A stretch of DNA of 64,000 bases from Streptococcus troglodytae (GTDB taxonomy: Bacteria > Bacillota > Bacilli > Lactobacillales > Streptococcaceae). This document shows, piece after piece, positions 1 to 64,000 of this stretch. The translations under genes were made by a program, and so were the position numbers. Under the pieces are notes generated by a model, which saw only the letters and a list, made by a program, of their open reading frames with translations, had not been told where the DNA came from and did no database searches. The stretch spans positions 1,798,001 through 1,862,000 of the forward strand of contig NZ_AP014612.1 of NCBI RefSeq assembly GCF_002355215.1. Reading direction: 5' to 3'. The stretch's first letter is position 1, and each line of letters opens with the position of its first letter.

Positions 1-775
1 ATATGGAAATTTCCCACCCTAGATTTTCAAATTCAGGGTCCATTGTCGCATTAGTGTCTAACTTATAGGTCCCCGGTTCAATATCACGTCCAACTACATA
101 GTTACCAATTCCTAATTTATTATTGTTTTTCACAGTACTTGAAACAGCTGTAAATTTTACCTTTGAGATATCAGTAAATTCCAGAGTATCGCCTTCAAAA
201 AGAACAACTCTAATTGTCGATGGGTATTCAATGTTACCGCTATCCAGAGAAGAGCCTAGCCAATTAATGTATAGACCGGAAAAAGTTGATGAACGCTCTC
301 CTGTTATATTTCCGCTGCCCCCCGTAATTTGCAAATCATAAATTCCAGGCATAACATCACCATCTTGTCCGACTTTAATTTTATCAGTAACATAAAGCTC
401 ATTTGTAGATTTTGATTTTTTAGCCAAAGCATTTAAAGTTTCGAGATTCGTGAGTTTTTTCTTTTTAGAGCTGCTTACCTTAGCAGTAGAACCTTTATAG
501 GAGTCACTAGCATCATTTAAAACCGCACCGTAAATAGGTTGCGATATCAAAACGATAACAAAAGAAATGACAGAAATTGCTACCGAAATTAACGTTAACA
601 TTTTTTTATTTTTACGATTTACAATTAAAGCAATAATCCCTAAAAGGAAAGCAACCAATGCTAATACTCCTGAAGCATTATTGATAAAAGGCATCCAAGA
701 TGTAGCCAATACTATCACTCCAAAAACCAAAGCTAAAATCAGCAAAACTTTTCTTTCTTCTTTCTGTGACCTCAT
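1..775 (-). CDS. Membrane protein with extracellular repeats (3' end outside window)
   Basis: An open frame starts at an ATG (773-775) behind an AAGGAG site at 785-790 and runs off the left edge without a stop (258 codons visible). Three hydrophobic stretches (about residues 8-28, 35-52 and 59-80) are followed by a Ser/Lys-rich linker and an outer domain. That domain holds two copies of a motif of the form VGxDxxPGxY(D/K)L, near residues 137 and 235. Proteins with this repeat are common in streptococci and lactobacilli but have no assigned function that I know. It probably sits in the membrane with the repeats outside. The next gene upstream on the same strand (936-1472) also encodes an exported protein, so the two may be co-expressed. 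Function unknown. Confidence 0.7.
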   Translation of the reverse strand, partial: MRSQKEERKVLLILALVFGVIVLATSWMPFINNASGVLALVAFLLGIIALIVNRKNKKMLTLISVAISVISFVIVLISQPIYGAVLNDASDSYKGSTAKVSSSKKKKLTNLETLNALAKKSKSTNELYVTDKIKVGQDGDVMPGIYDLQITGGSGNITGERSSTFSGLYINWLGSSLDSGNIEYPSTIRVVLFEGDTLEFTDISKVKFTAVSSTVKNNNKLGIGNYVVGRDIEPGTYKLDTNATMDPEFENLGWEISI

Positions 776-935
776 TTCTTTATACTCCTTAATAATAGTT
801 TATTAGTCTTCAATGTCAACTTTTATCATGTGAGAATTGACCGCTTCTCTAACCTACATCCTTGCAATTTAGATAAACGAGTTTTTATTATATATTTTCC
901 TGATAAAGAAAGTAAAAATAAACATCAAGACTTTC

Positions 936-1472
936 TTATTGCAATCCTTGAGACATTTGATTAATAAACTCTTTCAATTTATCACGATAATCTTTTAAAA
1001 ATTGTATTAAATCACTTTTTCCAATAATAGTAGCTTTTTTCATTATTCCATATTGCTTTTTTTGCTCTTTAACACTATCCACTATTCCTTGTCTTATTGA
1101 CTTGTAACTTTCAGCATCTCCCAAGCCATATTGTGTTACAACTGCTTCATAATTTGTAATATATTCATTTACAATAAATTGATACATTGTTAAATAGTCT
1201 TCATAAGTTTTAATCTTTTCAATTGTTGAATCTAAACTATCTTTAGGTTCAAATTTAGACTTCGCTTTCTTTGACTTTAGCAATAAGTTTGAATGTTTTA
1301 TTTCTACTAATTGAAAATTAAATTGGGATGATGCCGCAACACTTGTTGAGGAAACTAAAGAAGCGTTTTTTGATACTTTAGCATAAACATTATGGGGAAT
1401 CAGAACTATTGCAATACTGGTAAATAAAACGATTGTTACAATAATAGCTGATAAAACTTTTCTTTTTTTCAT
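936..1472 (-). CDS. Exported hypothetical protein
   Basis: 178 aa. The N-terminus is a clear Sec signal peptide: basic MKKRK, a hydrophobic core at residues 8-25, and a likely cleavage after VYA near residue 31. There is no lipobox Cys, so a secreted or wall-associated protein is more likely than a lipoprotein. The rest is rich in Lys, Ser, Tyr and Gln and is predicted to be mainly helical, with no motif I recognise. It lies upstream of another envelope protein (1-775) on the same strand. A hairpin at 1562-1593 separates it from the sorbitol operon, so it probably has its own promoter in 1473-1560. Function unknown. Confidence 0.65.
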   Translation of the reverse strand: MKKRKVLSAIIVTIVLFTSIAIVLIPHNVYAKVSKNASLVSSTSVAASSQFNFQLVEIKHSNLLLKSKKAKSKFEPKDSLDSTIEKIKTYEDYLTMYQFIVNEYITNYEAVVTQYGLGDAESYKSIRQGIVDSVKEQKKQYGIMKKATIIGKSDLIQFLKDYRDKLKEFINQMSQGLQ

Positions 1473-1561
1473 AAAAAAAAAACCTCTTATTTTTCTGAAT
1501 ATTTACGTTAATATTATATTATTATATCTATTAAATGTCAATTATATTACTGGTAATTATA

Positions 1562-1593
1562 AAACAATCCAAGACATCAGTCTCAGATTGTTT
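1562..1593 (-). terminator. Rho-independent terminator, end of sorbitol operon
   Basis: An 8-bp perfect stem (AAACAATC / GATTGTTT) has an inner AGAC/GTCT stem, and T-rich sequence follows on both strands. On the minus strand it closes the sorbitol operon and the dead aldolase gene. It could act in both directions. Confidence 0.6.
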
Positions 1594-1907
1594 CTTCTTT
1601 ATTTTATAAACTTACTCGGAAACTAACTATTCTTTTGTTTTCCTTAAGTAGTGAGGGGCAGAAGATCAAATAGTCCATGAAGTATTTTAGAAATCCAAGG
1701 CAATTCCATTCTACTTTTACCACATCGCAATACCAAGGGCGACTTTATTCCCTAAAAATAATGGGAATAGCGTCAGTCGCCGCTGTGGTCACAGTATCGT
1801 TAATGTTAATGACTAACGATACTGGCAAAATTGGAGGTTACAAACTCCAATTTTAGCAATGAAACATAAAGTCAGTTGCTTGCGTGCCGACCACCGAAGG
1901 CTAATTA

Positions 1908-2337
1908 TCAAAAAATAGTCAAGACCTGATGCAGTAAATTGCGATTAACGGTGACAGCTGATATACACCAGCTTCCAAGATACGATTTATCTGCTCAACT
2001 TTTTTATAACTGGCTCCAAGAACCTTTGGCCGCGGCTCTTGCTTGTACAATTTCTCCTGCGATAAGTGCGATGGTGGTAGCTATATTGAGATTTTGCATG
2101 CGATTATAATAAAGAGAGAGATAATCTATACCGTCTGGCAATAACCAACTAAGCCTACATTTTAGTATAAATAGGCATTGCTGTTGCATGACTTTCCTGC
2201 GTTTTAAGTTGCTTAATAACCTGCAAACCCACAAGTGTAACAGAGAATTTTAATATAGTTGTCATACCAGCTAAAAAAAGAATATCCTTATAAAAACGAA
2301 TGTTCTACAAATTGGTGGTGTCTATCGTTAATTGCAT
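1908..2337 (-). pseudogene. Fructose-6-phosphate aldolase/transaldolase-like remnant (talC family)
   Basis: Reading across frames gives the whole skeleton of a small transaldolase. It has the start MQLTIDTTNL followed directly by a stop. Next come a block matching the family's VIKxLK...ATAIYTKM, a YYNRM-N-L segment, and KVLGASYKKVEQINR, with an end resembling VTVNxNLLHQ. At least three frameshifts and two in-frame stops interrupt it, and part of the middle is missing, so this is real decay and not a single base error. It follows srlB (2350-2715) directly, so it was once the last gene of the sorbitol PTS operon. An intact relative would cleave or interconvert sugar phosphates such as fructose 6-phosphate. 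Confidence 0.75.
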
Positions 2338-2349
2338 CGTAACTACTTC

Positions 2350-2715
2350 CTAATCAAAAATTTGAATAAGGGAACCTGCTTCAAGCTGAACAGGAAATTC
2401 TGATTGTATATGAAGTGTGCCCGGTAATGAACTTTCTTTTGAACCATCCAATGAGATAGTGATATGGCCAAGTTCTGTTAAATTCTTTTCAACAACACTG
2501 CCAACAGCCGTAATTTGACAGTCATTGCCATTAATAACAAGATATCCGCCCTTTTTAATATGCCCACTTAGATTTTTATTATCAATTTTATAACAATAAT
2601 CTGCCAGATCTTGAGGAGCCTCTTCTCCAAAGAGAATAAGCATATTGGCATCCTTAATCATGCTGAGAGCTTCTGGCCCAACAGCCAGCACTTTTGCTTC
2701 AAAAATTTTAGTCAT
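2350..2715 (-). CDS. srlB: PTS system glucitol/sorbitol-specific EIIA
   Basis: 121 aa, the normal length for a glucitol EIIA (GutB/SrlB). It receives phosphate from HPr on a histidine and passes it to the EIIB domain of SrlE. The likely active histidine is His-84 in the conserved NLTELGH segment. The start has a good ribosome site (AAAAAGGGG) just upstream. It is the last intact gene of the sorbitol operon, 42 bp after srlE. It is cytoplasmic and acts at the membrane with SrlE and SrlA during sorbitol uptake. Confidence 0.93.
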   Translation of the reverse strand: MTKIFEAKVLAVGPEALSMIKDANMLILFGEEAPQDLADYCYKIDNKNLSGHIKKGGYLVINGNDCQITAVGSVVEKNLTELGHITISLDGSKESSLPGTLHIQSEFPVQLEAGSLIQIFD

Positions 2716-2757
2716 TTTATTCCCCTTTTTCTAATAAACAATTTAAGTTTACGCTTT

Positions 2758-3762
2758 TTACTGATACAGTCCAATACTGGCAATCCATGCTACAATGACA
2801 CGTGGTACACCATTTAAAAAACGTGAATAAAGAACAGATGGAACCCCGACTTCTACTGTTTCAGCAGTTGACTCAGACAAACCAAGCGCCACAGGGATAA
2901 AATCACAACCATTTTGCGTATTAATGGCAAAAAGAGCTGGGAGAGCCATTTGCGACGGGATAGTTCCCTTACCAATTTCAACCCCAATCAAGGTGCCGAT
3001 AATTTGTGAAATAACAGCACCGGGTCCAAGAAGAGGTGACAAGAACGGGAGTGAACAGATGAATCCGATCAGGATAAGTCCCCAAATATTACCAGCCAGC
3101 GGCACCATGAGTTTAGCTAACCATTTACCTACACCTGAGCCTTGAATAAAACCAATCAGAAGTGATACAAAAGCCATAAAAGGAAGGATGGTATTTAATA
3201 ATGTTTGAATAGCATCACGCGCTGCTTGATTAAAAACAGCAACCACTTTACCAGCTCCCATACCAATACGAGCAATAACACTCTGTTGTGCACGTTGCTC
3301 AGTGATTTTTTTACTGGTGTCATAGGTGCCTGTTTGAGATTGAGCAGTCTCAGCTTTCGCTTCTTTCGTTTCAATACTGCCTGCTGATTCCTCAGTTGAG
3401 GTAATCTGTTCCATACCAACAGCGGAAACATAAATATCTTCGGTGATATATTGGGCTAAGGGGCCGCTCTTACCAGTTGCAACAATATTAACCGTAGGAA
3501 TCCCCTTTTTAGGATAAATACCACAACGCAGGGTACCGCCGCAGTCAACAATAGCCAGAGCGATTTCCTCATCCGGAATTGAGGTTTTAAAACCATTAAC
3601 GGCTTCCATTCCTGTTAATTCAACAATTTTATCAACAATTTCAGGCTTTTCACCACCACCTGTGATATAGATGAATTTATGCTTTTCATCAGTTGGTGTA
3701 ATAACCAAAGGGCCACCGAACCCACCATTTCCTTTTACAATTTTAATACTTCTGTAAGCCAT
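2758..3762 (-). CDS. srlE: PTS system glucitol/sorbitol-specific EIIBC
   Basis: 334 aa. The N-terminal EIIB part carries Cys-74 and Cys-80 in DCGGTLRC, the phosphorylation region of glucitol EIIB proteins. A Glu/Ala/Gln-rich linker follows (about residues 125-160), then a membrane-embedded C part with several hydrophobic helices and the motif [18 protein letters not shown]. The protein transfers phosphate from SrlB to sorbitol during transport, giving sorbitol 6-phosphate. It lies between srlA and srlB in the usual glucitol PTS order. Length and architecture are normal for the family. Confidence 0.93.
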
Positions 3763-3852
3763 GATTTTTCTCCTTTAATCTAGCTTGCAAGACGAAATAA
3801 GCAGCGATACTTTTATGCTCATATCACGCTTATTACTGTTTGCAAATTATTC

Positions 3853-4395
3853 TTAGTCAAGAGTTTTGCTCAATGTCATTCCTTGTTGTTTGCATACCCA
3901 AGCGGTTGTAAAATCAGTCACCCAGCCAGAAACAAAATTCATTAAAAGCCCTACTAGCAGATAACGAATAGCTAGATCCATCTGACTTAAACCCAGTGTT
4001 TTTATCCCTGATGCGATCCCCATCCATACAAATAACTCACCAGGATTGATGTGTGGAAAGACGCCGTTTGAAGTATGACAGAACTGCATTTGAGAAGCGA
4101 TGTAGCTTGGCTTGTAATACTCCGGCATAAAGCGTCCCATACTAATCGCCATTGGATTCCCAAGCATAAAGGCGGATATAAAAGGCAGAATCATATAGCG
4201 ACTAAGCGGATTTTTAGCAGATATTCGGGCTAATTTATTCACTTTTTCTTCTCCAAGCAGAGCAATCAGTGCATTCATTGCAACTAAGAGCATCAGGACT
4301 ACTGGAACAATACTGGTCATCCAACCTACAAAATTGTTACCCCCAGCTTGGAAAAGTTTCATAAACCCTTCAGCAAATTTTGTAATATAAGACAT
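3853..4395 (-). CDS. srlA: PTS system glucitol/sorbitol-specific EIIC2
   Basis: 180 aa, all membrane-like, with four to five hydrophobic segments and the conserved HTSNGVFPHINPGELFVWMG stretch of glucitol EIIC2 proteins. Together with the C domain of SrlE it forms the sorbitol channel. An AGGAGG-type site precedes the ATG. It follows gutM and precedes srlE in the operon. Length is usual for the family. Confidence 0.93.
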   Translation of the reverse strand: MSYITKFAEGFMKLFQAGGNNFVGWMTSIVPVVLMLLVAMNALIALLGEEKVNKLARISAKNPLSRYMILPFISAFMLGNPMAISMGRFMPEYYKPSYIASQMQFCHTSNGVFPHINPGELFVWMGIASGIKTLGLSQMDLAIRYLLVGLLMNFVSGWVTDFTTAWVCKQQGMTLSKTLD

Positions 4396-4474
4396 AATAA
4401 CCTCCTTTATCTGTATTAAGAAGCAAAGAAAATTTAGTCTAAGGTGAATTCTTCACTTTAACTCATCTCTTGAT

Positions 4475-4963
4475 TCAAATTTTAGTTTCATGCCGTTTTT
4501 TTAATTTGAAACGTGATAGTAAGAATTTTGTCTGTAACCTAATATCAAGTAATGGCGTCTGTTTGGGAAATTCTTTATAGATACCTGCCTCTGTTTTTAG
4601 AAAAACAGCTCTCGCATCTTCAATAGCAATACGCAGTAACTTATTTTCCTTACGAATGAGGGGGTTATAGCTGTCAAAATAATGGAGGTCCTGTCCAATA
4701 TAATCTGGCATATCTTTAAAACGAGCAGCCATGGTAATACCCTGCATCTTTTTAGCATCAAGAACCTTACCATCTTTATCAACGGCAAACATGACAATGG
4801 TCCCAGCTCTGATCTTACCAGACCGACGTCCAATGGCTACACGTCCTAAACGCCTTAATTGCCCATAAATGCTAGTAAAATGTTTAATCTGCTTTAAGCC
4901 TAACATGATTTGAATCGCATAGGCTGCTAAAGCAAAGAGACCAAAAACAATCATAAAATTCAT
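4475..4963 (-). CDS. gutM: Glucitol operon activator protein GutM
   Basis: 162 aa. There is one N-terminal membrane-like helix (residues 3-22), then LGLKQIKHF and the GRRxGKIRAGTIVMFAVD block typical of GutM (GutM family, PF06923). In enteric bacteria GutM activates the glucitol operon; in streptococci the gene sits between the regulator and the EIIC gene, as here. Its ATG overlaps the stop of the upstream regulator by one base (TGATG), so translation is probably coupled. The exact mechanism in Gram-positives is not established, and the membrane segment suggests it may sense the transporter. Confidence 0.85.
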   Translation of the reverse strand: MNFMIVFGLFALAAYAIQIMLGLKQIKHFTSIYGQLRRLGRVAIGRRSGKIRAGTIVMFAVDKDGKVLDAKKMQGITMAARFKDMPDYIGQDLHYFDSYNPLIRKENKLLRIAIEDARAVFLKTEAGIYKEFPKQTPLLDIRLQTKFLLSRFKLKKRHETKI

Positions 4964-6828
4964 CAGAATACTCCTTTTTCTCTGGTAAATGTAATAAAGT
5001 CTGCTTTGTTTTCCACTTTTTTTAAAGCTTCTTTGAGCTCTTTATCGCTAGCAGTTCGAAAAATATCATCATACAATTCTAAAAGTTCTGCCTCTGTTTG
5101 CGTTGCAATTTTATTGGGAATGGCTACCAAAAAGATAAGATCAACACTTTCATGATCTGTATGGTAGGGCTCCTCAAGAACCCCCACCATTAGAACGGTC
5201 TTTTCTAATGATTGATTAATAGTATGTGGAAAAGCAATACCATTGCCAAATATAGTAGACTGTTCTTTTTCTCTATCCAAAATACGTTTTTCAAAATGAT
5301 CATCCACTAGCCCTAATGCTTCTAGTGACTGTGTCATGTTCATTAGATAATCTCGATAGCTAGTAGCTTTGGCTAATCTCGAAAAGGTCAAAATGATTGT
5401 TTTGAGATTTTTTCTATGATAATGATTAACGCGTTGCCATTCCTCACGCAGCCACTGATCATCAAAAAGATTTCTAATTTGAATAACTGGTGAATTGATC
5501 TGCCCTAGCTTCAAAGGAATGGTTGTAAAGACAGCAAAGTAATTATCATTAGTGTCAGGATTAAAGTTTTCTTCTGAATATTGAGTGATTTCGATATCAT
5601 GGCCAAGTACACGCTTTAATTGACGCTTTATCATATGTGCTGTTCCACGTCCCGTCGTACAGACAACGGCAACTCGGCGTTTTTTGCTTTGGAAAATAGT
5701 TCCATTTTCATGTAAAATCATTTCGAAATAAAGAGCTAAGTAGCTCATTTCAGATAATTCCAGCTGACAGCTAAAATGATCTTTCAATTCATCACCAGCG
5801 ACTTTTGCCATTTCAAAAGCCAGAGGATACTTATTTTGAATTTCTCTATGGAAAATATCATTAGCCTGAACATGAAAGATAAGTCGATTGATAAGAAATT
5901 TTAAATGTGTTTGAATTTCAGCAAATAAACGTTGCTCATCAAAGTTAACCAAGAGTGTATCTTTGACCTTCTTTACAAAGCTTTGATAAAGCTTCTGCAA
6001 ACTCTGCACATCAGTCAATTGATAAGTCAATGCGTCAATATATTGCGTATTGAGAGGAAAGCTCAAGAAGTCTTGTTCATACTGACTGAGCGATATCTGA
6101 TAAGTCACTTCAATATGATAAAGCAATTGCTCCATAATAGCTGACTGAGCTAATCCGTTAACATAATGATCAATAGGGGTAAGCAAAAGTTTTTTCCGCT
6201 GAATGCGAGCAACTGTTATCGAAATAGCTTTAGTCAGTAACTCCTGCGTTTTTCTAGGAATTTTAAAGGCTGTATATAGTTCTTCTAAAAAACCATATGT
6301 CTCTTTCTTTAAGGCAGCTGAATCAAAATAAGAATAGACCTGATGAATATACAAGAGCCGTAGATTTAATTCCGTCCCAATAATTTCCAAACCACGATTA
6401 GGTTTACCTGATATGCACAATTGATATTCTACTGCCAAATCCTTAACATGTTTCAAATCCTTATTAATGGTCGTTCGACTAACACCGATTTCCTCAGCTA
6501 AATCATCAATAAGCAAGGGTGATGTGGCTTGAATCAAACGTTTAATGAGATAAGAAGCTCGCTTATTTGAAGAATTAAAATCGCTCTCTTTGCGCAAACT
6601 TCCTGCTAAAATTGTTTCCAATCTAGCGTAATCATAGACGTCCAACAGCAAAAGATTATCTTCTTGTCTGATTTGAATATCATCATCCAAAATAGCATTA
6701 AATTGCTCTATACTTGTCAGCAACGTTTTCATACTGACATTAAGTTCTTTACGCATAGTTTCTAAAGAAACACTATGCTGAGCAACCAATATTTCTAAAA
6801 TATGATACCAGCGATTAACTAATGCCAC
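4963..6828 (-). CDS. BglG-type PRD transcriptional regulator of the sorbitol operon
   Basis: 621 aa. It has N-terminal helix-turn-helix domains (about 1-170, with SRTTINKDLKHVK), two PTS regulation domains in the middle (about 180-400), an EIIB-like domain with the CTTGRGTAHM loop (near 405), and a C-terminal EIIA-like domain with FPHTINQS supplying a histidine. Regulators of this build control sugar operons in response to phosphorylation by the PTS. It lies 21 bp after srlD and is coupled to gutM. From its position it most likely activates srl transcription when sorbitol is present and glucose absent; in S. mutans this gene is commonly annotated srlR or gutR. Confidence 0.88.
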   Translation of the reverse strand: MALVNRWYHILEILVAQHSVSLETMRKELNVSMKTLLTSIEQFNAILDDDIQIRQEDNLLLLDVYDYARLETILAGSLRKESDFNSSNKRASYLIKRLIQATSPLLIDDLAEEIGVSRTTINKDLKHVKDLAVEYQLCISGKPNRGLEIIGTELNLRLLYIHQVYSYFDSAALKKETYGFLEELYTAFKIPRKTQELLTKAISITVARIQRKKLLLTPIDHYVNGLAQSAIMEQLLYHIEVTYQISLSQYEQDFLSFPLNTQYIDALTYQLTDVQSLQKLYQSFVKKVKDTLLVNFDEQRLFAEIQTHLKFLINRLIFHVQANDIFHREIQNKYPLAFEMAKVAGDELKDHFSCQLELSEMSYLALYFEMILHENGTIFQSKKRRVAVVCTTGRGTAHMIKRQLKRVLGHDIEITQYSEENFNPDTNDNYFAVFTTIPLKLGQINSPVIQIRNLFDDQWLREEWQRVNHYHRKNLKTIILTFSRLAKATSYRDYLMNMTQSLEALGLVDDHFEKRILDREKEQSTIFGNGIAFPHTINQSLEKTVLMVGVLEEPYHTDHESVDLIFLVAIPNKIATQTEAELLELYDDIFRTASDKELKEALKKVENKADFITFTREKGVF

Positions 6829-6849
6829 TTTTTTACCCTCTGTATTGAT

Positions 6850-7650
6850 TTAACCGCGCGTTTTACCTCCGGCAACATTGGTTGTGATACCTGTGATATA
6901 ACTTGAACGGTCCGAAATGTAATAGGCTACCAAATCTGCAACTTCACTTAATTTCCCACTGCGTCCCAATGGCGTTGTCGTTGTTGATGCGTAACCTGCA
7001 CGAATGTCCTCAACTGTCTTGTCTCTAGTATAGCCAAGTGCCTCTTCATAAGCAAACGTCCGCAGACCTGTTGCTTCCATGATTCCCGGAGCAATACCAA
7101 CAACTCGAACACCGTATTTGCCAAGTTCCTTTGCCCATGATCGTGTATAACTATAAACAGCAGCCTTGGTTCCCGCATATGCACTTTGTCCTTCAGAACC
7201 TTCTAAACCAGCTTCCGAAGCCATATTGATAATAACTCCTTTTTTCTTTGCCACTAAAAAGCGCCCTACAGCTTGACTAACCAAATAGAGGCCTTTCTGA
7301 TTAATCATGGTAATCTTTTCAAAAATCGCATCATCAAGCTCGTATTGTCCATAAGGATCCTTAGGATCAACCAAGAGACGTGGAATATTGATGCCTGCAT
7401 TATTAACAACAGCATCAACTGTCCCAAAATTTTTAACAACAGCTGCGACAGCAGCTTCTACTTGCTCACGTGATGTCACATCCACTTTCTGGAACAAGAG
7501 ATTTTCATGCTTTTCTCCATTATCCGTGAGATCAAAATTTGCGACTTTGACCTTCAAGTCCAGCAATTCATCCACAATAGCTTTTCCGATACCTGAAGAG
7601 GCTCCTGTCACAATTACTGTTTTGCCAGCAATATTTAACCAATCAGCCAT
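6850..7650 (-). CDS. srlD: Sorbitol-6-phosphate 2-dehydrogenase
   Basis: 266 aa short-chain dehydrogenase. It shows the NAD-binding TGASSGIG motif (residues 15-22), VVNNAG, and a catalytic tetrad with Ser in NMASEAG and Tyr/Lys in YAGTK. It oxidises sorbitol 6-phosphate to fructose 6-phosphate, feeding glycolysis at the Pgi step (pgi lies next door at 7881). It is the first gene of the srl operon, with GAGGTG before the ATG and a catabolite box upstream. Confidence 0.92.
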   Translation of the reverse strand: MADWLNIAGKTVIVTGASSGIGKAIVDELLDLKVKVANFDLTDNGEKHENLLFQKVDVTSREQVEAAVAAVVKNFGTVDAVVNNAGINIPRLLVDPKDPYGQYELDDAIFEKITMINQKGLYLVSQAVGRFLVAKKKGVIINMASEAGLEGSEGQSAYAGTKAAVYSYTRSWAKELGKYGVRVVGIAPGIMEATGLRTFAYEEALGYTRDKTVEDIRAGYASTTTTPLGRSGKLSEVADLVAYYISDRSSYITGITTNVAGGKTRG

Positions 7651-7681
7651 GTTTACACCTCATTTCTTTTATTTATACAAT

Positions 7682-7700
7682 TATTATAAAGCGCTTACAT
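7682..7700 (-). promoter_or_regulatory. srl promoter -10 with overlapping cre box
   Basis: On the minus strand a TATAAT (7682-7687) directly follows a cre-like element, ATGTAAGCGCTTTAT (7686-7700), matching 14 of 15 positions of WTGNAANCGNWNNCW. Binding of CcpA here would block the promoter, consistent with glucose repression of sorbitol use. No good -35 is visible, which fits a promoter that needs an activator. Confidence 0.7.
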
Positions 7701-7802
7701 AAAATAATTAAGACACTCTTTTTCATTTATTAAAAAAATTAGTGTACTAATTAGAAAAATTAAAAAGTTTGGAGCATTCCATTCCTTTCTCTTTCTAACA
7801 TC

Positions 7803-7836
7803 AAAAAAAGACAAACCTCAAAAGGAAGTTTGTCTT
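7803..7836 (-). terminator. Terminator after pgi
   Basis: An AAGACAAAC/GTTTGTCTT stem is followed on the minus strand by a run of seven T. A weaker hairpin (AACCAAG/CTTGGTT) lies between it and the pgi stop. A near copy of the terminator follows the ascorbate operon at 51922. Confidence 0.85.
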
Positions 7837-7880
7837 CAGTCTGAAACCAAGGCTAAGGTCTTGGTTTTCTTATTTTATTA

Positions 7881-9230
7881 TTAAAGACGTGCGTTTAACT
7901 CAGCACCAAGTTCTTCGAATCCTGGTTTGCCAAGAAGAGCAAACATGTTTTTCTTGTAGGCTTCAACACCCGGTTGGTCAAACGGATTAACACCATTTAG
8001 GTAACCAGAAATTCCAATAGCCAATTCAAAGAAGTAAATCACATAACCTAATGTAAATTCATCCTGCTCAGGAATGGTCAAGAAGGTATTTGGGATACCC
8101 CCATCTGTATGAGCTAGCAGTACGCCATCGGTAGCCTTCTTATTAACAAAGTCAACATCTTTACCTTGAAGATAGGCAAGACCATCAAGATCTTCCGCTG
8201 CTTCTGGCACAAGAATATTCTTACGTGCTTTCTCAACACGGATAACCGTTTCAAATAAATTGCGATTGCCTTCTTGGATAAATTGTCCAAGAGAATGCAA
8301 ATCTGTTGAAAAGTTAGCTGATGTTGGGTAAATGCCCTTTTGGTCTTTACCTTCTGATTCACCGGCTAACTGTTTCCACCATTCACTAAAGTATTGAAGG
8401 GATGGTTCATAGTTAGCCAAAACTTCTGTCACATAACCCTTACGGTAAAGAATATTACGAATGGCCGCATATTGATAAGCTTCATTTTCTGATAATTCAG
8501 CAGACGAATAGTCTTGACGAGCTGCTTCTGCCCCAGCCATTAACTGATCCAAATCTGCTCCTGAAGCTGCAATTGGTAATAAACCAACAGCTGTTAAAAC
8601 TGTAAAACGTCCGCCAACACTATCCGGAACAACAAAAGTTTCCCAACCATTAGCATCTGCTTCTACTTTAACGGCTCCTTTGACACGATCAGTTGTCGCA
8701 TAAATACGTTGATTAGCTTCTTTTTGACCATACTTTTTAACTAGAAGATCTTTGAAAACGCGAAAAGCTATGGCAGGTTCAGTAGTTGTTCCTGATTTAG
8801 AAATAACATTAACCGAAAAATCCTTATCAGCCACATAATCAACAAGATCCGCCAGGTAATTTGCAGAAATCGAATTTCCGGCATAAAGAATTTGTGGTGC
8901 TTTGCGTTCTTCCTTCTTTTCAAGATTGACAAAAGAACTGTTCAAGAAATCAATCGCTGCACGTGCTCCTAGGTAAGAACCGCCAATACCGATAACAACC
9001 AAAACATCACTATCAGATTTGATTTTTTCAGCAGCTTTTTTAATACGAGCAAATTCTTCTTTATCATAGTCCTGAGGTAAATTCAGCCAGCCCGTCATTT
9101 CAGCACCCGGTCCAGTTCCTTTACGCAAAGCCTCATCTGCTGCTGTCACTTGCATTTGAATATAATCCAATTCATGTGAAGCAAGGAATTTCCCCAATAC
9201 TTTTGAATAATCGAATTTAATGTGTGTCAT
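7881..9230 (-). CDS. pgi: Glucose-6-phosphate isomerase
   Basis: 449 aa, the usual length for the Gram-positive enzyme. It interconverts glucose 6-phosphate and fructose 6-phosphate in the cytoplasm. The sugar-phosphate binding regions [11 protein letters not shown] and [10 protein letters not shown] and the family signature [12 protein letters not shown] are all present. The frame can be extended 19 codons upstream, but the start at MTHIKF is chosen because GGAGG sits at the right distance before that ATG. It appears to be a single-gene unit with its own cre-like box and terminator. Confidence 0.96.
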
Positions 9231-9300
9231 TTGAATCCTCCAAAATTTCTTCTTTTCTATGATATCTCTTTCACTAAATTTAATCAAGCAATTTTTATAT

Positions 9301-9315
9301 ATAAAACGCTTTCAT
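9301..9315 (-). promoter_or_regulatory. cre-like box upstream of pgi
   Basis: ATGAAAGCGTTTTAT on the minus strand matches the CcpA consensus at 14 of 15 positions, with the same single deviation as the srl box. A TATA-rich -10 candidate follows directly. CcpA control of pgi is inferred only from this site. Confidence 0.5.
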
Positions 9316-9529
9316 TTCTGTTTTCTTGTTTTTTAACGCCCACAGCGACAAGAGAACAATCGTTTGCATGTAACTTTGCATTTTCTCGTTCACTAACTTT
9401 CATATTGATTGATATAATCTGTTATTTCTACGAAATTTTCATCCTAAAAATTTAGATTTTATGAGATAGTTAAATCTAGTATTCTATATTAAGTTGCCTT
9501 GGAACAGGAACAGAAATATCTTTCTTATT

Positions 9530-9561
9530 AAAAACGAAGTTGAAACGCCCATTTCAACTTC
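9530..9561 (-). terminator. Terminator after the cysteine hydrolase gene
   Basis: A perfect 10-bp stem, GAAGTTGAAA / TTTCAACTTC with a 6-base loop, is followed by TTTTT on the minus strand. Confidence 0.85.
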
Positions 9562-9609
9562 AAATTTATTACATTATTGACAAGACTAATCAAACCCTAG
9601 TAACATACA

Positions 9610-10134
9610 TTAATTCGATGAATTCAAAATATCTTCTGTATTTTTGACTTGAGCAAATCGATTATCCCATATGAATTCTTTGTAGAAAGATAAAATCTGT
9701 TCTGCAGAAAGATAGTCGTTATCAAATGTCGTAATCGCATCACCAATTAACTCAAGCTGATAGCCATGTTCAAAAGCCACTTTTGTAGAAACATCAATAC
9801 AAAATTCTGCCTGCATTCCAGCAAATGTCAACTTATCAATTCCTTTGCTGTCAAGATACTCTTTTAAGCCGGTTTCTTTGAAGATGCTGTTGTAGAACTT
9901 ATTAACTATTTTTTCCTCAGGATATGGCTGTAATTCATGATAAATTTGCCAATTTGCAGTTTCCGTTGCCAGCAATCCCTCTCCTTCAGAATGTCTAAAG
10001 AAGATGACTTCATCTTGATGTTGACGAAAATGCTGGATGACTTTCTGTGTATTTTCAATAAATTGCCTTCTTGCATAGGGTTCTAGATTGATAAGTCCTT
10101 CTTGAATATCAATGACAATTAAAGCTTTTGACAT
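9610..10134 (-). CDS. Isochorismatase-family cysteine hydrolase
   Basis: 174 aa. It has the family's catalytic triad: Asp in VIDIQ near the N-terminus, Lys in the KFYNS segment, and Cys in MQAEFCIDVST. Members hydrolyse amides or vinyl ethers (nicotinamide, isochorismate, ureidoacrylate and others); the substrate cannot be told from sequence. The start is placed at MSKALIV because AAAGGAG precedes it; a start 12 codons upstream lacks such a site. It appears to be a single-gene unit with its own terminator at 9530. Confidence 0.85.
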   Translation of the reverse strand: MSKALIVIDIQEGLINLEPYARRQFIENTQKVIQHFRQHQDEVIFFRHSEGEGLLATETANWQIYHELQPYPEEKIVNKFYNSIFKETGLKEYLDSKGIDKLTFAGMQAEFCIDVSTKVAFEHGYQLELIGDAITTFDNDYLSAEQILSFYKEFIWDNRFAQVKNTEDILNSSN

Positions 10135-10235
10135 GTATCGTTTCTCCTTTATCTGTTTGAAATGAATCACTGTCCCTATGATAAAGCAACTCCAAGATTT
10201 TTAGCTGTTATAAATAATAATAACATTAAAATCAT

Positions 10236-10282
10236 CAAAAAACACCCCAATCGTTCGATTTTCTGTCCAACCTTTGGGGGTT
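10236..10282 (-). terminator. Hairpin with T-run, repeat family
   Basis: An imperfect hairpin (CCCC...GGGG arms around an ATTTTC loop core) is followed by T6 on the minus strand. The same design, with the same loop, follows tkt at 24776. It may end transcription of the SDR remnant, or be the end of a vanished insertion element. Confidence 0.45.
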
Positions 10283-10355
10283 AATACAAATAATTTAGCA
10301 CTTTTATTTGTTACTGAGAATTGACTACCCTATTTGGTTAACAATATCTCTTTTT

Positions 10356-10607
10356 CTATACAATGGTATAGCCATAATCTAAAACAAGATTTTGTCCTCT
10401 AATTGATTTACTCTGATCACTTAATAAAAATCGGATGGAGTGGCTAACGTCTTCTAAATCAACAAATTTTTGATAAGGAATTCTGGTTCGCAGACGCTGT
10501 CCGAAATAAGAGTCTAATAAATCCTTATTAGCATCAGTTTTTACATATGATGGCGATATGGTATTGACTCTAATATCTTTATCATCTATACAAGCATAGT
10601 CTACATT
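10356..10607 (-). pseudogene. C-terminal fragment of a short-chain dehydrogenase
   Basis: About 83 codons are open and read like the end of an SDR of the FabG type. There is RVNTISPSYVKTD after the lost catalytic region, then FVDLEDVSHSIRFLLSDQS and a final GQNLVLDYGYT before the stop. The N-terminal two thirds, including the NAD motif and the Tyr/Lys pair, are absent, and an upstream TGA closes the frame. It lies between the cysteine hydrolase gene and the SRP RNA gene. Non-functional remnant; parent substrate unknown. Confidence 0.65.
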
Positions 10608-10670
10608 TCATATTATATTTATCACAAATTCATGGAATTATTACTGTTATCTATTTACTTTGCTATTACA

Positions 10671-10753
10671 CAAAAAATAGAGCACACAGCTTACAATCGC
10701 TTAGGGCTGCTGGATTCCTCCCCTGACCCGCTTCACGCAAAGCTGTTGCTCCG
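10671..10753 (-). ncRNA. ffs: Small signal recognition particle RNA (4.5S-like)
   Basis: The minus strand carries the conserved SRP RNA apical core, GGTCAGG followed by GGAA and AGCAGCC. It lies between long complementary arms (GAGCAACAGCTTTGC and GTAAGCTGTGTGCTC) that form one hairpin. A strong extended -10 (TGCTATAAT, TATAAT at 10760-10765) sits seven bases before the proposed 5' end near 10753, and a T-run ends the gene near 10671. This RNA binds Ffh and targets membrane proteins. Position next to tadA fits related bacteria. The ends are estimates. Confidence 0.9.
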
Positions 10754-10759
10754 ATACCT

Positions 10760-10768
10760 ATTATAGCA
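10760..10768 (-). promoter_or_regulatory. Extended -10 promoter of ffs
   Basis: TGCTATAAT on the minus strand places the start of transcription at the base of the SRP RNA hairpin. Confidence 0.7.
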
Positions 10769-10789
10769 TAAAGTAAAAAAACTGCCAAC

Positions 10790-11353
10790 TTAAGACTTTC
10801 TCTTTTGCCAAAAAGCAAGAGCTAAGAGGCAAATCATCAAACCAACTAGGGCTGGGACGACAATAGTCAAGCCCGCCTGTCCACTGTCCATATAAGACCA
10901 AATAATTTTTGAAAGGGCTGTGATAATCAAAATTAAACCAACTAACTTCCAACTATGCAGCCAAGTTGCCCTAACAATGACGACAAAAAAACTAATAACC
11001 AAAAAGGCAAAGAGCACATTCTTAGCTGTCAAGCCTGCTTGTAAAAATTCCTTTTCATAGGTTAAAAACTCCTTGACTAAAGGTGGTATTGATTGTGGCA
11101 CGGGAAACCAAATCATGCTTGTAAAAAGAGCCAAGATGCTAACTGCTACCCCTATGATTCGTCTATGATAGGCAAAAAACAAGATGGGAAGGATTAAAAT
11201 AGGACGAATATACCAGCTTAATTGGTTTTGATGACGTTCAAAAGCCCAAGCTTGAAAATCTAAATTCAAAACTAGCAGACCAACAAAGAGTAATGTTAAA
11301 GCAAACAAAAAAGCTGATAATAGCCATTCCTGTGGCTTGGTGATTGTTTTCAT
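10790..11353 (-). CDS. Membrane protein of unknown function
   Basis: 187 aa with five to six hydrophobic segments and a short basic tail (QKRKS). There is no motif I recognise. Its ATG overlaps the tadA stop by four bases (ATGA), so it is probably translated with tadA. Its own stop lies about 30 bp before the ffs promoter. Cytoplasmic membrane location is likely; no function can be proposed. Confidence 0.75.
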   Translation of the reverse strand: MKTITKPQEWLLSAFLFALTLLFVGLLVLNLDFQAWAFERHQNQLSWYIRPILILPILFFAYHRRIIGVAVSILALFTSMIWFPVPQSIPPLVKEFLTYEKEFLQAGLTAKNVLFAFLVISFFVVIVRATWLHSWKLVGLILIITALSKIIWSYMDSGQAGLTIVVPALVGLMICLLALAFWQKRKS

Positions 11354-11820
11354 TTTGTTCTCCTGTATCTAAAAAAACGCTGCATCATTTGAGCACATTC
11401 TTTTTCCAGAATTCCCCTCTCTACTTCTACACGATGATTGAGCCGCTCATCAGTCAAAATATTATAAAGGCTGCCGGCGCCGCCGAATTTTTGATTGGCA
11501 GCTCCGTAAATGACCTGCGGAATACGTGCTAAACCAATGGCTCCGCTGCACATAATGCAAGGCTCAATGGTGACAAAAAGCGTACAATCCAGCAGACGCC
11601 AACTTTCTTGTATTCTATTTGCTTGATTGATAGCCATAATTTCGGCATGCATGATGGCAAGATTTTCCTCTTCACGCGCATTATGACCACGCCCAATGAT
11701 TTGACCGTCCTTAACGATAACACAGCCAATAGGAATCTCTTCTTTTTGAAGTGATAGCTGAGCTTCTTTGAGAGCTTCTCCCATAAAAAACTCTTTTTCT
11801 GCCTGAGTCAAATCTGCCAT
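11350..11820 (-). CDS. tadA: tRNA-specific adenosine deaminase
   Basis: 156 aa. It converts A34 to inosine in tRNA-Arg(ACG). The zinc deaminase motifs are present: HAEI with the catalytic Glu (about residues 57-60) and PCIMC (two Cys zinc ligands). Length matches bacterial TadA. It begins immediately after the stop of the metallo-hydrolase gene and overlaps the next membrane protein gene, forming a three-gene unit. Confidence 0.94.
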   Translation of the reverse strand: MADLTQAEKEFFMGEALKEAQLSLQKEEIPIGCVIVKDGQIIGRGHNAREEENLAIMHAEIMAINQANRIQESWRLLDCTLFVTIEPCIMCSGAIGLARIPQVIYGAANQKFGGAGSLYNILTDERLNHRVEVERGILEKECAQMMQRFFRYRRTK

Positions 11821-12596
11821 CAGCAGTTACCGATTTGCCATGATTTGTGAGGTACAGCCAATTCCACAGGAATCCCATTTGAGTATTTTTCTGTTTGGGC
11901 ACGCAGAATTTCCAAATGGTCATCTGGAGCAATACCTTCTGGCGGAAGAGGCGGCATGTGGGTCAAGACTAGACGCTTTACTTTAGCCGCGCTAGCAATT
12001 TTCCCAGCTTCTTTAGTAGTCAAATGAGCGATGTGATTTTCATTACCTTCGTAAAGATAGACATCCGCTAAAAAGAGGTCAGCGCCTGCGGCGAATTGAT
12101 CCAAGCCATCGAAATAACCTGTATCACCTGTGAAAACAAAAATTTGACCAGTGGCACGCTCCACAATACGCATGGCATAGCAAACAACAGGATGTACTGT
12201 CTTAATAAAAGTCATATCAAAAGGTCCGATTTGCTCAAGACCATTGACATTATAAGTTCTGCCTTCAGAAACACCATCGAGTGTCAACTTTGAAAACTCA
12301 TAAGTATCTTGGTCATGACCGTAAATCGGTAAAACTTTGGGCGTCCAAAGATGTTTAGGATAAAGCTGAAAATAATGGCGCAAAACGCCCAAGTCAGCGA
12401 CATGGTCTGGATGATAGTGGCTAATGATAACCGCATCTAAGTCTAGCGGACTGATTTCTTTTTCGAGTTCATTAAGTGCACGGCTGCCACAATCAATTAA
12501 GAGCTGAAAACCGTCTTCTCCTGTCAAGAGATAGGAGGTTGTTCCTTCATCTTTATAGGGATAGGCCCCCCAACAACCAAGTGTGGTTAGTTTCAT
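11820..12596 (-). CDS. Metallo-beta-lactamase-fold hydrolase (RNase Z-like)
   Basis: 258 aa. The zinc motif HYHPDH (residues about 61-66, in IISHYHPDHVADLG) and later metal ligands (FTGDTGYF, LTHMPP) mark a metallo-beta-lactamase fold related to ribonuclease Z and phosphodiesterases. It lacks the long extra arm of true RNase Z and is shorter, so its substrate is uncertain. GAAGGTG precedes the ATG. It is the first gene of a unit with tadA. Confidence 0.85.
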   Translation of the reverse strand: MKLTTLGCWGAYPYKDEGTTSYLLTGEDGFQLLIDCGSRALNELEKEISPLDLDAVIISHYHPDHVADLGVLRHYFQLYPKHLWTPKVLPIYGHDQDTYEFSKLTLDGVSEGRTYNVNGLEQIGPFDMTFIKTVHPVVCYAMRIVERATGQIFVFTGDTGYFDGLDQFAAGADLFLADVYLYEGNENHIAHLTTKEAGKIASAAKVKRLVLTHMPPLPPEGIAPDDHLEILRAQTEKYSNGIPVELAVPHKSWQIGNC

Positions 12597-12673
12597 AAAA
12601 ACACCTTCTTTTTTCTAGCTGTTTTTATTATAACAAAATGAGCTGTTCTTTGGTTAATAGAAACCAGCTTATG

Positions 12674-13687
12674 TTATCTAAAAAAAGCATAGATTAAAGC
12701 GATAATGAACCAGACATAAAAAATAATGAATAACCACTTCAAATAAACAACAATAGCAATAAATTCTCGAATAAAAGCACTGGGAATATAATAGGCGGCT
12801 GTTGAACACCCCAAGCCATCTCCAGCCATATGCAATCGGCGGGCATAAACACTGGTTCGAAAGACATGATAAGCATTAGTTACAAAAAGAAAACGCGGTT
12901 TTTTCATTTCTTTTTCTGCTAACTGTTTGGAAAAGAGAAGATTTTCATAGGTTGAATGCGATCGTTCTTCCAAGAGAAGCCTATCCTGTGGAATATCACT
13001 TGCTTGTTTTCTAATATAATTGGCAATAGCTTGTGCCTCAGAAATGGCTTCCCTAGGACCTAAACCACCACTGGCAATCAATTTGACCTGTGGATTTTTC
13101 GATTGTCTAAAAGCTTCTAAGGCCTTATCAATCCTGCGCTTTAATAAGGGGGTTACTTGATTGCCATGCAAAAGACCTGCACCATGAATAATAATATAAT
13201 CATAATGCTTGTTTTTAGGAATAATCAGATAAAGAATGGAATACAGCATAAATGCTATGAAGGCAACACCAAAAATAAAAAAAGAAGAACTTAACAAGGC
13301 ATACAAAGAAGCAATAAAACGATTGAGCAACAAATGAGTTGAATACTTGGGCCTGATTATCATTAATAGAAAGAAGACAGTAATCATTATCCCTACAAAG
13401 AGCGATAAGAAATTAATCTTCGAGAAACCTTCTTTATGTAACAGAATGATCCCGTTATAGACTAAAAAGAGGCCACCCAAAAATATTAGAAGAGGAGTCG
13501 AAATTAAAAGAAGCAGGAAAATGCTATAAGCCATATAATAACCATGGCTATAGAGAAATTCAACGATAGCCAAATAACTTACCATCAAAAAAACGATAAG
13601 AAGAATGGGATTGAGTAAACTCCGTGCCTCATGATAAATAGATGCCACTAACAAAATAAACAATACAACTGCAAGCAATGCTAACAT
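12674..13687 (-). CDS. YdcF/SanA-type DUF218 membrane protein
   Basis: 337 aa. Four or more hydrophobic segments fill residues 1-150. A DUF218 domain follows, with IIIHGAGLL, a LLKRRIDKALEAF helix, LIASGGLGPREAISEAQ and a VTNAYHVFRT stretch, and a final membrane helix near the C-terminus. DUF218 proteins are linked to envelope biogenesis and vancomycin sensitivity in other bacteria; the biochemical role is unclear. It appears to be monocistronic. Confidence 0.8.
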   Translation of the reverse strand: MLALLAVVLFILLVASIYHEARSLLNPILLIVFLMVSYLAIVEFLYSHGYYMAYSIFLLLLISTPLLIFLGGLFLVYNGIILLHKEGFSKINFLSLFVGIMITVFFLLMIIRPKYSTHLLLNRFIASLYALLSSSFFIFGVAFIAFMLYSILYLIIPKNKHYDYIIIHGAGLLHGNQVTPLLKRRIDKALEAFRQSKNPQVKLIASGGLGPREAISEAQAIANYIRKQASDIPQDRLLLEERSHSTYENLLFSKQLAEKEMKKPRFLFVTNAYHVFRTSVYARRLHMAGDGLGCSTAAYYIPSAFIREFIAIVVYLKWLFIIFYVWFIIALIYAFFR

Positions 13688-14640
13688 AACATCTCCTTAT
13701 TTTTATTACACTTAAATTTTTAAGCATGATTGTCACTTCTGAAATTTCTCTTCATTTTGTAAACAAAATACTTAAAAAATTCAAAAATAGCAAAATTTTT
13801 CTAATGCTATTAGTCTTTTGTCACTTCTGAAGAATTCTTCCATCTTTATTTTATTCCAAAAATCAAGTTAGAACCTTACACCTTTGTAAGTTCTCAAAAA
13901 AGTTTTTTCTTCAATTGACATAATCTAAAATTATCTAGTAAAACTAGATGATTCAGACTGAAGACAAAATCTTTTATGAGACTTTCCTTGGGTGATACGG
14001 ACGGTAGCGATGAGGCAACTTTCGTTTCCTTATATCTCAACTTAAAATAGCTCTATGACTATTTCAGCCTTTGAGAATTCCATACCTAAACCAAGATACA
14101 AAGGGCGTTAAGCGGATAAAGGCAAAATAGGGAGTACGATGCGGAATCTTTAAGATTCTAGGAGAACTCATCTTTTTGCCACAATCCGCAGCCCATGTTC
14201 AGTTAAACCAAGATACAAAGGGCGTTAAACGGACAAGAGCAAAATAGGAAACTAACCGACGACTCTTGCGTCTAGGATATGTTTTCTTTTTGCCGCCGTC
14301 CGTAGCCCGTGTTCAGTTAAACCAAGATACAAAGGGCGTTAAGCGGATAAAGGCAAAATAGGGAGTACGACGCGGAATCTTTAAGATTCTAGGAGAACTC
14401 ATCTTTTTGCCACAATCCGCAGCCCATGCTTATTTAAGATTTGATTCTAAAGTCTCAAATCTTCCAAATAGCAGAAATATCACTGTTTCTGCCACTTTTA
14501 TCATGGCGCTTAATTAGGGCTCGCTTTGCTCACAAATCAATGCCATTTAAATTGGCATTGCAGAACTTCAAAACATATATAGAAAAAGTAGCTTTGTCTT
14601 CAAGTGATAATAATTTTAATAGACAGGGGCATTTACCTTT
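13688..14640. other. Gene-free stretch between ydcF-like gene and nucleotidyltransferase
   Basis: Apart from the repeat array at 14088-14432, I see AT-rich sequence and a TTCAGACTGAAGACAAAA piece at 13953-13970 that also occurs at the terminators near 7830 and 51945. A small AATGCCA/TGGCATT hairpin lies at 14541-14561. No open frame here has a credible start or family. Confidence 0.5.
14088..14432 (+). repeat. Three tandem ~115-bp hairpin repeats
   Basis: Units start near 14088, 14206 and 14319 with AAACCAAGATACAAAGGGCG and end in AGCCCATG/AGCCCGTG. Inside each unit the arms pair over long distances: GCGGAT/ATCCGC plus GGCAAAA/TTTTGCC in units 1 and 3, and ACGGAC/GTCCGT plus GCAAAA/TTTTGC in unit 2. 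The stem sequence changes on both sides together. No protein is encoded. A second array of the same family lies at 22931-23395. Confidence 0.85.
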
Positions 14641-14650
14641 ATAAAAAGTT

Positions 14651-15213
14651 TTAATCTCCATCTAAAAACTGTAATTGCGGCCATTTATTTTGCCAATTCT
14701 TTTTCAAAAGACGCTTCTGGTAGACTTGCATTCTTTCCTTATCTGCTAAAAAATGTGGCGTTGGTTGAACTTTAAATTGGATGATATCGTCTAAACCATA
14801 GGGAAGAAAGAGTTCCAATTTTCCTTTGTTGTCTAATTTTGCTGCCAAAGCCGTGCATTTTTCTGGATATTTCGCAATCGCATCACAAGAATTTCGATAG
14901 GGCTCTGTATTTGGACTATGAACATGCATATAGACTTGATTTTTGAGCTCCCATTGATAGGCAGGATAAGCTGTTTGTAACTCTTTCTCAATTCTCACAG
15001 TCTTTTCATAAGAAATCGTCTGATCAAAAAAGACAACATCGATATCTGTCTCCTTATCAAAGGCTGGTTTCCCACTTAAATAATTCCAAATAAAATTGCG
15101 AAGCGTTCCCGCACATAACCAGGCATCCGAAAGTTTAAGTTCTCGAATAATGGTTAAAATACGAGAAATCGGTTCATTTGCCAGCAGTAATATCTTTAAC
15201 TGCTCTTCATCCA

Positions 15214-15214
<1 letters not shown>
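14651..15214 (-). CDS. Nucleotidyltransferase-fold protein (DUF925 / NTP_transf_39)
   Basis: 187 aa. CAGTLRNFIW followed by ETDIDVVFFD is the pattern of this nucleotidyltransferase-like family, the Asp pair being the likely metal ligands. Length is normal. The substrate is unknown for the family. Its ATG overlaps the tgt stop (ATGA at 15214), so it is co-translated with tgt. Confidence 0.75.
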
Positions 15215-16371
<1,157 letters not shown>

Positions 16372-16662
16372 TCAAGACTGTATCTTGGACAGTTTAACCT
16401 TATAAATTTTATCAAAAAAGCTGGCAGATGTCATTAAGCATACTTCTTAGAACCTGCATTTAGAACTTTTTAACAGTTTTTTGAGGGTGTAAGGAAGGTA
16501 CACCAAAACACCAACGCTATAGCTATTAACTGCTTTTGCACTAATTTAATATGAGGCATATTAGCAATTTCTCATACTAAGTACCGTAGGAACTTTTAGT
16601 TTCATTTTAAATTTCAATTGAAAATTAATATCCAATGAAGTCTTTTGCACTCAATTAACACA

Positions 16663-16696
16663 ACGGTTAAGTTCCGATTTTTGAAACGGTTTCAGG
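16663..16696 (+). promoter_or_regulatory. ComE-type direct repeat
   Basis: Two copies of ACGGTT(T/A) with 23 bp between starts (16663-16673 and 16686-16696) lie upstream of a TATAAT at 16720-16725 and the bacteriocin gene. The S. mutans ComE site is two 11-bp direct repeats with about 12 bp between them, which this fits. It implies control by the ComCDE density-sensing pathway. Confidence 0.7.
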
Positions 16697-16719
16697 TTCA
16701 CATCTCTGCTAAAAACAGT

Positions 16720-16725
16720 TATAAT
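16720..16725 (+). promoter_or_regulatory. -10 of the bacteriocin gene
   Basis: TATAAT lies 23 bp after the second ComE repeat and 46 bp before the start codon. There is no clear -35, as expected for an activator-dependent promoter. Confidence 0.6.
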
Positions 16726-16771
16726 GACGATGTTAGTAGATATACTAACAATAAAAAAGGGAGGTATTCAC

Positions 16772-16990
16772 ATGAATACAAAAATGATGGAACAATTTGA
16801 AACTATGGATACTGAGACACTTTCACATGTAACCGGAGGCGGTCTTTTTGATGGTGCTAACGGCTATGCTTACCGCGATTCCCAAGGTCACTGGGGTTAT
16901 AAGGTAACAAAATCTCCGGCGCAAGCTCTGACAGACGTTGTGGTAAATAGCTGGGCTTCAGGTGCAGCAAGTTTTGCCGCTTACGCTTAA
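16772..16990 (+). CDS. Double-glycine leader bacteriocin peptide
   Basis: 72 aa. The leader, ending LSHVTGG at residue 23, is a standard double-glycine leader for a C39-peptidase ABC exporter. The predicted mature peptide is 49 aa, Gly/Ala-rich, with an aromatic front half (YAYRDSQGHWGYK). The start at 16772 follows GGGAGG; a start 48 bp upstream would precede the -10 and is rejected. It corresponds to the ComE-regulated bacteriocin I recall as SMU.299c in UA159. The exporter NlmT lies 29 kb away in this window. No immunity gene is visible next to it. Confidence 0.88.
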   Translation: MNTKMMEQFETMDTETLSHVTGGGLFDGANGYAYRDSQGHWGYKVTKSPAQALTDVVVNSWASGAASFAAYA

Positions 16991-17028
16991 GTCATTAAAA
17001 TAATCGTTCATATTGTTATATGAACGGC

Positions 17029-17067
17029 AAACACCTCATCTATTATAATAGATGAGGTGTTTTTTTG
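17029..17067 (+). terminator. Terminator after the bacteriocin gene
   Basis: A 14-bp stem (CACCTCATCTAT / ATAGATGAGGTG core) is followed by T7. Confidence 0.92.
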
Positions 17068-17155
17068 ATGTTATCGCATAAGTATGAACTAACAAATCTG
17101 TTTGAGACAAATGATAATCCTTTTAAGTGCTAAAACACAGTGACCAGCATAAACG

Positions 17156-17611
17156 CTAAATGTTTTTTGATAAATTATCCTCTGAGTTTAACTTGAGATA
17201 CTCAATCTTAAGACATTTATCCATGACAATCTGATCGCAACCGGCAAACCGTAATATTTTTTCTGCTTCTTGGCTTTGCAATCCTAATTGTGCCCAAAAA
17301 ACATCTGCATCTGTTTCAATGAAATCCCTAGCAACATCTGCTAAAAACTCACTGCGTCGAAAAACATCCACAATATCAATATGTTCAGGAATATCCTGCA
17401 GGCGAGCATAAACCGTTTCACCCAAAATTTTACCGCCAACAGCCCTAGGATTAACAGGAATAATTTTATAACCAGCACTTTGCAATACCTGAGCAACATC
17501 ATAAGCTGCTGTCTCTTGTCTTTCCGATAAGCCAACTACTGCAATCGTTTTAGCTTTTTTTAAATAATCAAAGATGACATCTTGACTAGGATTTTGAAAT
17601 TGATAAGCCAT
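17156..17611 (-). CDS. CoA-binding protein (YccU family)
   Basis: 151 aa Rossmann-like CoA-binding domain, with KTIAVVGLSERQET near the N-terminus, VNPRAVGGKILGE, and a DIVDVFR segment. Members bind CoA or nucleotides; physiological role unknown. AAGGAGG precedes the ATG. It lies downstream of polA on the same strand, about 90 bp away, and may be co-transcribed. Confidence 0.85.
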   Translation of the reverse strand: MAYQFQNPSQDVIFDYLKKAKTIAVVGLSERQETAAYDVAQVLQSAGYKIIPVNPRAVGGKILGETVYARLQDIPEHIDIVDVFRRSEFLADVARDFIETDADVFWAQLGLQSQEAEKILRFAGCDQIVMDKCLKIEYLKLNSEDNLSKNI

Positions 17612-17703
17612 AAAATGACCTCCTTAACTTTTTCGCTTGAATTTCCTCTTTTAAATCGGTAAGTGAAATTAACAATTGCTATTAAAGTAATAAATAAACC
17701 TGT

Positions 17704-20340
17704 TTACTTTGCTTCATACCAAGTCTGCCCTGCATTTTCATCTGCCACAAGCGGTACAGAAAGCTCAATAGCAGATTCCATGGTTTTCTTGACCAACTTT
17801 TGGATCGCTTCAAGTTCAGCATTTGGCACCTCAAGGACAATTTCGTCATGCACCTGCAGGAGCATCCGCGATTGATAATTTCCTTCTTTCAAGGCTTGGT
17901 CGAGATGAATCATGGCCACTTTGAGAATATCGGCGGCACTCCCTTGAATAGGCGAGTTAATAGCTGTTCGCTCCGCAAAAGACCGAATATTAAAATTGCG
18001 TGAATTGATATCCGGTAATTCACGGCGGCGATGAAAGAGCGTTTCAACATAACCCTTATCACGCGCTTCACGTACCACTCTATCCATATAATTTTTAATT
18101 CCCGGATAACGTTCAAAATAGGTTTCAATGTAATTCTTAGCGGCTTTGCGACTAATACCCAAATTATTAGCCAGACCAAAATCGGAAATGCCATAAACCA
18201 CACCAAAGTTAACAGCCTTGGCATTGCGACGGTCATTAGGAGTGACGTCTTCTGGTCTTTCAATACCAAAGACACGCATGGCTGTAGAGGTGTGAATGTC
18301 TGCTCCTTCCTTAAAAGCAGCAATTAAATGTTCATCGCCTGAAATATGAGCCAGCACACGCAATTCAATTTGTGAATAATCTGAACTGAGCAGGACGCTC
18401 TCTTTCCATTCAGGCACAAAGGCCTTGCGAATAAGACGTCCCTGTTCCAAACGCACAGGAATATTTTGTAAATTAGGATCAACGCTGGATAAGCGACCAG
18501 TCTGCGTTAAATCTTGCAAATAACGGGTGTGAATCTTGCCATCAAAGGAAATGGAATCTTGCAAGCCAATGATATAGGTGGATTGTAATTTCGCAATTTG
18601 GCGATATTCTAAAATTTTAGCAACGATTGGTGAACGATGAGCCAGACGCTCCAAAACATCAACAGCTGTTGAATAACCTGTTTTCGTTTTTTTAGTGGCT
18701 GACAAAGGTAGACCCAATTTTTCAAAGAGGATAACCCCCAATTGTTTTGGAGAATTGATATTGAACGCCTCACCAGCTAAGTCATAGATCTCCTGAGTCA
18801 GAGCCTGCAGTTCAATCTCATTGGCCCGCTCCATGTCCTGCAGCGTTTCTTTTCTAACCGAAATACCTGCAATTTCCATTTTAGCCAACACATTTGCCAG
18901 CGGTAATTCCATATCAAAAAGCAAGTTCAGTTGGTCATTAGTAGACAGTTTCTGCCGCATCGGTCCTTCACTAGCAAGCAAGACACTGATTTTTTTAGCT
19001 AAATGGCTAAGCAGAACATCTTTTTCTGGGATAGCACGTTTAGCTCCTTTGCCATACACATCATCGTCTGTTTCCAAAGGTAAATCTGTGTAAAGTCTGG
19101 CAATGGTCGAAATGTTATTATTTTCAACAGTTGACAGCAAATATTTGGCCAAACGACTATCGAAACTAGCTGTCGGCAGATCAATGCCCAAATGACTCAG
19201 CAAGACCTTACTGCGCTTAAAATCATAAGTTTTAATAGGTTTTGATAAGGCTTCTTTAAACAAATCATGCGTCAGCAAACTGGTATCAGTTGTCGCATAA
19301 ATCGCTTGGTCATCTCCCCAAGCCAAACCGATCATCTCTTGGGTATGATAATTATCATTCAAAATTTCAAAATAAAAGAATTGATCAGGCGCAAACATAT
19401 CGGGCTTGAGTTCAGTCACTTCTGTATAACTCACTTCAAAATTTTCGGCTTTAGGTGAACTGCCAAGTTGTGTTCGAAATTGTCTGAAGTCCATTTCATC
19501 ATAAAACTTAGCCAGTGCGTCAAACTGAGGACCAGAGTAATCAATATCGTCTAAAGTGATGGTAATCGGCGCTTGCGTATCAATGGTTGCCAGCGTCTTA
19601 GAAAGAAAGGCCTTTTCTTTATCCTTGATAAGATTTTCCTTCATCTTAGAGCTTTTAAAGCTATCAATATGCTCATAAATAGCTTCTAAACTACCATGCT
19701 CATGCAGCAGCCTCAAGCCTGTCTTCTCACCAATTTTGGTGACACCTGGGATATTATCAGACTTGTCCCCCATGAGAGCCTTGAGATCAATAAATTGCTT
19801 AGGCGTCAGTCCCATTTTTTCCATGAGATAGGCTGGTGTAAATTCTTCAAACTCAGCAACGCCCCTTTTGGAAATCTCAACAGTCGTATTACTATCAGTC
19901 AGCTGAATGAGGTCCTTATCACCGCTGACAATAGTAACATCATATTCATCCTCATTTTCGGCTAATTTATCAAGGGTTCCAATAATGTCATCAGCTTCAT
20001 AATTTTCCAAATCATAATAGGAAACACCTAAAGCTGTTAGCATCTCTCTAATATAGGGCAGCTGCTCACGAAATTCTTCTGGCGTTTTAGCACGGCCTGC
20101 CTTATAATCTGCAAACAGTTCTGTTCGAAAAGTCGTTTTCCCAGCATCAAAAGCCACTAAAACATGCGTCGGCTCCACCCTTTTCATCATATGATCCAGC
20201 ATTAAATGAAAGCCATAAATGGCATTGGTGTGTAAACCAGCAGGATTTTTAAAGCGGTCAATTTGATTATAAAGTGCAAAGAAAGCACGATAAGCAACGG
20301 AAGAACCGTCAATCAATAATAATTTTTTCTTGTTTGTCAT
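17704..20340 (-). CDS. polA: DNA polymerase I
   Basis: 878 aa. The N-terminal 5'-3' nuclease (residues 1-290, LLIDGSSVAYRAF, DKDLIQL, GDKSDNIPG) removes RNA primers. The middle domain is the vestigial 3'-5' exonuclease usual in Gram-positive PolA and lacks the acidic pair. The polymerase domain has motif A (DYSQIELRV), motif B (RRNAKAVNFGVVYG) and motif C (VHDEIVLEVP). It acts in DNA repair and Okazaki fragment processing. No ribosome site precedes the ATG; instead an extended -10 lies six bases upstream (see 20347). Confidence 0.96.
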   Translation of the reverse strand: MTNKKKLLLIDGSSVAYRAFFALYNQIDRFKNPAGLHTNAIYGFHLMLDHMMKRVEPTHVLVAFDAGKTTFRTELFADYKAGRAKTPEEFREQLPYIREMLTALGVSYYDLENYEADDIIGTLDKLAENEDEYDVTIVSGDKDLIQLTDSNTTVEISKRGVAEFEEFTPAYLMEKMGLTPKQFIDLKALMGDKSDNIPGVTKIGEKTGLRLLHEHGSLEAIYEHIDSFKSSKMKENLIKDKEKAFLSKTLATIDTQAPITITLDDIDYSGPQFDALAKFYDEMDFRQFRTQLGSSPKAENFEVSYTEVTELKPDMFAPDQFFYFEILNDNYHTQEMIGLAWGDDQAIYATTDTSLLTHDLFKEALSKPIKTYDFKRSKVLLSHLGIDLPTASFDSRLAKYLLSTVENNNISTIARLYTDLPLETDDDVYGKGAKRAIPEKDVLLSHLAKKISVLLASEGPMRQKLSTNDQLNLLFDMELPLANVLAKMEIAGISVRKETLQDMERANEIELQALTQEIYDLAGEAFNINSPKQLGVILFEKLGLPLSATKKTKTGYSTAVDVLERLAHRSPIVAKILEYRQIAKLQSTYIIGLQDSISFDGKIHTRYLQDLTQTGRLSSVDPNLQNIPVRLEQGRLIRKAFVPEWKESVLLSSDYSQIELRVLAHISGDEHLIAAFKEGADIHTSTAMRVFGIERPEDVTPNDRRNAKAVNFGVVYGISDFGLANNLGISRKAAKNYIETYFERYPGIKNYMDRVVREARDKGYVETLFHRRRELPDINSRNFNIRSFAERTAINSPIQGSAADILKVAMIHLDQALKEGNYQSRMLLQVHDEIVLEVPNAELEAIQKLVKKTMESAIELSVPLVADENAGQTWYEAK

Positions 20341-20346
20341 AGGTCT

Positions 20347-20355
20347 ATTGTAACA
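20347..20355 (-). promoter_or_regulatory. Extended -10 abutting polA start (leaderless mRNA candidate)
   Basis: TGTTACAAT on the minus strand ends six bases before the polA ATG, which would put the transcription start at or next to the A of the start codon. No Shine-Dalgarno sequence is visible. Confidence 0.5.
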
Positions 20356-20423
20356 TAAATCCTAGTCTTTACTCTCTTTAAACACTGACAATAAGGTTAA
20401 AAAGAAGTAAACAAGCTACAAAA

Positions 20424-20455
20424 AAATGAGACACTATTGCCTCAAGCCTCACTTT
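20424..20455 (-). terminator. Terminator after the ketopantoate-reductase-like gene
   Basis: A stem with AGTGAGGC against GTGTCTCATT, partly G-U paired, is followed by T7 on the minus strand. Confidence 0.6.
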
Positions 20456-20498
20456 TATCAAATAATCGTTGGATTTCCTTCATCAACATCAAAATCTT

Positions 20499-21473
20499 CT
20501 ACTTTTTCTCCATTAAGGAAGTGATTTTCCCCATAGCTTCTTCACAATTTGCATAAAAGTTAGGAGCCGCTATTTGATTTTTCTTACCACTATCATAAAG
20601 ACATTTACAGACAAACAACAAATCTTGAGTATTGCCATGCAAGGTCATGATTTTACGGGTCAGTACTTTTTTGGCAAACATGCGTTTCATAAGAGGTGCA
20701 GAAATAACAGTCGGTAATTTATAGGCTAAGAGCTCGTTCTTATAATGCTTTAAATTAACTCCTCGACTAGCTACGATTTGAGAAGTTTCACGAATAGCCT
20801 TGACAGCTTCTTTTAAGTACTGTATAGAATCCATGAGCTTTTCTGCTGCTGCAGTCGTATCCTTAACATCTCCAGATTTTCCCATGACTGAAATAACACC
20901 TGCATTGATGCCCATATGCAGCCAAATCCACTCCAGCATATCATAGGGCTGTTCCAATTGAATCTGACAGTCAGCAAAAAGCTTCGCTAACTTCTCATAG
21001 TTAGAAATAGCTGCCTTTTCCTTTCTTTCTAGCATAAAGTGATCAAAAAGGCAGCAAGTCAGCCTATTGTCCCTGATATTACCGCCAGCCACAGGATAAC
21101 CTAAAATATAAGGATATCCTTTCACTAACCGGTCAACATAGGCACGATCTTCCCAAATCCCGCAAGCCAGAATCAACGTTCCAGAAATACCATCTGCTGC
21201 CAGACTGTCAATCACAGAAGCAAGGCCGCCTGATGGGACACTGACAAAGATAAAGTCATAGGTTTTGCCTGAGCAGTGCTTCACTTGGTAAACATCACTG
21301 CTCTGGATACCATCTTTCTCAGTTCGACCATCCAGCAAGTCTACTTGGAGCTGCTTAACAGCAGCTTTAGGACTGCTTTTTCTCAGGTAATGCTCGACCT
21401 CATGACCCGCCTTTTGAAAAACATAACCATAGATACTACCAATCGTTCCTAAACCTATTACTAAAATTTTCAT
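20499..21473 (-). CDS. Ketopantoate reductase (PanE/ApbA)-family protein
   Basis: 324 aa. It starts with a textbook NAD(P) motif (KILVIGLGTIGSIYG) and has VKHCSGKTYDFIFVSV and a helical C-terminal domain. Family members reduce 2-oxo acids such as 2-dehydropantoate; sequence context does not prove pantothenate synthesis here, and many streptococci carry paralogues. The frame extends 50 codons upstream into the DUF3021 gene. The start at MKILVIG is chosen because AAAGGAAATG lies before it and the motif begins at residue 2. Confidence 0.82.
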   Translation of the reverse strand: MKILVIGLGTIGSIYGYVFQKAGHEVEHYLRKSSPKAAVKQLQVDLLDGRTEKDGIQSSDVYQVKHCSGKTYDFIFVSVPSGGLASVIDSLAADGISGTLILACGIWEDRAYVDRLVKGYPYILGYPVAGGNIRDNRLTCCLFDHFMLERKEKAAISNYEKLAKLFADCQIQLEQPYDMLEWIWLHMGINAGVISVMGKSGDVKDTTAAAEKLMDSIQYLKEAVKAIRETSQIVASRGVNLKHYKNELLAYKLPTVISAPLMKRMFAKKVLTRKIMTLHGNTQDLLFVCKCLYDSGKKNQIAAPNFYANCEEAMGKITSLMEKK

Positions 21474-21490
21474 TGTAACATTTCCTTTCT

Positions 21491-21874
21491 TTACTGACGG
21501 CGTTTTTTGATAAGTGAGTTGATTTCCTGGGCCTCTTGTCCCAGATAAAAAAGCTCTAAGAGATGCGACATCAGGTAAACAATCAGACCGATAAACAAAA
21601 GCACCCAGAGACTGGCATTCCAATGAAAAGGGAAACTAAGACTACAGATAATTCCCTCAATAATGACAAGGTCAAGAAGGCTTCCGACTAGTTCTTGTTG
21701 AAATTCCCATTTTTGCCTCGTCAGCAAGGCCAAATGAATCAAAATATTAACCAAAAACACTTGAAAAATGGTAACCAGTAAGAGCCAGTGTGCTTGAAAA
21801 TAAAGAGCAAACAAAGATAACAAAATTAAACTAATTCCCGTCGTTGCAAAGAAATTTGTGACTACTTTTCTCAT
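21491..21874 (-). CDS. DUF3021 membrane protein, partner of LytTR regulator
   Basis: 127 aa with four hydrophobic helices and a short charged tail, matching the DUF3021 type. In S. mutans such proteins pair with LytTR regulators (for example HdrM and BrsM) and hold the regulator inactive. Here its ATG shares one base with the stop of the LytTR gene, a tight coupling that supports the same role. The signal it senses is unknown. Confidence 0.8.
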   Translation of the reverse strand: MRKVVTNFFATTGISLILLSLFALYFQAHWLLLVTIFQVFLVNILIHLALLTRQKWEFQQELVGSLLDLVIIEGIICSLSFPFHWNASLWVLLFIGLIVYLMSHLLELFYLGQEAQEINSLIKKRRQ

Positions 21875-22317
21875 TATCGAATTCCTTTCAAAGCTTCTTT
21901 AACATCTGACAAATAGCGACGGTTGACAATGACCTTTTCACCATTCAATAAAGTGGCTTCCATGCGGCTGTTAAAAAGTGGGCGTATATTCTCCAAAACA
22001 TTGATATTGAGCAAACAGGCCTTGCTGATTTGAACAAAACCGCTGCTTTGCAAATCATTTAACAACTGATAAAGTCGCAAATCCGTCTGGTAAACCGCAT
22101 CCGCCACATAAACAAATGTCTTTTTGTCCACACTTTCGATATAGTAAATATCTGAAAAATTGACCAAATAGTTTCTGTCTTCCTGGTAACAGCTGAGCTG
22201 CCTGTCTACTGTATCCAGAAAACTGAGAATGCGCTCAATCAATTTATCTTTCTGACCATATGTGATGTGAATTTCTAATTCCTTGTACTGATCATCTTGC
22301 TCAATTCGTAATTTCAT
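21874..22317 (-). CDS. LytTR-family DNA-binding regulator
   Basis: 147 aa from MKLRIEQ. The C-terminal 100 residues are a LytTR domain (VNFSDIYYIESVDKKTFVY, a LNDLQSSGFVQISKACLLNI segment, VNRRYLSDVKEAL). There is no receiver domain, so it is a stand-alone regulator of the HdrR/BrsR type, probably controlled by the DUF3021 protein encoded next. Targets are unknown; related S. mutans pairs drive bacteriocin and competence genes. The start lacks a ribosome site and lies seven bases after an extended -10. Confidence 0.85.
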   Translation of the reverse strand: MKLRIEQDDQYKELEIHITYGQKDKLIERILSFLDTVDRQLSCYQEDRNYLVNFSDIYYIESVDKKTFVYVADAVYQTDLRLYQLLNDLQSSGFVQISKACLLNINVLENIRPLFNSRMEATLLNGEKVIVNRRYLSDVKEALKGIR

Positions 22318-22324
22318 AGTACCC

Positions 22325-22333
22325 ATTATAGCA
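22325..22333 (-). promoter_or_regulatory. Extended -10 abutting the LytTR gene (leaderless candidate)
   Basis: TGCTATAAT on the minus strand is followed by GGGTACT and the ATG, so transcription should begin at the start codon itself. An alternative ATG three codons upstream would overlap the -10. Confidence 0.55.
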
Positions 22334-22344
22334 CAGCTTTTCCA

Positions 22345-22377
22345 CAAAAAATCCTGCATCAACCAAGTTGCAGGATT
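22345..22377 (-). terminator. Terminator after the HXXEE gene
   Basis: A perfect 9-bp stem, AATCCTGCA / TGCAGGATT, is followed by T5-6 on the minus strand, ending 12 bp before the LytTR promoter. Confidence 0.88.
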
Positions 22378-22400
22378 AGATAACTGAAATACAATCTAAT

Positions 22401-22913
22401 TTACGAATGCAGGAATTTTTCGACTTTGTCTGTCTGCCGATGAAGAAAGCGCAGATTAACCAACTGAAGAGGGAATATAAGGACTGTCAGCATCAATAAA
22501 AGCATCCAGCTAAGTGACTGAGCAAAACAAAATCCCGTGATAGCCATAACCAGTAAAGGGAGAGTTAATGCTGCAGTAATGCTGCCGGGCACCCATGTAC
22601 GATAAGTAATGGCTTGAGAAATATGAGAAAAAAGATGGAAAGTATGTCCCAATGTGATAGCTAATACCAACTCTGGTACTTTAAAAAGAATGCCTGTAAG
22701 CAAAATCAGACTAGCTAAAACAAACTCTTCTAAGACAACTACTGCAATATTTTCTGCTGAAGGGTAATGCTTTCTGCCTGAGATAAATATCTCATTGGCA
22801 AACTTGGGATCGCTCTTGTTCTTAGCAATCCATGGGCAGACTAAAATTATTTCTTCAAATTCGTGTATCATAAAAAGCGTTATAGCGATAAAAGCGAATA
22901 GTGCTGCTGTCAT
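22401..22913 (-). CDS. HXXEE-domain membrane protein
   Basis: 170 aa. MIHEFEEI near the N-terminus is the HXXEE signature that names this family (PF13787), and a second His-rich patch, LGHTFHLFSH, follows in the middle. Four to five hydrophobic segments. Function of the family is unknown. AAGGAG lies before the ATG. It is a single-gene unit ended by the hairpin at 22345; the second repeat array lies immediately upstream. Confidence 0.8.
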   Translation of the reverse strand: MTAALFAFIAITLFMIHEFEEIILVCPWIAKNKSDPKFANEIFISGRKHYPSAENIAVVVLEEFVLASLILLTGILFKVPELVLAITLGHTFHLFSHISQAITYRTWVPGSITAALTLPLLVMAITGFCFAQSLSWMLLLMLTVLIFPLQLVNLRFLHRQTDKVEKFLHS

Positions 22914-22930
22914 TATTTCTCTCCTTTATT

Positions 22931-23395
22931 CAAGATACCAAAGAGCATTAGAAATCCGTATAAAAATAGGAAACGAACGCCGTGTCGCCAAGACACAAGG
23001 ACGTTTATCTTTTTACTAGGATTTTAACTCGTGTTCAATTTACTTAAGATACAAAGAGCGTTACAAAATCCGTATAAAAATAGGAAACGAACGCCGTGTC
23101 GCCAAGACACAAGGACGTTTATCTTTTTTTACTAGGATTTTAGCTCGTGTTCAATTTACTTAAGATACAAAGAGCGTTACAAAATCCGTATAAAAATAGA
23201 AAACGGACGCCGTGTCACCAAGACATAAGGACGTTTATCTTTTTTACTAGGATTTTAGCTCGTGTTCAATTTATTTAAGATACAAAGGCGTAAGCGGCAC
23301 ACAGCAAAATAGGAAAACTGACGAAAATGCTTTAACATGTAGAAAGTCTTTATCTTTTTGCACAGTGTCGTAGCCGTGTTTGATTTATTAAAGAT
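22931..23395 (+). repeat. Four tandem ~115-bp hairpin repeats
   Basis: Units begin near 22931, 23045, 23162 and 23277 with AAGATACAAAGAGCG-like heads and end with CGTGTTCAATTTA-like tails. In units 1-3 the arms are AAATCC/GGATTT, TAAAAA/TTTTTA and AAACG/CGTTT around a TGTC/GACA tip. In unit 4 they are replaced by CAC/GTG and GCAAAA/TTTTGC. The array ends against the stop codon of the AraC gene. Confidence 0.85.
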
Positions 23396-24356
23396 TGGTT
23401 TCCTTATACTGCTTTAACGTCTTGCCGGTCCATTTTTTAAAAGCCCGAAGAAAGCTGGACTTTTCTGAGTAACCGACTAAATAAGCAATCTCATCAACTG
23501 ACATAGATAAGCCGAGATAGGAAAAAGCCATCAATTTTTGCATGTGTAAAACTTCTTCCTTAAAAGTTGTATTCTCAACAGCCAATTTACGCTGCAGAGT
23601 ACGGGCACTGAGGCCTAGTCTGTCAGCTATCGTTACAAGAGAAAATTGTCCGCTGGGGATGGCAGACAGCAACTCTGTCTGGATGGCCTGAGTGAAATTG
23701 CCATCACTATGAAGCTGGGACAACTGCTGATTAAGACTTAACTTCAAATGATACCACATGACATTGTTTTCAGTGATAAAAGGTTTCTCAAGATCTGCTT
23801 TAGATAACACTAAGCGATTATAATCTGACTTTTTCGGTAGAATCCCTGCTTCCTTTTCAAGGAGCTTTCCATAATCATAAGGAGAACTGATTTCGTAAGG
23901 AAGAATGCAAGTCCCTGTTCCCGTCCGTAAGAGACTTAAGAGAAGCAGCTGTTCCTGCAGCAATAACATGCGAGGAAGCGGAAGCTGTGCTGGACAGTAG
24001 GCATAACTTACAGCAACTTTGTCTCCGCTGTCATCAATCTGTACTTTTACTGGACCAATTAAGCTTTTATATTTCGAAAATCGCTGTAAAGCCGTCAAAC
24101 CATCAGGACTTGCTAAAGCAGCAAAAAAGGCCGGTACAAACTTCTTAATGTTTTCAATTCTGCTCAAAGCTAATAGCGCCTCATCTGTAATCAGCTTATC
24201 CAAGGTTGCTATAAAACAATAGTACTCCTGAGCATTATAAGTAAGCTCTTCTTGCCACAGCCTATTAGGCAGCTGTGCTTTTTGTAAAATCAGCCCGATA
24301 TCTATTCCCAATTCTTGTAAGAAAGACTGAAATTGTTTCGTAATCATCAGTTTCAT
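23388..24356 (-). CDS. AraC-family transcriptional regulator
   Basis: 322 aa. The C-terminal 100 residues form the AraC DNA-binding domain (LGLSARTLQRKLA, then VDEIAYLVGYSEKSSFLRAFKKW), and the N-terminal part resembles the arabinose-binding-type domain of OruR/AraC-like activators. The target is unknown. The gene is separate from tkt by about 570 bp and has no obvious operon partner. Its last codons overlap the edge of the hairpin repeat array. Confidence 0.88.
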   Translation of the reverse strand: MKLMITKQFQSFLQELGIDIGLILQKAQLPNRLWQEELTYNAQEYYCFIATLDKLITDEALLALSRIENIKKFVPAFFAALASPDGLTALQRFSKYKSLIGPVKVQIDDSGDKVAVSYAYCPAQLPLPRMLLLQEQLLLLSLLRTGTGTCILPYEISSPYDYGKLLEKEAGILPKKSDYNRLVLSKADLEKPFITENNVMWYHLKLSLNQQLSQLHSDGNFTQAIQTELLSAIPSGQFSLVTIADRLGLSARTLQRKLAVENTTFKEEVLHMQKLMAFSYLGLSMSVDEIAYLVGYSEKSSFLRAFKKWTGKTLKQYKETNL

Positions 24357-24930
24357 AATTTTATTGTCTAAAAATAATTACCCTCAGTCAAATTTGAACA
24401 GCCAAGTCATCAATACGTCAGTTCACTTTCTAACTTCTATTTGAAAATGTTTCAACTCCCAGTCAGCCCATTTAGATGACATCCCTAACTTGCAACAATT
24501 ATTTTATAGATTATTATAAAGCAAAAAAGAGGCTTTTGCATAGGACAATCAATGACATCATAATAACAATTGGTGCCAAAATCCTCATATTAACTAAGAT
24601 GCAGGATTGGAAAGCTAAGATATAACACTCAACTTACAATTAGGTTCTCACTAAGTCTTTTCATTTTTCACCGCTTACAAAGGGGCATGGAAAATACTCA
24701 CAGTACCTGTTATTCACGCTAAACTAGCGATTCTAATCTAGTCTCTGACCTGTTATTCTTTACAACTCAATTTCATAGAAAAACACCCCAAAAGTTAGAT
24801 TTTCAGGCTAACTTTTGGGATGCAAATCAAAATCAATATTTCTAAGAACTTGTTTTTAAGAGCTTTTAACATTACATTTTTTAATTTTGAGAAGAATGTC
24901 ACTTCTTACTCAGATAAATTTAGGAAAATA
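24357..24930. other. Gene-free stretch between AraC gene and tkt
   Basis: Apart from the hairpin at 24776-24820, I see no supported gene. Reading both strands gives only short, stop-rich frames. Confidence 0.5.
24776..24820 (-). terminator. Terminator after tkt (repeat-family hairpin)
   Basis: A 12-bp stem, CCCAAAAGTTAG / CTAACTTTTGGG with a 9-base loop, is followed by GTGTTTTT on the minus strand. It resembles the hairpin at 10236. Confidence 0.7.
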
Positions 24931-26907
24931 TTATTTCAGTCCCTTAACAACTTTAACAACATGATCTACTGTAAAGCCATAATTTTCAATGACTTGAGCA
25001 GCTGGAGCTGAGGCTCCAAATTTATCAATACCGATAACAGCACCGTCAAGGCCGACATATTTATACCAAGGTTGGCTGGCTGCCATTTCAATAGCTACAC
25101 GACGACGAACTGAACTTGGTAAAACAGCTTCCTTGTAATCAGCAGATTGCTCATCAAAGAGGTCTGTAGAAGGAACAGAAACCACACGTACTTTTTCGCC
25201 TTGTGCTTCCAATTCCTTAGCTGCTTTGACTGCTAAATTAACTTCAGAACCTGATGCCAAAAGAATAGTATTAAAGTCAGAAGCTGTTTCATAAGTAACA
25301 TAAGCGCCCTTAGCAACTGAAGTAAAGCTTGAACCAGCTTCAACATTAAGGTTTTGGCGTGTTAAAACAAGAACTGTTGGCGTATTCTGACTTGTCAAAG
25401 CATAATGCCATGCTGCCTGTGTTTCGCGTGCATCGGCTGGACGGAAAACAGTCAAATTAGGAGTAGCACGTAAACCTGCCAAGTGTTCAATCGGTTCATG
25501 AGTAGGGCCATCTTCACCAACAGCAATCGAATCGTGGGTAAAGACATAAGTTACTGGTACTCCTTGAAGGGCTGACAAACGGACAGCTGCTTTGAGATAG
25601 TCTGAAAAGACAAAGAAGGTTCCGCCATAAACACGCAGTCCGCCATGAAGGGCCATACCATTTAAGACAGTACCCATAGCAAATTCACGAACACCAAACT
25701 GAATGTTACGGTTAAGCGGATGATCAGCATCTTGAAGCCCATCTGCTTTAATGTAAGTCATGTTAGAATGCGCAAGGTCAGCAGAGCCTCCAAGAAAGTT
25801 AGGTAGTACGTCTGCCGCAGCATTGATGGCATCTTGACTAGAATTACGCGTTGCTTGAGAGAAGCCATTTTCGTAGACTGGGAAATCAGCTTCTTTGATT
25901 TCCACAGGATCTTTTCCATCAATAATCGCATCCACTTCACGCGCCTCTTTAGGATAAGCTTGTCGGTACTGACCAATAAGATTTGACCAAGCATCGTAAG
26001 CAGCTTCACCACGATCCGCAACATTTTCTTTGAAATCATCATAAACCTCTTGAGGAACTTCAAATGGCGCATAATCCCAGTTAAGAGCCTTACGAGCAGC
26101 AGTTGCTTCTTCAGCTCCAAGTGGTGCACCATGAACAGCATTGGTACCGCCTTTAGTTGGAGCACCGTAGCCAATCACAGTTTTAATTTCAATCAGAGAA
26201 GGTTTCGCACTGGCTTTGGCTTCTTCAATAGCAAGTCCAATAGATTCAATATTATTGCCATCTTCAACTAAGATTGTATGCCAACCATAAGCATCATATC
26301 GTGCACGAACACTTTCAGTAAAAGCATCATTGGTTTCACCATCTAAACAAATATCATTAGAATCATAAAGAACAATCAGTTTATCCAAATTTTGTTTGCC
26401 AGCATAGGATGAGGCTTCGCCAGAAACACCTTCCATAAAATCACCATCACCGGCAATAACATAAGTATAGTGGTCAAAAATAGGGTAGCCCTCACGATTA
26501 TACTTAGCAGCTAAGAAACGTTCAGCTTGAGCCAAACCAACAGCCATTGAAATCCCTTGGCCAAGAGGGCCTGTTGTCACATCAACACCTACCGTATGGC
26601 CATACTCAGGGTGTCCCGGTGTTTTAGAGCCCCACTGACGGAAATGCTTAATTTCATCAATAGAAATATCTTCAAATCCCGACAAGTGCAAGAGAGCATA
26701 TAAAAGCATTGAGCCATGACCAGCTGACAAAACAAAACGGTCACGGTTAATCCAATTTGGCTGACTTGGGTTAACACGTAAATGCTTAGTATATAGACTG
26801 TAAGCCATTGGGGCAGCGCCCATGACAACACCCGGGTGTCCTGACTTAGACTTTTCAATAGCATCTACGCCTAAAAAGCGAATGGCATTAACCGATAAAT
26901 CTGACAT
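24931..26907 (-). CDS. tkt: Transketolase
   Basis: 658 aa, full length. The thiamine diphosphate motif GDGDFMEG and its N-terminal neighbours ([22 protein letters not shown]) and the pyrimidine-domain stretch [16 protein letters not shown] are present. It moves two-carbon units between sugar phosphates in the pentose phosphate pathway. Here it sits beside the ascorbate genes, whose product xylulose 5-phosphate is one of its substrates. AAGGAG precedes the ATG. Confidence 0.95.
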
Positions 26908-26945
26908 AATATTCTCCTTTTTAATGTAGTCATAGATATTTTAAC

Positions 26946-26960
26946 ATAAAACGCTTACTT
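26946..26960 (-). promoter_or_regulatory. Possible cre box upstream of tkt
   Basis: AAGTAAGCGTTTTAT on the minus strand matches the CcpA consensus at 13 of 15 positions, 40 bp before the start codon. Weak evidence. Confidence 0.35.
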
Positions 26961-26995
26961 GTTCCATATATCCAGATAAGTTAAAGCTCTTTCAA

Positions 26996-27025
26996 ATATC
27001 CGCATATCGTGCGACATGCGGATAT
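26996..27025 (-). terminator. Hairpin upstream of tkt, downstream of ulaG
   Basis: A perfect 10-bp stem (ATATCCGCAT / ATGCGGATAT) with a 10-base loop. The T-run is poor on the minus strand, so it may be a weak terminator for ulaG or another RNA structure. The 250 bp between it and the ulaG stop hold purine-rich intergenic sequence (GCCGAAGTTGACGAAG and a similar block 80 bp on) without a gene. Confidence 0.45.
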
Positions 27026-27277
27026 AAAGTTTAAAGACATAGTTAATATTATTTTATGTACTATTACGATAAATCAAGCAGTAATTGATTCACTGTTCAA
27101 TTAAGGAAACAAGACGCAGGCATAACTAGAGTTAGGCAAGCCGAAGTTGACGAAGAGGGACAGATGAAATGAATGATAACCTATTATTGATTTTACCTTT
27201 CAGTCTAGGAAATGAACCGAAGATAGAACTGAAGTTCAGCGAAGTGAAATTGATAACAATTGAAAGACAAAAAACAA

Positions 27278-28369
27278 TTATAGGAGGGCCTTGAACTGGA
27301 TATTAGAATCATGCTCAAAGCAGTCATCAAAACCGCGTGGGTGATGATATTCAATTCTATCCTTATCTTGTGGGTAAGTGTATTTACCACCAACTTCCCA
27401 AATGAAAGGATGGAATTGATATTGCAAACGTTCTTTACGCATCTTCCAAAGGACAAGAATTTCATCTGTTGAAGCCATGAAATTAGACCAGATATCATAG
27501 TGAACAGGGATAATGACTTTGGCACGAAGGTTTTCAGCCATACGAAGGAGATCGATTGAAGTCATTTTATCTTGAATACCAACTGGGTTGTCACCATAGT
27601 TGTTGATAGCAACATCAATATCAAAGTCTTTGCCATGTTTAGCAAAGTAATTTGAGAAGTGAGAATCAGCACCATGATAGATGGTTCCACCAGGAGTTTC
27701 AAAGATATAGTTAACCGCCTTGCGAGCCATTTCCTCATCTGTAACAGCAAGCCCTTTCAGATCATCATTATTTTCCTTAGCACCTTCAACTGGCAAGGTT
27801 ACCAGACAAGTACGGTCAAAGGATTCAACAGCAGTTACTTTGATATCTTTGAATTCAAAAGAATCACCCGGTTTAATCACGATAATGCGGTCTTCTGGCA
27901 CTCCCCATTTTTTCCAGATTTCGCCACATTCATAGGGTCCAACAAACTTAACATGATCTAATTTTGGATTATTAACAATAGCTGCAGCTGTATTAATATC
28001 AATATGATCACTGTGGAAGTGGGAAACAAGATAGTAGTCTAACTCGTTGATGGCAAACGGATCAATAACCATTGGCTGCACACGAAGATTTGGTTGTAAT
28101 TTACGCACACCTGCCATGTTAGCCATTTGGTGACCCCAAACCATGTCTTTTACTTTTTTAGTTGATTTACCGCGGTTTGACCACAAGTCCATAACCACAT
28201 TGGCTCCACCAGGGGTTTTAATCCAAACACCACAGTTACCCAGCCACCACATAGCAAAGTTATTGGCAGGGACAGTTTCTTCTTCAATTTCTTCGTTCAG
28301 CCAAGTGCCCCATTCTGGGAAAGTGCTTAAAATCCATGATTCTCTTGTAATATCTTTAACATTAGTCAT
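27278..28369 (-). CDS. ulaG: L-ascorbate-6-phosphate lactonase
   Basis: 363 aa metallo-beta-lactamase-fold enzyme with the metal motif HFHSDH (in LVSHFHSDHIDINTA) and a second HGADSHF ligand region. It opens the lactone of L-ascorbate 6-phosphate made by the ascorbate PTS, giving 3-keto-L-gulonate 6-phosphate for UlaD (53560). It is separate from the main operon but shares an upstream 17-bp motif with it. AGGAGG precedes the ATG. Confidence 0.93.
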   Translation of the reverse strand: MTNVKDITRESWILSTFPEWGTWLNEEIEEETVPANNFAMWWLGNCGVWIKTPGGANVVMDLWSNRGKSTKKVKDMVWGHQMANMAGVRKLQPNLRVQPMVIDPFAINELDYYLVSHFHSDHIDINTAAAIVNNPKLDHVKFVGPYECGEIWKKWGVPEDRIIVIKPGDSFEFKDIKVTAVESFDRTCLVTLPVEGAKENNDDLKGLAVTDEEMARKAVNYIFETPGGTIYHGADSHFSNYFAKHGKDFDIDVAINNYGDNPVGIQDKMTSIDLLRMAENLRAKVIIPVHYDIWSNFMASTDEILVLWKMRKERLQYQFHPFIWEVGGKYTYPQDKDRIEYHHPRGFDDCFEHDSNIQFKALL

Positions 28370-28464
28370 TTTTGTTTCCTCCTATTCATTGGATAGTTAT
28401 TTTTCTACATGTTTATGATACCGCTACTAGAGCTTTTACAAAAGACCAAATAAAGCACAAGCTT

Positions 28465-28481
28465 GTGTTCACATTTGGACT
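28465..28481. promoter_or_regulatory. Ascorbate-regulon operator candidate upstream of ulaG
   Basis: GTGTTCACATTTGGACT here is identical except for one base to the element upstream of ulaA at 56718-56734. Both lie 95-100 bp before their start codons. A likely binding site for the BglG-type or another regulator of ascorbate genes. Confidence 0.6.
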
Positions 28482-28613
28482 GTTCCTATCTTAACAGTAA
28501 GCTTTAAATAAAAAGAAACAGAACTTTAATTTAAAAACGGGATTAATAATTCATATAAATAGCAACTATTTCAATATGGAATATTGGAATATCTTTTAAA
28601 AAATTTCATTCCT

Positions 28614-29972
28614 CTATGCTGCTTTATTTGAACATTTATTAAGAATGATGCTTGTTGCAATAACAATGAGAGTAAAAATAATAATTGCAACAATCAAAGT
28701 AAGTGAACCAAACTGACCGACTTTCCCTAGTATAAAACCTGGAATTAAATAATCAGTATCAGCAAAGGTTGAAGCTGCCATTTTTAATGAACCAAGTAAT
28801 GGCAAAATAGCAAGCGGCAACCAACTCAACAAAAGACTATTAAAAGCTGAACCAATAACAGCACCTCTGCGTCCCCCTGTTGAATTACCATAAACACCTG
28901 CTGCTGCACCACAGAAGAAATGACCAACAACACCAGGAATAATAACTGTTGTATGCAAGGCAATCATCATAAACATGGAAAGAGTACCGACAATAAAGCT
29001 AGTAAAGAAGCCAATCAAAACGGCATTAGGGGCATAAGAGAAAATGATTGGAACATCAAGAGCTGGCTTAGAATTGGGTACCCATTTTTTAGCTACTCCT
29101 TGGAAGGCTGGCACAATCTCTGCTAGGACCGTACGTACACCCTGAAGAACAACGACAAATCCTGCTGTGAAAGTACCTGCTTGAATAAGTGCATAGACAA
29201 TGGCACTAGTCCCATCACTCAAATGCTTTTCCACATAGCTTGGCCCAGCTGCGAGAGCCAATACAGTATAGACGATGCTCATTAAAAGCATGATTGAGAT
29301 TGTTGAATCACGTAAGAAACTGAATGATTTTGGCACATTTAAATCTTCTGTTGATTTAGATCCATCACCAACCCATTTACCAATCCAACCTGCTGCTGCA
29401 TATCCAATATTTCCCGTATGCCCCATAGCAACTTTGTCATTACCCGTAATCTTTTTCATAAATGGTTGACAAAGAGCTGGAGTTACTGTTAATAAGGTTC
29501 CTTCAAACAAACCACCTAATAAAACAATTATGACATCGCCTTTAATTCCTGCACTCATTAAAATAACGGCAGTAATACAAGAAACGTACATCATAGCTTG
29601 TCCTGTTAAAAAAAGATATTTAAATCTAGTAAATCGAGCTAACAAAATATTAACAATCATACCAATAAACATGATAAGTGCTGTTTGACTGCCATAATCT
29701 TTCAAAGCCAATGCAACGACCGCTTCGTTACTCGGAACAACTCCTTGAGTGTGAAGGGCAGTCTGAAACATATCAGAAAATGGTGCTAGAGCATTTTGTA
29801 AGATACCAGCTCCTCCTGTCAGCACCAAAAAGCCAACCATTGTTTTTATTGTCCCTGACACAACATCTGAAAATTTCTTTTTTTGTAAGACCAATCCTAT
29901 CAAGGCAATCAAAGATACTAAAATAGCGGGTTGGGTGACAATCGAAACAAATAAATTTAGAATACTTTTCAT
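28614..29972 (-). CDS. PTS EIIC of the ascorbate (UlaA/SgaT) family, second copy
   Basis: 452 aa from MKSILNLF (an AGGAGA site precedes it; the longer frame is rejected). About ten or more hydrophobic segments, with landmarks GFLVLTGGAGIL, GHTGNIGYAAAGWIG and VLQGVRTVLAEI shared with the EIIC at 55164. It is thus a paralogue of UlaA, with clear divergence, and may carry ascorbate or a related sugar acid or pentitol. It is the last gene of an operon with its own EIIB, EIIA and regulator. The frame is intact. Confidence 0.88.
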   Translation of the reverse strand: MKSILNLFVSIVTQPAILVSLIALIGLVLQKKKFSDVVSGTIKTMVGFLVLTGGAGILQNALAPFSDMFQTALHTQGVVPSNEAVVALALKDYGSQTALIMFIGMIVNILLARFTRFKYLFLTGQAMMYVSCITAVILMSAGIKGDVIIVLLGGLFEGTLLTVTPALCQPFMKKITGNDKVAMGHTGNIGYAAAGWIGKWVGDGSKSTEDLNVPKSFSFLRDSTISIMLLMSIVYTVLALAAGPSYVEKHLSDGTSAIVYALIQAGTFTAGFVVVLQGVRTVLAEIVPAFQGVAKKWVPNSKPALDVPIIFSYAPNAVLIGFFTSFIVGTLSMFMMIALHTTVIIPGVVGHFFCGAAAGVYGNSTGGRRGAVIGSAFNSLLLSWLPLAILPLLGSLKMAASTFADTDYLIPGFILGKVGQFGSLTLIVAIIIFTLIVIATSIILNKCSNKAA

Positions 29973-29994
29973 TTTTTTAGATTCTCCTATTATC

Positions 29995-30294
29995 TTAGTT
30001 ATGAGCAATTCCATTAGCATCCAAGATTTTTAGAACATTTTCTGTAATTTCTTCTGCATCAATAATCGAATTCAAAGCGATAATTTTTTCCTCTGGTAAA
30101 CTCGTTAAAGCTGGTACCAACGTTTTTTCCGCAAAGAAATAATCCGCCATATCAGCGTTGATACTTCCTGAATCAGTATGTTCAACGGTGAAATTTTCCA
30201 TGTCAACACCTGCATTCTGAAGTGCTGATTCAATATTCATTTGAACCATAAAGCTTGTTCCAAGACCACTTTGACATATTGCAAAAATTTTCAT
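29995..30294 (-). CDS. PTS EIIB, ascorbate/lactose family, second copy
   Basis: 99 aa. The phosphocysteine loop is clear: ICQSGLGTSFM with Cys-8. It would pass phosphate from the EIIA below to the substrate carried by the EIIC gene downstream (28614). Its ATG overlaps the frameshift-corrected end of the EIIA gene by four bases (ATGA), which supports the correction. Length is normal. Confidence 0.88.
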   Translation of the reverse strand: MKIFAICQSGLGTSFMVQMNIESALQNAGVDMENFTVEHTDSGSINADMADYFFAEKTLVPALTSLPEEKIIALNSIIDAEEITENVLKILDANGIAHN

Positions 30295-30742
30295 GATTCT
30301 TCTCCTTCTTCTAGTAATGTACTCATTTCGTCAACATTGGTTGAGTGAATTAATTGTTGCAAATTTTCTTTTTAGATAGAATTTTAGTTAGGCTCATGAG
30401 CGCTTCTAAATGGGCATTATTATCACTCGCTGCTAAACAAATGAAAACTGAGATTGGATGTTTCGGATCATCCAACAGATTAACAGGGCGATCTAATTTT
30501 AATAAAGATAGCCCTTTTTCAAGGACTCCCTCCTCTGGTCTAGCATGCGGAAGAGCCAGATGATCTCCTATATTGATAAAAGGGCCATTGTCTTTAACCT
30601 TATCAATCATCGCTTGAATATAACGCTCCTCAATTTTCTGTTTTTGTAACAATGGCCGTGCTGCCAAACGAATGGCTTCTTCCCAGTTCATGTCCTTAGA
30701 ACTAAATTGGATGTCTTCTTTCGTTAATAAACCTCCAAGCAT
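30291..30742 (-). CDS. PTS EIIA (mannitol/fructose type) with a late frameshift
   Basis: As it reads, the frame stops at 30350 after 130 residues. Adding one A in the A-runs near 30364-30373 continues it for 20 residues to a TGA overlapping the EIIB start, giving a normal 150-aa EIIA. The active histidine lies in LALPHARPEEG. GAGAGG precedes the ATG. It takes phosphate from HPr for the EIIB encoded next. Either the C-terminus is altered or one base was lost in sequencing; I think the second is at least as likely. Confidence 0.75.
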
Positions 30743-30758
30743 ATTTTTCCTCTCTTTT

Positions 30759-32645
30759 TCACTTTATAAGACCTTCAATCTGACTTTTAGTCCCTTTTAG
30801 AAGAGTTTCCATGACGTCAGTATTCATTAATTTTTTATAAATTTTTGAAAATATTCCTTTTCCTGAGGGCTAACATCTGAATCAATGATAAGAGCAATGA
30901 TGAGCTGTACATTTTTAAGCTGTTCCGACCATTTCGAAATGACCCGATTGGTACGAAGTATAATAATTTTATTTGAAATCCCTTGTTCATTAAAATGAGG
31001 CATGATTATCCTATCGTAAATTTGGATATTACCGAGTTTTTCACGCTTGATAAATTTTGTCACTATTTCTGAAACCGTCAAATGGTTCTCCTTAGCTAAC
31101 TTCTCAGCTAAAAAGTGATACACATCATCTTGACTGGAAAAATCTTGATTTAGATAAAGCTCCAAAAAATTAGTTTCCATAAACAAGCTCCCCAATAGCC
31201 GTCTCAATATTCTTTTTATCCTCTGATGTCATCAATGCACTTACTAAGACCGTTTTAATCGCAACACTACTTGAAAGTTTGACGCTTGTAATGAGTAGTT
31301 TAACATCTGGATGATTGGCTAGAACAGTATCAGCGTTATGACTGGAGACCACTTCGATAATATCCAAGTTTCTAAACTCAGCTTCAATTTTCAGCTTCAA
31401 AAGCTCTGAAATCCCAATGCCTGATGAGCACATAATAATAGCTTTTATAGGGGTTTGATTAAGTTCCTTAAAACGAACAAAATATAGGGTTAAAAAGCCA
31501 ATTTCGTCAGCGCTAATTGCGGGAAAACCAAACGTTCGAATCATTTTTTGCGAAACCACATCAGTCTGCTGATAAATCGCTTGATACCTTTCACAAATCT
31601 CAGTTAACATATTATTTTAATCCGAATTTTACTGTCAAGACGCCGAAGCAACGGGCTGATATGATTAGCCAAATCAATAAACACGGGAGATTGTTCATCA
31701 ATCTTTTGCCACTTTGTCATTTCCATCTCAGTCAAATAAAATTTTGTGATGGCAACGGCACGTTTGGAAAATTGAACTTTCTGTTGTTGAGAATTCAATT
31801 GAAACCGTGAAGAATAAAGATATTGATAAAGATAATCAATCTCAATATCATCAATCTTTCTGCCTAAATAATCACTAATATCTTTAATCACATTACAACT
31901 TTCAGTTAAAAGTACCTCATCATTATTGTTATCATTAAAACGAACAAGAGATTGACTGATTTTACGATTTCCTTTTCTAAGACGTTCAACCATAATATAA
32001 AGGTGTGAAAAAATATTAACATTATAAGGATAAGGCAATTCAGCATTCAAATGATCTTCAATCTTCTTAATTTCCTTAAGAATAAAAAGTGCCAAATTAC
32101 TGTCAAATATTGCCGATTGTGTTGATAAAGATAGATCATCAATATCAATTATACTGAAAGCAGAAACCAAACCTGCTATGGCCCGCCGAATATCAGTTTC
32201 AGAACCTTGAATGAAAATATTTCCTGATCGCGTCGAAATTTTTAGATTAAAAGCATCAATTTGTCTTTGAATTTCAATCTTATCCTTCATAATGACTGAG
32301 CTACTCACATAAAATTCCTGCCCCAAATCATAAATCAATACACCTTTAGGTGATCTTAACAAAAGCTTTTCTAGAATCTTCTCTTGCCTTTTGATTGGAG
32401 TAAACATATCACCCTCAGTTTTTGGCAGTTCTTCTGTCAAAAATACTTTATTAAGCTTAAAACCACTTCCCTTCTTTTTCGTAATAATTTCATTTGGAAA
32501 ATAAAGACGATTGATTTCTTTAACCAGCCGATAAACGGTCTTCTCTGATGACTGTAATTGAATAGAGAGAGCTTTAGCTGTCATAAAATCTGAACTTTTT
32601 TCAAAATTGAAATGAGTTTTTCAAATTTTAATTTTGTTTAACCAT
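30759..32645 (-). pseudogene. BglG/MtlR-type PRD regulator, interrupted by about five frameshifts
   Basis: Three open pieces (30827-31180, 31170-31610, 31604-32584) and both end pieces align as one regulator of about 630 aa. It has HTH (TAKALSIQLQSSEKTVYRLVKEIN region), two PRDs, an EIIB-like domain with MCSSGIGIS, and an EIIA-like domain (PHFNEQG). The natural start is MVKQ at 32645 behind AAGGGG. Four breaks are repaired by one extra A each, near 32634, 32592, 31613 and 30830. The fifth, near 31177, needs one base fewer or two more. It heads the second ascorbate-family PTS operon. It is dead if the bases are right, intact if homopolymers were under-called. Confidence 0.75.
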
Positions 32646-32669
32646 CTTTATTCCCCTTTATATTTGATA

Positions 32670-32684
32670 TTGTAACCGCTTTTA
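32670..32684 (-). promoter_or_regulatory. cre box upstream of the second PTS operon
   Basis: TTGTAACCGCTTTTA (plus strand) matches the CcpA consensus at 14 of 15 positions, 25 bp before the corrected regulator start. It points to catabolite repression of the operon. Confidence 0.6.
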
Positions 32685-32705
32685 GTATGTCATGAACTCC
32701 TTTAA

Positions 32706-32733
32706 TTGTCCAGTTCATAGTGGACATTTGTAT
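32706..32733. promoter_or_regulatory. Operator-like element upstream of the second PTS operon
   Basis: TTGTCCAGTTCATAGTGGAC, with following CATTTGT, is partly palindromic and resembles in part the ulaA/ulaG element (TGTYCAC...TGGAC). Weaker than the match between the other two. Confidence 0.35.
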
Positions 32734-32822
32734 TTTTAATAGATAAAAAGCATTAACATTGTCTACCAATCATTTCAGACTTAAAAACCTGTATCCACGG
32801 AAATTATTTTATTAATAAGATA

Positions 32823-32853
32823 AGCTCCAATAGTTTGAGAAACTGTTGGAGCT
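32823..32853. terminator. Hairpin between the two regulators
   Basis: A strong 13-bp stem (AGCTCCAATAGTTT / AAACTGTTGGAGCT, one mismatch) with a short loop but only a modest T-run on either strand. The rest of 32734-33039 contains no gene I can support. Confidence 0.45.
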
Positions 32854-33039
32854 ATTGTTTGCAGAGCAAGGAACAAAAGCTAGGAAAAAACTCCCAGTAC
32901 ACTTTTTTTCTGTACCAGTCTCGGGTACAAAACGTAACCAATATACAATAGTGTTGGCTTTTTGACGTCTATACAAGTTCTAAGCCTTTTTATTTGCATT
33001 GTGAACAAAGAGTGATAGCAGTTCAATTTTAAAATTCAC

Positions 33040-33076
33040 AAAAAAATAAGTCTGGGAAGGCATTTTATCCCAGACA
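33040..33076 (-). terminator. Terminator after the BglG-type regulator
   Basis: A GTCTGGGA / TCCCAGAC stem is followed on the minus strand by TTATTTTTTT. Confidence 0.85.
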
Positions 33077-33089
33077 CCATACTATATTT

Positions 33090-34757
33090 CTATCTTTTGT
33101 TACTATCATAAAGCAATTCCTCATTGATTAAGCGTTCAATTTTTGTTTTGAGGACGTAACAATCACTGTCATTCTTAACATAATGACGAATATAAGTTTC
33201 TAACTTTTTATCAAAATCATCCTGATTTGTTTGTCCACGCTGCTTAGCAAAGCGAATTAATTTAATGGCATCATCATCTCTCAAAATAGAATGGACAAAA
33301 AGAGTTGGCAACTGCGTATCTAGACTATCATTAGTTGAAATAACCAAATCAACAGCCATAATATCAGCAACACTATAAAATTGTTCAGATGTTAAGACAG
33401 CTTCGATCTTGCTATGAGGTAGATATTGCTTGCACTGCTGCATAAAGAGTTTTTGCACTCCAATGCCTTCATCACAAACTAGAGTCAAAACTGCAGGCGG
33501 TGTCGGTTTCGTCTCAGAATGTACCAATTCACCGCCAATGTGGATGGTAATATAAGCAATATCATCGTCATTCATTTTAATAGACCAAGCATTTTCCAAA
33601 ATAGAAAGACAAACCTTGGTCATAGCAAATAAGTCTGCATAGGTATCTTTGATTTGGTCTGTCAGTGGATTATTTGAAACGATGCCATAAGCCTTCCTAA
33701 AAAGAAGGGCTTTACAATGCGTTAATAACTGATTAAGTAAGAGTTGTTTATGTTTAAAACAAATATGGTAATCAAGCTCAAAAGCATCTATAAAACAGTT
33801 TAAAACACGCCGCATATCATCATAATCATGACTTTCAAGATGCATATCGCGATCTTTTCGATACGACAAAAGTAAGACAGCAATTAAAGAGGTTTCAATC
33901 TCATCTAATTCAATATGAAATTCTCTTTTTAGATTCTCATTTAAATGCCTCGCAATTTCATATTCTTTGCGCTCTTTGATAGGAGAAAATTCACTTAATA
34001 AATCTCTTTGTTCACGTTCTGATAAACCTAGGTTCTGATAACTTAACAGCTGATAAGGTAAAGTAGCAACCATAAAACGGATATCTTGACTGTTGATTTT
34101 TTTACCGAGTAATGCTTGGGAAACCTGCAATTCTCCTCTTATAAAACTTGAAATGTCATCAGAAAAATAACTAGACAAATCGGCAAAATCTCTCAGCTTA
34201 TCACGCATCATAGCTATAAAATTAGGGTTGCTATCTGTATAAATAGTATGGAGCAGCTTATTTAAATATTGAATTTTAGATAAGGGATGGCAGTCCAAAT
34301 AATAGCCTTTTGATTTGGTTGCCTGAAGCTTAATACTATATGGCTCAAAAGAAAGACGCTGACGCAATTCATTAAGATCATTGAGAATAGTATTACGGGA
34401 AACCGCATTGATTTGCATCAACTTTTCAATCGTAACACGATCTTTAGCAATTGCAATATAAGTTATGCTAAGCAGCATACGTTCCTGTATACTCATCACA
34501 TAAGAATAATCATCTAAATCCGCTAACAAGGTGCGGCAGGCTGCTTTTTGCTGTGATGAAAGCAAGATACCTATACGAGGATAGCTAATGATTTTCGGAA
34601 TCTCAGATGGCAGCGCTTCATTTATTTTATCAAGATGGTAATAAACTTTACGTCTGGATTGATTTAAAAGCTTAGAAATACTCATCACTGTTTCAGGCTC
34701 TTCTAACTTTATCAAATAAGAAAGAAGGTCATAACTATTTCTATCCAAGATAATCAT
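33090..34757 (-). CDS. BglG-type PRD transcriptional regulator, likely of ascorbate genes
   Basis: 555 aa from MIILDRNSYDLL, chosen because GGGAGG precedes it. N-terminal HTH domains (SISKLLNQSRRKVYYHLDKIN and NAVSRNTILNDLNELR), two PRDs (about 190-390), and an EIIB-like domain (LVCDEGIGVQKLFM). A C-terminal EIIA domain with its histidine is not evident; the last 70 residues are helical. In S. mutans the regulator in this position, next to ulaG, is tied to ascorbate PTS control. It probably acts on ulaG and on the ulaA operon through their shared element, but that is inference. Confidence 0.82.
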   Translation of the reverse strand: MIILDRNSYDLLSYLIKLEEPETVMSISKLLNQSRRKVYYHLDKINEALPSEIPKIISYPRIGILLSSQQKAACRTLLADLDDYSYVMSIQERMLLSITYIAIAKDRVTIEKLMQINAVSRNTILNDLNELRQRLSFEPYSIKLQATKSKGYYLDCHPLSKIQYLNKLLHTIYTDSNPNFIAMMRDKLRDFADLSSYFSDDISSFIRGELQVSQALLGKKINSQDIRFMVATLPYQLLSYQNLGLSEREQRDLLSEFSPIKERKEYEIARHLNENLKREFHIELDEIETSLIAVLLLSYRKDRDMHLESHDYDDMRRVLNCFIDAFELDYHICFKHKQLLLNQLLTHCKALLFRKAYGIVSNNPLTDQIKDTYADLFAMTKVCLSILENAWSIKMNDDDIAYITIHIGGELVHSETKPTPPAVLTLVCDEGIGVQKLFMQQCKQYLPHSKIEAVLTSEQFYSVADIMAVDLVISTNDSLDTQLPTLFVHSILRDDDAIKLIRFAKQRGQTNQDDFDKKLETYIRHYVKNDSDCYVLKTKIERLINEELLYDSNKR

Positions 34758-34805
34758 TTTTTTTCCTCCCTTATCATTGATTTCATTATTTTCATTATAG
34801 CACAC

Positions 34806-35215
34806 TTTTAAAGCGAGGCTTACTTTATCATCCAGATAAAAATTTGGCCCCCTATATGATTTCCTTTAATAGGAACAGCGATTTTTTACCACAAGAAACT
34901 TGCATTCAAGAAGCAATCTATGATCTGCTTTTGATTGTGGATGCTTTATATTACGAAACTCTTAACAACTGTAGCTAGCAAAAAAGAAGACCACATTGGT
35001 CTTCTCAGACATTAGCGATTAGCTGTTTGTCACCTCTTAGGGCTGACAAAAACTAAACTTAAAAGTTCAAAAGTCTTTACATTATAGCTGCTTTCAAACT
35101 ATCCGAACAAAGATTGCTGCTGATATATAGAACATCCGTGGTGTTAGTTAATCTTTTAGTTCACAAAAAGTTCATTTTGATGATGCTGTAAGTGAGCAAA
35201 CGAACAGAGGTCATC
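34806..35215. other. Gene-free stretch with one terminator-like hairpin
   Basis: AGAAGACC / GGTCTTCT at 34985-35005, with T6 on the minus strand, is a good terminator, possibly for the aro remnants. Otherwise only short stop-rich frames. Confidence 0.5.
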
Positions 35216-35219
35216 TAAA

Positions 35220-35671
35220 TGAACCACCTAAATCATAACACGAAACAACACTACTTACAATACAGTATGGAACAATTAAAAAAGCTATATTCTTACTATT
35301 ACCGACATTAGGCCCCTAAAGAACTGACGCAACCTCGAAATATCAATTATTATAAGGTTAGTGACTGCTCCATTCTTGTCCTCTTCTTGTGCTTCAAGCT
35401 GAACTTGGCATCAAATCCCAACGCTGATTTATCAACTTTGTCAGAGGCTACTTATGAAAATTGGCTTAGAGCGAACACGGTTTTACCGAAGAGCTCGGTA
35501 TCTGGTTCCCTTACCGAAGTTGATTTATCAAGGCATGACGGAGCAATTCCATCAGAATGATATCGTGATTACTGATAGTTTTCCCTTACCCATTTGTTTG
35601 CTAGCTCGTAACTATAAGGGGCACGTTTTTAGGGAGCAAGCCACCGTTGCCTATAACCTAGGATTTTTTAA
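35220..35671 (+). pseudogene. IS982-family transposase remnant
   Basis: Starting at ATG 35220, the reading matches an IS982 transposase N-terminus (LQYSMEQLKKLYSYYYRH). A stop and a frameshift follow, then ERTRFYRRARYLVPLPKLIYQG and DIVITDSFPLPICLLARNYK, the region with the first catalytic Asp. The C-terminal half is missing, no intact inverted repeats were found, and several lesions are present, so the element is inactive. Confidence 0.8.
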
Positions 35672-35693
35672 CTAGCACCACAGGTTGCTTTTA

Positions 35694-35798
35694 TTAATTC
35701 AATTGTCGTACCAAGCTACTCACTGATTGATGTTGGTCTAAGTAGAGATGAACGACTCCTAGTTTTTCCTCTACTGGTTTTGGACTTCTTTTTGACAT
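35694..35798 (-). pseudogene. IS3-family OrfA fragment
   Basis: 34 codons from an ATG with GGGAG upstream encode MSKRSPKPVEEKLG... and a YLDQHQSVSSLVRQLN helix, the front of an IS3-type OrfA helix-turn-helix, then a stop. The upstream end carries TAGTGGACAGTG near 35840-35852, probably the left terminal repeat. The rest of the element is gone. Confidence 0.65.
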
Positions 35799-35889
35799 AC
35801 GAAAACTCCCTTATAGATTCTAGTGACTTTTTATTTTTTCACTGTCCACTATAAGGGAAGTATATCTGTAGCGAGCACTTTGAGCAGAT

Positions 35890-36935
35890 TTAGTTTTTAG
35901 TCCCAATATTTCTCAAAGTCTCGTGAAGTTCACGAATTAGCTCTTCGGTCTTATCCCAGCCCAGACATGGATCGGTGATAGATTTACCAAAGATCTCTGG
36001 CTGATCCTGACGGCCGTCCTCAAGATAAGACTCAATCATAAAACCACGCGCGTATTGATTTATCTTATCATTCCAATCACGATTAATAAGAGTCTGGCGC
36101 ACAATTCGGAACTGCTCAAGGTGGTTCTTGCCTGAATTATCGTGGTTGGTATCAATCAGAATAAAAGGATTCTCAAGTCCCATTTTTCATACTTGGCGAT
36201 GGTCTTGATCAGATCATCGTAGTAGTAATTAGGTTCATTTTTCCCGTGTTCATTGGTTGCCCCGCGCAGGATAGCGTGTGCTAAGGGATTGCCATCGGTA
36301 TCTACTTCTGCATTTTGATAGATAAAGTTCTGCTCATTTTGGGCGGCATAGATCGCATTGAACATGATATTGAGGTTACCAGAAGTCGGATTCTTCATCC
36401 CTGCTGGTACATCAATTCCCGATGCGACAAAGCGATGTCCCTGATCCTCAACTGAGCGGGCGCCGATAGCATGATAGGAAACCAAATCATCAACCAAGAC
36501 AAGATTTTCAGGATAGAGCATCTCATCGGCTGTTATCAAACCAGTTTCGGTAATCACACGATAGTGAAGATTACGAACAGCTGTGATGCCATTGATCAGA
36601 TTTGGTTCACCCTTAGTGTCAGGCTGATGAACCAGCCCCTTATAACCATCACCATTGGTACGAGGCTTTGCCGTGTAGACGCGCATAACCATAAAGACCT
36701 GATCTTTAACTTCTTCCTGAAGAGCAGACAGACGGCGAGCGTATTCCAAGACTGCTTCTTCGTTGTCAGAGGAGCATGGCCCAATAACCAAGAGGGTACG
36801 CTTATCCTCCCCTCTAATGATGGCCTGCAGTTCCTTATCGCGGGCTTCTTTCTTAGCTAAAGCTTCGCCCTCAAGCTTTGAAAGCTGTTTGACTTCTGCA
36901 ACATCGATTGTTTTACTTTTTTGACGAATTCCCAT
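35890..36935 (-). pseudogene. DAHP synthase (class I) with one frameshift
   Basis: Two open pieces join into a complete 3-deoxy-D-arabino-heptulosonate-7-phosphate synthase of about 348 aa. Landmarks are VIGPCSSD, KPRTNGDGYKGL, SYHAIGARSVEDQGHR, GNLNIMFNAIYAA and, after the break, LIDTNHDNSGKNH. The only fault is one missing A in the run at 36183-36187. The enzyme makes the first committed step toward aromatic amino acids. It may be functional if this is a base-calling error. It lies three bases after the remains of a second DAHP synthase gene. Confidence 0.85.
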
Positions 36936-36937
36936 AA

Positions 36938-37549
36938 TTACTTCCCTAATGTTTGAATTTCACGAACCAATTTTTCGATCCTGATCCAGCCCAGACAGGG
37001 ATCGGTGATAGACTTACTATAGGTTTCTGGCCGATCCTGACGACCATCCTCTAAGTAAGACTCGATCATAAAAACCAGTCACGGTTGAACAACGTTTGGC
37101 GTATAATACAAATTTGCTCCAAATAATTTTTTCCTGAGTTGTCATGATTGGTATTGACCGCGATAAATGGATTCTCAAGCTCCCCATATTTAATAAATAG
37201 CAATGGTATCCGGTATCTAGCGCAGAACATCATAAAAGTAGTTAGGATAGTTTTTACCATTTTCATCCACTGGTCCACGTAAAATAGCATGTGCCAGAAG
37301 GTCGCCTGAATTATTAACTTCTTGTGCATTGTATAAATTCTGCTACGACTACGCTGCATACATCCCTTTGAACAGGACATTTAGATTGCCAGAAGTGTTT
37401 TTCATTCCAGCTGGCACATCGATACGAGAAGACACAAAACAGTGCTGCTGGTTTTCGGCCGAGCGAGCACCAATAGCGATGTAAGAGACCAAAGCAAAGA
37501 TTTCAGGGTAGAACATCTCATTTTTGCTGATAACGCACTCCCAATTCAA
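36938..37549 (-). pseudogene. Second DAHP synthase, decayed
   Basis: Pieces in three frames cover the last two thirds of a DAHP synthase. These are AIGARSAENQQH and VPAGMKN, then NPFIAVNTNHDNSGKNYLEQ, then MIESYLEDGRQDRPET and SITDPCLGW up to the stop at 36938. The N-terminal third with GPCSSD is missing and there are several indels, so it is dead. S. mutans normally has two adjacent DAHP synthase genes next to trp, which this pair recalls. Confidence 0.82.
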
Positions 37550-37812
37550 CTACTATTTTGCCACACGTAAGGAGATAGAAAACAAAGCTATTCTAACCAT
37601 CAAAAGTGTTAATTGTGACACATAGTATGTTGATTACAAGAAAAATTATTGACTACGTTTCGTTTGTTGAAAATTACTTCCCGCAATAACTGACCTAGCC
37701 TGTCAAGAAAATCACTATAAAAATCAATTCCTCAACTGAATCAGCTGAGAGATTTTACTTAAATTCATTATGATTTATACATTTTTTTGAGCCTTTCAAA
37801 GATAAATTTAAT
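37550..37812. other. Gene-free stretch upstream of the second aro remnant
   Basis: A stop-to-stop frame of about 45 codons on the minus strand (around 37610-37745) has no start codon and no family I recognise. Nothing else seen. Confidence 0.4.
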
Positions 37813-38202
37813 TTATTCCCAAAATTTGTCTTCTACTGTTTGATATTGAGCAAAAGTCCAAACTTCTTGTATTTTTCCATTCTCTATTTTAAATAAATCA
37901 ATACCCGGATTATTTAATTTCTCATCTCCTTTTTCTGCTAATGAAATAACACTTGCAGCAACAAAACAATCATTACTTGCAACCCAATTTGTTATAACTC
38001 TAAACGTTCCATTACTCCTCTTCGAAAATTCTCCCAAACGTTCTCCCAGTTCCTGTTTTCCTTTCACTACTCCCGAAAGAGGGCCCTCACCACCCATATG
38101 CCACACGATTGTATCAGAAATTGTTTCAAAAACTGTCTCAAAATCTTTTTTCGCTAGTGCCTCCGTGTAAGTATTAAACACCTCAATTATATTATTTTTC
38201 AT
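37813..38202 (-). CDS. SnoaL/NTF2-like protein
   Basis: 129 aa with the pattern of the NTF2-like SnoaL family: a helical start with FNTYTEALAKKDFETVFE, then DTIVWHMGGEGPLSG and GIDLFKIENGKIQEVWTF. Such small barrels include cyclases, isomerases and proteins of unknown role. AAGGAG lies before the ATG. It is last in a three-gene group with a phosphatase and an acetyltransferase. Function unknown. Confidence 0.75.
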   Translation of the reverse strand: MKNNIIEVFNTYTEALAKKDFETVFETISDTIVWHMGGEGPLSGVVKGKQELGERLGEFSKRSNGTFRVITNWVASNDCFVAASVISLAEKGDEKLNNPGIDLFKIENGKIQEVWTFAQYQTVEDKFWE

Positions 38203-38345
38203 AGCTATTTTCTCCTTTTTTAATATTTGGAAATCAATTTCTATTTCCTTACATACATTATACTTTCCAAAGATTCATTTTACAAATACGAATCTTTATA
38301 ATACTTAGTACCATATAACAAAGAAACTGATTAAAGACTTTTTGG

Positions 38346-39008
38346 TTAGAATAAATTTAACTCATGTTTAATTTCATCCTTATATTTAATACCATATTCA
38401 ATATATTTCTGGTCAGGAAGGGATTTTAAAGATAACTTCCCATCAATGAATGAAAATATTGTAACGCTATTATTAGGTACATATATAACTTCCTCAACAG
38501 ATTGGTCTAAGTAACCAATGATGCTTGCAATCAACATACTATGTGTCACAATTAACACTTTTGAACGATTAGGTTGTTTATTGTATATTTTATATAATTC
38601 AGGAATTAATCGGTCATAAACGTCTTGCCATGTTTCCCCGTGAGGAGTTCCGGTATGTTTTTTAAAATTTAAAGAAAATGGATACTCTTTTAAATATTCA
38701 GAAATGAGATCGCCTTCTCTGTCACCTGTATTAATTTCTCGCAAATTTTTATTAGGTTTAATCTTAAGTTTATTATTTAAAAATTTAGATATTAATCTGG
38801 CTGTTTCTAGACATCGTGTTAGATCACTGCTATAGACTGACTCAAAGTTTATACGACTATCAGATAAACCTTTACCTAAACAACCAGACATAAGTACTCC
38901 GTTTTCAGTAAGTGGAGAATCACACCACCCTTGAACAATCCCTTTAGTATTAAAAATTGTTTCACCGTGTCTTACCATCCAAAACTCAATATTTTTACTA
39001 TTAGTCAT
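38346..39008 (-). CDS. Histidine phosphatase (phosphoglycerate mutase-like)
   Basis: 220 aa. The catalytic RHGET (in MVRHGETIFN) and the second His in VTHSMLIAS mark the superfamily; GDREGD replaces the usual GxxEG. The substrate cannot be deduced. The start at 39008 has GAGG nine bases upstream and lies close to the acetyltransferase stop, suggesting coupling; a start at 39020 is possible. The gene belongs to a cassette that I do not recall at this place in S. mutans. Confidence 0.82.
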   Translation of the reverse strand: MTNSKNIEFWMVRHGETIFNTKGIVQGWCDSPLTENGVLMSGCLGKGLSDSRINFESVYSSDLTRCLETARLISKFLNNKLKIKPNKNLREINTGDREGDLISEYLKEYPFSLNFKKHTGTPHGETWQDVYDRLIPELYKIYNKQPNRSKVLIVTHSMLIASIIGYLDQSVEEVIYVPNNSVTIFSFIDGKLSLKSLPDQKYIEYGIKYKDEIKHELNLF

Positions 39009-39642
39009 GTTTTTCCTCATTAATTGTTTTAATTTTTGAAGCTTTTTCTATAAATAGTTCAATATTTGGGCTTGTGATATAGGGTAGTAGTTTCTTTATA
39101 TCTTCTATGTCAAAATTCCACCAAGAAATATCAAGTAATTTTTCAATTTCTGTGTCAGAAAAACGTTTTTTAATAGTTTTCGCTGGAATTCCTCCAACTA
39201 TAGTGTATGGTTCGACATCTTTTGTTACGACACTTCTAGCCCCTATAATAGCACCATCACCAACTGTAATACCTGGCATTATGATAGCATCGGTTCCAAT
39301 CCAAACATCATTTCCTATTACAGTGTCTCCCTTTGGGAAATACCCATCATGAGCGCCACTATCTGGAAATAGATAGTAAAAAGGAAATGTAGAAATCCAT
39401 TCTTTTAGATGTCTTTCAGAACCACCTAGATTAAAATTAACTCCTGTGGCAATAGAGCAGAAATTACCGATAATTAGTTTATCTCTATTTGGTTCTTCAG
39501 TTAAATACCTGACACTTTGCTCCGCAAACGAGCCTTTATTGTATGCACCAGCGTAATAGGTGTATTTGCCTACCTCTACATAGTCACTTTTTATGGTATC
39601 ATGCGGGAATTCAATTTCTTCCCAAATTTTTAATTCTTTCAT
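39001..39642 (-). CDS. Hexapeptide-repeat O-acetyltransferase (Vat/CatB type)
   Basis: 213 aa left-handed beta-helix acetyltransferase: KLIIGNFCSIATGVNFNLGG, VIGNDVWIGTDAIIMPGITVGDGAIIGA, then the TIVGGIPAKTIKKRFS exit typical of xenobiotic acetyltransferases. Relatives acetylate streptogramin A or chloramphenicol, but many of the same family act on unknown substrates, so resistance should not be assumed. It is first in the three-gene cassette, directly downstream of the broken trp operon. Confidence 0.82.
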   Translation of the reverse strand: MKELKIWEEIEFPHDTIKSDYVEVGKYTYYAGAYNKGSFAEQSVRYLTEEPNRDKLIIGNFCSIATGVNFNLGGSERHLKEWISTFPFYYLFPDSGAHDGYFPKGDTVIGNDVWIGTDAIIMPGITVGDGAIIGARSVVTKDVEPYTIVGGIPAKTIKKRFSDTEIEKLLDISWWNFDIEDIKKLLPYITSPNIELFIEKASKIKTINEEKHD

Positions 39643-39890
39643 TACTAATTTTTCCTTTGCATAATTATTAGAGCTCTTTGTTTTTTTCGAATTTTAAAAG
39701 TTCATTTCTGATATGTTAAGTCTTTTTACTAACTCGATTCTAATAATGAAACTCTTAAATTCTTGGTTCATATAGTATTTGGCTTTCTTCCAATAACTAA
39801 TTCCAAATCCTCCAACGATAAAAGTTTTATCCAACTAGATTACCAAAGTAGAATATTATTTAACAGAATTAAGACTTAGTTTAAATCTAA
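39643..39890. other. Stretch between acetyltransferase gene and trpB remnant
   Basis: One open minus-strand frame without a start (39694-39834, containing FIVGGFGISYWKKAK and a lysine/isoleucine-rich tail) could be the tail of an unknown gene. I cannot assign it. Confidence 0.3.
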
Positions 39891-39894
39891 TTTT

Positions 39895-39983
39895 AGACAC
39901 CATTAGTGCATCAGTGTTTCGGGGAACAAATTGACTGCCGAAATTACCATAAAATCCTTTAGCATCTGGTTGATTGTAGGTCA
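39895..39983 (-). pseudogene. trpB: Tryptophan synthase beta N-terminal remnant
   Basis: An ATG directly after the trpF remnant reads MTYNQPDAKGFYGNFGSQFV and then VP, the conserved TrpB start. One base too many then breaks the frame before the expected ETLM. The remaining 370 or so codons, and trpA, are absent from this place. Confidence 0.8.
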
Positions 39984-40216
39984 TTGTTTCACACTTTCTA
40001 TAAATTCTTTAATCTTGTGGAGAACCTTCTTACTGTTGGTTTCAACTCCTAATGAAACATCAAAGGCGCAAGGACGGAAGGCTGCCAAATTGTGGGACTG
40101 GCTCAGGGTCACCTGACGCTTACTGGGCGCAAAAACAAAACCAATATTCCGCATCGCTGTTAACGACCCTTGCACTGCTTTTAGGCTGGATAGGCCGCAA
40201 ATTTAACTTTTGTCAA
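39981..40216 (-). pseudogene. trpF: Phosphoribosylanthranilate isomerase remnant
   Basis: Directly after trpC, the sequence reads TKVK(I)CGLSSLKAV once one A is restored near 40202. It continues IGFVFAPSKRQVTLSQ, then jumps over about 100 missing codons to FDVSLGVETNSKKVLHKIK and a stop. The internal deletion is real, so the enzyme cannot work. Confidence 0.85.
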
Positions 40217-40970
40217 TTCTCAGCTCCTTTATCTTGTCTGCAACATGAGTCGTTGTCATCAGAGCTGTTCCGACTAAGATAGCATTAAAGTAAGGGGCAA
40301 CCGTCTGCGCATCCTCCCCTGTGCTGATGGCCGATTCAGAAATGTAAACTGGTCCTTCTTTAAAATGGGTGGACAGCTGCAAACTCGTATTGATATCCGT
40401 TTTAAAGGTGACTAGGTTGCGATTATTGACACCAATAATCTTTGCACCGATACGGTGGGCAATCTCAAGCTCTGGTGAATTATGTATTTCCACTAAAACT
40501 TCCAAATCCAGACCAGCCGCAAAATCACACAGCTCTTTTAAGCGTGTCTCTGACAGAGCGGCTGCAATCAGCAAAATCACCGTTGCTCCAGCATTGCGAC
40601 TGCGGATAATCTGCTTTTCATCGATGATAAAATCTTTAGCTAGAGTCGGAATAGCCACTTGTTTGGAAATTTGATGCAGATAATCTAGATGCCCCTTGAA
40701 ATAAATTTCGTCTGTCAGCACAGAAATCATAGCAGCGCCGTTTTGCTCATAGGTCTTAGCTTGAGCCACAATATCAACACCCATATTAATATCACCTAGG
40801 CTGGGACTGGCTTTTTTGACTTCGGCAATAATTTGCAATTTATCTTGATGATCCTTAAGAAAATCATAAAGACGATAAGTTTGACGGAGCGGCTGCAACT
40901 CCTCCATGACAAGCTGGGCTACTTCCTTTTCTTTTTGCTTTAAGATGGTGGGGAGAAACCCTTGTTTCAT
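40203..40970 (-). CDS. trpC: Indole-3-glycerol phosphate synthase
   Basis: 255 aa TIM barrel with IAEVKKASPS near residue 50, AKDFIIDEKQI, IIGVNNRNLVTF and YISESAIST, the usual active-site strands. It converts the ribulotide product of TrpF to indoleglycerol phosphate. Its ATG overlaps the trpD stop. Intact, although both neighbouring steps (TrpF and TrpAB) are missing here. Confidence 0.95.
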   Translation of the reverse strand: MKQGFLPTILKQKEKEVAQLVMEELQPLRQTYRLYDFLKDHQDKLQIIAEVKKASPSLGDINMGVDIVAQAKTYEQNGAAMISVLTDEIYFKGHLDYLHQISKQVAIPTLAKDFIIDEKQIIRSRNAGATVILLIAAALSETRLKELCDFAAGLDLEVLVEIHNSPELEIAHRIGAKIIGVNNRNLVTFKTDINTSLQLSTHFKEGPVYISESAISTGEDAQTVAPYFNAILVGTALMTTTHVADKIKELRIDKS

Positions 40971-41971
40971 ACTTGTACCTCTTGTAACTGGCGAAGTTTG
41001 GCCAAGGCTGAACCGTCAGCTAAGAGCTGGCGGGCTAAAGTTATACCGGCTTTGATACTGTCAGCTTTACCATTGGCATAGAAGCCAAGACCTGCATTCA
41101 ATACCGTCGTTTCTAGATAGGGACTGGGATCATTGCCTAGGACACTAAGTAAAATTTGAGCATTGTCTTTAGCATCACCGCCTGTGATATCAGCTAATTT
41201 GACCTTATCCATTTCCAAATCCTTATAGGTAAACGTATGTTGGCTTATCTTCCCATTTTCTAATAAGGTATAGGTATTGATACCATAGAGGGCGGCCTCA
41301 TCCATATTGTCAGGCCCTGTGATAACCAGCGCACGCTTGCGACCCATCTGCTGCAGTGACTGAGAAACTATGTCCTGCAATTCCACACGATAGAGTCCCA
41401 TAAGCTGGGTTTCTAGATCCAGCGGATTGGCCAGCGGTCCTACCAAATTCATAAGCGTTGGGATCCCAAGTGCCTGTCTGGCTGGATCAATGTAACGTAT
41501 GGCCGGATGCATGGTTTGCGCAAAGATAAAAGCTAATCCCACCTCATCCAAGGCCTTGGACAAGATTTCAGGTTCTGCTGCAATATTAATGCCTAACTCT
41601 TCCAAAACATCGGCTGAACCTGATTTAGACGAGACCGAACGATTACCTGCCTTAGCCATGCGAATACCACCAGCTGCTAAGATAAAGCAAGCTGTTGTCG
41701 AAATATTGAAACTATAAGATTGGTCACCACCAGTTCCGCAGTTACACATGGCATCATCAAAAGCTTGGGGAAGTTGGACTGCCCAGTCTTTTAAAGCCTT
41801 GACAAGGCCTGTAATCTCTTCTGGTGTTTCCCCTTTGATTTTCAGGCCTAACAAAAAAGCGGCGATTTGTGCCTCTGACACTTGACCTTGCAAAATATTT
41901 TCAAAAAGTTTCTGAACTTCTTCTTGTTTTAAGTCTTGTTTCTGGCTTAATTTCGTAAAAATCTCTTTCAT
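40967..41971 (-). CDS. trpD: Anthranilate phosphoribosyltransferase
   Basis: 334 aa. The PRPP-binding loop NCGTGGDQSYSFN, HPAIRYIDPARQALG and SSKSGSADVLEELG are present. It attaches phosphoribose to anthranilate. Located between trpG and trpC in the standard order, overlapping trpC by four bases. Intact. Confidence 0.95.
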   Translation of the reverse strand: MKEIFTKLSQKQDLKQEEVQKLFENILQGQVSEAQIAAFLLGLKIKGETPEEITGLVKALKDWAVQLPQAFDDAMCNCGTGGDQSYSFNISTTACFILAAGGIRMAKAGNRSVSSKSGSADVLEELGINIAAEPEILSKALDEVGLAFIFAQTMHPAIRYIDPARQALGIPTLMNLVGPLANPLDLETQLMGLYRVELQDIVSQSLQQMGRKRALVITGPDNMDEAALYGINTYTLLENGKISQHTFTYKDLEMDKVKLADITGGDAKDNAQILLSVLGNDPSPYLETTVLNAGLGFYANGKADSIKAGITLARQLLADGSALAKLRQLQEVQV

Positions 41972-42018
41972 CTGCTGTTCCCCCCTTTTTACATTTTATA
42001 CGGCTGCTGCCTAACTTC

Positions 42019-42588
42019 TTAATCCTTGTATGAAAGCTTGACAAAATTTTTAATCATTTTCAAACCATTCGGTGAACCAATACTTTCCGGATGATATTGG
42101 AGACCATATATAGGTAGCTCCTTATGCTGAATAGCCATAATTTCGTGATCATCGCTAGCGATAGCCGTCACCTCAAAATCATACGGTACCTCTTCAACGA
42201 CTATTGAGTGATAACGCATAATAGGTACGCCATCTGGAATCCCTTCAAAAAGAAGAAAAGGAGCCTGCAATTCAATAGGAGACTGTTTGCCATGCCTAAC
42301 ATTTTTAGCCAGGCCCAGCCGACCGCCAAAACTCTCAGCAATAGCCTGATGGCCCAGACAGATACCCAGTATAGGCTTTTCTCCGGCAAAGTCCTTAATC
42401 AGTTTTTCTATGTTTCCAGCATCAGCCGGCCAGCCAGGACCTGGTGAAAAAACTAGGGCAGCAGCTGTTTGTGCCTCCTGATATAGGTTTTCAGCATCAT
42501 TGCGCAGCACTTTCACATCTGCAAAAGTCCCAAGGTACTGAGCTAAGTTATAGGTGAAAGAATCATAATTATCAATCAGTAAAATCAT
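42019..42588 (-). CDS. trpG: Anthranilate synthase component II (glutamine amidotransferase)
   Basis: 189 aa class I amidotransferase: nucleophile Cys in GICLGHQA and the His/Glu pair in YHPESI. It supplies ammonia to TrpE. Its ATG overlaps the trpE stop by four bases, so the two subunits are made together. Intact. Confidence 0.95.
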   Translation of the reverse strand: MILLIDNYDSFTYNLAQYLGTFADVKVLRNDAENLYQEAQTAAALVFSPGPGWPADAGNIEKLIKDFAGEKPILGICLGHQAIAESFGGRLGLAKNVRHGKQSPIELQAPFLLFEGIPDGVPIMRYHSIVVEEVPYDFEVTAIASDDHEIMAIQHKELPIYGLQYHPESIGSPNGLKMIKNFVKLSYKD

Positions 42589-43940
42589 TGGACTTCTCCT
42601 ATTTTTGTCATGGCCTTGGCCTTATTGATTGTTTCATAAAACTCGTTTTCGGGCTGACTGTCATAGACAATGCCAGCTCCAGCCTGAACGTAGGCCTTGT
42701 TATTTTTGAGAATCATGGTACGGATAGCAATGGCAAAATCCATATCACCTGTCGCAGATAGGTAGCCGATAGCACCAGCATAAACTCCCCGTTTTTCTTT
42801 TTCCAGCTGGTAGATACGCGTCATGGCACGAATTTTAGGAGCACCCGATACGGTTCCTGCTGGCAGAGTTGATTTTAGGGCATCTATAGCTGTTAGCTGG
42901 GGCAGCAGAGCCCCTTTGACAACACTGGTCAGGTGCATCACATAGCGGAAGTATTCTACCTCCATGTACTTAGTCAGCTTAACGCTGCCAATCTCAGCAA
43001 TCTTACCGATATCATTGCGGCCTAGATCGACCAGCATACGATGTTCCGCTGTCTCTTTAACATCACCAGCCAAATCTTTCGCCAAAGCCTGATCCTCTGC
43101 TTCATCCTTACCTCTGGGACGCGTACCAGCGATCGGATTGGTCACGACCTGACCGTCTTTGACCGAGACTAAACTCTCAGGACTGGCTCCGATAATCTGA
43201 TAGTACCCAAAATCATAGAAGTAGAGATAGTTTGAAGGACTGGTCACACGCAAATTTCGATAATAATCAAGCGGATCCCCCTGGAAATCACTTGAGAGGC
43301 GCTGGCTGAGCACACACTGAAACATATCTCCCTGGCGAATAAGCTTTTTAGCTTTGTTGACCATGGCTTCAAAAGCTCCCTTTTCCAGATGGTTCTTAAA
43401 ATTCAGTCGGTGCAGATTCTGAGGATTGAATTCATTCGGAGCTTGAGTTTGCAGTTCCTGAACGACCTGCCCCAGTGCCTGACGGCTAGCATCGTTATCA
43501 CGGCCGCTGTAAATATTGTCCTCTACCACGTAAACCTTTTCCTTCTTGTGATCAAAGATCAAATAGGATTCATAAATAAAGAAGTGCATATCCGGTGTCC
43601 CGATAGTATCTTGGGGAATCTGACCAATATTTTCATAAAGTCCCATCATATCATAGCCAACAAAACCGATGGCGCCACCGCCAAAAGGAAGATCAGATCG
43701 ATTAGATTTAAGTGTCAAGGCATTGAGATACTCAAGCGGATCGTCATCAACCACTTCTCCGTTTTTCAGTAAGTGCCCCTCTTCAAAACGCAGTTCAAAA
43801 ACGGGATTATAGGCCACAATTGAAAAGCGTGCATTTCCCTTTTCTCGGGAGATGGACTCTAAAATCACCTTGTGCTGGCCTTTAATACGCATATAGGCTA
43901 AAATCGGAGTAAGAGTATCTTCCGGTAAAATTTTTTGCAT
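42585..43940 (-). CDS. trpE: Anthranilate synthase component I
   Basis: 451 aa. The chorismate-binding C-terminal domain carries PIAGTRPRGKDEAEDQ, HRMLVDLGRNDIGK, LPAGTVSGAPKIRAM and GAGIVYDSQPENEF. The N-terminal part is the regulatory region that binds tryptophan. It makes anthranilate from chorismate with TrpG. It is the first gene of the operon. I found no T-box and no Trp-rich leader peptide in the upstream 350 bp, so its control is not visible. Confidence 0.95.
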   Translation of the reverse strand: MQKILPEDTLTPILAYMRIKGQHKVILESISREKGNARFSIVAYNPVFELRFEEGHLLKNGEVVDDDPLEYLNALTLKSNRSDLPFGGGAIGFVGYDMMGLYENIGQIPQDTIGTPDMHFFIYESYLIFDHKKEKVYVVEDNIYSGRDNDASRQALGQVVQELQTQAPNEFNPQNLHRLNFKNHLEKGAFEAMVNKAKKLIRQGDMFQCVLSQRLSSDFQGDPLDYYRNLRVTSPSNYLYFYDFGYYQIIGASPESLVSVKDGQVVTNPIAGTRPRGKDEAEDQALAKDLAGDVKETAEHRMLVDLGRNDIGKIAEIGSVKLTKYMEVEYFRYVMHLTSVVKGALLPQLTAIDALKSTLPAGTVSGAPKIRAMTRIYQLEKEKRGVYAGAIGYLSATGDMDFAIAIRTMILKNNKAYVQAGAGIVYDSQPENEFYETINKAKAMTKIGEVQ

Positions 43941-44006
43941 AATGGTTCCTTTCTGTCTATGTTATCAGTTACTGGGTGACTTTTCACATTATCTAAGTGG
44001 TATAGT

Positions 44007-44126
44007 TTAACTTCTAATATCAGTGTAATAGATTTTAAAAATGAGCTTATCAGAACTTTTATAATTAATTTCAATATTTGGATTATCGCTTAACTTAACG
44101 AAAATATGATCAGTCTTTGCTTCCAT
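44007..44126 (-). CDS. Short ORF or gene tail upstream of trpE
   Basis: 39 codons from an ATG with GGGAG eight bases upstream. The frame stays open about 20 codons further upstream, reading DEKLYLKSDKG, so it may instead be the tail of a larger decayed gene. The peptide is charged with a beta-like pattern (KTDHIFVKLSDNPNIEIN) and contains no Trp, so it is not a trp attenuator peptide. Unknown. Confidence 0.35.
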   Translation of the reverse strand: MEAKTDHIFVKLSDNPNIEINYKSSDKLIFKIYYTDIRS

Positions 44127-44293
44127 AACATCTCCCTTATCAGACTTTAAGTAAAGTTTTTCATCAGTTTACCATTAAAATCTAGGTTTTCCTGATATTT
44201 GCAAATATGAAATTAATTTTTCTTTTTTTCATATTTTCAACTTTCTTACGTTTGAATTATTTAGATATATAATAACTGCAGGAGGATAAAGTT

Positions 44294-44353
44294 ATGAAGA
44301 AAAAATTTATATTTATCAATCTCTGTATTCCAATTATGTTGCTGTTGCTATAG
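44294..44353 (+). CDS. 19-residue hydrophobic peptide gene
   Basis: MKKKFIFINLCIPIMLLLL is encoded behind a consensus AGGAGG (44280-44285) and a TATAAT about 15 bp before that. A strong terminator follows the stop codon immediately. The complete transcription unit fits in about 130 bp. It looks like a membrane-active or signalling peptide: short hydrophobic peptides next to rgg genes act as pheromones in streptococci, and an rgg remnant converges on this gene. It lacks the acidic residue usual in such pheromones. A type I toxin is an alternative. Expression is unproven. Confidence 0.5.
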   Translation: MKKKFIFINLCIPIMLLLL

Positions 44354-44386
44354 AAAAATGAGCTACCGCCTTGGTAGCTCATTTTT
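44354..44386. terminator. Bidirectional terminator
   Basis: An AAAAATGAGCTACC / GGTAGCTCATTTTT stem has only a 4-base loop, with A-run and T-run on either side. It serves the small plus-strand gene and the converging rgg remnant, whose stop codon lies inside the stem. Confidence 0.92.
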
Positions 44387-44698
44387 CTTGTAATTGTAAG
44401 TATTGTTTCAAATTTTCTCTTAAAAACATAGTGATGAGCGGATCCGCCAGCTCTACTACTTTGTCTATGAAATGCTCTAATTCCTCCAGTATTGTTATTC
44501 CATTTTCCATATGATCAAGAGCAAGATTCTGAAGGAGCTGTTATGATAACTGTTTTATGACTCGGAATGGAACGGTAGAGCTTGTCACGCTCAACAAAAG
44601 CTTTCCCTAGGAAAATAAGGTTTTCGCTGCTTAAGGCAGTCATGATATTTCCAAATATATAAACTTCATAGGTTGACCACTCTTCAATATCATAGAGT
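44379..44698 (-). pseudogene. Rgg/MutR-family regulator, C-terminal remnant
   Basis: The frame reads IRLYDIEEWSTYEVYIFGN, typical of the Rgg C-terminal TPR-like region. It then runs via one frameshift near 44535 into LALDHMENGITILEELEHF and a stop at 44379. The DNA-binding N-terminal half is gone; the sequence starts right against the nlmE stop codon. Rgg proteins bind short hydrophobic peptides and control bacteriocins or competence. Non-functional here. Confidence 0.75.
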
Positions 44699-45609
44699 CT
44701 AATTATCCATTTTATGCAGTAATTTATCTTTGAAATAATCAAAATAAGTCTTTTTATCAATAACAGTGACTGTCTTGCCTGTCATACCATACTTGATGAG
44801 TTTGCTATTTTTCTTAGAAACCTTCACTTTGGCAGTAACTTTAAAGAGATTTCCTTTTTTAGTAGTCGTTGCTGATGAAGCAACATTGTTAATTTTTCCT
44901 TCAATAACAACCTTGTCATTTCCCTTTTTTTCCAAGGAAAGACGAGCGGTCTGTCCTTTTTTCATAGAAACAACATCATCAGAAGAAGCATAGTAGGTGA
45001 TTAACACTTTTCTTGTTTTTTGAATATCAGGATAAATTTGAGCAATCTCGGTTTGCTTCGGAATAACATTGGCACCATCATATTTGGGATTGGTATGAAT
45101 GATACCATCTTCTGAAGCAAAAATCGAAACCTTCTTTGTTTCATTTTCATCGCCAGAGCTGCTTTCCTTGTCTTTCTTGTTTTTCGATTTCTTTTTCTTA
45201 TCTTTGGAAGCTTTTTTGCTCTTAGACTTCTTCTTTTTTTGCTCTTTCGGTGTTTTTTCTTTTCCTTCTCTTCTCGTTTTTGTCTTTCTTTTATAATATT
45301 CTTTTGTTCAGTCTGACGGTTTGGACTGGCATTTTCTGAATATTCAACTAAAACGTCCCCCTTCTCAACAGTTGCATTATTATCTAAATTATTTTTAATG
45401 ATTGAACTGTCACTGTAAGATTGGATAACATCTACAACCTTTGTTGGTGCAACTTCACCAGTAGAAATCACTGTAATTTCTTTTTTAGCAAAACAAAGGA
45501 ATATGATCAAGAAGATAATCAAGCAGACTAAAGGAACAATTAATAGTGTCGCAAAATTATGATAGCGTCTCCTATAAAATTCTGCACTTTGTAAAAATTT
45601 AGGATCCAT
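44699..45609 (-). pseudogene. nlmE: Mutacin exporter accessory protein NlmE (ComB type) with one frameshift
   Basis: Two pieces join into a protein of about 303 aa. It has a short cytoplasmic front, one membrane helix (about residues 22-43), a domain with TGEVAPTKVVDVIQS and NNATVEKGDVLVEY (membrane-fusion-protein type), a very Lys-rich middle (about residues 110-150), and a C-terminal SMKKGQTARLSLEKKG domain. The break is one A missing from the A6 run at 45253-45258. With NlmT it exports non-lantibiotic mutacins in S. mutans. If the frameshift is real, export would probably fail. Confidence 0.85.
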
Positions 45610-45622
45610 GTTATCCCCTTTC

Positions 45623-47902
45623 TCAATTAAACAGGTTATAATAGAAACCTTGCTTAGCTAAAAGTTCCTTATGAGTGCCTTGTTCAACAATTTTTCCTTG
45701 ATCCATGACAATGACTTCGTCAGTACGCTGTGAAATGCTTAAGCGGTGGGCAACAAAAATTATCGTTTTCTCCGTCATCTGTAAGAGATTGCTGATAATT
45801 TTCTTTTCTGTCAGAATATCAAGACTACTGGTGGCTTCATCCAGAATCAAAACTGGTGCCTGTGTTAATAAGGCTCTAGCTAAAGCAATCCGCTGTTTTT
45901 GACCGCCAGAAATGCCGGCACCATCTGATAACTCTGTCTGATAACCTTGAGGCATTTGTTCAATGTCCGAGCGGATTTCAGCAATTTCACAGGCACGAAT
46001 AATGTCTTCCTGACTCGTTCCTTCTTTAGCTCCTAAAACGAGATTATCCATAATAGAACCACTAAAAACATAGGCCTGTTGCGGCAAATAGCTAATATGC
46101 CGTCGCAAAGCTGTCTTATCAATAACTTTCAAATCATTGCCATTAATCCGAACAATCCCTTTGTTAGGCTCGTAAAAATTGACAATCAGTTTAGCCAAAG
46201 TCGTCTTACCAGAACCACTGGCTCCAACTAGGCTGACCTTGGAGCCTTTTTTGATTGATAAATTAATATCTGATAAGGTATCTCGCCCAAATCCATATTT
46301 GTAAGAAAGATTCTCAAACGAAATATCACCATCTAAAAAGCTATTTTCTGATAAATCGCCGTCTTTTTCAAATTCAGATTCAACTAGATAGACCTCATTA
46401 AGACGTGTATTGGCAACGCGAGCTGACTGCAGTTTGGATTGCAGATTGATAATATTTTCAATCGGATTTGAGAAATAAGACAGCAAAGCATTAAAAGTGA
46501 TAAGCTGACCAACTGAGATCTTATTATCCATCACTAGGCGAGAGCCATACCAGAGAATGACGACATTGAGAATAAGCTTAGCACCGCTTTTTAATGCGGT
46601 TTGAATAGCACTATACTTGTGCAGCTTAAAGTTTTTCTCCAAATAATCAACAAATTCACTATCAATGTTTTGATAACGAGCTGACTCACTTGTAAGTGAT
46701 TTAATGGTTTCCATCCCATTGATGTCTTCAATGATAGAAGAACTTACCACAGCATTGCTTTCCATCACTTCGTGATTCATTTTCTCAAAGGGTTTCAAGA
46801 AAGCAAAAATAATGATGGCATAAATCGGAATGGAGAGCAAGGTCAGAAAGAAAAGATTATTGTTTTGCGCCAATAAAACCCCGCCAACCAAAATCACCAT
46901 AGTCATATCTAAAAAGATTGAAAAGATGGTTGACGCTACAGCATCAATAATCTGATTGGCATCTGTAAAACGAGACGTGATTTCCCCTGTTCGCCTTGTC
47001 GCAAAGAAAGACATAGGAAGCGTAAAAATATGTTTAATATAAGACAGGATAACATCAATGACTAAACGCAAACTGAGCACGGCCAAGAGGTATTCTTTTG
47101 CAAAAGCCATAATCTGCTGGATAATATAGGTTATTATCAGACCAATCGTAATCATTCCTAAAGTTGAAATCAGCTGATCAGGAATGTACTCGTCCAATAT
47201 TCCTTGGAGATAGTATGATCCGACAATATCAATGAGCGTCACAATCAAGCTAGCTATGATAATATAAGTCATCAAAGCTTTCTGCTTAAAGATCAGCGGG
47301 AAGAAATCGGACAAACCATTTTTTTCACCTTTATGAGGCTTATAACTAGGCTGAGGAGCTAGAAAAATCGCAAGACCTGTCCACTCTGATTGAAAGCGTT
47401 CCTTACTCATCTTAGTCACCTTAACTGAAGGATCAGGATCTCCAATAATCAGCTGATCATTCTGGCTGCCATAGACGACATAATAATGCTGCAGTCGTTT
47501 TCCTTTAATCACATGGACGATAAAAGGATAGGTCAAATCATCATAATCAAAAAGCGTCATATCCGCCTTGATAGAGCGCGTTTCAAAACCTAACTTTTTA
47601 GCAGCTTCAACGATGCCAAGAGCTGTCGTTCCTTGCTTGTTAGTCTTTGAAAGTTCCCGCAGATGAGCAATAGAGTAGTTAGAACCGTAATGCTTTGCAA
47701 CAGATGCCAGCACTGCCGGCCCACAGTCTCTGGTATCAATCTGAGGTACCAGCTTATAATGTCTGCGCCAAAACAACTTAGACTGCCCATCTGGTAAAGG
47801 ATTAGATGACGAAACTGTCCCTCTTTTCGTTACTCTTTTGATAACCTCTAAGAGAATGTTAACAGCTATGACGATTAAAACAACATAAATAACTTGTTCC
47901 AT
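45623..47902 (-). CDS. nlmT: Bacteriocin-processing ABC exporter NlmT
   Basis: 759 aa with the three usual parts. The N-terminal C39 peptidase (Cys in QIDTRDCGPAVLAS, His in HYYVVYG) cuts double-glycine leaders. Six membrane helices follow (about 205-480). The ATPase has GASGSGKTT, SGGQKQRIALARAL and LILDEATSSLD. An extra membrane helix lies at the extreme N-terminus. It exports mutacins and, in S. mutans, the competence-stimulating peptide precursor. It directly precedes nlmE and follows the small bacteriocin gene cluster. Intact. Confidence 0.94.
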   Translation of the reverse strand: MEQVIYVVLIVIAVNILLEVIKRVTKRGTVSSSNPLPDGQSKLFWRRHYKLVPQIDTRDCGPAVLASVAKHYGSNYSIAHLRELSKTNKQGTTALGIVEAAKKLGFETRSIKADMTLFDYDDLTYPFIVHVIKGKRLQHYYVVYGSQNDQLIIGDPDPSVKVTKMSKERFQSEWTGLAIFLAPQPSYKPHKGEKNGLSDFFPLIFKQKALMTYIIIASLIVTLIDIVGSYYLQGILDEYIPDQLISTLGMITIGLIITYIIQQIMAFAKEYLLAVLSLRLVIDVILSYIKHIFTLPMSFFATRRTGEITSRFTDANQIIDAVASTIFSIFLDMTMVILVGGVLLAQNNNLFFLTLLSIPIYAIIIFAFLKPFEKMNHEVMESNAVVSSSIIEDINGMETIKSLTSESARYQNIDSEFVDYLEKNFKLHKYSAIQTALKSGAKLILNVVILWYGSRLVMDNKISVGQLITFNALLSYFSNPIENIINLQSKLQSARVANTRLNEVYLVESEFEKDGDLSENSFLDGDISFENLSYKYGFGRDTLSDINLSIKKGSKVSLVGASGSGKTTLAKLIVNFYEPNKGIVRINGNDLKVIDKTALRRHISYLPQQAYVFSGSIMDNLVLGAKEGTSQEDIIRACEIAEIRSDIEQMPQGYQTELSDGAGISGGQKQRIALARALLTQAPVLILDEATSSLDILTEKKIISNLLQMTEKTIIFVAHRLSISQRTDEVIVMDQGKIVEQGTHKELLAKQGFYYNLFN

Positions 47903-47928
47903 AAAAATAATCTCTCTTGTTTATATTC

Positions 47929-47958
47929 AGAAAAATAACTCAAACTAGGTTGAGTTAT
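47929..47958 (-). terminator. Terminator at the end of the small-peptide cluster
   Basis: ATAACTCAA / TTGAGTTAT with T-rich sequence after it on the minus strand, just before nlmT. A second hairpin (GAGTTGA / TCAACTC) lies at 47969-47989. Confidence 0.65.
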
Positions 47959-48009
47959 CTTAAATAGAGTGAGTTGATCATCTCAACTCTTTTAAATATT
48001 TTAACATTT

Positions 48010-48186
48010 TTAATGTTTAATCCTTTTTAATAGTTTTGCGCCATCAGTCACAATGAGAAAAAGTCCTTCTAAGGCCATTAACCCAACAAGAATGTACTTA
48101 AGGGGTCTTATCGGTGTGTATACAGCCATTAACCCCATTATTACAAAAATCGGCAGCAAACTATTCTGAAATAGACGCTTAATCAT
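48010..48186 (-). CDS. Small membrane protein, putative bacteriocin immunity
   Basis: 58 aa with two hydrophobic helices (about 9-24 and 31-48) and a basic end (KLLKRIKH). Its ATG overlaps the stop of the 47-aa bacteriocin-like gene by four bases, the normal place for an immunity gene. No family I recognise. A damaged second copy lies at 48556-48728. Confidence 0.6.
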   Translation of the reverse strand: MIKRLFQNSLLPIFVIMGLMAVYTPIRPLKYILVGLMALEGLFLIVTDGAKLLKRIKH

Positions 48187-48326
48187 AGGCTATAACCAGC
48201 TGCAAAACCAACAAATCCAAGACAGATACCAAGACCTAGTCCTTCTCCTTCGATTACAGCAAGGTAATTTTCTCCTGCTGTTTCAAAATGATCAAATGCC
48301 ACTGAATCCAAAATTAATGTATTCAT
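48183..48326 (-). CDS. Bacteriocin-like peptide with Gly-x-Gly leader
   Basis: 47 aa: MNTLILDSVAFDHFE..., a leader-like front ending IEGEG near residue 29, then a Gly-rich hydrophobic tail (LGLGICLGFVGFAAGYSL). The front matches that of the peptide at 49760. The classic GG is replaced by GEG, which may alter processing by NlmT. GGAGAA precedes the ATG, and a promoter shared with two other small genes lies upstream. Confidence 0.65.
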   Translation of the reverse strand: MNTLILDSVAFDHFETAGENYLAVIEGEGLGLGICLGFVGFAAGYSL

Positions 48327-48361
48327 AAACTTCTCCTTCTCTAATTCTCCAAGTTATCATC

Positions 48362-48410
48362 ATTTTAACATTTTAAAACAGCATATACAATAATATTCCA
48401 GAACTTTAAT
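48362..48410 (-). promoter_or_regulatory. Shared small-peptide promoter, copy 1
   Basis: -35 TTGTAT (48385-48390), 17-bp spacer, -10 TAAAAT (48362-48367). Just upstream is the box ATTAAAGTTCTGGAATATTA, nearly identical to the one at 51650-51670. Confidence 0.65.
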
Positions 48411-48555
48411 ACAGATGATAATAAAAAGAAAGAATCTTACAACTTTTCTGATAGCTGCTATTGTTAGCATTCCAAAATGATCTGACCCAAGCTAGATTGA
48501 GGTACTCAAATAAAGTGAGTCGATCATCTCAACTCTTTTAAAGATTTCAACATTT

Positions 48556-48728
48556 CTAATGCCTAATCCTTTTTAATAGTTTTGCGCCATCAATCACAAT
48601 GAGAGAAAGTCCTTCTAAGGCCATTAAACCAACAAGAATGTACTTAAGGGATCTTATCGGTGTGTAGCTAGTAATCCCATTATTACAAAAACCGTCAGCA
48701 AGCTATTTTGAAATAGACGTTTACTCAT
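48556..48728 (-). pseudogene. Damaged copy of the 58-aa immunity-like gene
   Basis: Starts MSKRLFQNSLLTVFVIMGLL like its intact relative. A small deletion then shifts the frame and stops it; the old frame resumes as YILVGLMALEGLSLIV and ends RIRH. No bacteriocin gene remains upstream of it. Confidence 0.7.
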
Positions 48729-48752
48729 AGACTATAATCAGCTCCTATAGTT

Positions 48753-49183
48753 TCAGTGAGGAGATAATTTAAAATTTTTATTGTTTTTCCCTTCAACTTT
48801 TATTATGCTAAAAAAGCTGAAAATGCTCACAGCTGTTATAGCAATAAATACCAATGCTGCTATAATTTTTGAATAACGCCATATAATGACAGCAGTGACT
48901 ATCGCAAATATAAACCAAGACAGCACATAAATTATCTTTCGTGTTCGATTCGCCATCATATTGCTGTCAACTGAATCATTTGCTTCGGAGGCGCTTTCAT
49001 TATTCTTCTTTTGAACTTTCTTCTTGCTAAAAAAACTGAAAACAGCCGTAGCTGTGAGTACAGTAAATAGTACTATTGCTATGATTTTTGAATGCGACCA
49101 CTCAACCAAAGCAAGGCCTGTGGCAAGCAAAAGCCAAGACAGTAAAAAATTATCCTTCGTGTTTTTTCATCTTTTATTATCAT
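48753..49183 (-). pseudogene. Membrane protein with internal duplication, one frameshift
   Basis: Restoring one T in the run at 49144-49149 gives about 143 aa from MIIKDEKTRRIIF. The protein is two copies of one unit: HSKIIAIVLFTVLTATAVFSFF and YSKIIAALVFIAITAVSIFSFF, each after a TR(R/K)II-type helix. Four membrane helices in all. It follows a bacteriocin-like remnant, so an immunity role is plausible. As read, a TTG at 49130 would give only 125 aa. Confidence 0.6.
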
Positions 49184-49207
49184 ATTGGTGTATTCCAATC
49201 ATTAACA

Positions 49208-49494
49208 TTAATTAGCGCCATAATAAATAGCTGCAGCACCTGTAATAGTTGCAACTCCAATTAGCCAAGGAACTGCTTTCTGCTGCCATAGGAAGAGACA
49301 CTCGCGCCAATGCAATGCTTGCTCCGAGGCCAGCTCCAAAGCCAGAAATGCCACCCACTACAGTTGACAAAGAGCCAAATATATTCAAACAGAAAAATAA
49401 TAAAACAAGCGATCCTAACAAATGAACTTTTACTATAGTGTGATATAAGCGGTAGTATCATAAAACTCACTATTAACAAAATATAATTTGACAA
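49208..49494 (-). pseudogene. Bacteriocin-like remnant and overlapping small membrane ORF
   Basis: One frame reads SLSTVVGG, a good double-glycine leader end, followed by ISGFGAGLGASIALARV and, after a frameshift near 49265, PWLIGVATITGAAAIYYGAN. That is a plausible mature bacteriocin whose leader front is lost. Another frame starting at TTG 49494 encodes two hydrophobic helices (SNYILLIVSFMILPLIS, CFIIFLFEYIWLFV) and runs into the same region. The locus looks like a fused and damaged immunity/bacteriocin pair. Confidence 0.5.
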
Positions 49495-49575
49495 AAGAAA
49501 ATGATTAAAGAGAAACTAAAATATGATAGAACTACGGTGAATTTTACAGCTTTAAAGTCTGAATTTGATTACTTG

Positions 49576-49758
49576 TTACTTAGTCTTAAAATAACTAACA
49601 CCGATAACGATTAGTGAAATCAGATCCACCAAAATTAGCAAAGTAAGACAACAATATTTTGTCGTATTATTTCCGCTAGTCGCACTAATCCTGGCTAAAA
49701 TCCCTGAGATAATCGTTGCTGTCATTGCAACCACCAAGATTTTCTTAAAATCTAACAT
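49576..49758 (-). CDS. Small membrane protein, putative immunity
   Basis: 60 aa with two hydrophobic helices (about 7-25 and 36-54) split by a short polar loop (SATSGNNTTKYC). It starts one base after the stop of the bacteriocin-like gene at 49760, the expected position for its immunity gene. No recognised family. Confidence 0.6.
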   Translation of the reverse strand: MLDFKKILVVAMTATIISGILARISATSGNNTTKYCCLTLLILVDLISLIVIGVSYFKTK

Positions 49759-49759
49759 A

Positions 49760-50020
49760 TTAATAACCTGTTACAAATCCATTATACGCACCATGAATAA
49801 AACCTGCAGTTGCACCAATAGCAGCACCACCCGCAACAGTGATCTCGCCCACGATAGGAACTTCCAATCCTAAAGTTCCAACTCCTGCACCTGCAAATCC
49901 CCATTCAATTGCTTCTGTACTACCATTAACTGCAGCACCAAATAAACCAGATATAATTCCCGAGCCATCTGTAGCAGATAGATAATCTCTAGCCGTTGCA
50001 TCAAAATGATCAAATGCCAT
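49760..50020 (-). CDS. Bacteriocin-like peptide
   Basis: 86 aa from MAFDHFDATARDYLS, with ATDGSG (a Gly-x-Gly variant) near residue 20, then a 65-residue Gly/Ala-rich hydrophobic tail with GAGVGTLG, GGAAIGATAGF and an aromatic end. By comparison with the 47-aa peptide the leader should begin eight codons earlier (NTATLDS), and those codons are there, but an ATG is missing. Expression from the inner ATG, which has no good ribosome site, is uncertain. Confidence 0.6.
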   Translation of the reverse strand: MAFDHFDATARDYLSATDGSGIISGLFGAAVNGSTEAIEWGFAGAGVGTLGLEVPIVGEITVAGGAAIGATAGFIHGAYNGFVTGY

Positions 50021-50352
50021 TGAGTCTAAAGTTGCTGTGTTTCCAAAAATTCCTTTTTGGAATAAACACTAAAATGCTCATACTGATTACAATACAACAG
50101 ACAAATTATTATAGTATGTACCGAAACTTTTATATCAAGCTCCTAACATTTTTTTAATCTAAATTCCGTACTTATCATAACTGAAACCTTTCATATCATA
50201 AAACCATCATATAATCAATAATTTGAACTTTTATTGATTAAGAGTAAATTAATAATTGTATGATAGTTTCATCTTTTAGAACTAGGCTACTAAACTAGCA
50301 CCACAAGTCATTAACTTGACTAAATTTAAATTTGAAAATACTTTTGCTTTCA

Positions 50353-50493
50353 CTAATGCAAAAGATAATAAACAAATAAAGCAAGCAAAATGATGACACA
50401 TATAAATGAAATAATAATGTTTTTACTACGGTAAGAAATAAGTGCTAAAACACAAAGAACAAGTAACACTAAAATTGACTGAATTATGTGCAT
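50353..50493 (-). CDS. 46-residue membrane protein, putative immunity
   Basis: Two hydrophobic helices separated by YRSKN. AAAAGGTG lies 10 bases before the ATG, and one copy of the shared promoter lies directly upstream. No bacteriocin gene sits between promoter and ORF, so it may be an orphan immunity gene. Below usual gene-caller length limits. Confidence 0.55.
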   Translation of the reverse strand: MHIIQSILVLLVLCVLALISYRSKNIIISFICVIILLALFVYYLLH

Positions 50494-50526
50494 AAACCAA
50501 TATCACCTTTTCTAAATATTGCTGTC

Positions 50527-50575
50527 ATTTTAGCATTTTTAAATAACAGGTTCAATAATGTTTCTAGTTTTTAAC
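50527..50575 (-). promoter_or_regulatory. Shared small-peptide promoter, copy 3
   Basis: -35 TTGAAC (50550-50555), 17-bp spacer, -10 TAAAAT (50527-50532). The upstream box (AAAACTAGAAACATTA) is a diverged form of the other two. Confidence 0.55.
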
Positions 50576-50735
50576 TTTGATGGAAATAAAATGAAAAAAC
50601 AGGTGCAAATTTTCTGATAATTATTATTTTATTGGCATTTCGAAATATTGTCTATCCCATATTTAAAGAGAAATATGATTGAAATCATTAATATAAAAGG
50701 TACACTATCTAAAAGCTTCATGTAAGAACATGAAA

Positions 50736-50945
50736 TCATCCTTTTTTATTTTTCCAATACTCTCTTAGCAGTTGCATCAGTTTGAAAAAATCTTTCCAGC
50801 AAAAAACGATAACTAACATCGTCCCTATTAGATATATAGTGGAAACAAAATCTCTTATACTTGGAAAGATGGCATACAGCATAAGACAAATAGGTATAGC
50901 CAACATATAAGTATAACTAACAATGATAGATTTCTTTGAAAACAT
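50736..50945 (-). CDS. Small membrane protein, putative immunity
   Basis: 69 aa, two hydrophobic helices (about 8-27 and 35-51), then a charged tail (LLREYWKNKKG). AAGGGAA precedes the ATG. It follows the broken bacteriocin gene at 50986, repeating the bacteriocin-then-membrane-protein pattern of the cluster. Confidence 0.6.
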   Translation of the reverse strand: MFSKKSIIVSYTYMLAIPICLMLYAIFPSIRDFVSTIYLIGTMLVIVFCWKDFFKLMQLLREYWKNKKG

Positions 50946-50985
50946 AAAATTTTCCCTTCAATTATGAGAAATAAAATGACTGTAA

Positions 50986-51144
50986 CTAAAATGAAAGCTT
51001 CTCATAACCAGTAACACCACCGGTGAATCCTCCGCCAACGGCTCCACATAATCCACCAAAGGTTGCACCTATAGCTAGAGAAGCAACAGGAATTGCCTTC
51101 AGGCCTGCTAAGGAGCCAACAATTTATTTTCGATTTCTATTCAT
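50986..51144 (-). pseudogene. Bacteriocin-like peptide gene with early stop
   Basis: MNRNRK is followed by a stop codon. The same frame then runs on as a Gly-rich hydrophobic peptide (VGSLAGLKAIPVASLAIGA, then FGGLCGAVGGGFTGGVTGYE) to a normal stop. The leader appears mostly lost. Not expected to be made. Confidence 0.6.
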
Positions 51145-51164
51145 ATGAAACCTATTTTTACTCA

Positions 51165-51196
51165 AATAGCCTAATTCTTACAAGAATTAGGCTATT
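51165..51196 (-). terminator. Terminator-like hairpin
   Basis: A perfect 14-bp stem (AATAGCCTAATTCT / AGAATTAGGCTATT) with a 4-base loop, after the 55-aa gene. The T-run is short. Confidence 0.7.
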
Positions 51197-51226
51197 GATT
51201 CATTTTAATAGTCTCTATCATATCAC

Positions 51227-51394
51227 TTATGAGAGATGTTTACTTTTCCAATAAAATATTAATACTAAAATATTCTCTATCATAAATATCATAAATACAA
51301 TCAGTTTAATATTTTTAATTGGTAATAATAAGGAAATGAGCAATAAGATAGGATAACTAAAAAGAACAGCTCTTCCTAATTTCGGTGACAACAT
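51227..51394 (-). CDS. Small membrane protein, putative immunity
   Basis: 55 aa from MLSPKLGRAV, chosen because AGGAGG lies seven bases upstream; the frame is open further but overlaps the bacteriocin gene. Two hydrophobic helices and a basic end. It follows the 54-aa bacteriocin-like gene by about 20 bp and shares its promoter and terminator, an apparently complete bacteriocin/immunity pair. Confidence 0.65.
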   Translation of the reverse strand: MLSPKLGRAVLFSYPILLLISLLLPIKNIKLIVFMIFMIENILVLIFYWKSKHLS

Positions 51395-51416
51395 ATGGTA
51401 GTCCTCCTGATAGAGC

Positions 51417-51581
51417 TTAAATCCAAGGTCCCCAAGTATTAACAGCAGCACCAGCCACAAAACCAGTTGCAGCACCGCCATAAGCCCCTGCTGTAGCTCC
51501 TGCTACACTACCAACAATTGGAAGAGTAACTGTTCTTACTGCTCCTACTGCTTCAAACTCTTCAAATGCTAATGAATTCAT
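51417..51581 (-). CDS. Bacteriocin-like peptide without a double-glycine leader
   Basis: 54 aa. The front MNSLAFEEFEAVG resembles the leaders of its neighbours but no GG or GxG cleavage site follows. The rest is Gly/Ala-rich with a GxxxG pattern (GSVAGATAGAYGGAATGFVAG) and ends WGPWI, as in two-peptide bacteriocins. The shorter start is chosen because GGGGAA precedes it and because the promoter -10 at 51622-51627 overlaps the longer one. Confidence 0.65.
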   Translation of the reverse strand: MNSLAFEEFEAVGAVRTVTLPIVGSVAGATAGAYGGAATGFVAGAAVNTWGPWI

Positions 51582-51621
51582 AAAATTCCCCAAATTCCCC
51601 TTTTCTATATGTTCTAATGTC

Positions 51622-51672
51622 ATTTTAACATTTTAAAATGACAGGTACAATAATATTCCAGAATTTTAATAT
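51622..51672 (-). promoter_or_regulatory. Shared small-peptide promoter, copy 2
   Basis: -35 TTGTAC (51645-51650), 17-bp spacer, -10 TAAAAT (51622-51627), and the upstream box ATTAAAATTCTGGAATATTA. The following gap (51673-51921) holds only a hairpin at 51773-51800 (AAAGGCTTT / AAGGGCTTT arms) and no supported gene. Confidence 0.65.
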
Positions 51673-51921
51673 CAAGAACAATAAAGTGAAAAGTAACAGA
51701 AATTTTTCTGGTAAATTAGAATTTCTTAATGTTATTAATGGTTCTTATAAAACTTTTATTAATATTGACAAGAAGGGCTTTTTATATAAACAAAGCCTTT
51801 ATCTTTTATATTGTTATATTATGTTTCTCTATGCTTTCTAAAATTTTTTCACTTTATTAATCTGACACAGATTTATTCACAAAAAGGAAAAGGTGTTTTG
51901 TTCATTGATCTCTCTGAAAGT

Positions 51922-51953
51922 AAAAAAGACTAAACCTCGAAAGGTTTGTCTTC
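51922..51953 (-). terminator. Terminator of the ascorbate operon
   Basis: AAGACaAACCT / AGGTTTaGTCTT stem with T6 on the minus strand; a near copy of the pgi terminator at 7803, including the flanking TTGTCTTCARTCTGAAAC. Confidence 0.8.
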
Positions 51954-51977
51954 AATCTGAAACAATCATTCCTCTTT

Positions 51978-52688
51978 TTAATGACTATCGTCTTTTTGCC
52001 CATAGTAAGCATTCTTACCATGCTTACGGAGATAATGTTTATCTTTGAGTGCTTGCGGCACTTCTTGCACTTCTGGATTGATACTTTCTGTGTATCTCGC
52101 CATGCGAGCTGCTTCTTCTAAGACAACTGCATTGTATACAGCTGACTTTTCGTCTTTTCCCCAAGCAAATGGTCCGTGATTGCGGACAGTGACACCAGAA
52201 ACAGCTAAAGGGTCAAGTCCGCGTTTTTTAAATTCTTCAATGATAACTTTTCCGGTTTCTTTTTCATATTCACCATTGATTTCTTCCGGCGTCAAAGCAC
52301 GCGCACATGGAATTGCCCCATAGAAGGTATCTGCATGTGTTGTTCCGTAACAAGGAATATCACGGCCGGCCTGTGCCCAAGACACGCCTTCAGTTGAGTG
52401 TGTATGGACAATACCGCCAACTTCCGGGAAAGCTTTGTACAATTCGACATGCGTTGGCAAATCTGACGAAGGATTCAAGTCTCCTTCAAGGATATTTCCA
52501 TCAAGGTCTGTAATGACCATATTTTCCGCCGATAATTTGTCATAAGCAACTCCAGATGGTTTAATGGCAATATAGCCGCCTTCACGATCAACAGCCGAGA
52601 CGTTGCCCCAAGTAAACTTAACCAGACTATGTTCTGGCAGTTCCATATTAGCTTTGTAGACGCGTTCGCGCAGTTCAGGTACTAACAT
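51978..52688 (-). CDS. ulaF: L-ribulose-5-phosphate 4-epimerase
   Basis: 236 aa class II aldolase-fold enzyme: KPSGVAYDKL, the zinc ligands in HTHSTEG and the later VRNHGPFAWG. It converts L-ribulose 5-phosphate to D-xylulose 5-phosphate, the exit of ascorbate breakdown into the pentose phosphate route. Last gene of the operon, two bases after ulaE. Confidence 0.93.
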   Translation of the reverse strand: MLVPELRERVYKANMELPEHSLVKFTWGNVSAVDREGGYIAIKPSGVAYDKLSAENMVITDLDGNILEGDLNPSSDLPTHVELYKAFPEVGGIVHTHSTEGVSWAQAGRDIPCYGTTHADTFYGAIPCARALTPEEINGEYEKETGKVIIEEFKKRGLDPLAVSGVTVRNHGPFAWGKDEKSAVYNAVVLEEAARMARYTESINPEVQEVPQALKDKHYLRKHGKNAYYGQKDDSH

Positions 52689-52690
52689 AT

Positions 52691-53554
52691 TTAACGTAAC
52701 CCCGCTTTCTCAATTAAAGGATAGAGGAACTCTTGTGCTTCTTTAATAGCTGCACGCGTTTCTTCTACCGTTTCACAATTTTCAGACCACATTTCAATTA
52801 AAAATGGGCCATTATAATTTGTTTTCTTCAAAACATCAAACATGGCTTCCCAATCTACACAGCCCTGACCAAATGGCACATCACGAAATTGACCTTTCGA
52901 ACTTTCTGTAACAGCATAAGTATCTTTTAAGTGAAGGGCTGCGATAGATTTGTGCCCAATGTAGAATTCACTCCAAAGATCATTGCCCCAAGCTGAGACA
53001 TTTCCTGTATCAGGATAGACAAAGAGGTAAGGAGAGTCAATTTCTTTTTCGACAGCTAGATATTTTTCAATCGAATTGATAAAAGGATCATCCATGATTT
53101 CAATTGATAGGATAACTTGCGCTTCTTCAGCCCAAGTACAGGCTTGACGTAAATTTTTAAGGAAGCGTGCACGTGTTTTAGGAGACTTCTCTTCGTAGTA
53201 AACATCGTAACCAGCCAGCTGGATGTTACGAATACCAATGTCCTGTGCAAACTCGATACATTTTTCCATCATTTCAAGAGCACGCGCTTCTTTCTTGGGA
53301 TCGTTGGAACCCAGTGGATAACGGCGATGTCCGCTAAAAGTAATGGTGGGAATCCGCACACCTGTCTCAAAAATAGCTTTAACCAATTCTAGACGTTCTT
53401 CCTTGGACCAATCCAAACGTGCCAAACGTTCGTCGCTCTCATCAATGGACAACTCGACAAAATCAAAACCAAGTTCCTTGGCAAAGTTGAGACGTTCCAG
53501 CCAAGTAAAGTGTTTAGGCGTTGCCTTTTCATAAATACCAATTGGACGTGCCAT
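52691..53554 (-). CDS. ulaE: L-xylulose-5-phosphate 3-epimerase
   Basis: 287 aa TIM-barrel epimerase (AP endonuclease 2-like fold) with FVELSIDESDERLARLDW, NIQLAGYDVYYEEKS and LSIEIMDDPF holding the metal ligands. It turns L-xylulose 5-phosphate into L-ribulose 5-phosphate for UlaF. Starts five bases after the ulaD stop. Confidence 0.93.
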   Translation of the reverse strand: MARPIGIYEKATPKHFTWLERLNFAKELGFDFVELSIDESDERLARLDWSKEERLELVKAIFETGVRIPTITFSGHRRYPLGSNDPKKEARALEMMEKCIEFAQDIGIRNIQLAGYDVYYEEKSPKTRARFLKNLRQACTWAEEAQVILSIEIMDDPFINSIEKYLAVEKEIDSPYLFVYPDTGNVSAWGNDLWSEFYIGHKSIAALHLKDTYAVTESSKGQFRDVPFGQGCVDWEAMFDVLKKTNYNGPFLIEMWSENCETVEETRAAIKEAQEFLYPLIEKAGLR

Positions 53555-53559
53555 AGGCT

Positions 53560-54225
53560 TTACCCCCAGATTCGTTTGATTTCATCTTTAAATGCACGCG
53601 CTGCCCCAGCAGGATTTTCTGCCTCAGTGATCCCACGTCCTGCGATAAAGGTGAAAACATCAACTCCTTTAAAGAGTTTCAAGGTATCAACATTAAGACC
53701 GCCAGTTACTGAAACACGAAAACCCATTTCAATGAGTTTTTTAACCTTGTTAAGATCTTTTTCTCCCCAAGTTTCACCTGCAAGCAGAGCATCGCGTGAT
53801 TGGTGATAGATTGCTTGTGATATACCGGCATCTAACCACTGTTGGGCCTGATCATAGGTCCAATCACCATAGAGTTCAACCTGAATCTCACCTTTATCAG
53901 GATTAACGTCTTCAATGGCTTTGCGGGCTGCTTTCATGGTTGGAATAGTAGCTGAACAGATACAGGTCATCCAGTTAGCGCCACGCACAGCATTATTTTT
54001 AGCAACTGTACCGCCAGCATCAGCGCACTTTGTATCGGCAACGATGATTTTATCTGGAAAAAGACTGCGTAAGACTTCTACCAATTCGCTGCCAACTTGA
54101 AGGAGACAGACGGTTCCCGCTTCAATAACATCTACTTCATTTCCTACAGAAACCGCTGCTGTAATAGCGCCTTTCAAGTTAGAATGGTCCAGTGCAACCT
54201 GTAAATTTGGTAATCGTTTTGTCAT
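53560..54225 (-). CDS. ulaD: 3-keto-L-gulonate-6-phosphate decarboxylase
   Basis: 221 aa of the OMP decarboxylase superfamily, with the metal-binding DTKCADAGGTVA motif (KxD variant) and SVTGGLNVDT phosphate loop. It decarboxylates 3-keto-L-gulonate 6-phosphate to L-xylulose 5-phosphate. The related hexulose phosphate synthase has a similar sequence, but the ascorbate operon context decides for UlaD. Confidence 0.92.
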   Translation of the reverse strand: MTKRLPNLQVALDHSNLKGAITAAVSVGNEVDVIEAGTVCLLQVGSELVEVLRSLFPDKIIVADTKCADAGGTVAKNNAVRGANWMTCICSATIPTMKAARKAIEDVNPDKGEIQVELYGDWTYDQAQQWLDAGISQAIYHQSRDALLAGETWGEKDLNKVKKLIEMGFRVSVTGGLNVDTLKLFKGVDVFTFIAGRGITEAENPAGAARAFKDEIKRIWG

Positions 54226-54263
54226 TTATATCTCCTTCTTTCTATGTACTAACTCATTTCTTC

Positions 54264-54749
54264 TTATGAATCAAGGTCAAGCCCCTCAAGATAAGGACTG
54301 CTTTTAGATTCTTCTACCATAGCAAGCACTTCTTCTGGCGTTTTGCAATTAACAAGGCGTTCAATGGAATGATCTAATTCAAAAAGTGCAATAATTTGCG
54401 GAATAGCTACTGATGTATGAATTTTTGAGCTAGTCGCTGCAAGAGCAAGGAGAACTTGCACTTCTTTACCATCTGTAAAGGTAACAGGTTCTGTCAATGT
54501 CACTAATGAAAAGGCATCGCGCTGTACGCCTGCTTCAGGACGAGCATGAGGCATAGCCATACCCGGCATTAAGATATAATAAGGTCCATAACTTTCAGTT
54601 GACTCAATAATAGCATTATAGTATTCAGGCTTTACTGCACCGCTTTCAATAAGAGGAGCAACAGATAGTTTAACAGCTTCTTTCCAATCTTTTGCTGTTA
54701 ACCCTAATCGGATTGAATGATTTTCTTTAAAGGCTTGTGCTAAGTTCAT
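54264..54749 (-). CDS. ulaC: PTS ascorbate-specific EIIA
   Basis: 161 aa EIIA of the fructose/mannitol fold with the active histidine in MAMPHARPEAG. It takes phosphate from HPr for UlaB. Known as part of the ptx ascorbate system in S. mutans. AAGGAAGG precedes the ATG. Confidence 0.92.
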   Translation of the reverse strand: MNLAQAFKENHSIRLGLTAKDWKEAVKLSVAPLIESGAVKPEYYNAIIESTESYGPYYILMPGMAMPHARPEAGVQRDAFSLVTLTEPVTFTDGKEVQVLLALAATSSKIHTSVAIPQIIALFELDHSIERLVNCKTPEEVLAMVEESKSSPYLEGLDLDS

Positions 54750-54814
54750 TGTATCCTTCCTTTCTTAAAAACTATGGGTGCCTTCAGCAAAATTGAAGAC
54801 ACCCACTACGCTTT

Positions 54815-55096
54815 TTATTTCAATGCTTCTTCCAATTTTGTCTTAATTTCATTATCATCCATTAAATTATCAAGACCAATTAATTTACCATTCGTACGGC
54901 CGTCCAATTCATGAATGAGATGGTTTGAAGCGACAACAATATCGTAATTTGAAGCTAAACCTTTGGCTTCACCAACTGAACATGATGCTGACTCAATATC
55001 TGATACACCTAATTGACGTAAAGCATTTTCAACCTTCATTTTAATAACCATTGATGAGCCCATGCCATTTCCGCATGCTGTAAGAACTTTAACCAT
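54815..55096 (-). CDS. ulaB: PTS ascorbate-specific EIIB
   Basis: 93 aa with the phosphocysteine loop LTACGNGMGSSM (Cys-8). Transfers phosphate to ascorbate during uptake by UlaA. AGGAGG before the ATG. Confidence 0.93.
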   Translation of the reverse strand: MVKVLTACGNGMGSSMVIKMKVENALRQLGVSDIESASCSVGEAKGLASNYDIVVASNHLIHELDGRTNGKLIGLDNLMDDNEIKTKLEEALK

Positions 55097-55163
55097 AATT
55101 TTTCCTCCTATAAATGATCGTGCCTATTATAACACAATGATAGGCTAAATTCATATTAGCTGT

Positions 55164-56621
55164 TTATTCTGCTTGAGCATCTCCGCGATAGTAGGCTTCC
55201 TTATCTTTTGCTTTAGCAAATTGAATTTGCGGGATAGCAAGTAAGAAGACTGCCACAATAGCATAACCGATAACTCCTGCATATTTGAAAAGATAAGCAA
55301 ATGGCACCCATGGAATTTCAAAGTCAATGTTGCCATGATAACCGCCAAATCCTGCCAGACCTAGAAGGGCAACTGCAACTGCACCAAGTGCCACTTGAAG
55401 CACACCTGATAAGAATGACAGAACAACTGCTGCTTTCCAACCTCCACGTTTGTCAGCATAAACAGCAATCGCAGCATTATCAAAGAATACTGGAACGAAA
55501 CCTGTGATAATCAAGACTGGATTCTTAAAGACAATCAATAACACGATTGTAATTAATTGTCCAATAAGTCCAGTTGCAAAACCAAAGAGGACTGCACTAG
55601 GTGATCCAAAACCATAGGACGCCGCAACGTCAACTGCTGGGAAAGAACCAGGGAGAAGCTTGTTAGAGATACCTTGGAAGGCATTGGTTAATTCACCGAC
55701 AAACATCCGTACACCTTGCATCAAGACAAAAAGATAAACAGAGAATGTAAAGGCTGTTTGAACAACGTACATAAAGAAGGCTTGTTTGGTTGGATCAAAC
55801 AAGGTACCCGTTGTAATCACTTTTGGATTAGACATGATATCCGGACCAAGGATAGCCAAGATAGCACCAAAGAAGACGAGCATCAAGGTTGCTGAGGCAA
55901 CAACTGTATCATGAAAAATATTTAAGAAAGCTGGCAATTTCAAGTTGTCCAAATTTTCTTCTTTTTTACCAAGTTTTGGAGCAATCTTATCCGTAAACCA
56001 AATAGCAAATTGCTGCTGGTGTCCGATAGCAAAACCACCGCCGCCAGTTAAGCGCTGTGTTGGCTCAACAGTCATATTAGAACTAACCGCCCAATAAAGA
56101 CCACAGATGATCCCTACAGCTAAAGTTCCCCAGAACTGATTGCGAAAAGCTGGAATTAAAAGGATAACCATCAAAGTGACTGTTGCAGCTTGCTGTACCA
56201 TGATGTGACCTGTAATGAACAAGGTACGAATCTTAGTAATCTTACGAAGGGCAACCAGAAGAATATTGAAAAAGAAGCCAATCAAGAGCGCTGTTGTTGC
56301 TGTACCAATAAATCTAGGGAACTCTTGAGCAATCTTTTCATTTGCTGCTGTCAGCCCAAAATATGGGTCAATAACCGCCGCACCAATTTTGAATTTATAA
56401 TTAAGTGCTGCTAAGATGGGACGGAAGGTTGTCACTAGACCACCAGCACCAACATCCAGAATCATATATCCAACAGTTGCCTTAATGAAACCAGCAAATA
56501 CATCGTGTAATGGTTTTTTGAGGAGCAAGTATCCAATTAATACTAAGATACCTACAAAAAAGGCCGGTTTTTGCAAAATATTTTGCGAGAACCAAGTTAG
56601 AATATTAATAAGAATATTCAT
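55164..56621 (-). CDS. ulaA: PTS ascorbate-specific EIIC
   Basis: 485 aa with about ten or eleven membrane helices. Shared family landmarks are VGYMILDVGAGGL, GGGGFAIGHQQQFAIWF and VLMQGVRMFVGELTNAFQG. It is the ascorbate channel (PtxA in S. mutans literature). It is the first gene of the operon ulaABCDEF, and its promoter carries a perfect cre site. A paralogue lies at 28614. Confidence 0.93.
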   Translation of the reverse strand: MNILINILTWFSQNILQKPAFFVGILVLIGYLLLKKPLHDVFAGFIKATVGYMILDVGAGGLVTTFRPILAALNYKFKIGAAVIDPYFGLTAANEKIAQEFPRFIGTATTALLIGFFFNILLVALRKITKIRTLFITGHIMVQQAATVTLMVILLIPAFRNQFWGTLAVGIICGLYWAVSSNMTVEPTQRLTGGGGFAIGHQQQFAIWFTDKIAPKLGKKEENLDNLKLPAFLNIFHDTVVASATLMLVFFGAILAILGPDIMSNPKVITTGTLFDPTKQAFFMYVVQTAFTFSVYLFVLMQGVRMFVGELTNAFQGISNKLLPGSFPAVDVAASYGFGSPSAVLFGFATGLIGQLITIVLLIVFKNPVLIITGFVPVFFDNAAIAVYADKRGGWKAAVVLSFLSGVLQVALGAVAVALLGLAGFGGYHGNIDFEIPWVPFAYLFKYAGVIGYAIVAVFLLAIPQIQFAKAKDKEAYYRGDAQAE

Positions 56622-56667
56622 ATGTTTTCCTCTTTTCTAAAAAGATTTGAAGTTTTTTTATAGTTTT

Positions 56668-56696
56668 ATTATAATTCTTGAAAACGCTAACAACAA
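56668..56696 (-). promoter_or_regulatory. ulaA promoter with perfect cre box
   Basis: -35 TTGTTG (56691-56696), 17-bp spacer, -10 TATAAT (56668-56673). The CcpA box TTGAAAACGCTAACA (56678-56692, plus strand) matches the consensus at all 15 positions and covers the spacer, so glucose should repress the operon. Confidence 0.82.
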
Positions 56697-56717
56697 GACC
56701 AATAATCACACATACAA

Positions 56718-56734
56718 GTGTTCACAATTGGACT
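56718..56734. promoter_or_regulatory. Ascorbate-regulon operator candidate upstream of ulaA
   Basis: GTGTTCACAATTGGACT, differing at one base from the element upstream of ulaG (28465-28481). It sits 22 bp upstream of the -35, the place of an activator site. Confidence 0.6.
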
Positions 56735-56907
56735 ATAATTTTCTGCTTTTTAAATGAGTCGAAATTTAGAAGGCATTCTTAATTTTTATGCCAATTAGAT
56801 TTTAAACATTAAAAGAAGACTTCTTGGGTTTTAACATAGAAGACAAATTTAAAAATTGACTGTATTTGCAATTATATAGAGACAGCTGGCTAAAATCGTA
56901 CCAAATG

Positions 56908-56940
56908 AAAAAGAAGTCACATCAAGCGACTTCTTTTTTA
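56908..56940 (-). terminator. Terminator after purA
   Basis: AAGAAGTC / GACTTCTT stem with A- and T-runs on both sides; can act in both directions. Confidence 0.85.
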
Positions 56941-56960
56941 TAGCATAAAAATGATTAACT

Positions 56961-58367
<1,407 letters not shown>

Positions 58368-58447
58368 TCAAGAAACGTAGCAAAGAATTGTCAGAAGGAG
58401 GAAATTTATTGTACACTATTACTATCTACAATGAAGCGAGGCAGCCT

Positions 58448-60730
58448 ATGCACATCAATCAATTATTACAGCATGCAAATTCTGACTTACCCCTTCTTCA
58501 AGCTAATTTTGGTTTAGAAAGAGAAAGTCTCCGTATCAATAAAACAAACCACTGTCTGGCTCAGACACCTCATCCAACAGCACTAGGTTCTCGCCAGTTT
58601 CATCCTTATATTCAAACAGATTACAGTGAGTCCCAGATGGAACTAATCACGCCTGTCGCTCAATCCAGCAAGGAAGTCCTTCGTTTTTTAGGGGCTATTA
58701 CTGATGTCGCAGAACGCAGTATTGACCAGAATCAATACCTTTGGCCTTTATCTATGCCGCCTCAAATCACAGAAGACGAAATTGAAATTGCCCAGTTAGA
58801 AGATAACTTTGAATTTTCCTATCGTCAGTATTTAGCTAAAAAATATGGAAAAATCCTGCAATCCATATCTGGCATTCATTATAACATGGAGCTAGGTGCT
58901 GATTTAATGAATGAACTTTTTGAACTTAGCGGTTATCAGTCTTTCATTGACTTTAAAAATGACCTTTACTTAAAAGTAGCTCAAAACTTTTTAAATTATC
59001 GTTGGTTTTTGACTTATCTTTATGGAGCTAGTCCCATAGCTGAAAAAGGATTTTTAAATGAAGAGCTTAGCCAAGCTGTTCGCTCCATCCGAAACAGTCA
59101 TTTAGGCTATGTCAATACTGATGATGTCAAAGTTCCTTTTGACAGTCTTGAAAATTATGTGACAAGTATTGAGCGTCATGTCGAAACGGGTGCTTTGTCA
59201 GCTGAAAAAGAGTTTTATTCAGCCGTTCGTTTACGTGGCAGCAAGCATAACCGTGACTATCTTACTAAAGGAATCACTTATTTAGAATTTCGCTGTTTTG
59301 ATCTTAATCCCTTTAACAATCGCGGCATTACGCAAGAAACCATTGACAGTGTCCATCTCTTTATCTTGGCCATGCTCTGGCTTGACACACCAAAAAAGCT
59401 GAACCAAGCACTTGATAAGGCTCAAGAGCTTAATGAAAAAATTGCTTTAAGCCATCCTTTGACAAAACTACCAAAAGAAGCACCTGTTGCCCTTATTCTT
59501 GAGGCAATGGAAGCCTTAATTAAGCACTTTAAATTACCAAGTTACTATGATGATTTACTAACTGCTATCAAAAAACAAGTTGAAAATCCTAAGTTAACTC
59601 TAAGCGGCCGTCTCTTTGAGCATATTAAGCATGCTTCATTGGAGCATTTTGGACAGCAAAAAGGGCAAGATTATCATAACTACGCTTGGCAAGATTATTA
59701 TGCCCTCAAGGGTTATGAAAACATGGAATTGTCAACACAAATGCTGCTCTTTGATGCTATCCAAAAAGGAGTCCATTTTGAAATTTTAGATGAAAATGAT
59801 CAATTTCTCAAACTATGGCATAATGACCATATTGAATATGTCAAAAATGGCAACATGACTTCTAAAGATAACTACGTTATCCCCCTAGCCATGGCCAATA
59901 AAGTCGTTACCAAGAAAATCTTAAGGGAAAACGGCTACCCTGTCCCAGCAGGAGCTGAATTTGACAATAAAGACGAGGCCCTCCGCTATTATTCCCAAAT
60001 TAAAAATAAACCTATTGTTATTAAACCTAAGACAACCAATTTCGGACTTGGTATTTCTATTTTTGAAACAGCAGCCAGTCACAATGATTACGAAAAAGCA
60101 CTTGACATTGCCTTTATTGAAGACTCTTCGGTCCTTGTGGAAGAATTTATAGCAGGAACAGAATACCGTTTCTTCATTCTGGACGGCAAATGCGAGGCCG
60201 TTCTCTTACGGGTTGCGGCCAATGTCGTTGGAGATGGCTATAGTACTGTTCGTCAGCTCGCAGCACAAAAAAACAAGGATCCTCTTCGCGGCCGAGACCA
60301 TCGTTCGCCTCTTGAAATCATTAATTTAGGCGATATTGAAATGCTAATGCTGCAGCAAGAAGGCTATACACCAGATGATATCTTACCTAAAGACAGAAAA
60401 GTCAATCTCCGCGGGAATTCCAATGTTTCAACTGGCGGCGATTCGATTGATGTGACAGAAACCATGGATCCTAGCTACAAAAAACTAGCAGCTGATATGG
60501 CGACAGCAATGGGAGCTTGGGCCTGCGGTGTTGATTTGATCATTCCAGACACCCACTTAAAAGCAAGCAAGGAAAAGCCAAACTGCACCTGTATTGAACT
60601 CAATTTCAATCCTTCTATGTATATGCACACTTACTGTTATCAAGGGCCAGGACAAGTCATTACAGGAAAAATTCTAGCTAAACTCTTTCCTGAAGTTCCC
60701 ATTCATTTAACTAGCAGCAACCATCATTAA
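58448..60730 (+). CDS. gshAB: Bifunctional glutathione synthetase (gamma-GCS/GS fusion)
   Basis: 760 aa. The N-terminal two thirds are glutamate-cysteine ligase (NFGLERESLRI, TDYSESQMELITP, FRCFDLNPFNNRGI). The C-terminal third is an ATP-grasp domain (PIVIKPKTTNFGLGISI, VEEFIAGTEYRF, CIELNFNPSMY) that adds glycine. Such fusions let streptococci make glutathione alone. The ATG at 58448 has GAGG before it. A TTG at 58409 with a better AAGGAGG would add 13 residues, so the start is open to doubt. Confidence 0.93.
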   Translation: MHINQLLQHANSDLPLLQANFGLERESLRINKTNHCLAQTPHPTALGSRQFHPYIQTDYSESQMELITPVAQSSKEVLRFLGAITDVAERSIDQNQYLWPLSMPPQITEDEIEIAQLEDNFEFSYRQYLAKKYGKILQSISGIHYNMELGADLMNELFELSGYQSFIDFKNDLYLKVAQNFLNYRWFLTYLYGASPIAEKGFLNEELSQAVRSIRNSHLGYVNTDDVKVPFDSLENYVTSIERHVETGALSAEKEFYSAVRLRGSKHNRDYLTKGITYLEFRCFDLNPFNNRGITQETIDSVHLFILAMLWLDTPKKLNQALDKAQELNEKIALSHPLTKLPKEAPVALILEAMEALIKHFKLPSYYDDLLTAIKKQVENPKLTLSGRLFEHIKHASLEHFGQQKGQDYHNYAWQDYYALKGYENMELSTQMLLFDAIQKGVHFEILDENDQFLKLWHNDHIEYVKNGNMTSKDNYVIPLAMANKVVTKKILRENGYPVPAGAEFDNKDEALRYYSQIKNKPIVIKPKTTNFGLGISIFETAASHNDYEKALDIAFIEDSSVLVEEFIAGTEYRFFILDGKCEAVLLRVAANVVGDGYSTVRQLAAQKNKDPLRGRDHRSPLEIINLGDIEMLMLQQEGYTPDDILPKDRKVNLRGNSNVSTGGDSIDVTETMDPSYKKLAADMATAMGAWACGVDLIIPDTHLKASKEKPNCTCIELNFNPSMYMHTYCYQGPGQVITGKILAKLFPEVPIHLTSSNHH

Positions 60731-60738
60731 AACAATAA

Positions 60739-60768
60739 AAAAGTTCCCTTTATGAGGGCGCTTTTTTT
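60739..60768 (+). terminator. Terminator after gshAB
   Basis: Short stem with CCCT / AGGG core and AAAG / CTTT base, followed by T7. Confidence 0.75.
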
Positions 60769-60808
60769 CGTCTTATCTTATTGATTATTTAAACAAAATT
60801 TTTAATGG

Positions 60809-61411
60809 CTAGTCACCAAAAACTTTGAACCGGTCTTGATCTGCCATGAATTCTTTCTCACCAGCAGGTACTTCAATTGAACCAAAAGGTATTTGTGCAC
60901 GCAGTTTCCAGTTAGCTGGTAAATCATATTTTTCAGCAACTTGAGCATCAACAAGCGGATTGTAGTGCTGAACACTCATACCAATATTTTGTTCAGCTAG
61001 TGCTAACCAGATAGCATAAAGAGCAATACCGTGTGCTTGTTCAGACCAAGGCTGGAAATTCTCTGCATAAAGCGGAAAGTTTTCTTCCAAATTTTTGACA
61101 ACAGCTTGATCTTCAAATAGCAGAATGGTTCCAACTCCAGCCGCAAAACTTTCTAACTTCGCTTTTGTCCCCGCAAAGGCTTCTGATGGTGTTACTTTTT
61201 CCAATTCGCTGTAAGCTATTTTATTCCAAAAATCTTGAGAATCCTGCCCGAAAAGAATGAGAGCACGGCTGGTTTGCGAATTAAAAGCTGACGGCGCCTG
61301 CTTAATGGCGTTTTGAATTAATGCAACTAATTCACCCTTTGATAAATCAACAGTTTTGCCCAAGGCATAAATACTGCGACGTTGTTTTTGTAAATCTAAA
61401 AAACTTGACAT
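60809..61411 (-). CDS. Nitroreductase-family FMN oxidoreductase
   Basis: 200 aa. The family start RRSIYALGK, the FMN-contact stretch APSAFNSQTSRALILFG, and the late GMSVQHYNPLVD and IPFGSIEVP segments are present. Such enzymes use NAD(P)H to reduce quinones or nitro compounds; the natural substrate is unknown. Single-gene unit with GGAGG before the ATG. Confidence 0.88.
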   Translation of the reverse strand: MSSFLDLQKQRRSIYALGKTVDLSKGELVALIQNAIKQAPSAFNSQTSRALILFGQDSQDFWNKIAYSELEKVTPSEAFAGTKAKLESFAAGVGTILLFEDQAVVKNLEENFPLYAENFQPWSEQAHGIALYAIWLALAEQNIGMSVQHYNPLVDAQVAEKYDLPANWKLRAQIPFGSIEVPAGEKEFMADQDRFKVFGD

Positions 61412-61727
61412 AAATGATTACCTCCATTGTCATTATGCTAATATAATAACATTACTACTAATTAGTGACAAATATTTTGCTTATTTTATTAAAAATTCTA
61501 AAATAAATGAAAGAAACAATAGGTATGATTTCTAAAAGGTTTCATACTCAACAAAAAATGTACTAGGCAAATTATGAGCATGTTTTATCTTCTCATTAAC
61601 ATTTACAAAGAAACAAAAAGCAGATACCATTAGTTTTCGCTAAATGACATATAATGATTTCCTTTATACATTATCTCAAAAGTCAACAATAAACCATTTT
61701 ATTTATAAGATAAACGCTAGCTTAGTA

Positions 61728-61793
61728 AAAAAGAGTGGAACGACAAAATCGAAATTGCAATTCATTACAATTACCGATTTTGGTCCACTCTTA
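61728..61793 (-). terminator. Long hairpin downstream of oppF
   Basis: Outer stem AAGAGTGGA / TCCACTCTT and inner AAAATCG / CGATTTT around an AATTG/CAATT tip, with T6 on the minus strand. Placed to end the opp operon. The rest of 61412-61727 is AT-rich with no gene seen. Confidence 0.65.
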
Positions 61794-61796
61794 ATA

Positions 61797-62001
61797 TAAA
61801 AATAATTTCTGCTGTCGTAAAAAGAATATTGACAGGTTCCCTAACTACTCAAGAAAATTGTCAAAAGAGTTAGGAATACAAATTCTAAAAGTTACGATGC
61901 CACCAAACATTAAAAATAAATTATTATTAAGATTAAAATGGTCTGGTATTAGATATCACTTAAAAACAAGAAAACACGCTGTGACAAATGAATTAATTTA
62001 G
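61797..62001 (+). pseudogene. Unassigned ORF fragment
   Basis: About 67 open codons with no start codon, reading FPNYSRKLSKELGIQILKV and later LRLKWSGIRYHLKTRKH, ending in a stop. The composition is protein-like and basic, but I do not recognise the family. It may be the tail of a lost gene, since it faces oppF and lacks any expression signals. Confidence 0.35.
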
Positions 62002-62060
62002 TTATTTCAAAAATGAGATTTTGTCATTAGTTCAGTTAAAATAGAGCTTTCAGCTCAGCT

Positions 62061-62990
62061 TTATTTTTCTTTATAGGCTTTTGCCTCTTCTTCTGTTGCT
62101 AAGACAAAATGTTCCGGTGTAATTTCTCTCATTTCCCGTTCCTGCCCGTCTAACTCATCAACTGGGTCATAAACTTTATGAATACGTTGGCGTTCTAAAA
62201 CTGGATCGGGCTCAGGAACAGCTGATAAGAGACTTTGAGTATAAGGATGAATGGGGTGATGGTAAACCTCATCAGATGGTCCAATTTCCACGATTTTTCC
62301 CCAATGCATCACACCAATGCGATCCGAAATATACTTAACCATTGATAAATCATGAGCAATGAACAGGTACGTTAGTCCCTGTTCATGCTGCAGTTTTTGC
62401 ATGAGATTAACGACCTGAGCTTGGATAGAGACATCCAAAGCAGAGATGGGCTCATCAGCAATAATGAATTTAGGCTCAACCGCCAAAGCACGAGCAATCC
62501 CAATCCGTTGACGCTGACCGCCTGAAAATTCATGCGGATAACGTGTTAAATGATCCTTATTTAACCCAACCAGATCCAGTAAATCCTGAACTTTTGCGTC
62601 ACGGTCTGCCTTATTTTTGACCAATTTATGAACATCAAGTCCTTCAGCAATAATATCCCTAACTTTCATGCGACTATTCAAGCTGGCTTGAGGATCTTGG
62701 AAAATCATTTGCGCTTTCTTACGAAAATGAAATAATGATTTCCCCTTTAGTTTTGAAATCGTTTCGCCTTCGAAATCAATTTCTCCTTTATCAATATTGT
62801 AAAGTTTTAAAATAGCACGGCCAATTGTCGTCTTACCTGAACCAGATTCCCCAACAAGTCCAAAAACTTCTCCTTCATAGATATCAAAGCTGACATTATC
62901 TATTGCTTTTACTTGGTTGGCTTTTCCTTTATTGAATGTCAAAGAAACATTTTTGACTTCGACTAGCTTTTTTCGATTTTCAGTCATCAT
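62061..62990 (-). CDS. oppF: Oligopeptide ABC transporter ATP-binding protein OppF
   Basis: 309 aa ATPase: Walker A GESGSGKTT, signature FSGGQRQRIGIARAL, Walker B FIIADEPISALD, and the C-terminal oligopeptide-transporter extension with HPYTQSLLSAVPEPDP. It powers peptide uptake with OppD. The start MMTENRKK follows GGGAG and overlaps the oppD end by 11 bases; the longer frame is rejected. Confidence 0.94.
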   Translation of the reverse strand: MMTENRKKLVEVKNVSLTFNKGKANQVKAIDNVSFDIYEGEVFGLVGESGSGKTTIGRAILKLYNIDKGEIDFEGETISKLKGKSLFHFRKKAQMIFQDPQASLNSRMKVRDIIAEGLDVHKLVKNKADRDAKVQDLLDLVGLNKDHLTRYPHEFSGGQRQRIGIARALAVEPKFIIADEPISALDVSIQAQVVNLMQKLQHEQGLTYLFIAHDLSMVKYISDRIGVMHWGKIVEIGPSDEVYHHPIHPYTQSLLSAVPEPDPVLERQRIHKVYDPVDELDGQEREMREITPEHFVLATEEEAKAYKEK

Positions 62991-64000
62991 GCTTTTCTCC
63001 CTGTAAATTCTTCCATTTTTTCCAACGCTGTAAAATTCTTTCCGGCGGAGTAATCTTAGGAGCGCGATCATCTAACAGCCAAGTGGCAGCATAATGTGAA
63101 TCACTGACTTTAAAAAATGGCGGCTCCTCCTCAAGATCAATATCAAGAGCGAATTCATTTCTTGGAGCAAAAGCATCCCCTTGAGGGGGCTGCAACAAGT
63201 CAGGCGGTGTTCCGGGAATTGAATGCAAACTGCCTGAAGCCGTATGAGTTGTAGGCATCGAATTGAGCAGCCCCCAAGTATAGGGATGCTGTGGGTTGTA
63301 AAAAACTTCATCTACTGTACCATATTCCACAATCTTGCCTGCATACATAACAGCAACACGGTCCGCCATACCTGCAACGACACCCAAATCATGAGTAATA
63401 AAGATAATGGAAGAGTCAGTATTCTTTTGAATTTCTTCCATTAAATGAAGAATTTGTGCTTGAATGGTAACATCAAGAGCCGTCGTTGGTTCATCTGCAA
63501 TAAGAATTTCAGGATTAGTCGCCAAAGCAATGGCTATAACAGCGCGTTGGCGCATGCCGCCTGACCACTGATGAGGATAATCGTTGATGTGCTCTTGCGC
63601 ATTAGGAATACCAACCTTTTCCATCATATCAAGAGCCCGCTTAAGAGCCTCATTTTTAGTAACTTTTTCATGTTTGATAATGGGTTCAGCAATTTGAAGG
63701 CCAATACGCATGGTTGGATCCAAACTTGTCATAGGATCTTGGAAAATCATGGAAATATCATTTCCGCGAATATGAACCCAATCTTCTTCCTTCAAATCAT
63801 TTAGATTACGTCCTTTAAACTCAATATCTCCGAAAATCTCAGCATTCTTTGCTGACAGGCCCATTAAAGTTCGTGTGGTCACCGACTTCCCAGAACCAGA
63901 TTCGCCAACAATAGCCAGCGTTTCTCCTTTTTCTAAATAAAAACTAACATCGCGAATAGCTTTTACTTCACCTGCATAGGTATGAAAATTGACATGGAGG
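62980..64000 (-). CDS. oppD: Oligopeptide ABC transporter ATP-binding protein OppD (N-terminus outside window)
   Basis: 340 codons are visible, open to the right edge. Walker [10 protein letters not shown] is near the edge, followed by [16 protein letters not shown], the signature [15 protein letters not shown] and Walker [13 protein letters not shown], and the C-terminal [12 protein letters not shown] region. It forms the ATPase pair with OppF in peptide import, which in streptococci also brings in signalling peptides. Confidence 0.94.

Follow-up and report, generated by a model that had tools for sequence, protein, structure and literature searches.

The tandem hairpin repeats that lie between genes around position 14 kb of the window (the whole 64,000-nucleotide stretch of Streptococcus troglodytae DNA analysed here) raise the question whether their fold or their sequence is kept, and what such a fold would do. 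The earlier note had described three units with a common head and tail (array 1), a middle unit in which the stem GCGGAT/ATCCGC of the neighbours had become ACGGAC/GTCCGT, and seven units in the window altogether. All three observations were recovered. A covariance model (R1) set the limits of array 1 at 14090-14435, with the minus strand as sense strand; both arms of the middle stem were changed, and four further units were located in array 2 (22929-23385), giving three plus four (Table 1). The head motif, with up to 3 mismatches, occurred 5 times against 0.44 expected, and 5 occurrences were reached in 0 of 100 shuffles. Array 1 units folded better than their dinucleotide shuffles on both strands, with z values of -2.9 to -5.5 (-4.1 on either strand for the unit at 14090), and 0 or 1 of 200 shuffles folded as well. 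In array 2, unit 1 begins directly past the stop codon of an AraC-type regulator (ORF 23388-24356) and past unit 4 come AATAAAGGAG and then the start codon of a 170-aa ORF (22401-22913). A CRISPR reading was rejected by inspection, as the units are structured, their interiors have diverged and the spacer pattern is absent. To our knowledge the sequences of the pneumococcal repeats BOX, RUP and SPRITE are unlike the unit.

Table 1. Units and predicted composite element in the window, and diverged relatives elsewhere. Positions refer to the window unless another contig is named.
Feature	Position	Strand	Basis
Composite element	13952..14609 (about)	-	alignment of nine composite copies
Composite right module	about 13952-14089	-	
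Array 1 unit, last in sense direction	14090..14204	-	R1, 117.2 bits, E 1.1e-23
Array 1 middle unit, ACGGAC/GTCCGT-stem subfamily	14207..14318	-	R1, 111.8 bits, E 2.1e-22
Array 1 unit, first in sense direction	14321..14435	-	R1, 111.0 bits, E 3.1e-22
Composite left module	about 14436-14609	-	
Array 2 unit 4 (sense order)	22929..23040	-	R1, 81.5 bits
Array 2 unit 3	23043..23156	-	R1, 96.0 bits
Array 2 unit 2	23159..23271	-	R1, 101.0 bits
Array 2 unit 1	23274..23385	-	R1, 75.7 bits
Diverged tandem arrays, G033 contig 1	3-9 kb, 37-56 kb, 116 kb (L305, L318, L324)		

Read in the sense direction, the unit of about 110 nt runs GAACAC-GGGCU ... AAAAAGAUAA ... tip hairpin ... UUCCUAUUUU ... ACGCCC-UUUGUAUCUU. 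A basal stem GGGC/GCCC carries a long arm, which is made up of a conserved internal loop (AAAAAGAUAA...UUCCUAUUUU) and a variable tip. Covariation was scored in 33 distinct units chosen from those found in the S. troglodytae genome. Changes on both sides were present in 16 of the 22 consensus pairs, and 92.7% of the cells were pairing compared to 76.7% after shuffling. The number of cells changed on both sides was 121 (34.5 in shuffles), a value that 0 of 500 shuffles reached, and control slides by 1-3 columns gave 9-34. Of the five measures, four were above every one of the 500 shuffles; only the pair-type count was equalled, by 20 of them. In one unit (L010) the basal stem was inverted from GGGC/GCCC to ACCC/GGGT. 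Compensatory changes thus exceeded the controls in these units, and did so again in 46 units from dnaJ loci, as expected of a structured RNA family. The proposal of the earlier note that the fold is kept rather than the sequence was thereby strengthened, since compensation above shuffles was also present among copies at one orthologous site, that of dnaJ. The placement of the units relative to genes and SD sites suggests that they act as RNA, on the strand opposite to that printed in the earlier note.

The search of streptococcal genomes with a covariance model that had been proposed for this locus gave family matches across the genus. In the 2.1-Mb S. troglodytae genome 66 units in 41 arrays were found, and at least one match was present in 33 of 35 other genomes of the genus, with up to 63 per genome; the filters of this 59-genome search were stricter and returned 62 own-genome matches compared to the 66 of the single-genome search. 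A pattern scan of named genomes gave at least 80 loci, 73 of those listed being titled Streptococcus, and the species among the matches listed include S. suis, S. parasanguinis, S. gordonii, S. gallolyticus, S. ratti and S. oralis. Weaker matches (best E about 1e-8) numbered 11-33 in each of three genomes from one other family of the order, and by eye they have the same internal loop. Two further genomes gave single weaker matches. Contig 1 of one genome of that other family (G033) carries tandem arrays of diverged relatives with a spacing of about 121 nt and the same internal loop.

At the gathering threshold of Rfam 15 the units were unmatched, and the only match in the window was an SRP RNA elsewhere. 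With E up to 1, the unit family was again without a match at 12 loci; one match to a microRNA family (E 0.29), which shares a few bases with a unit, is probably due to chance. A sub-threshold match to SSRC8_2 'Streptococcus sRNA 8' (L208 915-980, 24.7 vs 72 bits, E 0.0063) precedes the dnaK unit by about 60 nt; other sub-threshold matches were to the S10-Clostridia ribosomal protein leader (L098 6384-6484 and L145 1205-1305, 33.8 vs 35.1 bits). A literature search in open-licence papers found no description of an SD-AUG hairpin family in Streptococcus. The statement of the earlier note that no description of the family is known agrees with Rfam 15 but is not secure, because candidates exist: the units may be the S. 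suis BOX modules of Croucher 2011 or the 'ScRE' motif of Weinberg 2010.

The 41 own-genome arrays were sorted by reading what follows each of them, dnaJ being taken from a separate dnaJ comparison. Four settings were recognised: (A) between an SD and a start codon (14 arrays), (B) upstream of an SD (8, array 2 included), (C) cores of composite elements (9) and (D) antisense past 3' ends (7, namely at five rRNA operons, after one tRNA and past rpsH); 3 arrays were others. For other species 102 of the 135 matches listed were viewed. The count took 19 of them as inner tandem units, wrongly in the case of at least one dnaJ locus (L138). The 83 others comprised 13 in setting A, 20 in setting B, 21 antisense beside a stop codon and 29 other. 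Setting A genes among them were dnaJ, prfA, proS, hisS, carB and a methyltransferase. The names hisS, proS, rplC, rpsH, rpsN, rplF, rpmF, carB, dnaK, dnaJ and dnaA are presumptive and based on terminal sequences.

Five matches of identical score (own genome 22350, 193849, 371073, 391220 and 1895942) had been read as an IS, a reading that was dropped, as all five lie beside the 23S 3' end, in antisense orientation within the 23S-5S rRNA spacer; the spacer was read at one of them (L196 2351-2460) and the other four have the same flanks. One antisense unit follows a tRNA (L201). At three loci (L190, L138, L228) antisense units begin at or beside the dnaK stop codon, and the UAAGAU end of the L228 unit includes the stop UAA. 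If base 1 (dnaA) is taken as origin and the half circle as terminus, the sense strand runs along replication in 57 of the 66 own-genome units (33 on the left, plus strand; 24 on the right, minus strand). The nine running against it comprise the spacer copies at rRNA (five) and tRNA (one), one unit past rpsH and two before counter-oriented genes.

Array 1 itself has no long-ORF start codon within 400 nt downstream, and for this reason it most likely serves no gene. As judged from sequence comparison, it is the tandem core, or cargo, of a composite element whose insertion duplicates the target. In nine own-genome arrays common left and right modules surround 1-6 units; the left module is about 175-180 nt long, with two small hairpins that are maybe separate modules, and the right one about 97-140 nt. 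TCAGACTGAAGACAAA was found at most left ends, and the right ends are only partly complementary to it, the window copy excepted, where TCAGACTGAAGACAAA at 13953 has an imperfect counterpart that ends at 14609. Seven copies of 388-968 bp could be delimited by terminal patterns, and target repeats were scored in these seven; the window copy is one of the two not so delimited. In 5 of the 7, exact target repeats of 6-17 bp abut both ends (CTCTAAGAGC, TATAAA, GGGCTGTTTAGCCC, CATGCAT and GGGATCATTTTGATCCT). The sixth has an abutting imperfect repeat of about 22 nt with few mismatches, the longest exact part being ATCAAGAGTAA, and the seventh only a non-abutting 6-mer. Four of the duplicated targets resemble terminator hairpins. 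Duplication of the target at both ends is the behaviour of a MITE or other non-autonomous mobile element, which applies here to the composite form. The earlier note had anticipated neither this composite nor the split start sites described below.

Other repeats were noted in the window. Solo copies of the composite-terminal sequence TTTGTCTTCAGTCTGA are present at 7829-7844 and, with a mismatch, at 51945-51960, neither with units; the former falls inside a repeat arm at 7808-7845. A 55-nt inverted repeat (37600-37654 / 38510-38564, 87% complementary, 855 nt apart) surrounds ORF 37813-38202, and 47959-48743 contains two long direct repeats that are imperfect (162 nt, 93%; 78 nt, 86%), with a distance of about 545 nt.

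In setting A the array ends at most 3 nt from an AUG that has no strong SD near it, and a strong SD is located 5' of the unit. The 14 genes are purH, purD, dnaK, dnaJ, serS, uvrA, accC, thrS, rmlB, hisA, deoD, parC, galE and carB. Pfam fits 10 of these 14 names when the N-terminal 200 aa are used (for rmlB and galE no further than the epimerase family). NCBIfam names 8 of 14 from fragments, mostly under full-length cut-offs, and dnaK, dnaJ and carB are presumptive names given from the N-termini. Near the AUG, anti-SD pairing was better than -5.0 kcal/mol at none of the 14 loci; just upstream of the unit it reached -9.6 to -13.4 kcal/mol at 13 of 14. The dnaJ gene of S. troglodytae has a best SD-like site of -5.7 within 45 nt, and GGAAAGGA lies 167 nt ahead of its AUG. 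GAAAGGA was found 5' of the unit at 13/14 setting A loci compared to 2/47 window ORF starts (Fisher p 2e-10), 29 of the latter 47 having some SD at or below -6. The own 16S 3' end, ...CCTCCTTTCT, is complementary to AGAAAGGA. The layout is that of a split translation-initiation region, in which an SD is parted from its AUG by structure and no SD lies near the AUG.

The predicted SD-AUG graph distance was calculated for 13 setting A loci, uvrA being left out. It was below the shuffle mean at 13/13 (mean 16.5 vs 23.5), a comparison to be read in the light of the fact that any RNA folds compactly. It beat all 30 shuffles at 1/13 loci, and at parC the values were nearly equal (21.5 vs 22.9). Some folds pair the SD or the AUG in part, the value for an unpaired AUG being 0.08 at thrS and 0.19 at deoD.

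The same layout was followed at dnaJ, which was present in all 98 genomes drawn; 78 of the 91 loci were searched, 13 near-duplicates being left out. A unit abuts the dnaJ AUG in 66 of these 78. Within the 22 nt before the AUG, pairing to the 16S tail reached -7 kcal/mol in 0/66 (best -6.2); in 61/66 a site that does reach it was found in the 60 nt 5' of the unit, mostly AGAAAGGA. Among the five exceptions, L221 reads N upstream and four (L208, L272, L283, L292) have AAAGGA-type sites further upstream. Spacing was measured in 70 setting A loci, own-genome loci included, after 8 of 78 without a recognised SD or end had been dropped. AGAAAGGA was upstream in 64/70, the distance from SD end to GAAC was exactly 3 nt in 29/70, and the AUG came 4-7 nt past GUAUC in the 43/70 correctly measured, the other 27 being mis-measured on the 3' side. 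Longer SD-GAAC gaps contain a hairpin, P0; of 43 distinct segments, 36 outdid 95% of their shuffles. The 3' arm of P0 is the same GAAC with which the unit starts, and P0 and the outer stem exclude each other.

In 46 of the 66 dnaJ units, changes on both sides were present in 20/24 pairs (reached by 9/500 shuffles) and in 280 cells compared to 89.5 in shuffles (0/500), and the pair-type count was not above shuffles (339/500 reach it). This covariation is no proof of vertical selection, because orthologous copies may be replaced by other subfamilies. Some of the 12 dnaJ loci without a model match have decayed or replaced leaders, and 3/12 have a site at or below -6. At two dnaJ loci (L228, L246) the leader unit is replaced by apparent coding sequence. 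An ORF of nearly 300 codons in L228 ends just before the leftover unit 3' end GGTATCTTGT; read as a possible autonomous partner, this dnaK-dnaJ ORF gave no lead.

The leaders of dnaK and parC were each viewed in 30 best-matching loci. At dnaK the element was present in 3/30, and an SD near the AUG was found in 27/27 loci without the element and in 0/3 with it. Two of the three (L336, L338) have the unit ends with another interior and lie outside the model test. An older GAGGA seems left upstream. At parC the element was present in 17 of the 29 loci placed, as judged by a text pattern; a mini form (L401) has kept P0, the stem and the ends, and the long arm is absent. Where the element is absent from parC, an SD of -6 or stronger was present in only 3/12 loci. 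As copies without the element are mostly without a strong SD at parC and dnaJ (3/12 each), the SD may matter less than assumed. At purH, where several of the 30 loci were wrongly placed by the script, the element was seen by eye solely in S. troglodytae and one near relative (L363, L364).

How a gene might be translated across such an insert is suggested by the predicted folds, according to which the element probably brings SD and AUG together. The 30S subunit would pair with AGAAAGGA through the 16S rRNA end (UCCUUUCU), and folding by the outer stem, or by the 5' hairpin P0 together with the main hairpin, would loop out 112-167 nt, and more at uvrA with its three units. The AUG just 3' of GUAUCUU would then take the place of a normally spaced start codon, and with the outer stem closed the SD-AUG distance would be about that of an ordinary gene. 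Because translation of the gene would be kept, the insert would be tolerated even at housekeeping genes and could spread. AGAAAGGA may be part of the element or its preferred target; the strong enrichment of GAAAGGA and the GAGGA apparently kept upstream at dnaK favour the former.

The units could also be purely selfish insertions of BOX or MITE type. A gene whose AUG is abutted by a unit would then start without an SD (AUG-led, leaderless, or with a promoter within or past the element), and the upstream AGAAAGGA would be a remnant or reflect a preference in insertion. The mobility of the composite would fit this, as would the often weak SDs at parC and dnaJ without the element and, according to an excerpt of PMC6212727, the working leaderless translation of S. 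pneumoniae, in which 9% of operons are leaderless. We nevertheless regard this reading as unlikely, given that a strong SD-like site is kept 5' of the element in 61/66 dnaJ loci, mostly as AGAAAGGA, that this SD sits at 3 nt or has P0 after it, that the near SD is absent at dnaK exactly where the element is present, and that the stems go on compensating at the dnaJ site. Somewhat improbable, in our judgement, is a cis-regulatory switch or protein-binding site, at which a ligand, a protein or temperature would choose between P0 and the outer stem and tune initiation. P0 and the outer stem indeed share GAACAC and are mutually exclusive, the internal loop is conserved and seen by eye also in another family of the order, and the table of Weinberg 2010, in the part available (PMC2864571), apparently marks ScRE with 'y' in its cis-regulatory column, if this is the same motif. 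Against a switch stand the mixed set of genes (tRNA ligases, purine synthesis, chaperones, DNA repair, sugar epimerase), the variable presence at one gene between species (dnaK 3/30, parC 17/29) and the frequency of the P0-less form with its 3-nt gap (29/70).

Removal of the element from the mRNA in the manner of an intron, with joining of the ends, would restore normal SD-AUG spacing too, and excision of GAAC...GUAUC leaves 7-10 nt in the 3-nt class. However, tandem copies and copies far from start codons persist and the looped-out fold accounts for the same spacing, so that we hold removal to be highly improbable. Still harder to credit is a coupled leader peptide, in which the upstream SD would drive a short ORF across the element to the gene start: a UAA often stands 2-3 nt ahead of the AUG (CUUAAUUAUG), but an ORF that starts 2-15 nt past the SD and ends near the AUG was found in just 3/70 loci.

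Taken as a whole, it appears fairly probable from the sequences compared that the units are a genus-wide structured-RNA family, that setting A is a split translation-initiation region and that array 1 is composite cargo. More tentatively, and with doubt prevailing, mobile elements may be made harmless by being transparent to translation initiation: they would occupy the SD-AUG spacer, fold away and so colonise housekeeping start sites genus-wide, some perhaps bringing their own AGAAAGGA. Introns and inteins, to which such elements can be likened, do so for splicing. DnaJ in most streptococci and up to 14 proteins of S. troglodytae would then be translated through such inserts. If the split-initiation reading is right, dnaJ in most of the species viewed (66/78 loci), and dnaK, parC, serS, thrS and others in some, would be translated from an SD at least 112 nt upstream that is bridged by the repeated fold. 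Predictors of start sites and SD statistics would then wrongly count such genes as SD-less. To the rule that SD and AUG lie close in sequence, many cellular genes would form an exception based on folding. It would also be seen how a mobile element can settle in the start sites of housekeeping genes.

Small interspersed hairpin repeats are known from streptococci as BOX, RUP and SPRITE of the pneumococcus (PMC3049150). Closest to the composite are the BOX-type elements of S. suis (boxA-F, RepSU1), in which, according to the excerpted description of Croucher 2011 (PMC3049150), end modules of 115 and 133 nt, or of about 50 nt, enclose internal boxB modules. Both are modular, interspersed elements of Streptococcus in which the number of inner modules between the end modules varies. 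They are compared by description, and in that excerpt the S. suis elements carry no link to start codons and BOX-type elements outside the pneumococcus and S. mitis are reported mainly from S. suis, other species being without a thorough de novo search, whereas the units described here occur across the genus. 'ScRE' and 'sanguinis-hairpin', two Streptococcus motifs that the excerpted table of Weinberg 2010 gives without an Rfam number (PMC2864571), are, from their table rows, candidates for the same family.

For the split start sites, the single E. coli gene thrS offers a parallel by description rather than by sequence or exact layout; there the ribosome accommodates a long hairpin within a split ribosome-binding site, as stated in an excerpt of PMC3936740. 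The same layout, an RNA structure in an over-long SD-AUG spacing, is found in genes 38 and 25 of phage T4, where according to the part of a review available (PMC3014915) the structure cuts the spacing from 22 to 5 nt and from 27 to 11 nt, and its destabilisation lowers initiation. The effect in T4 is experimental, whereas the streptococcal split sites are proposed from sequence and predicted folds. In T4 22-27 nt are bridged in single phage genes; in streptococci one repeated family would bridge 112-167 nt in many cellular genes, genus-wide.
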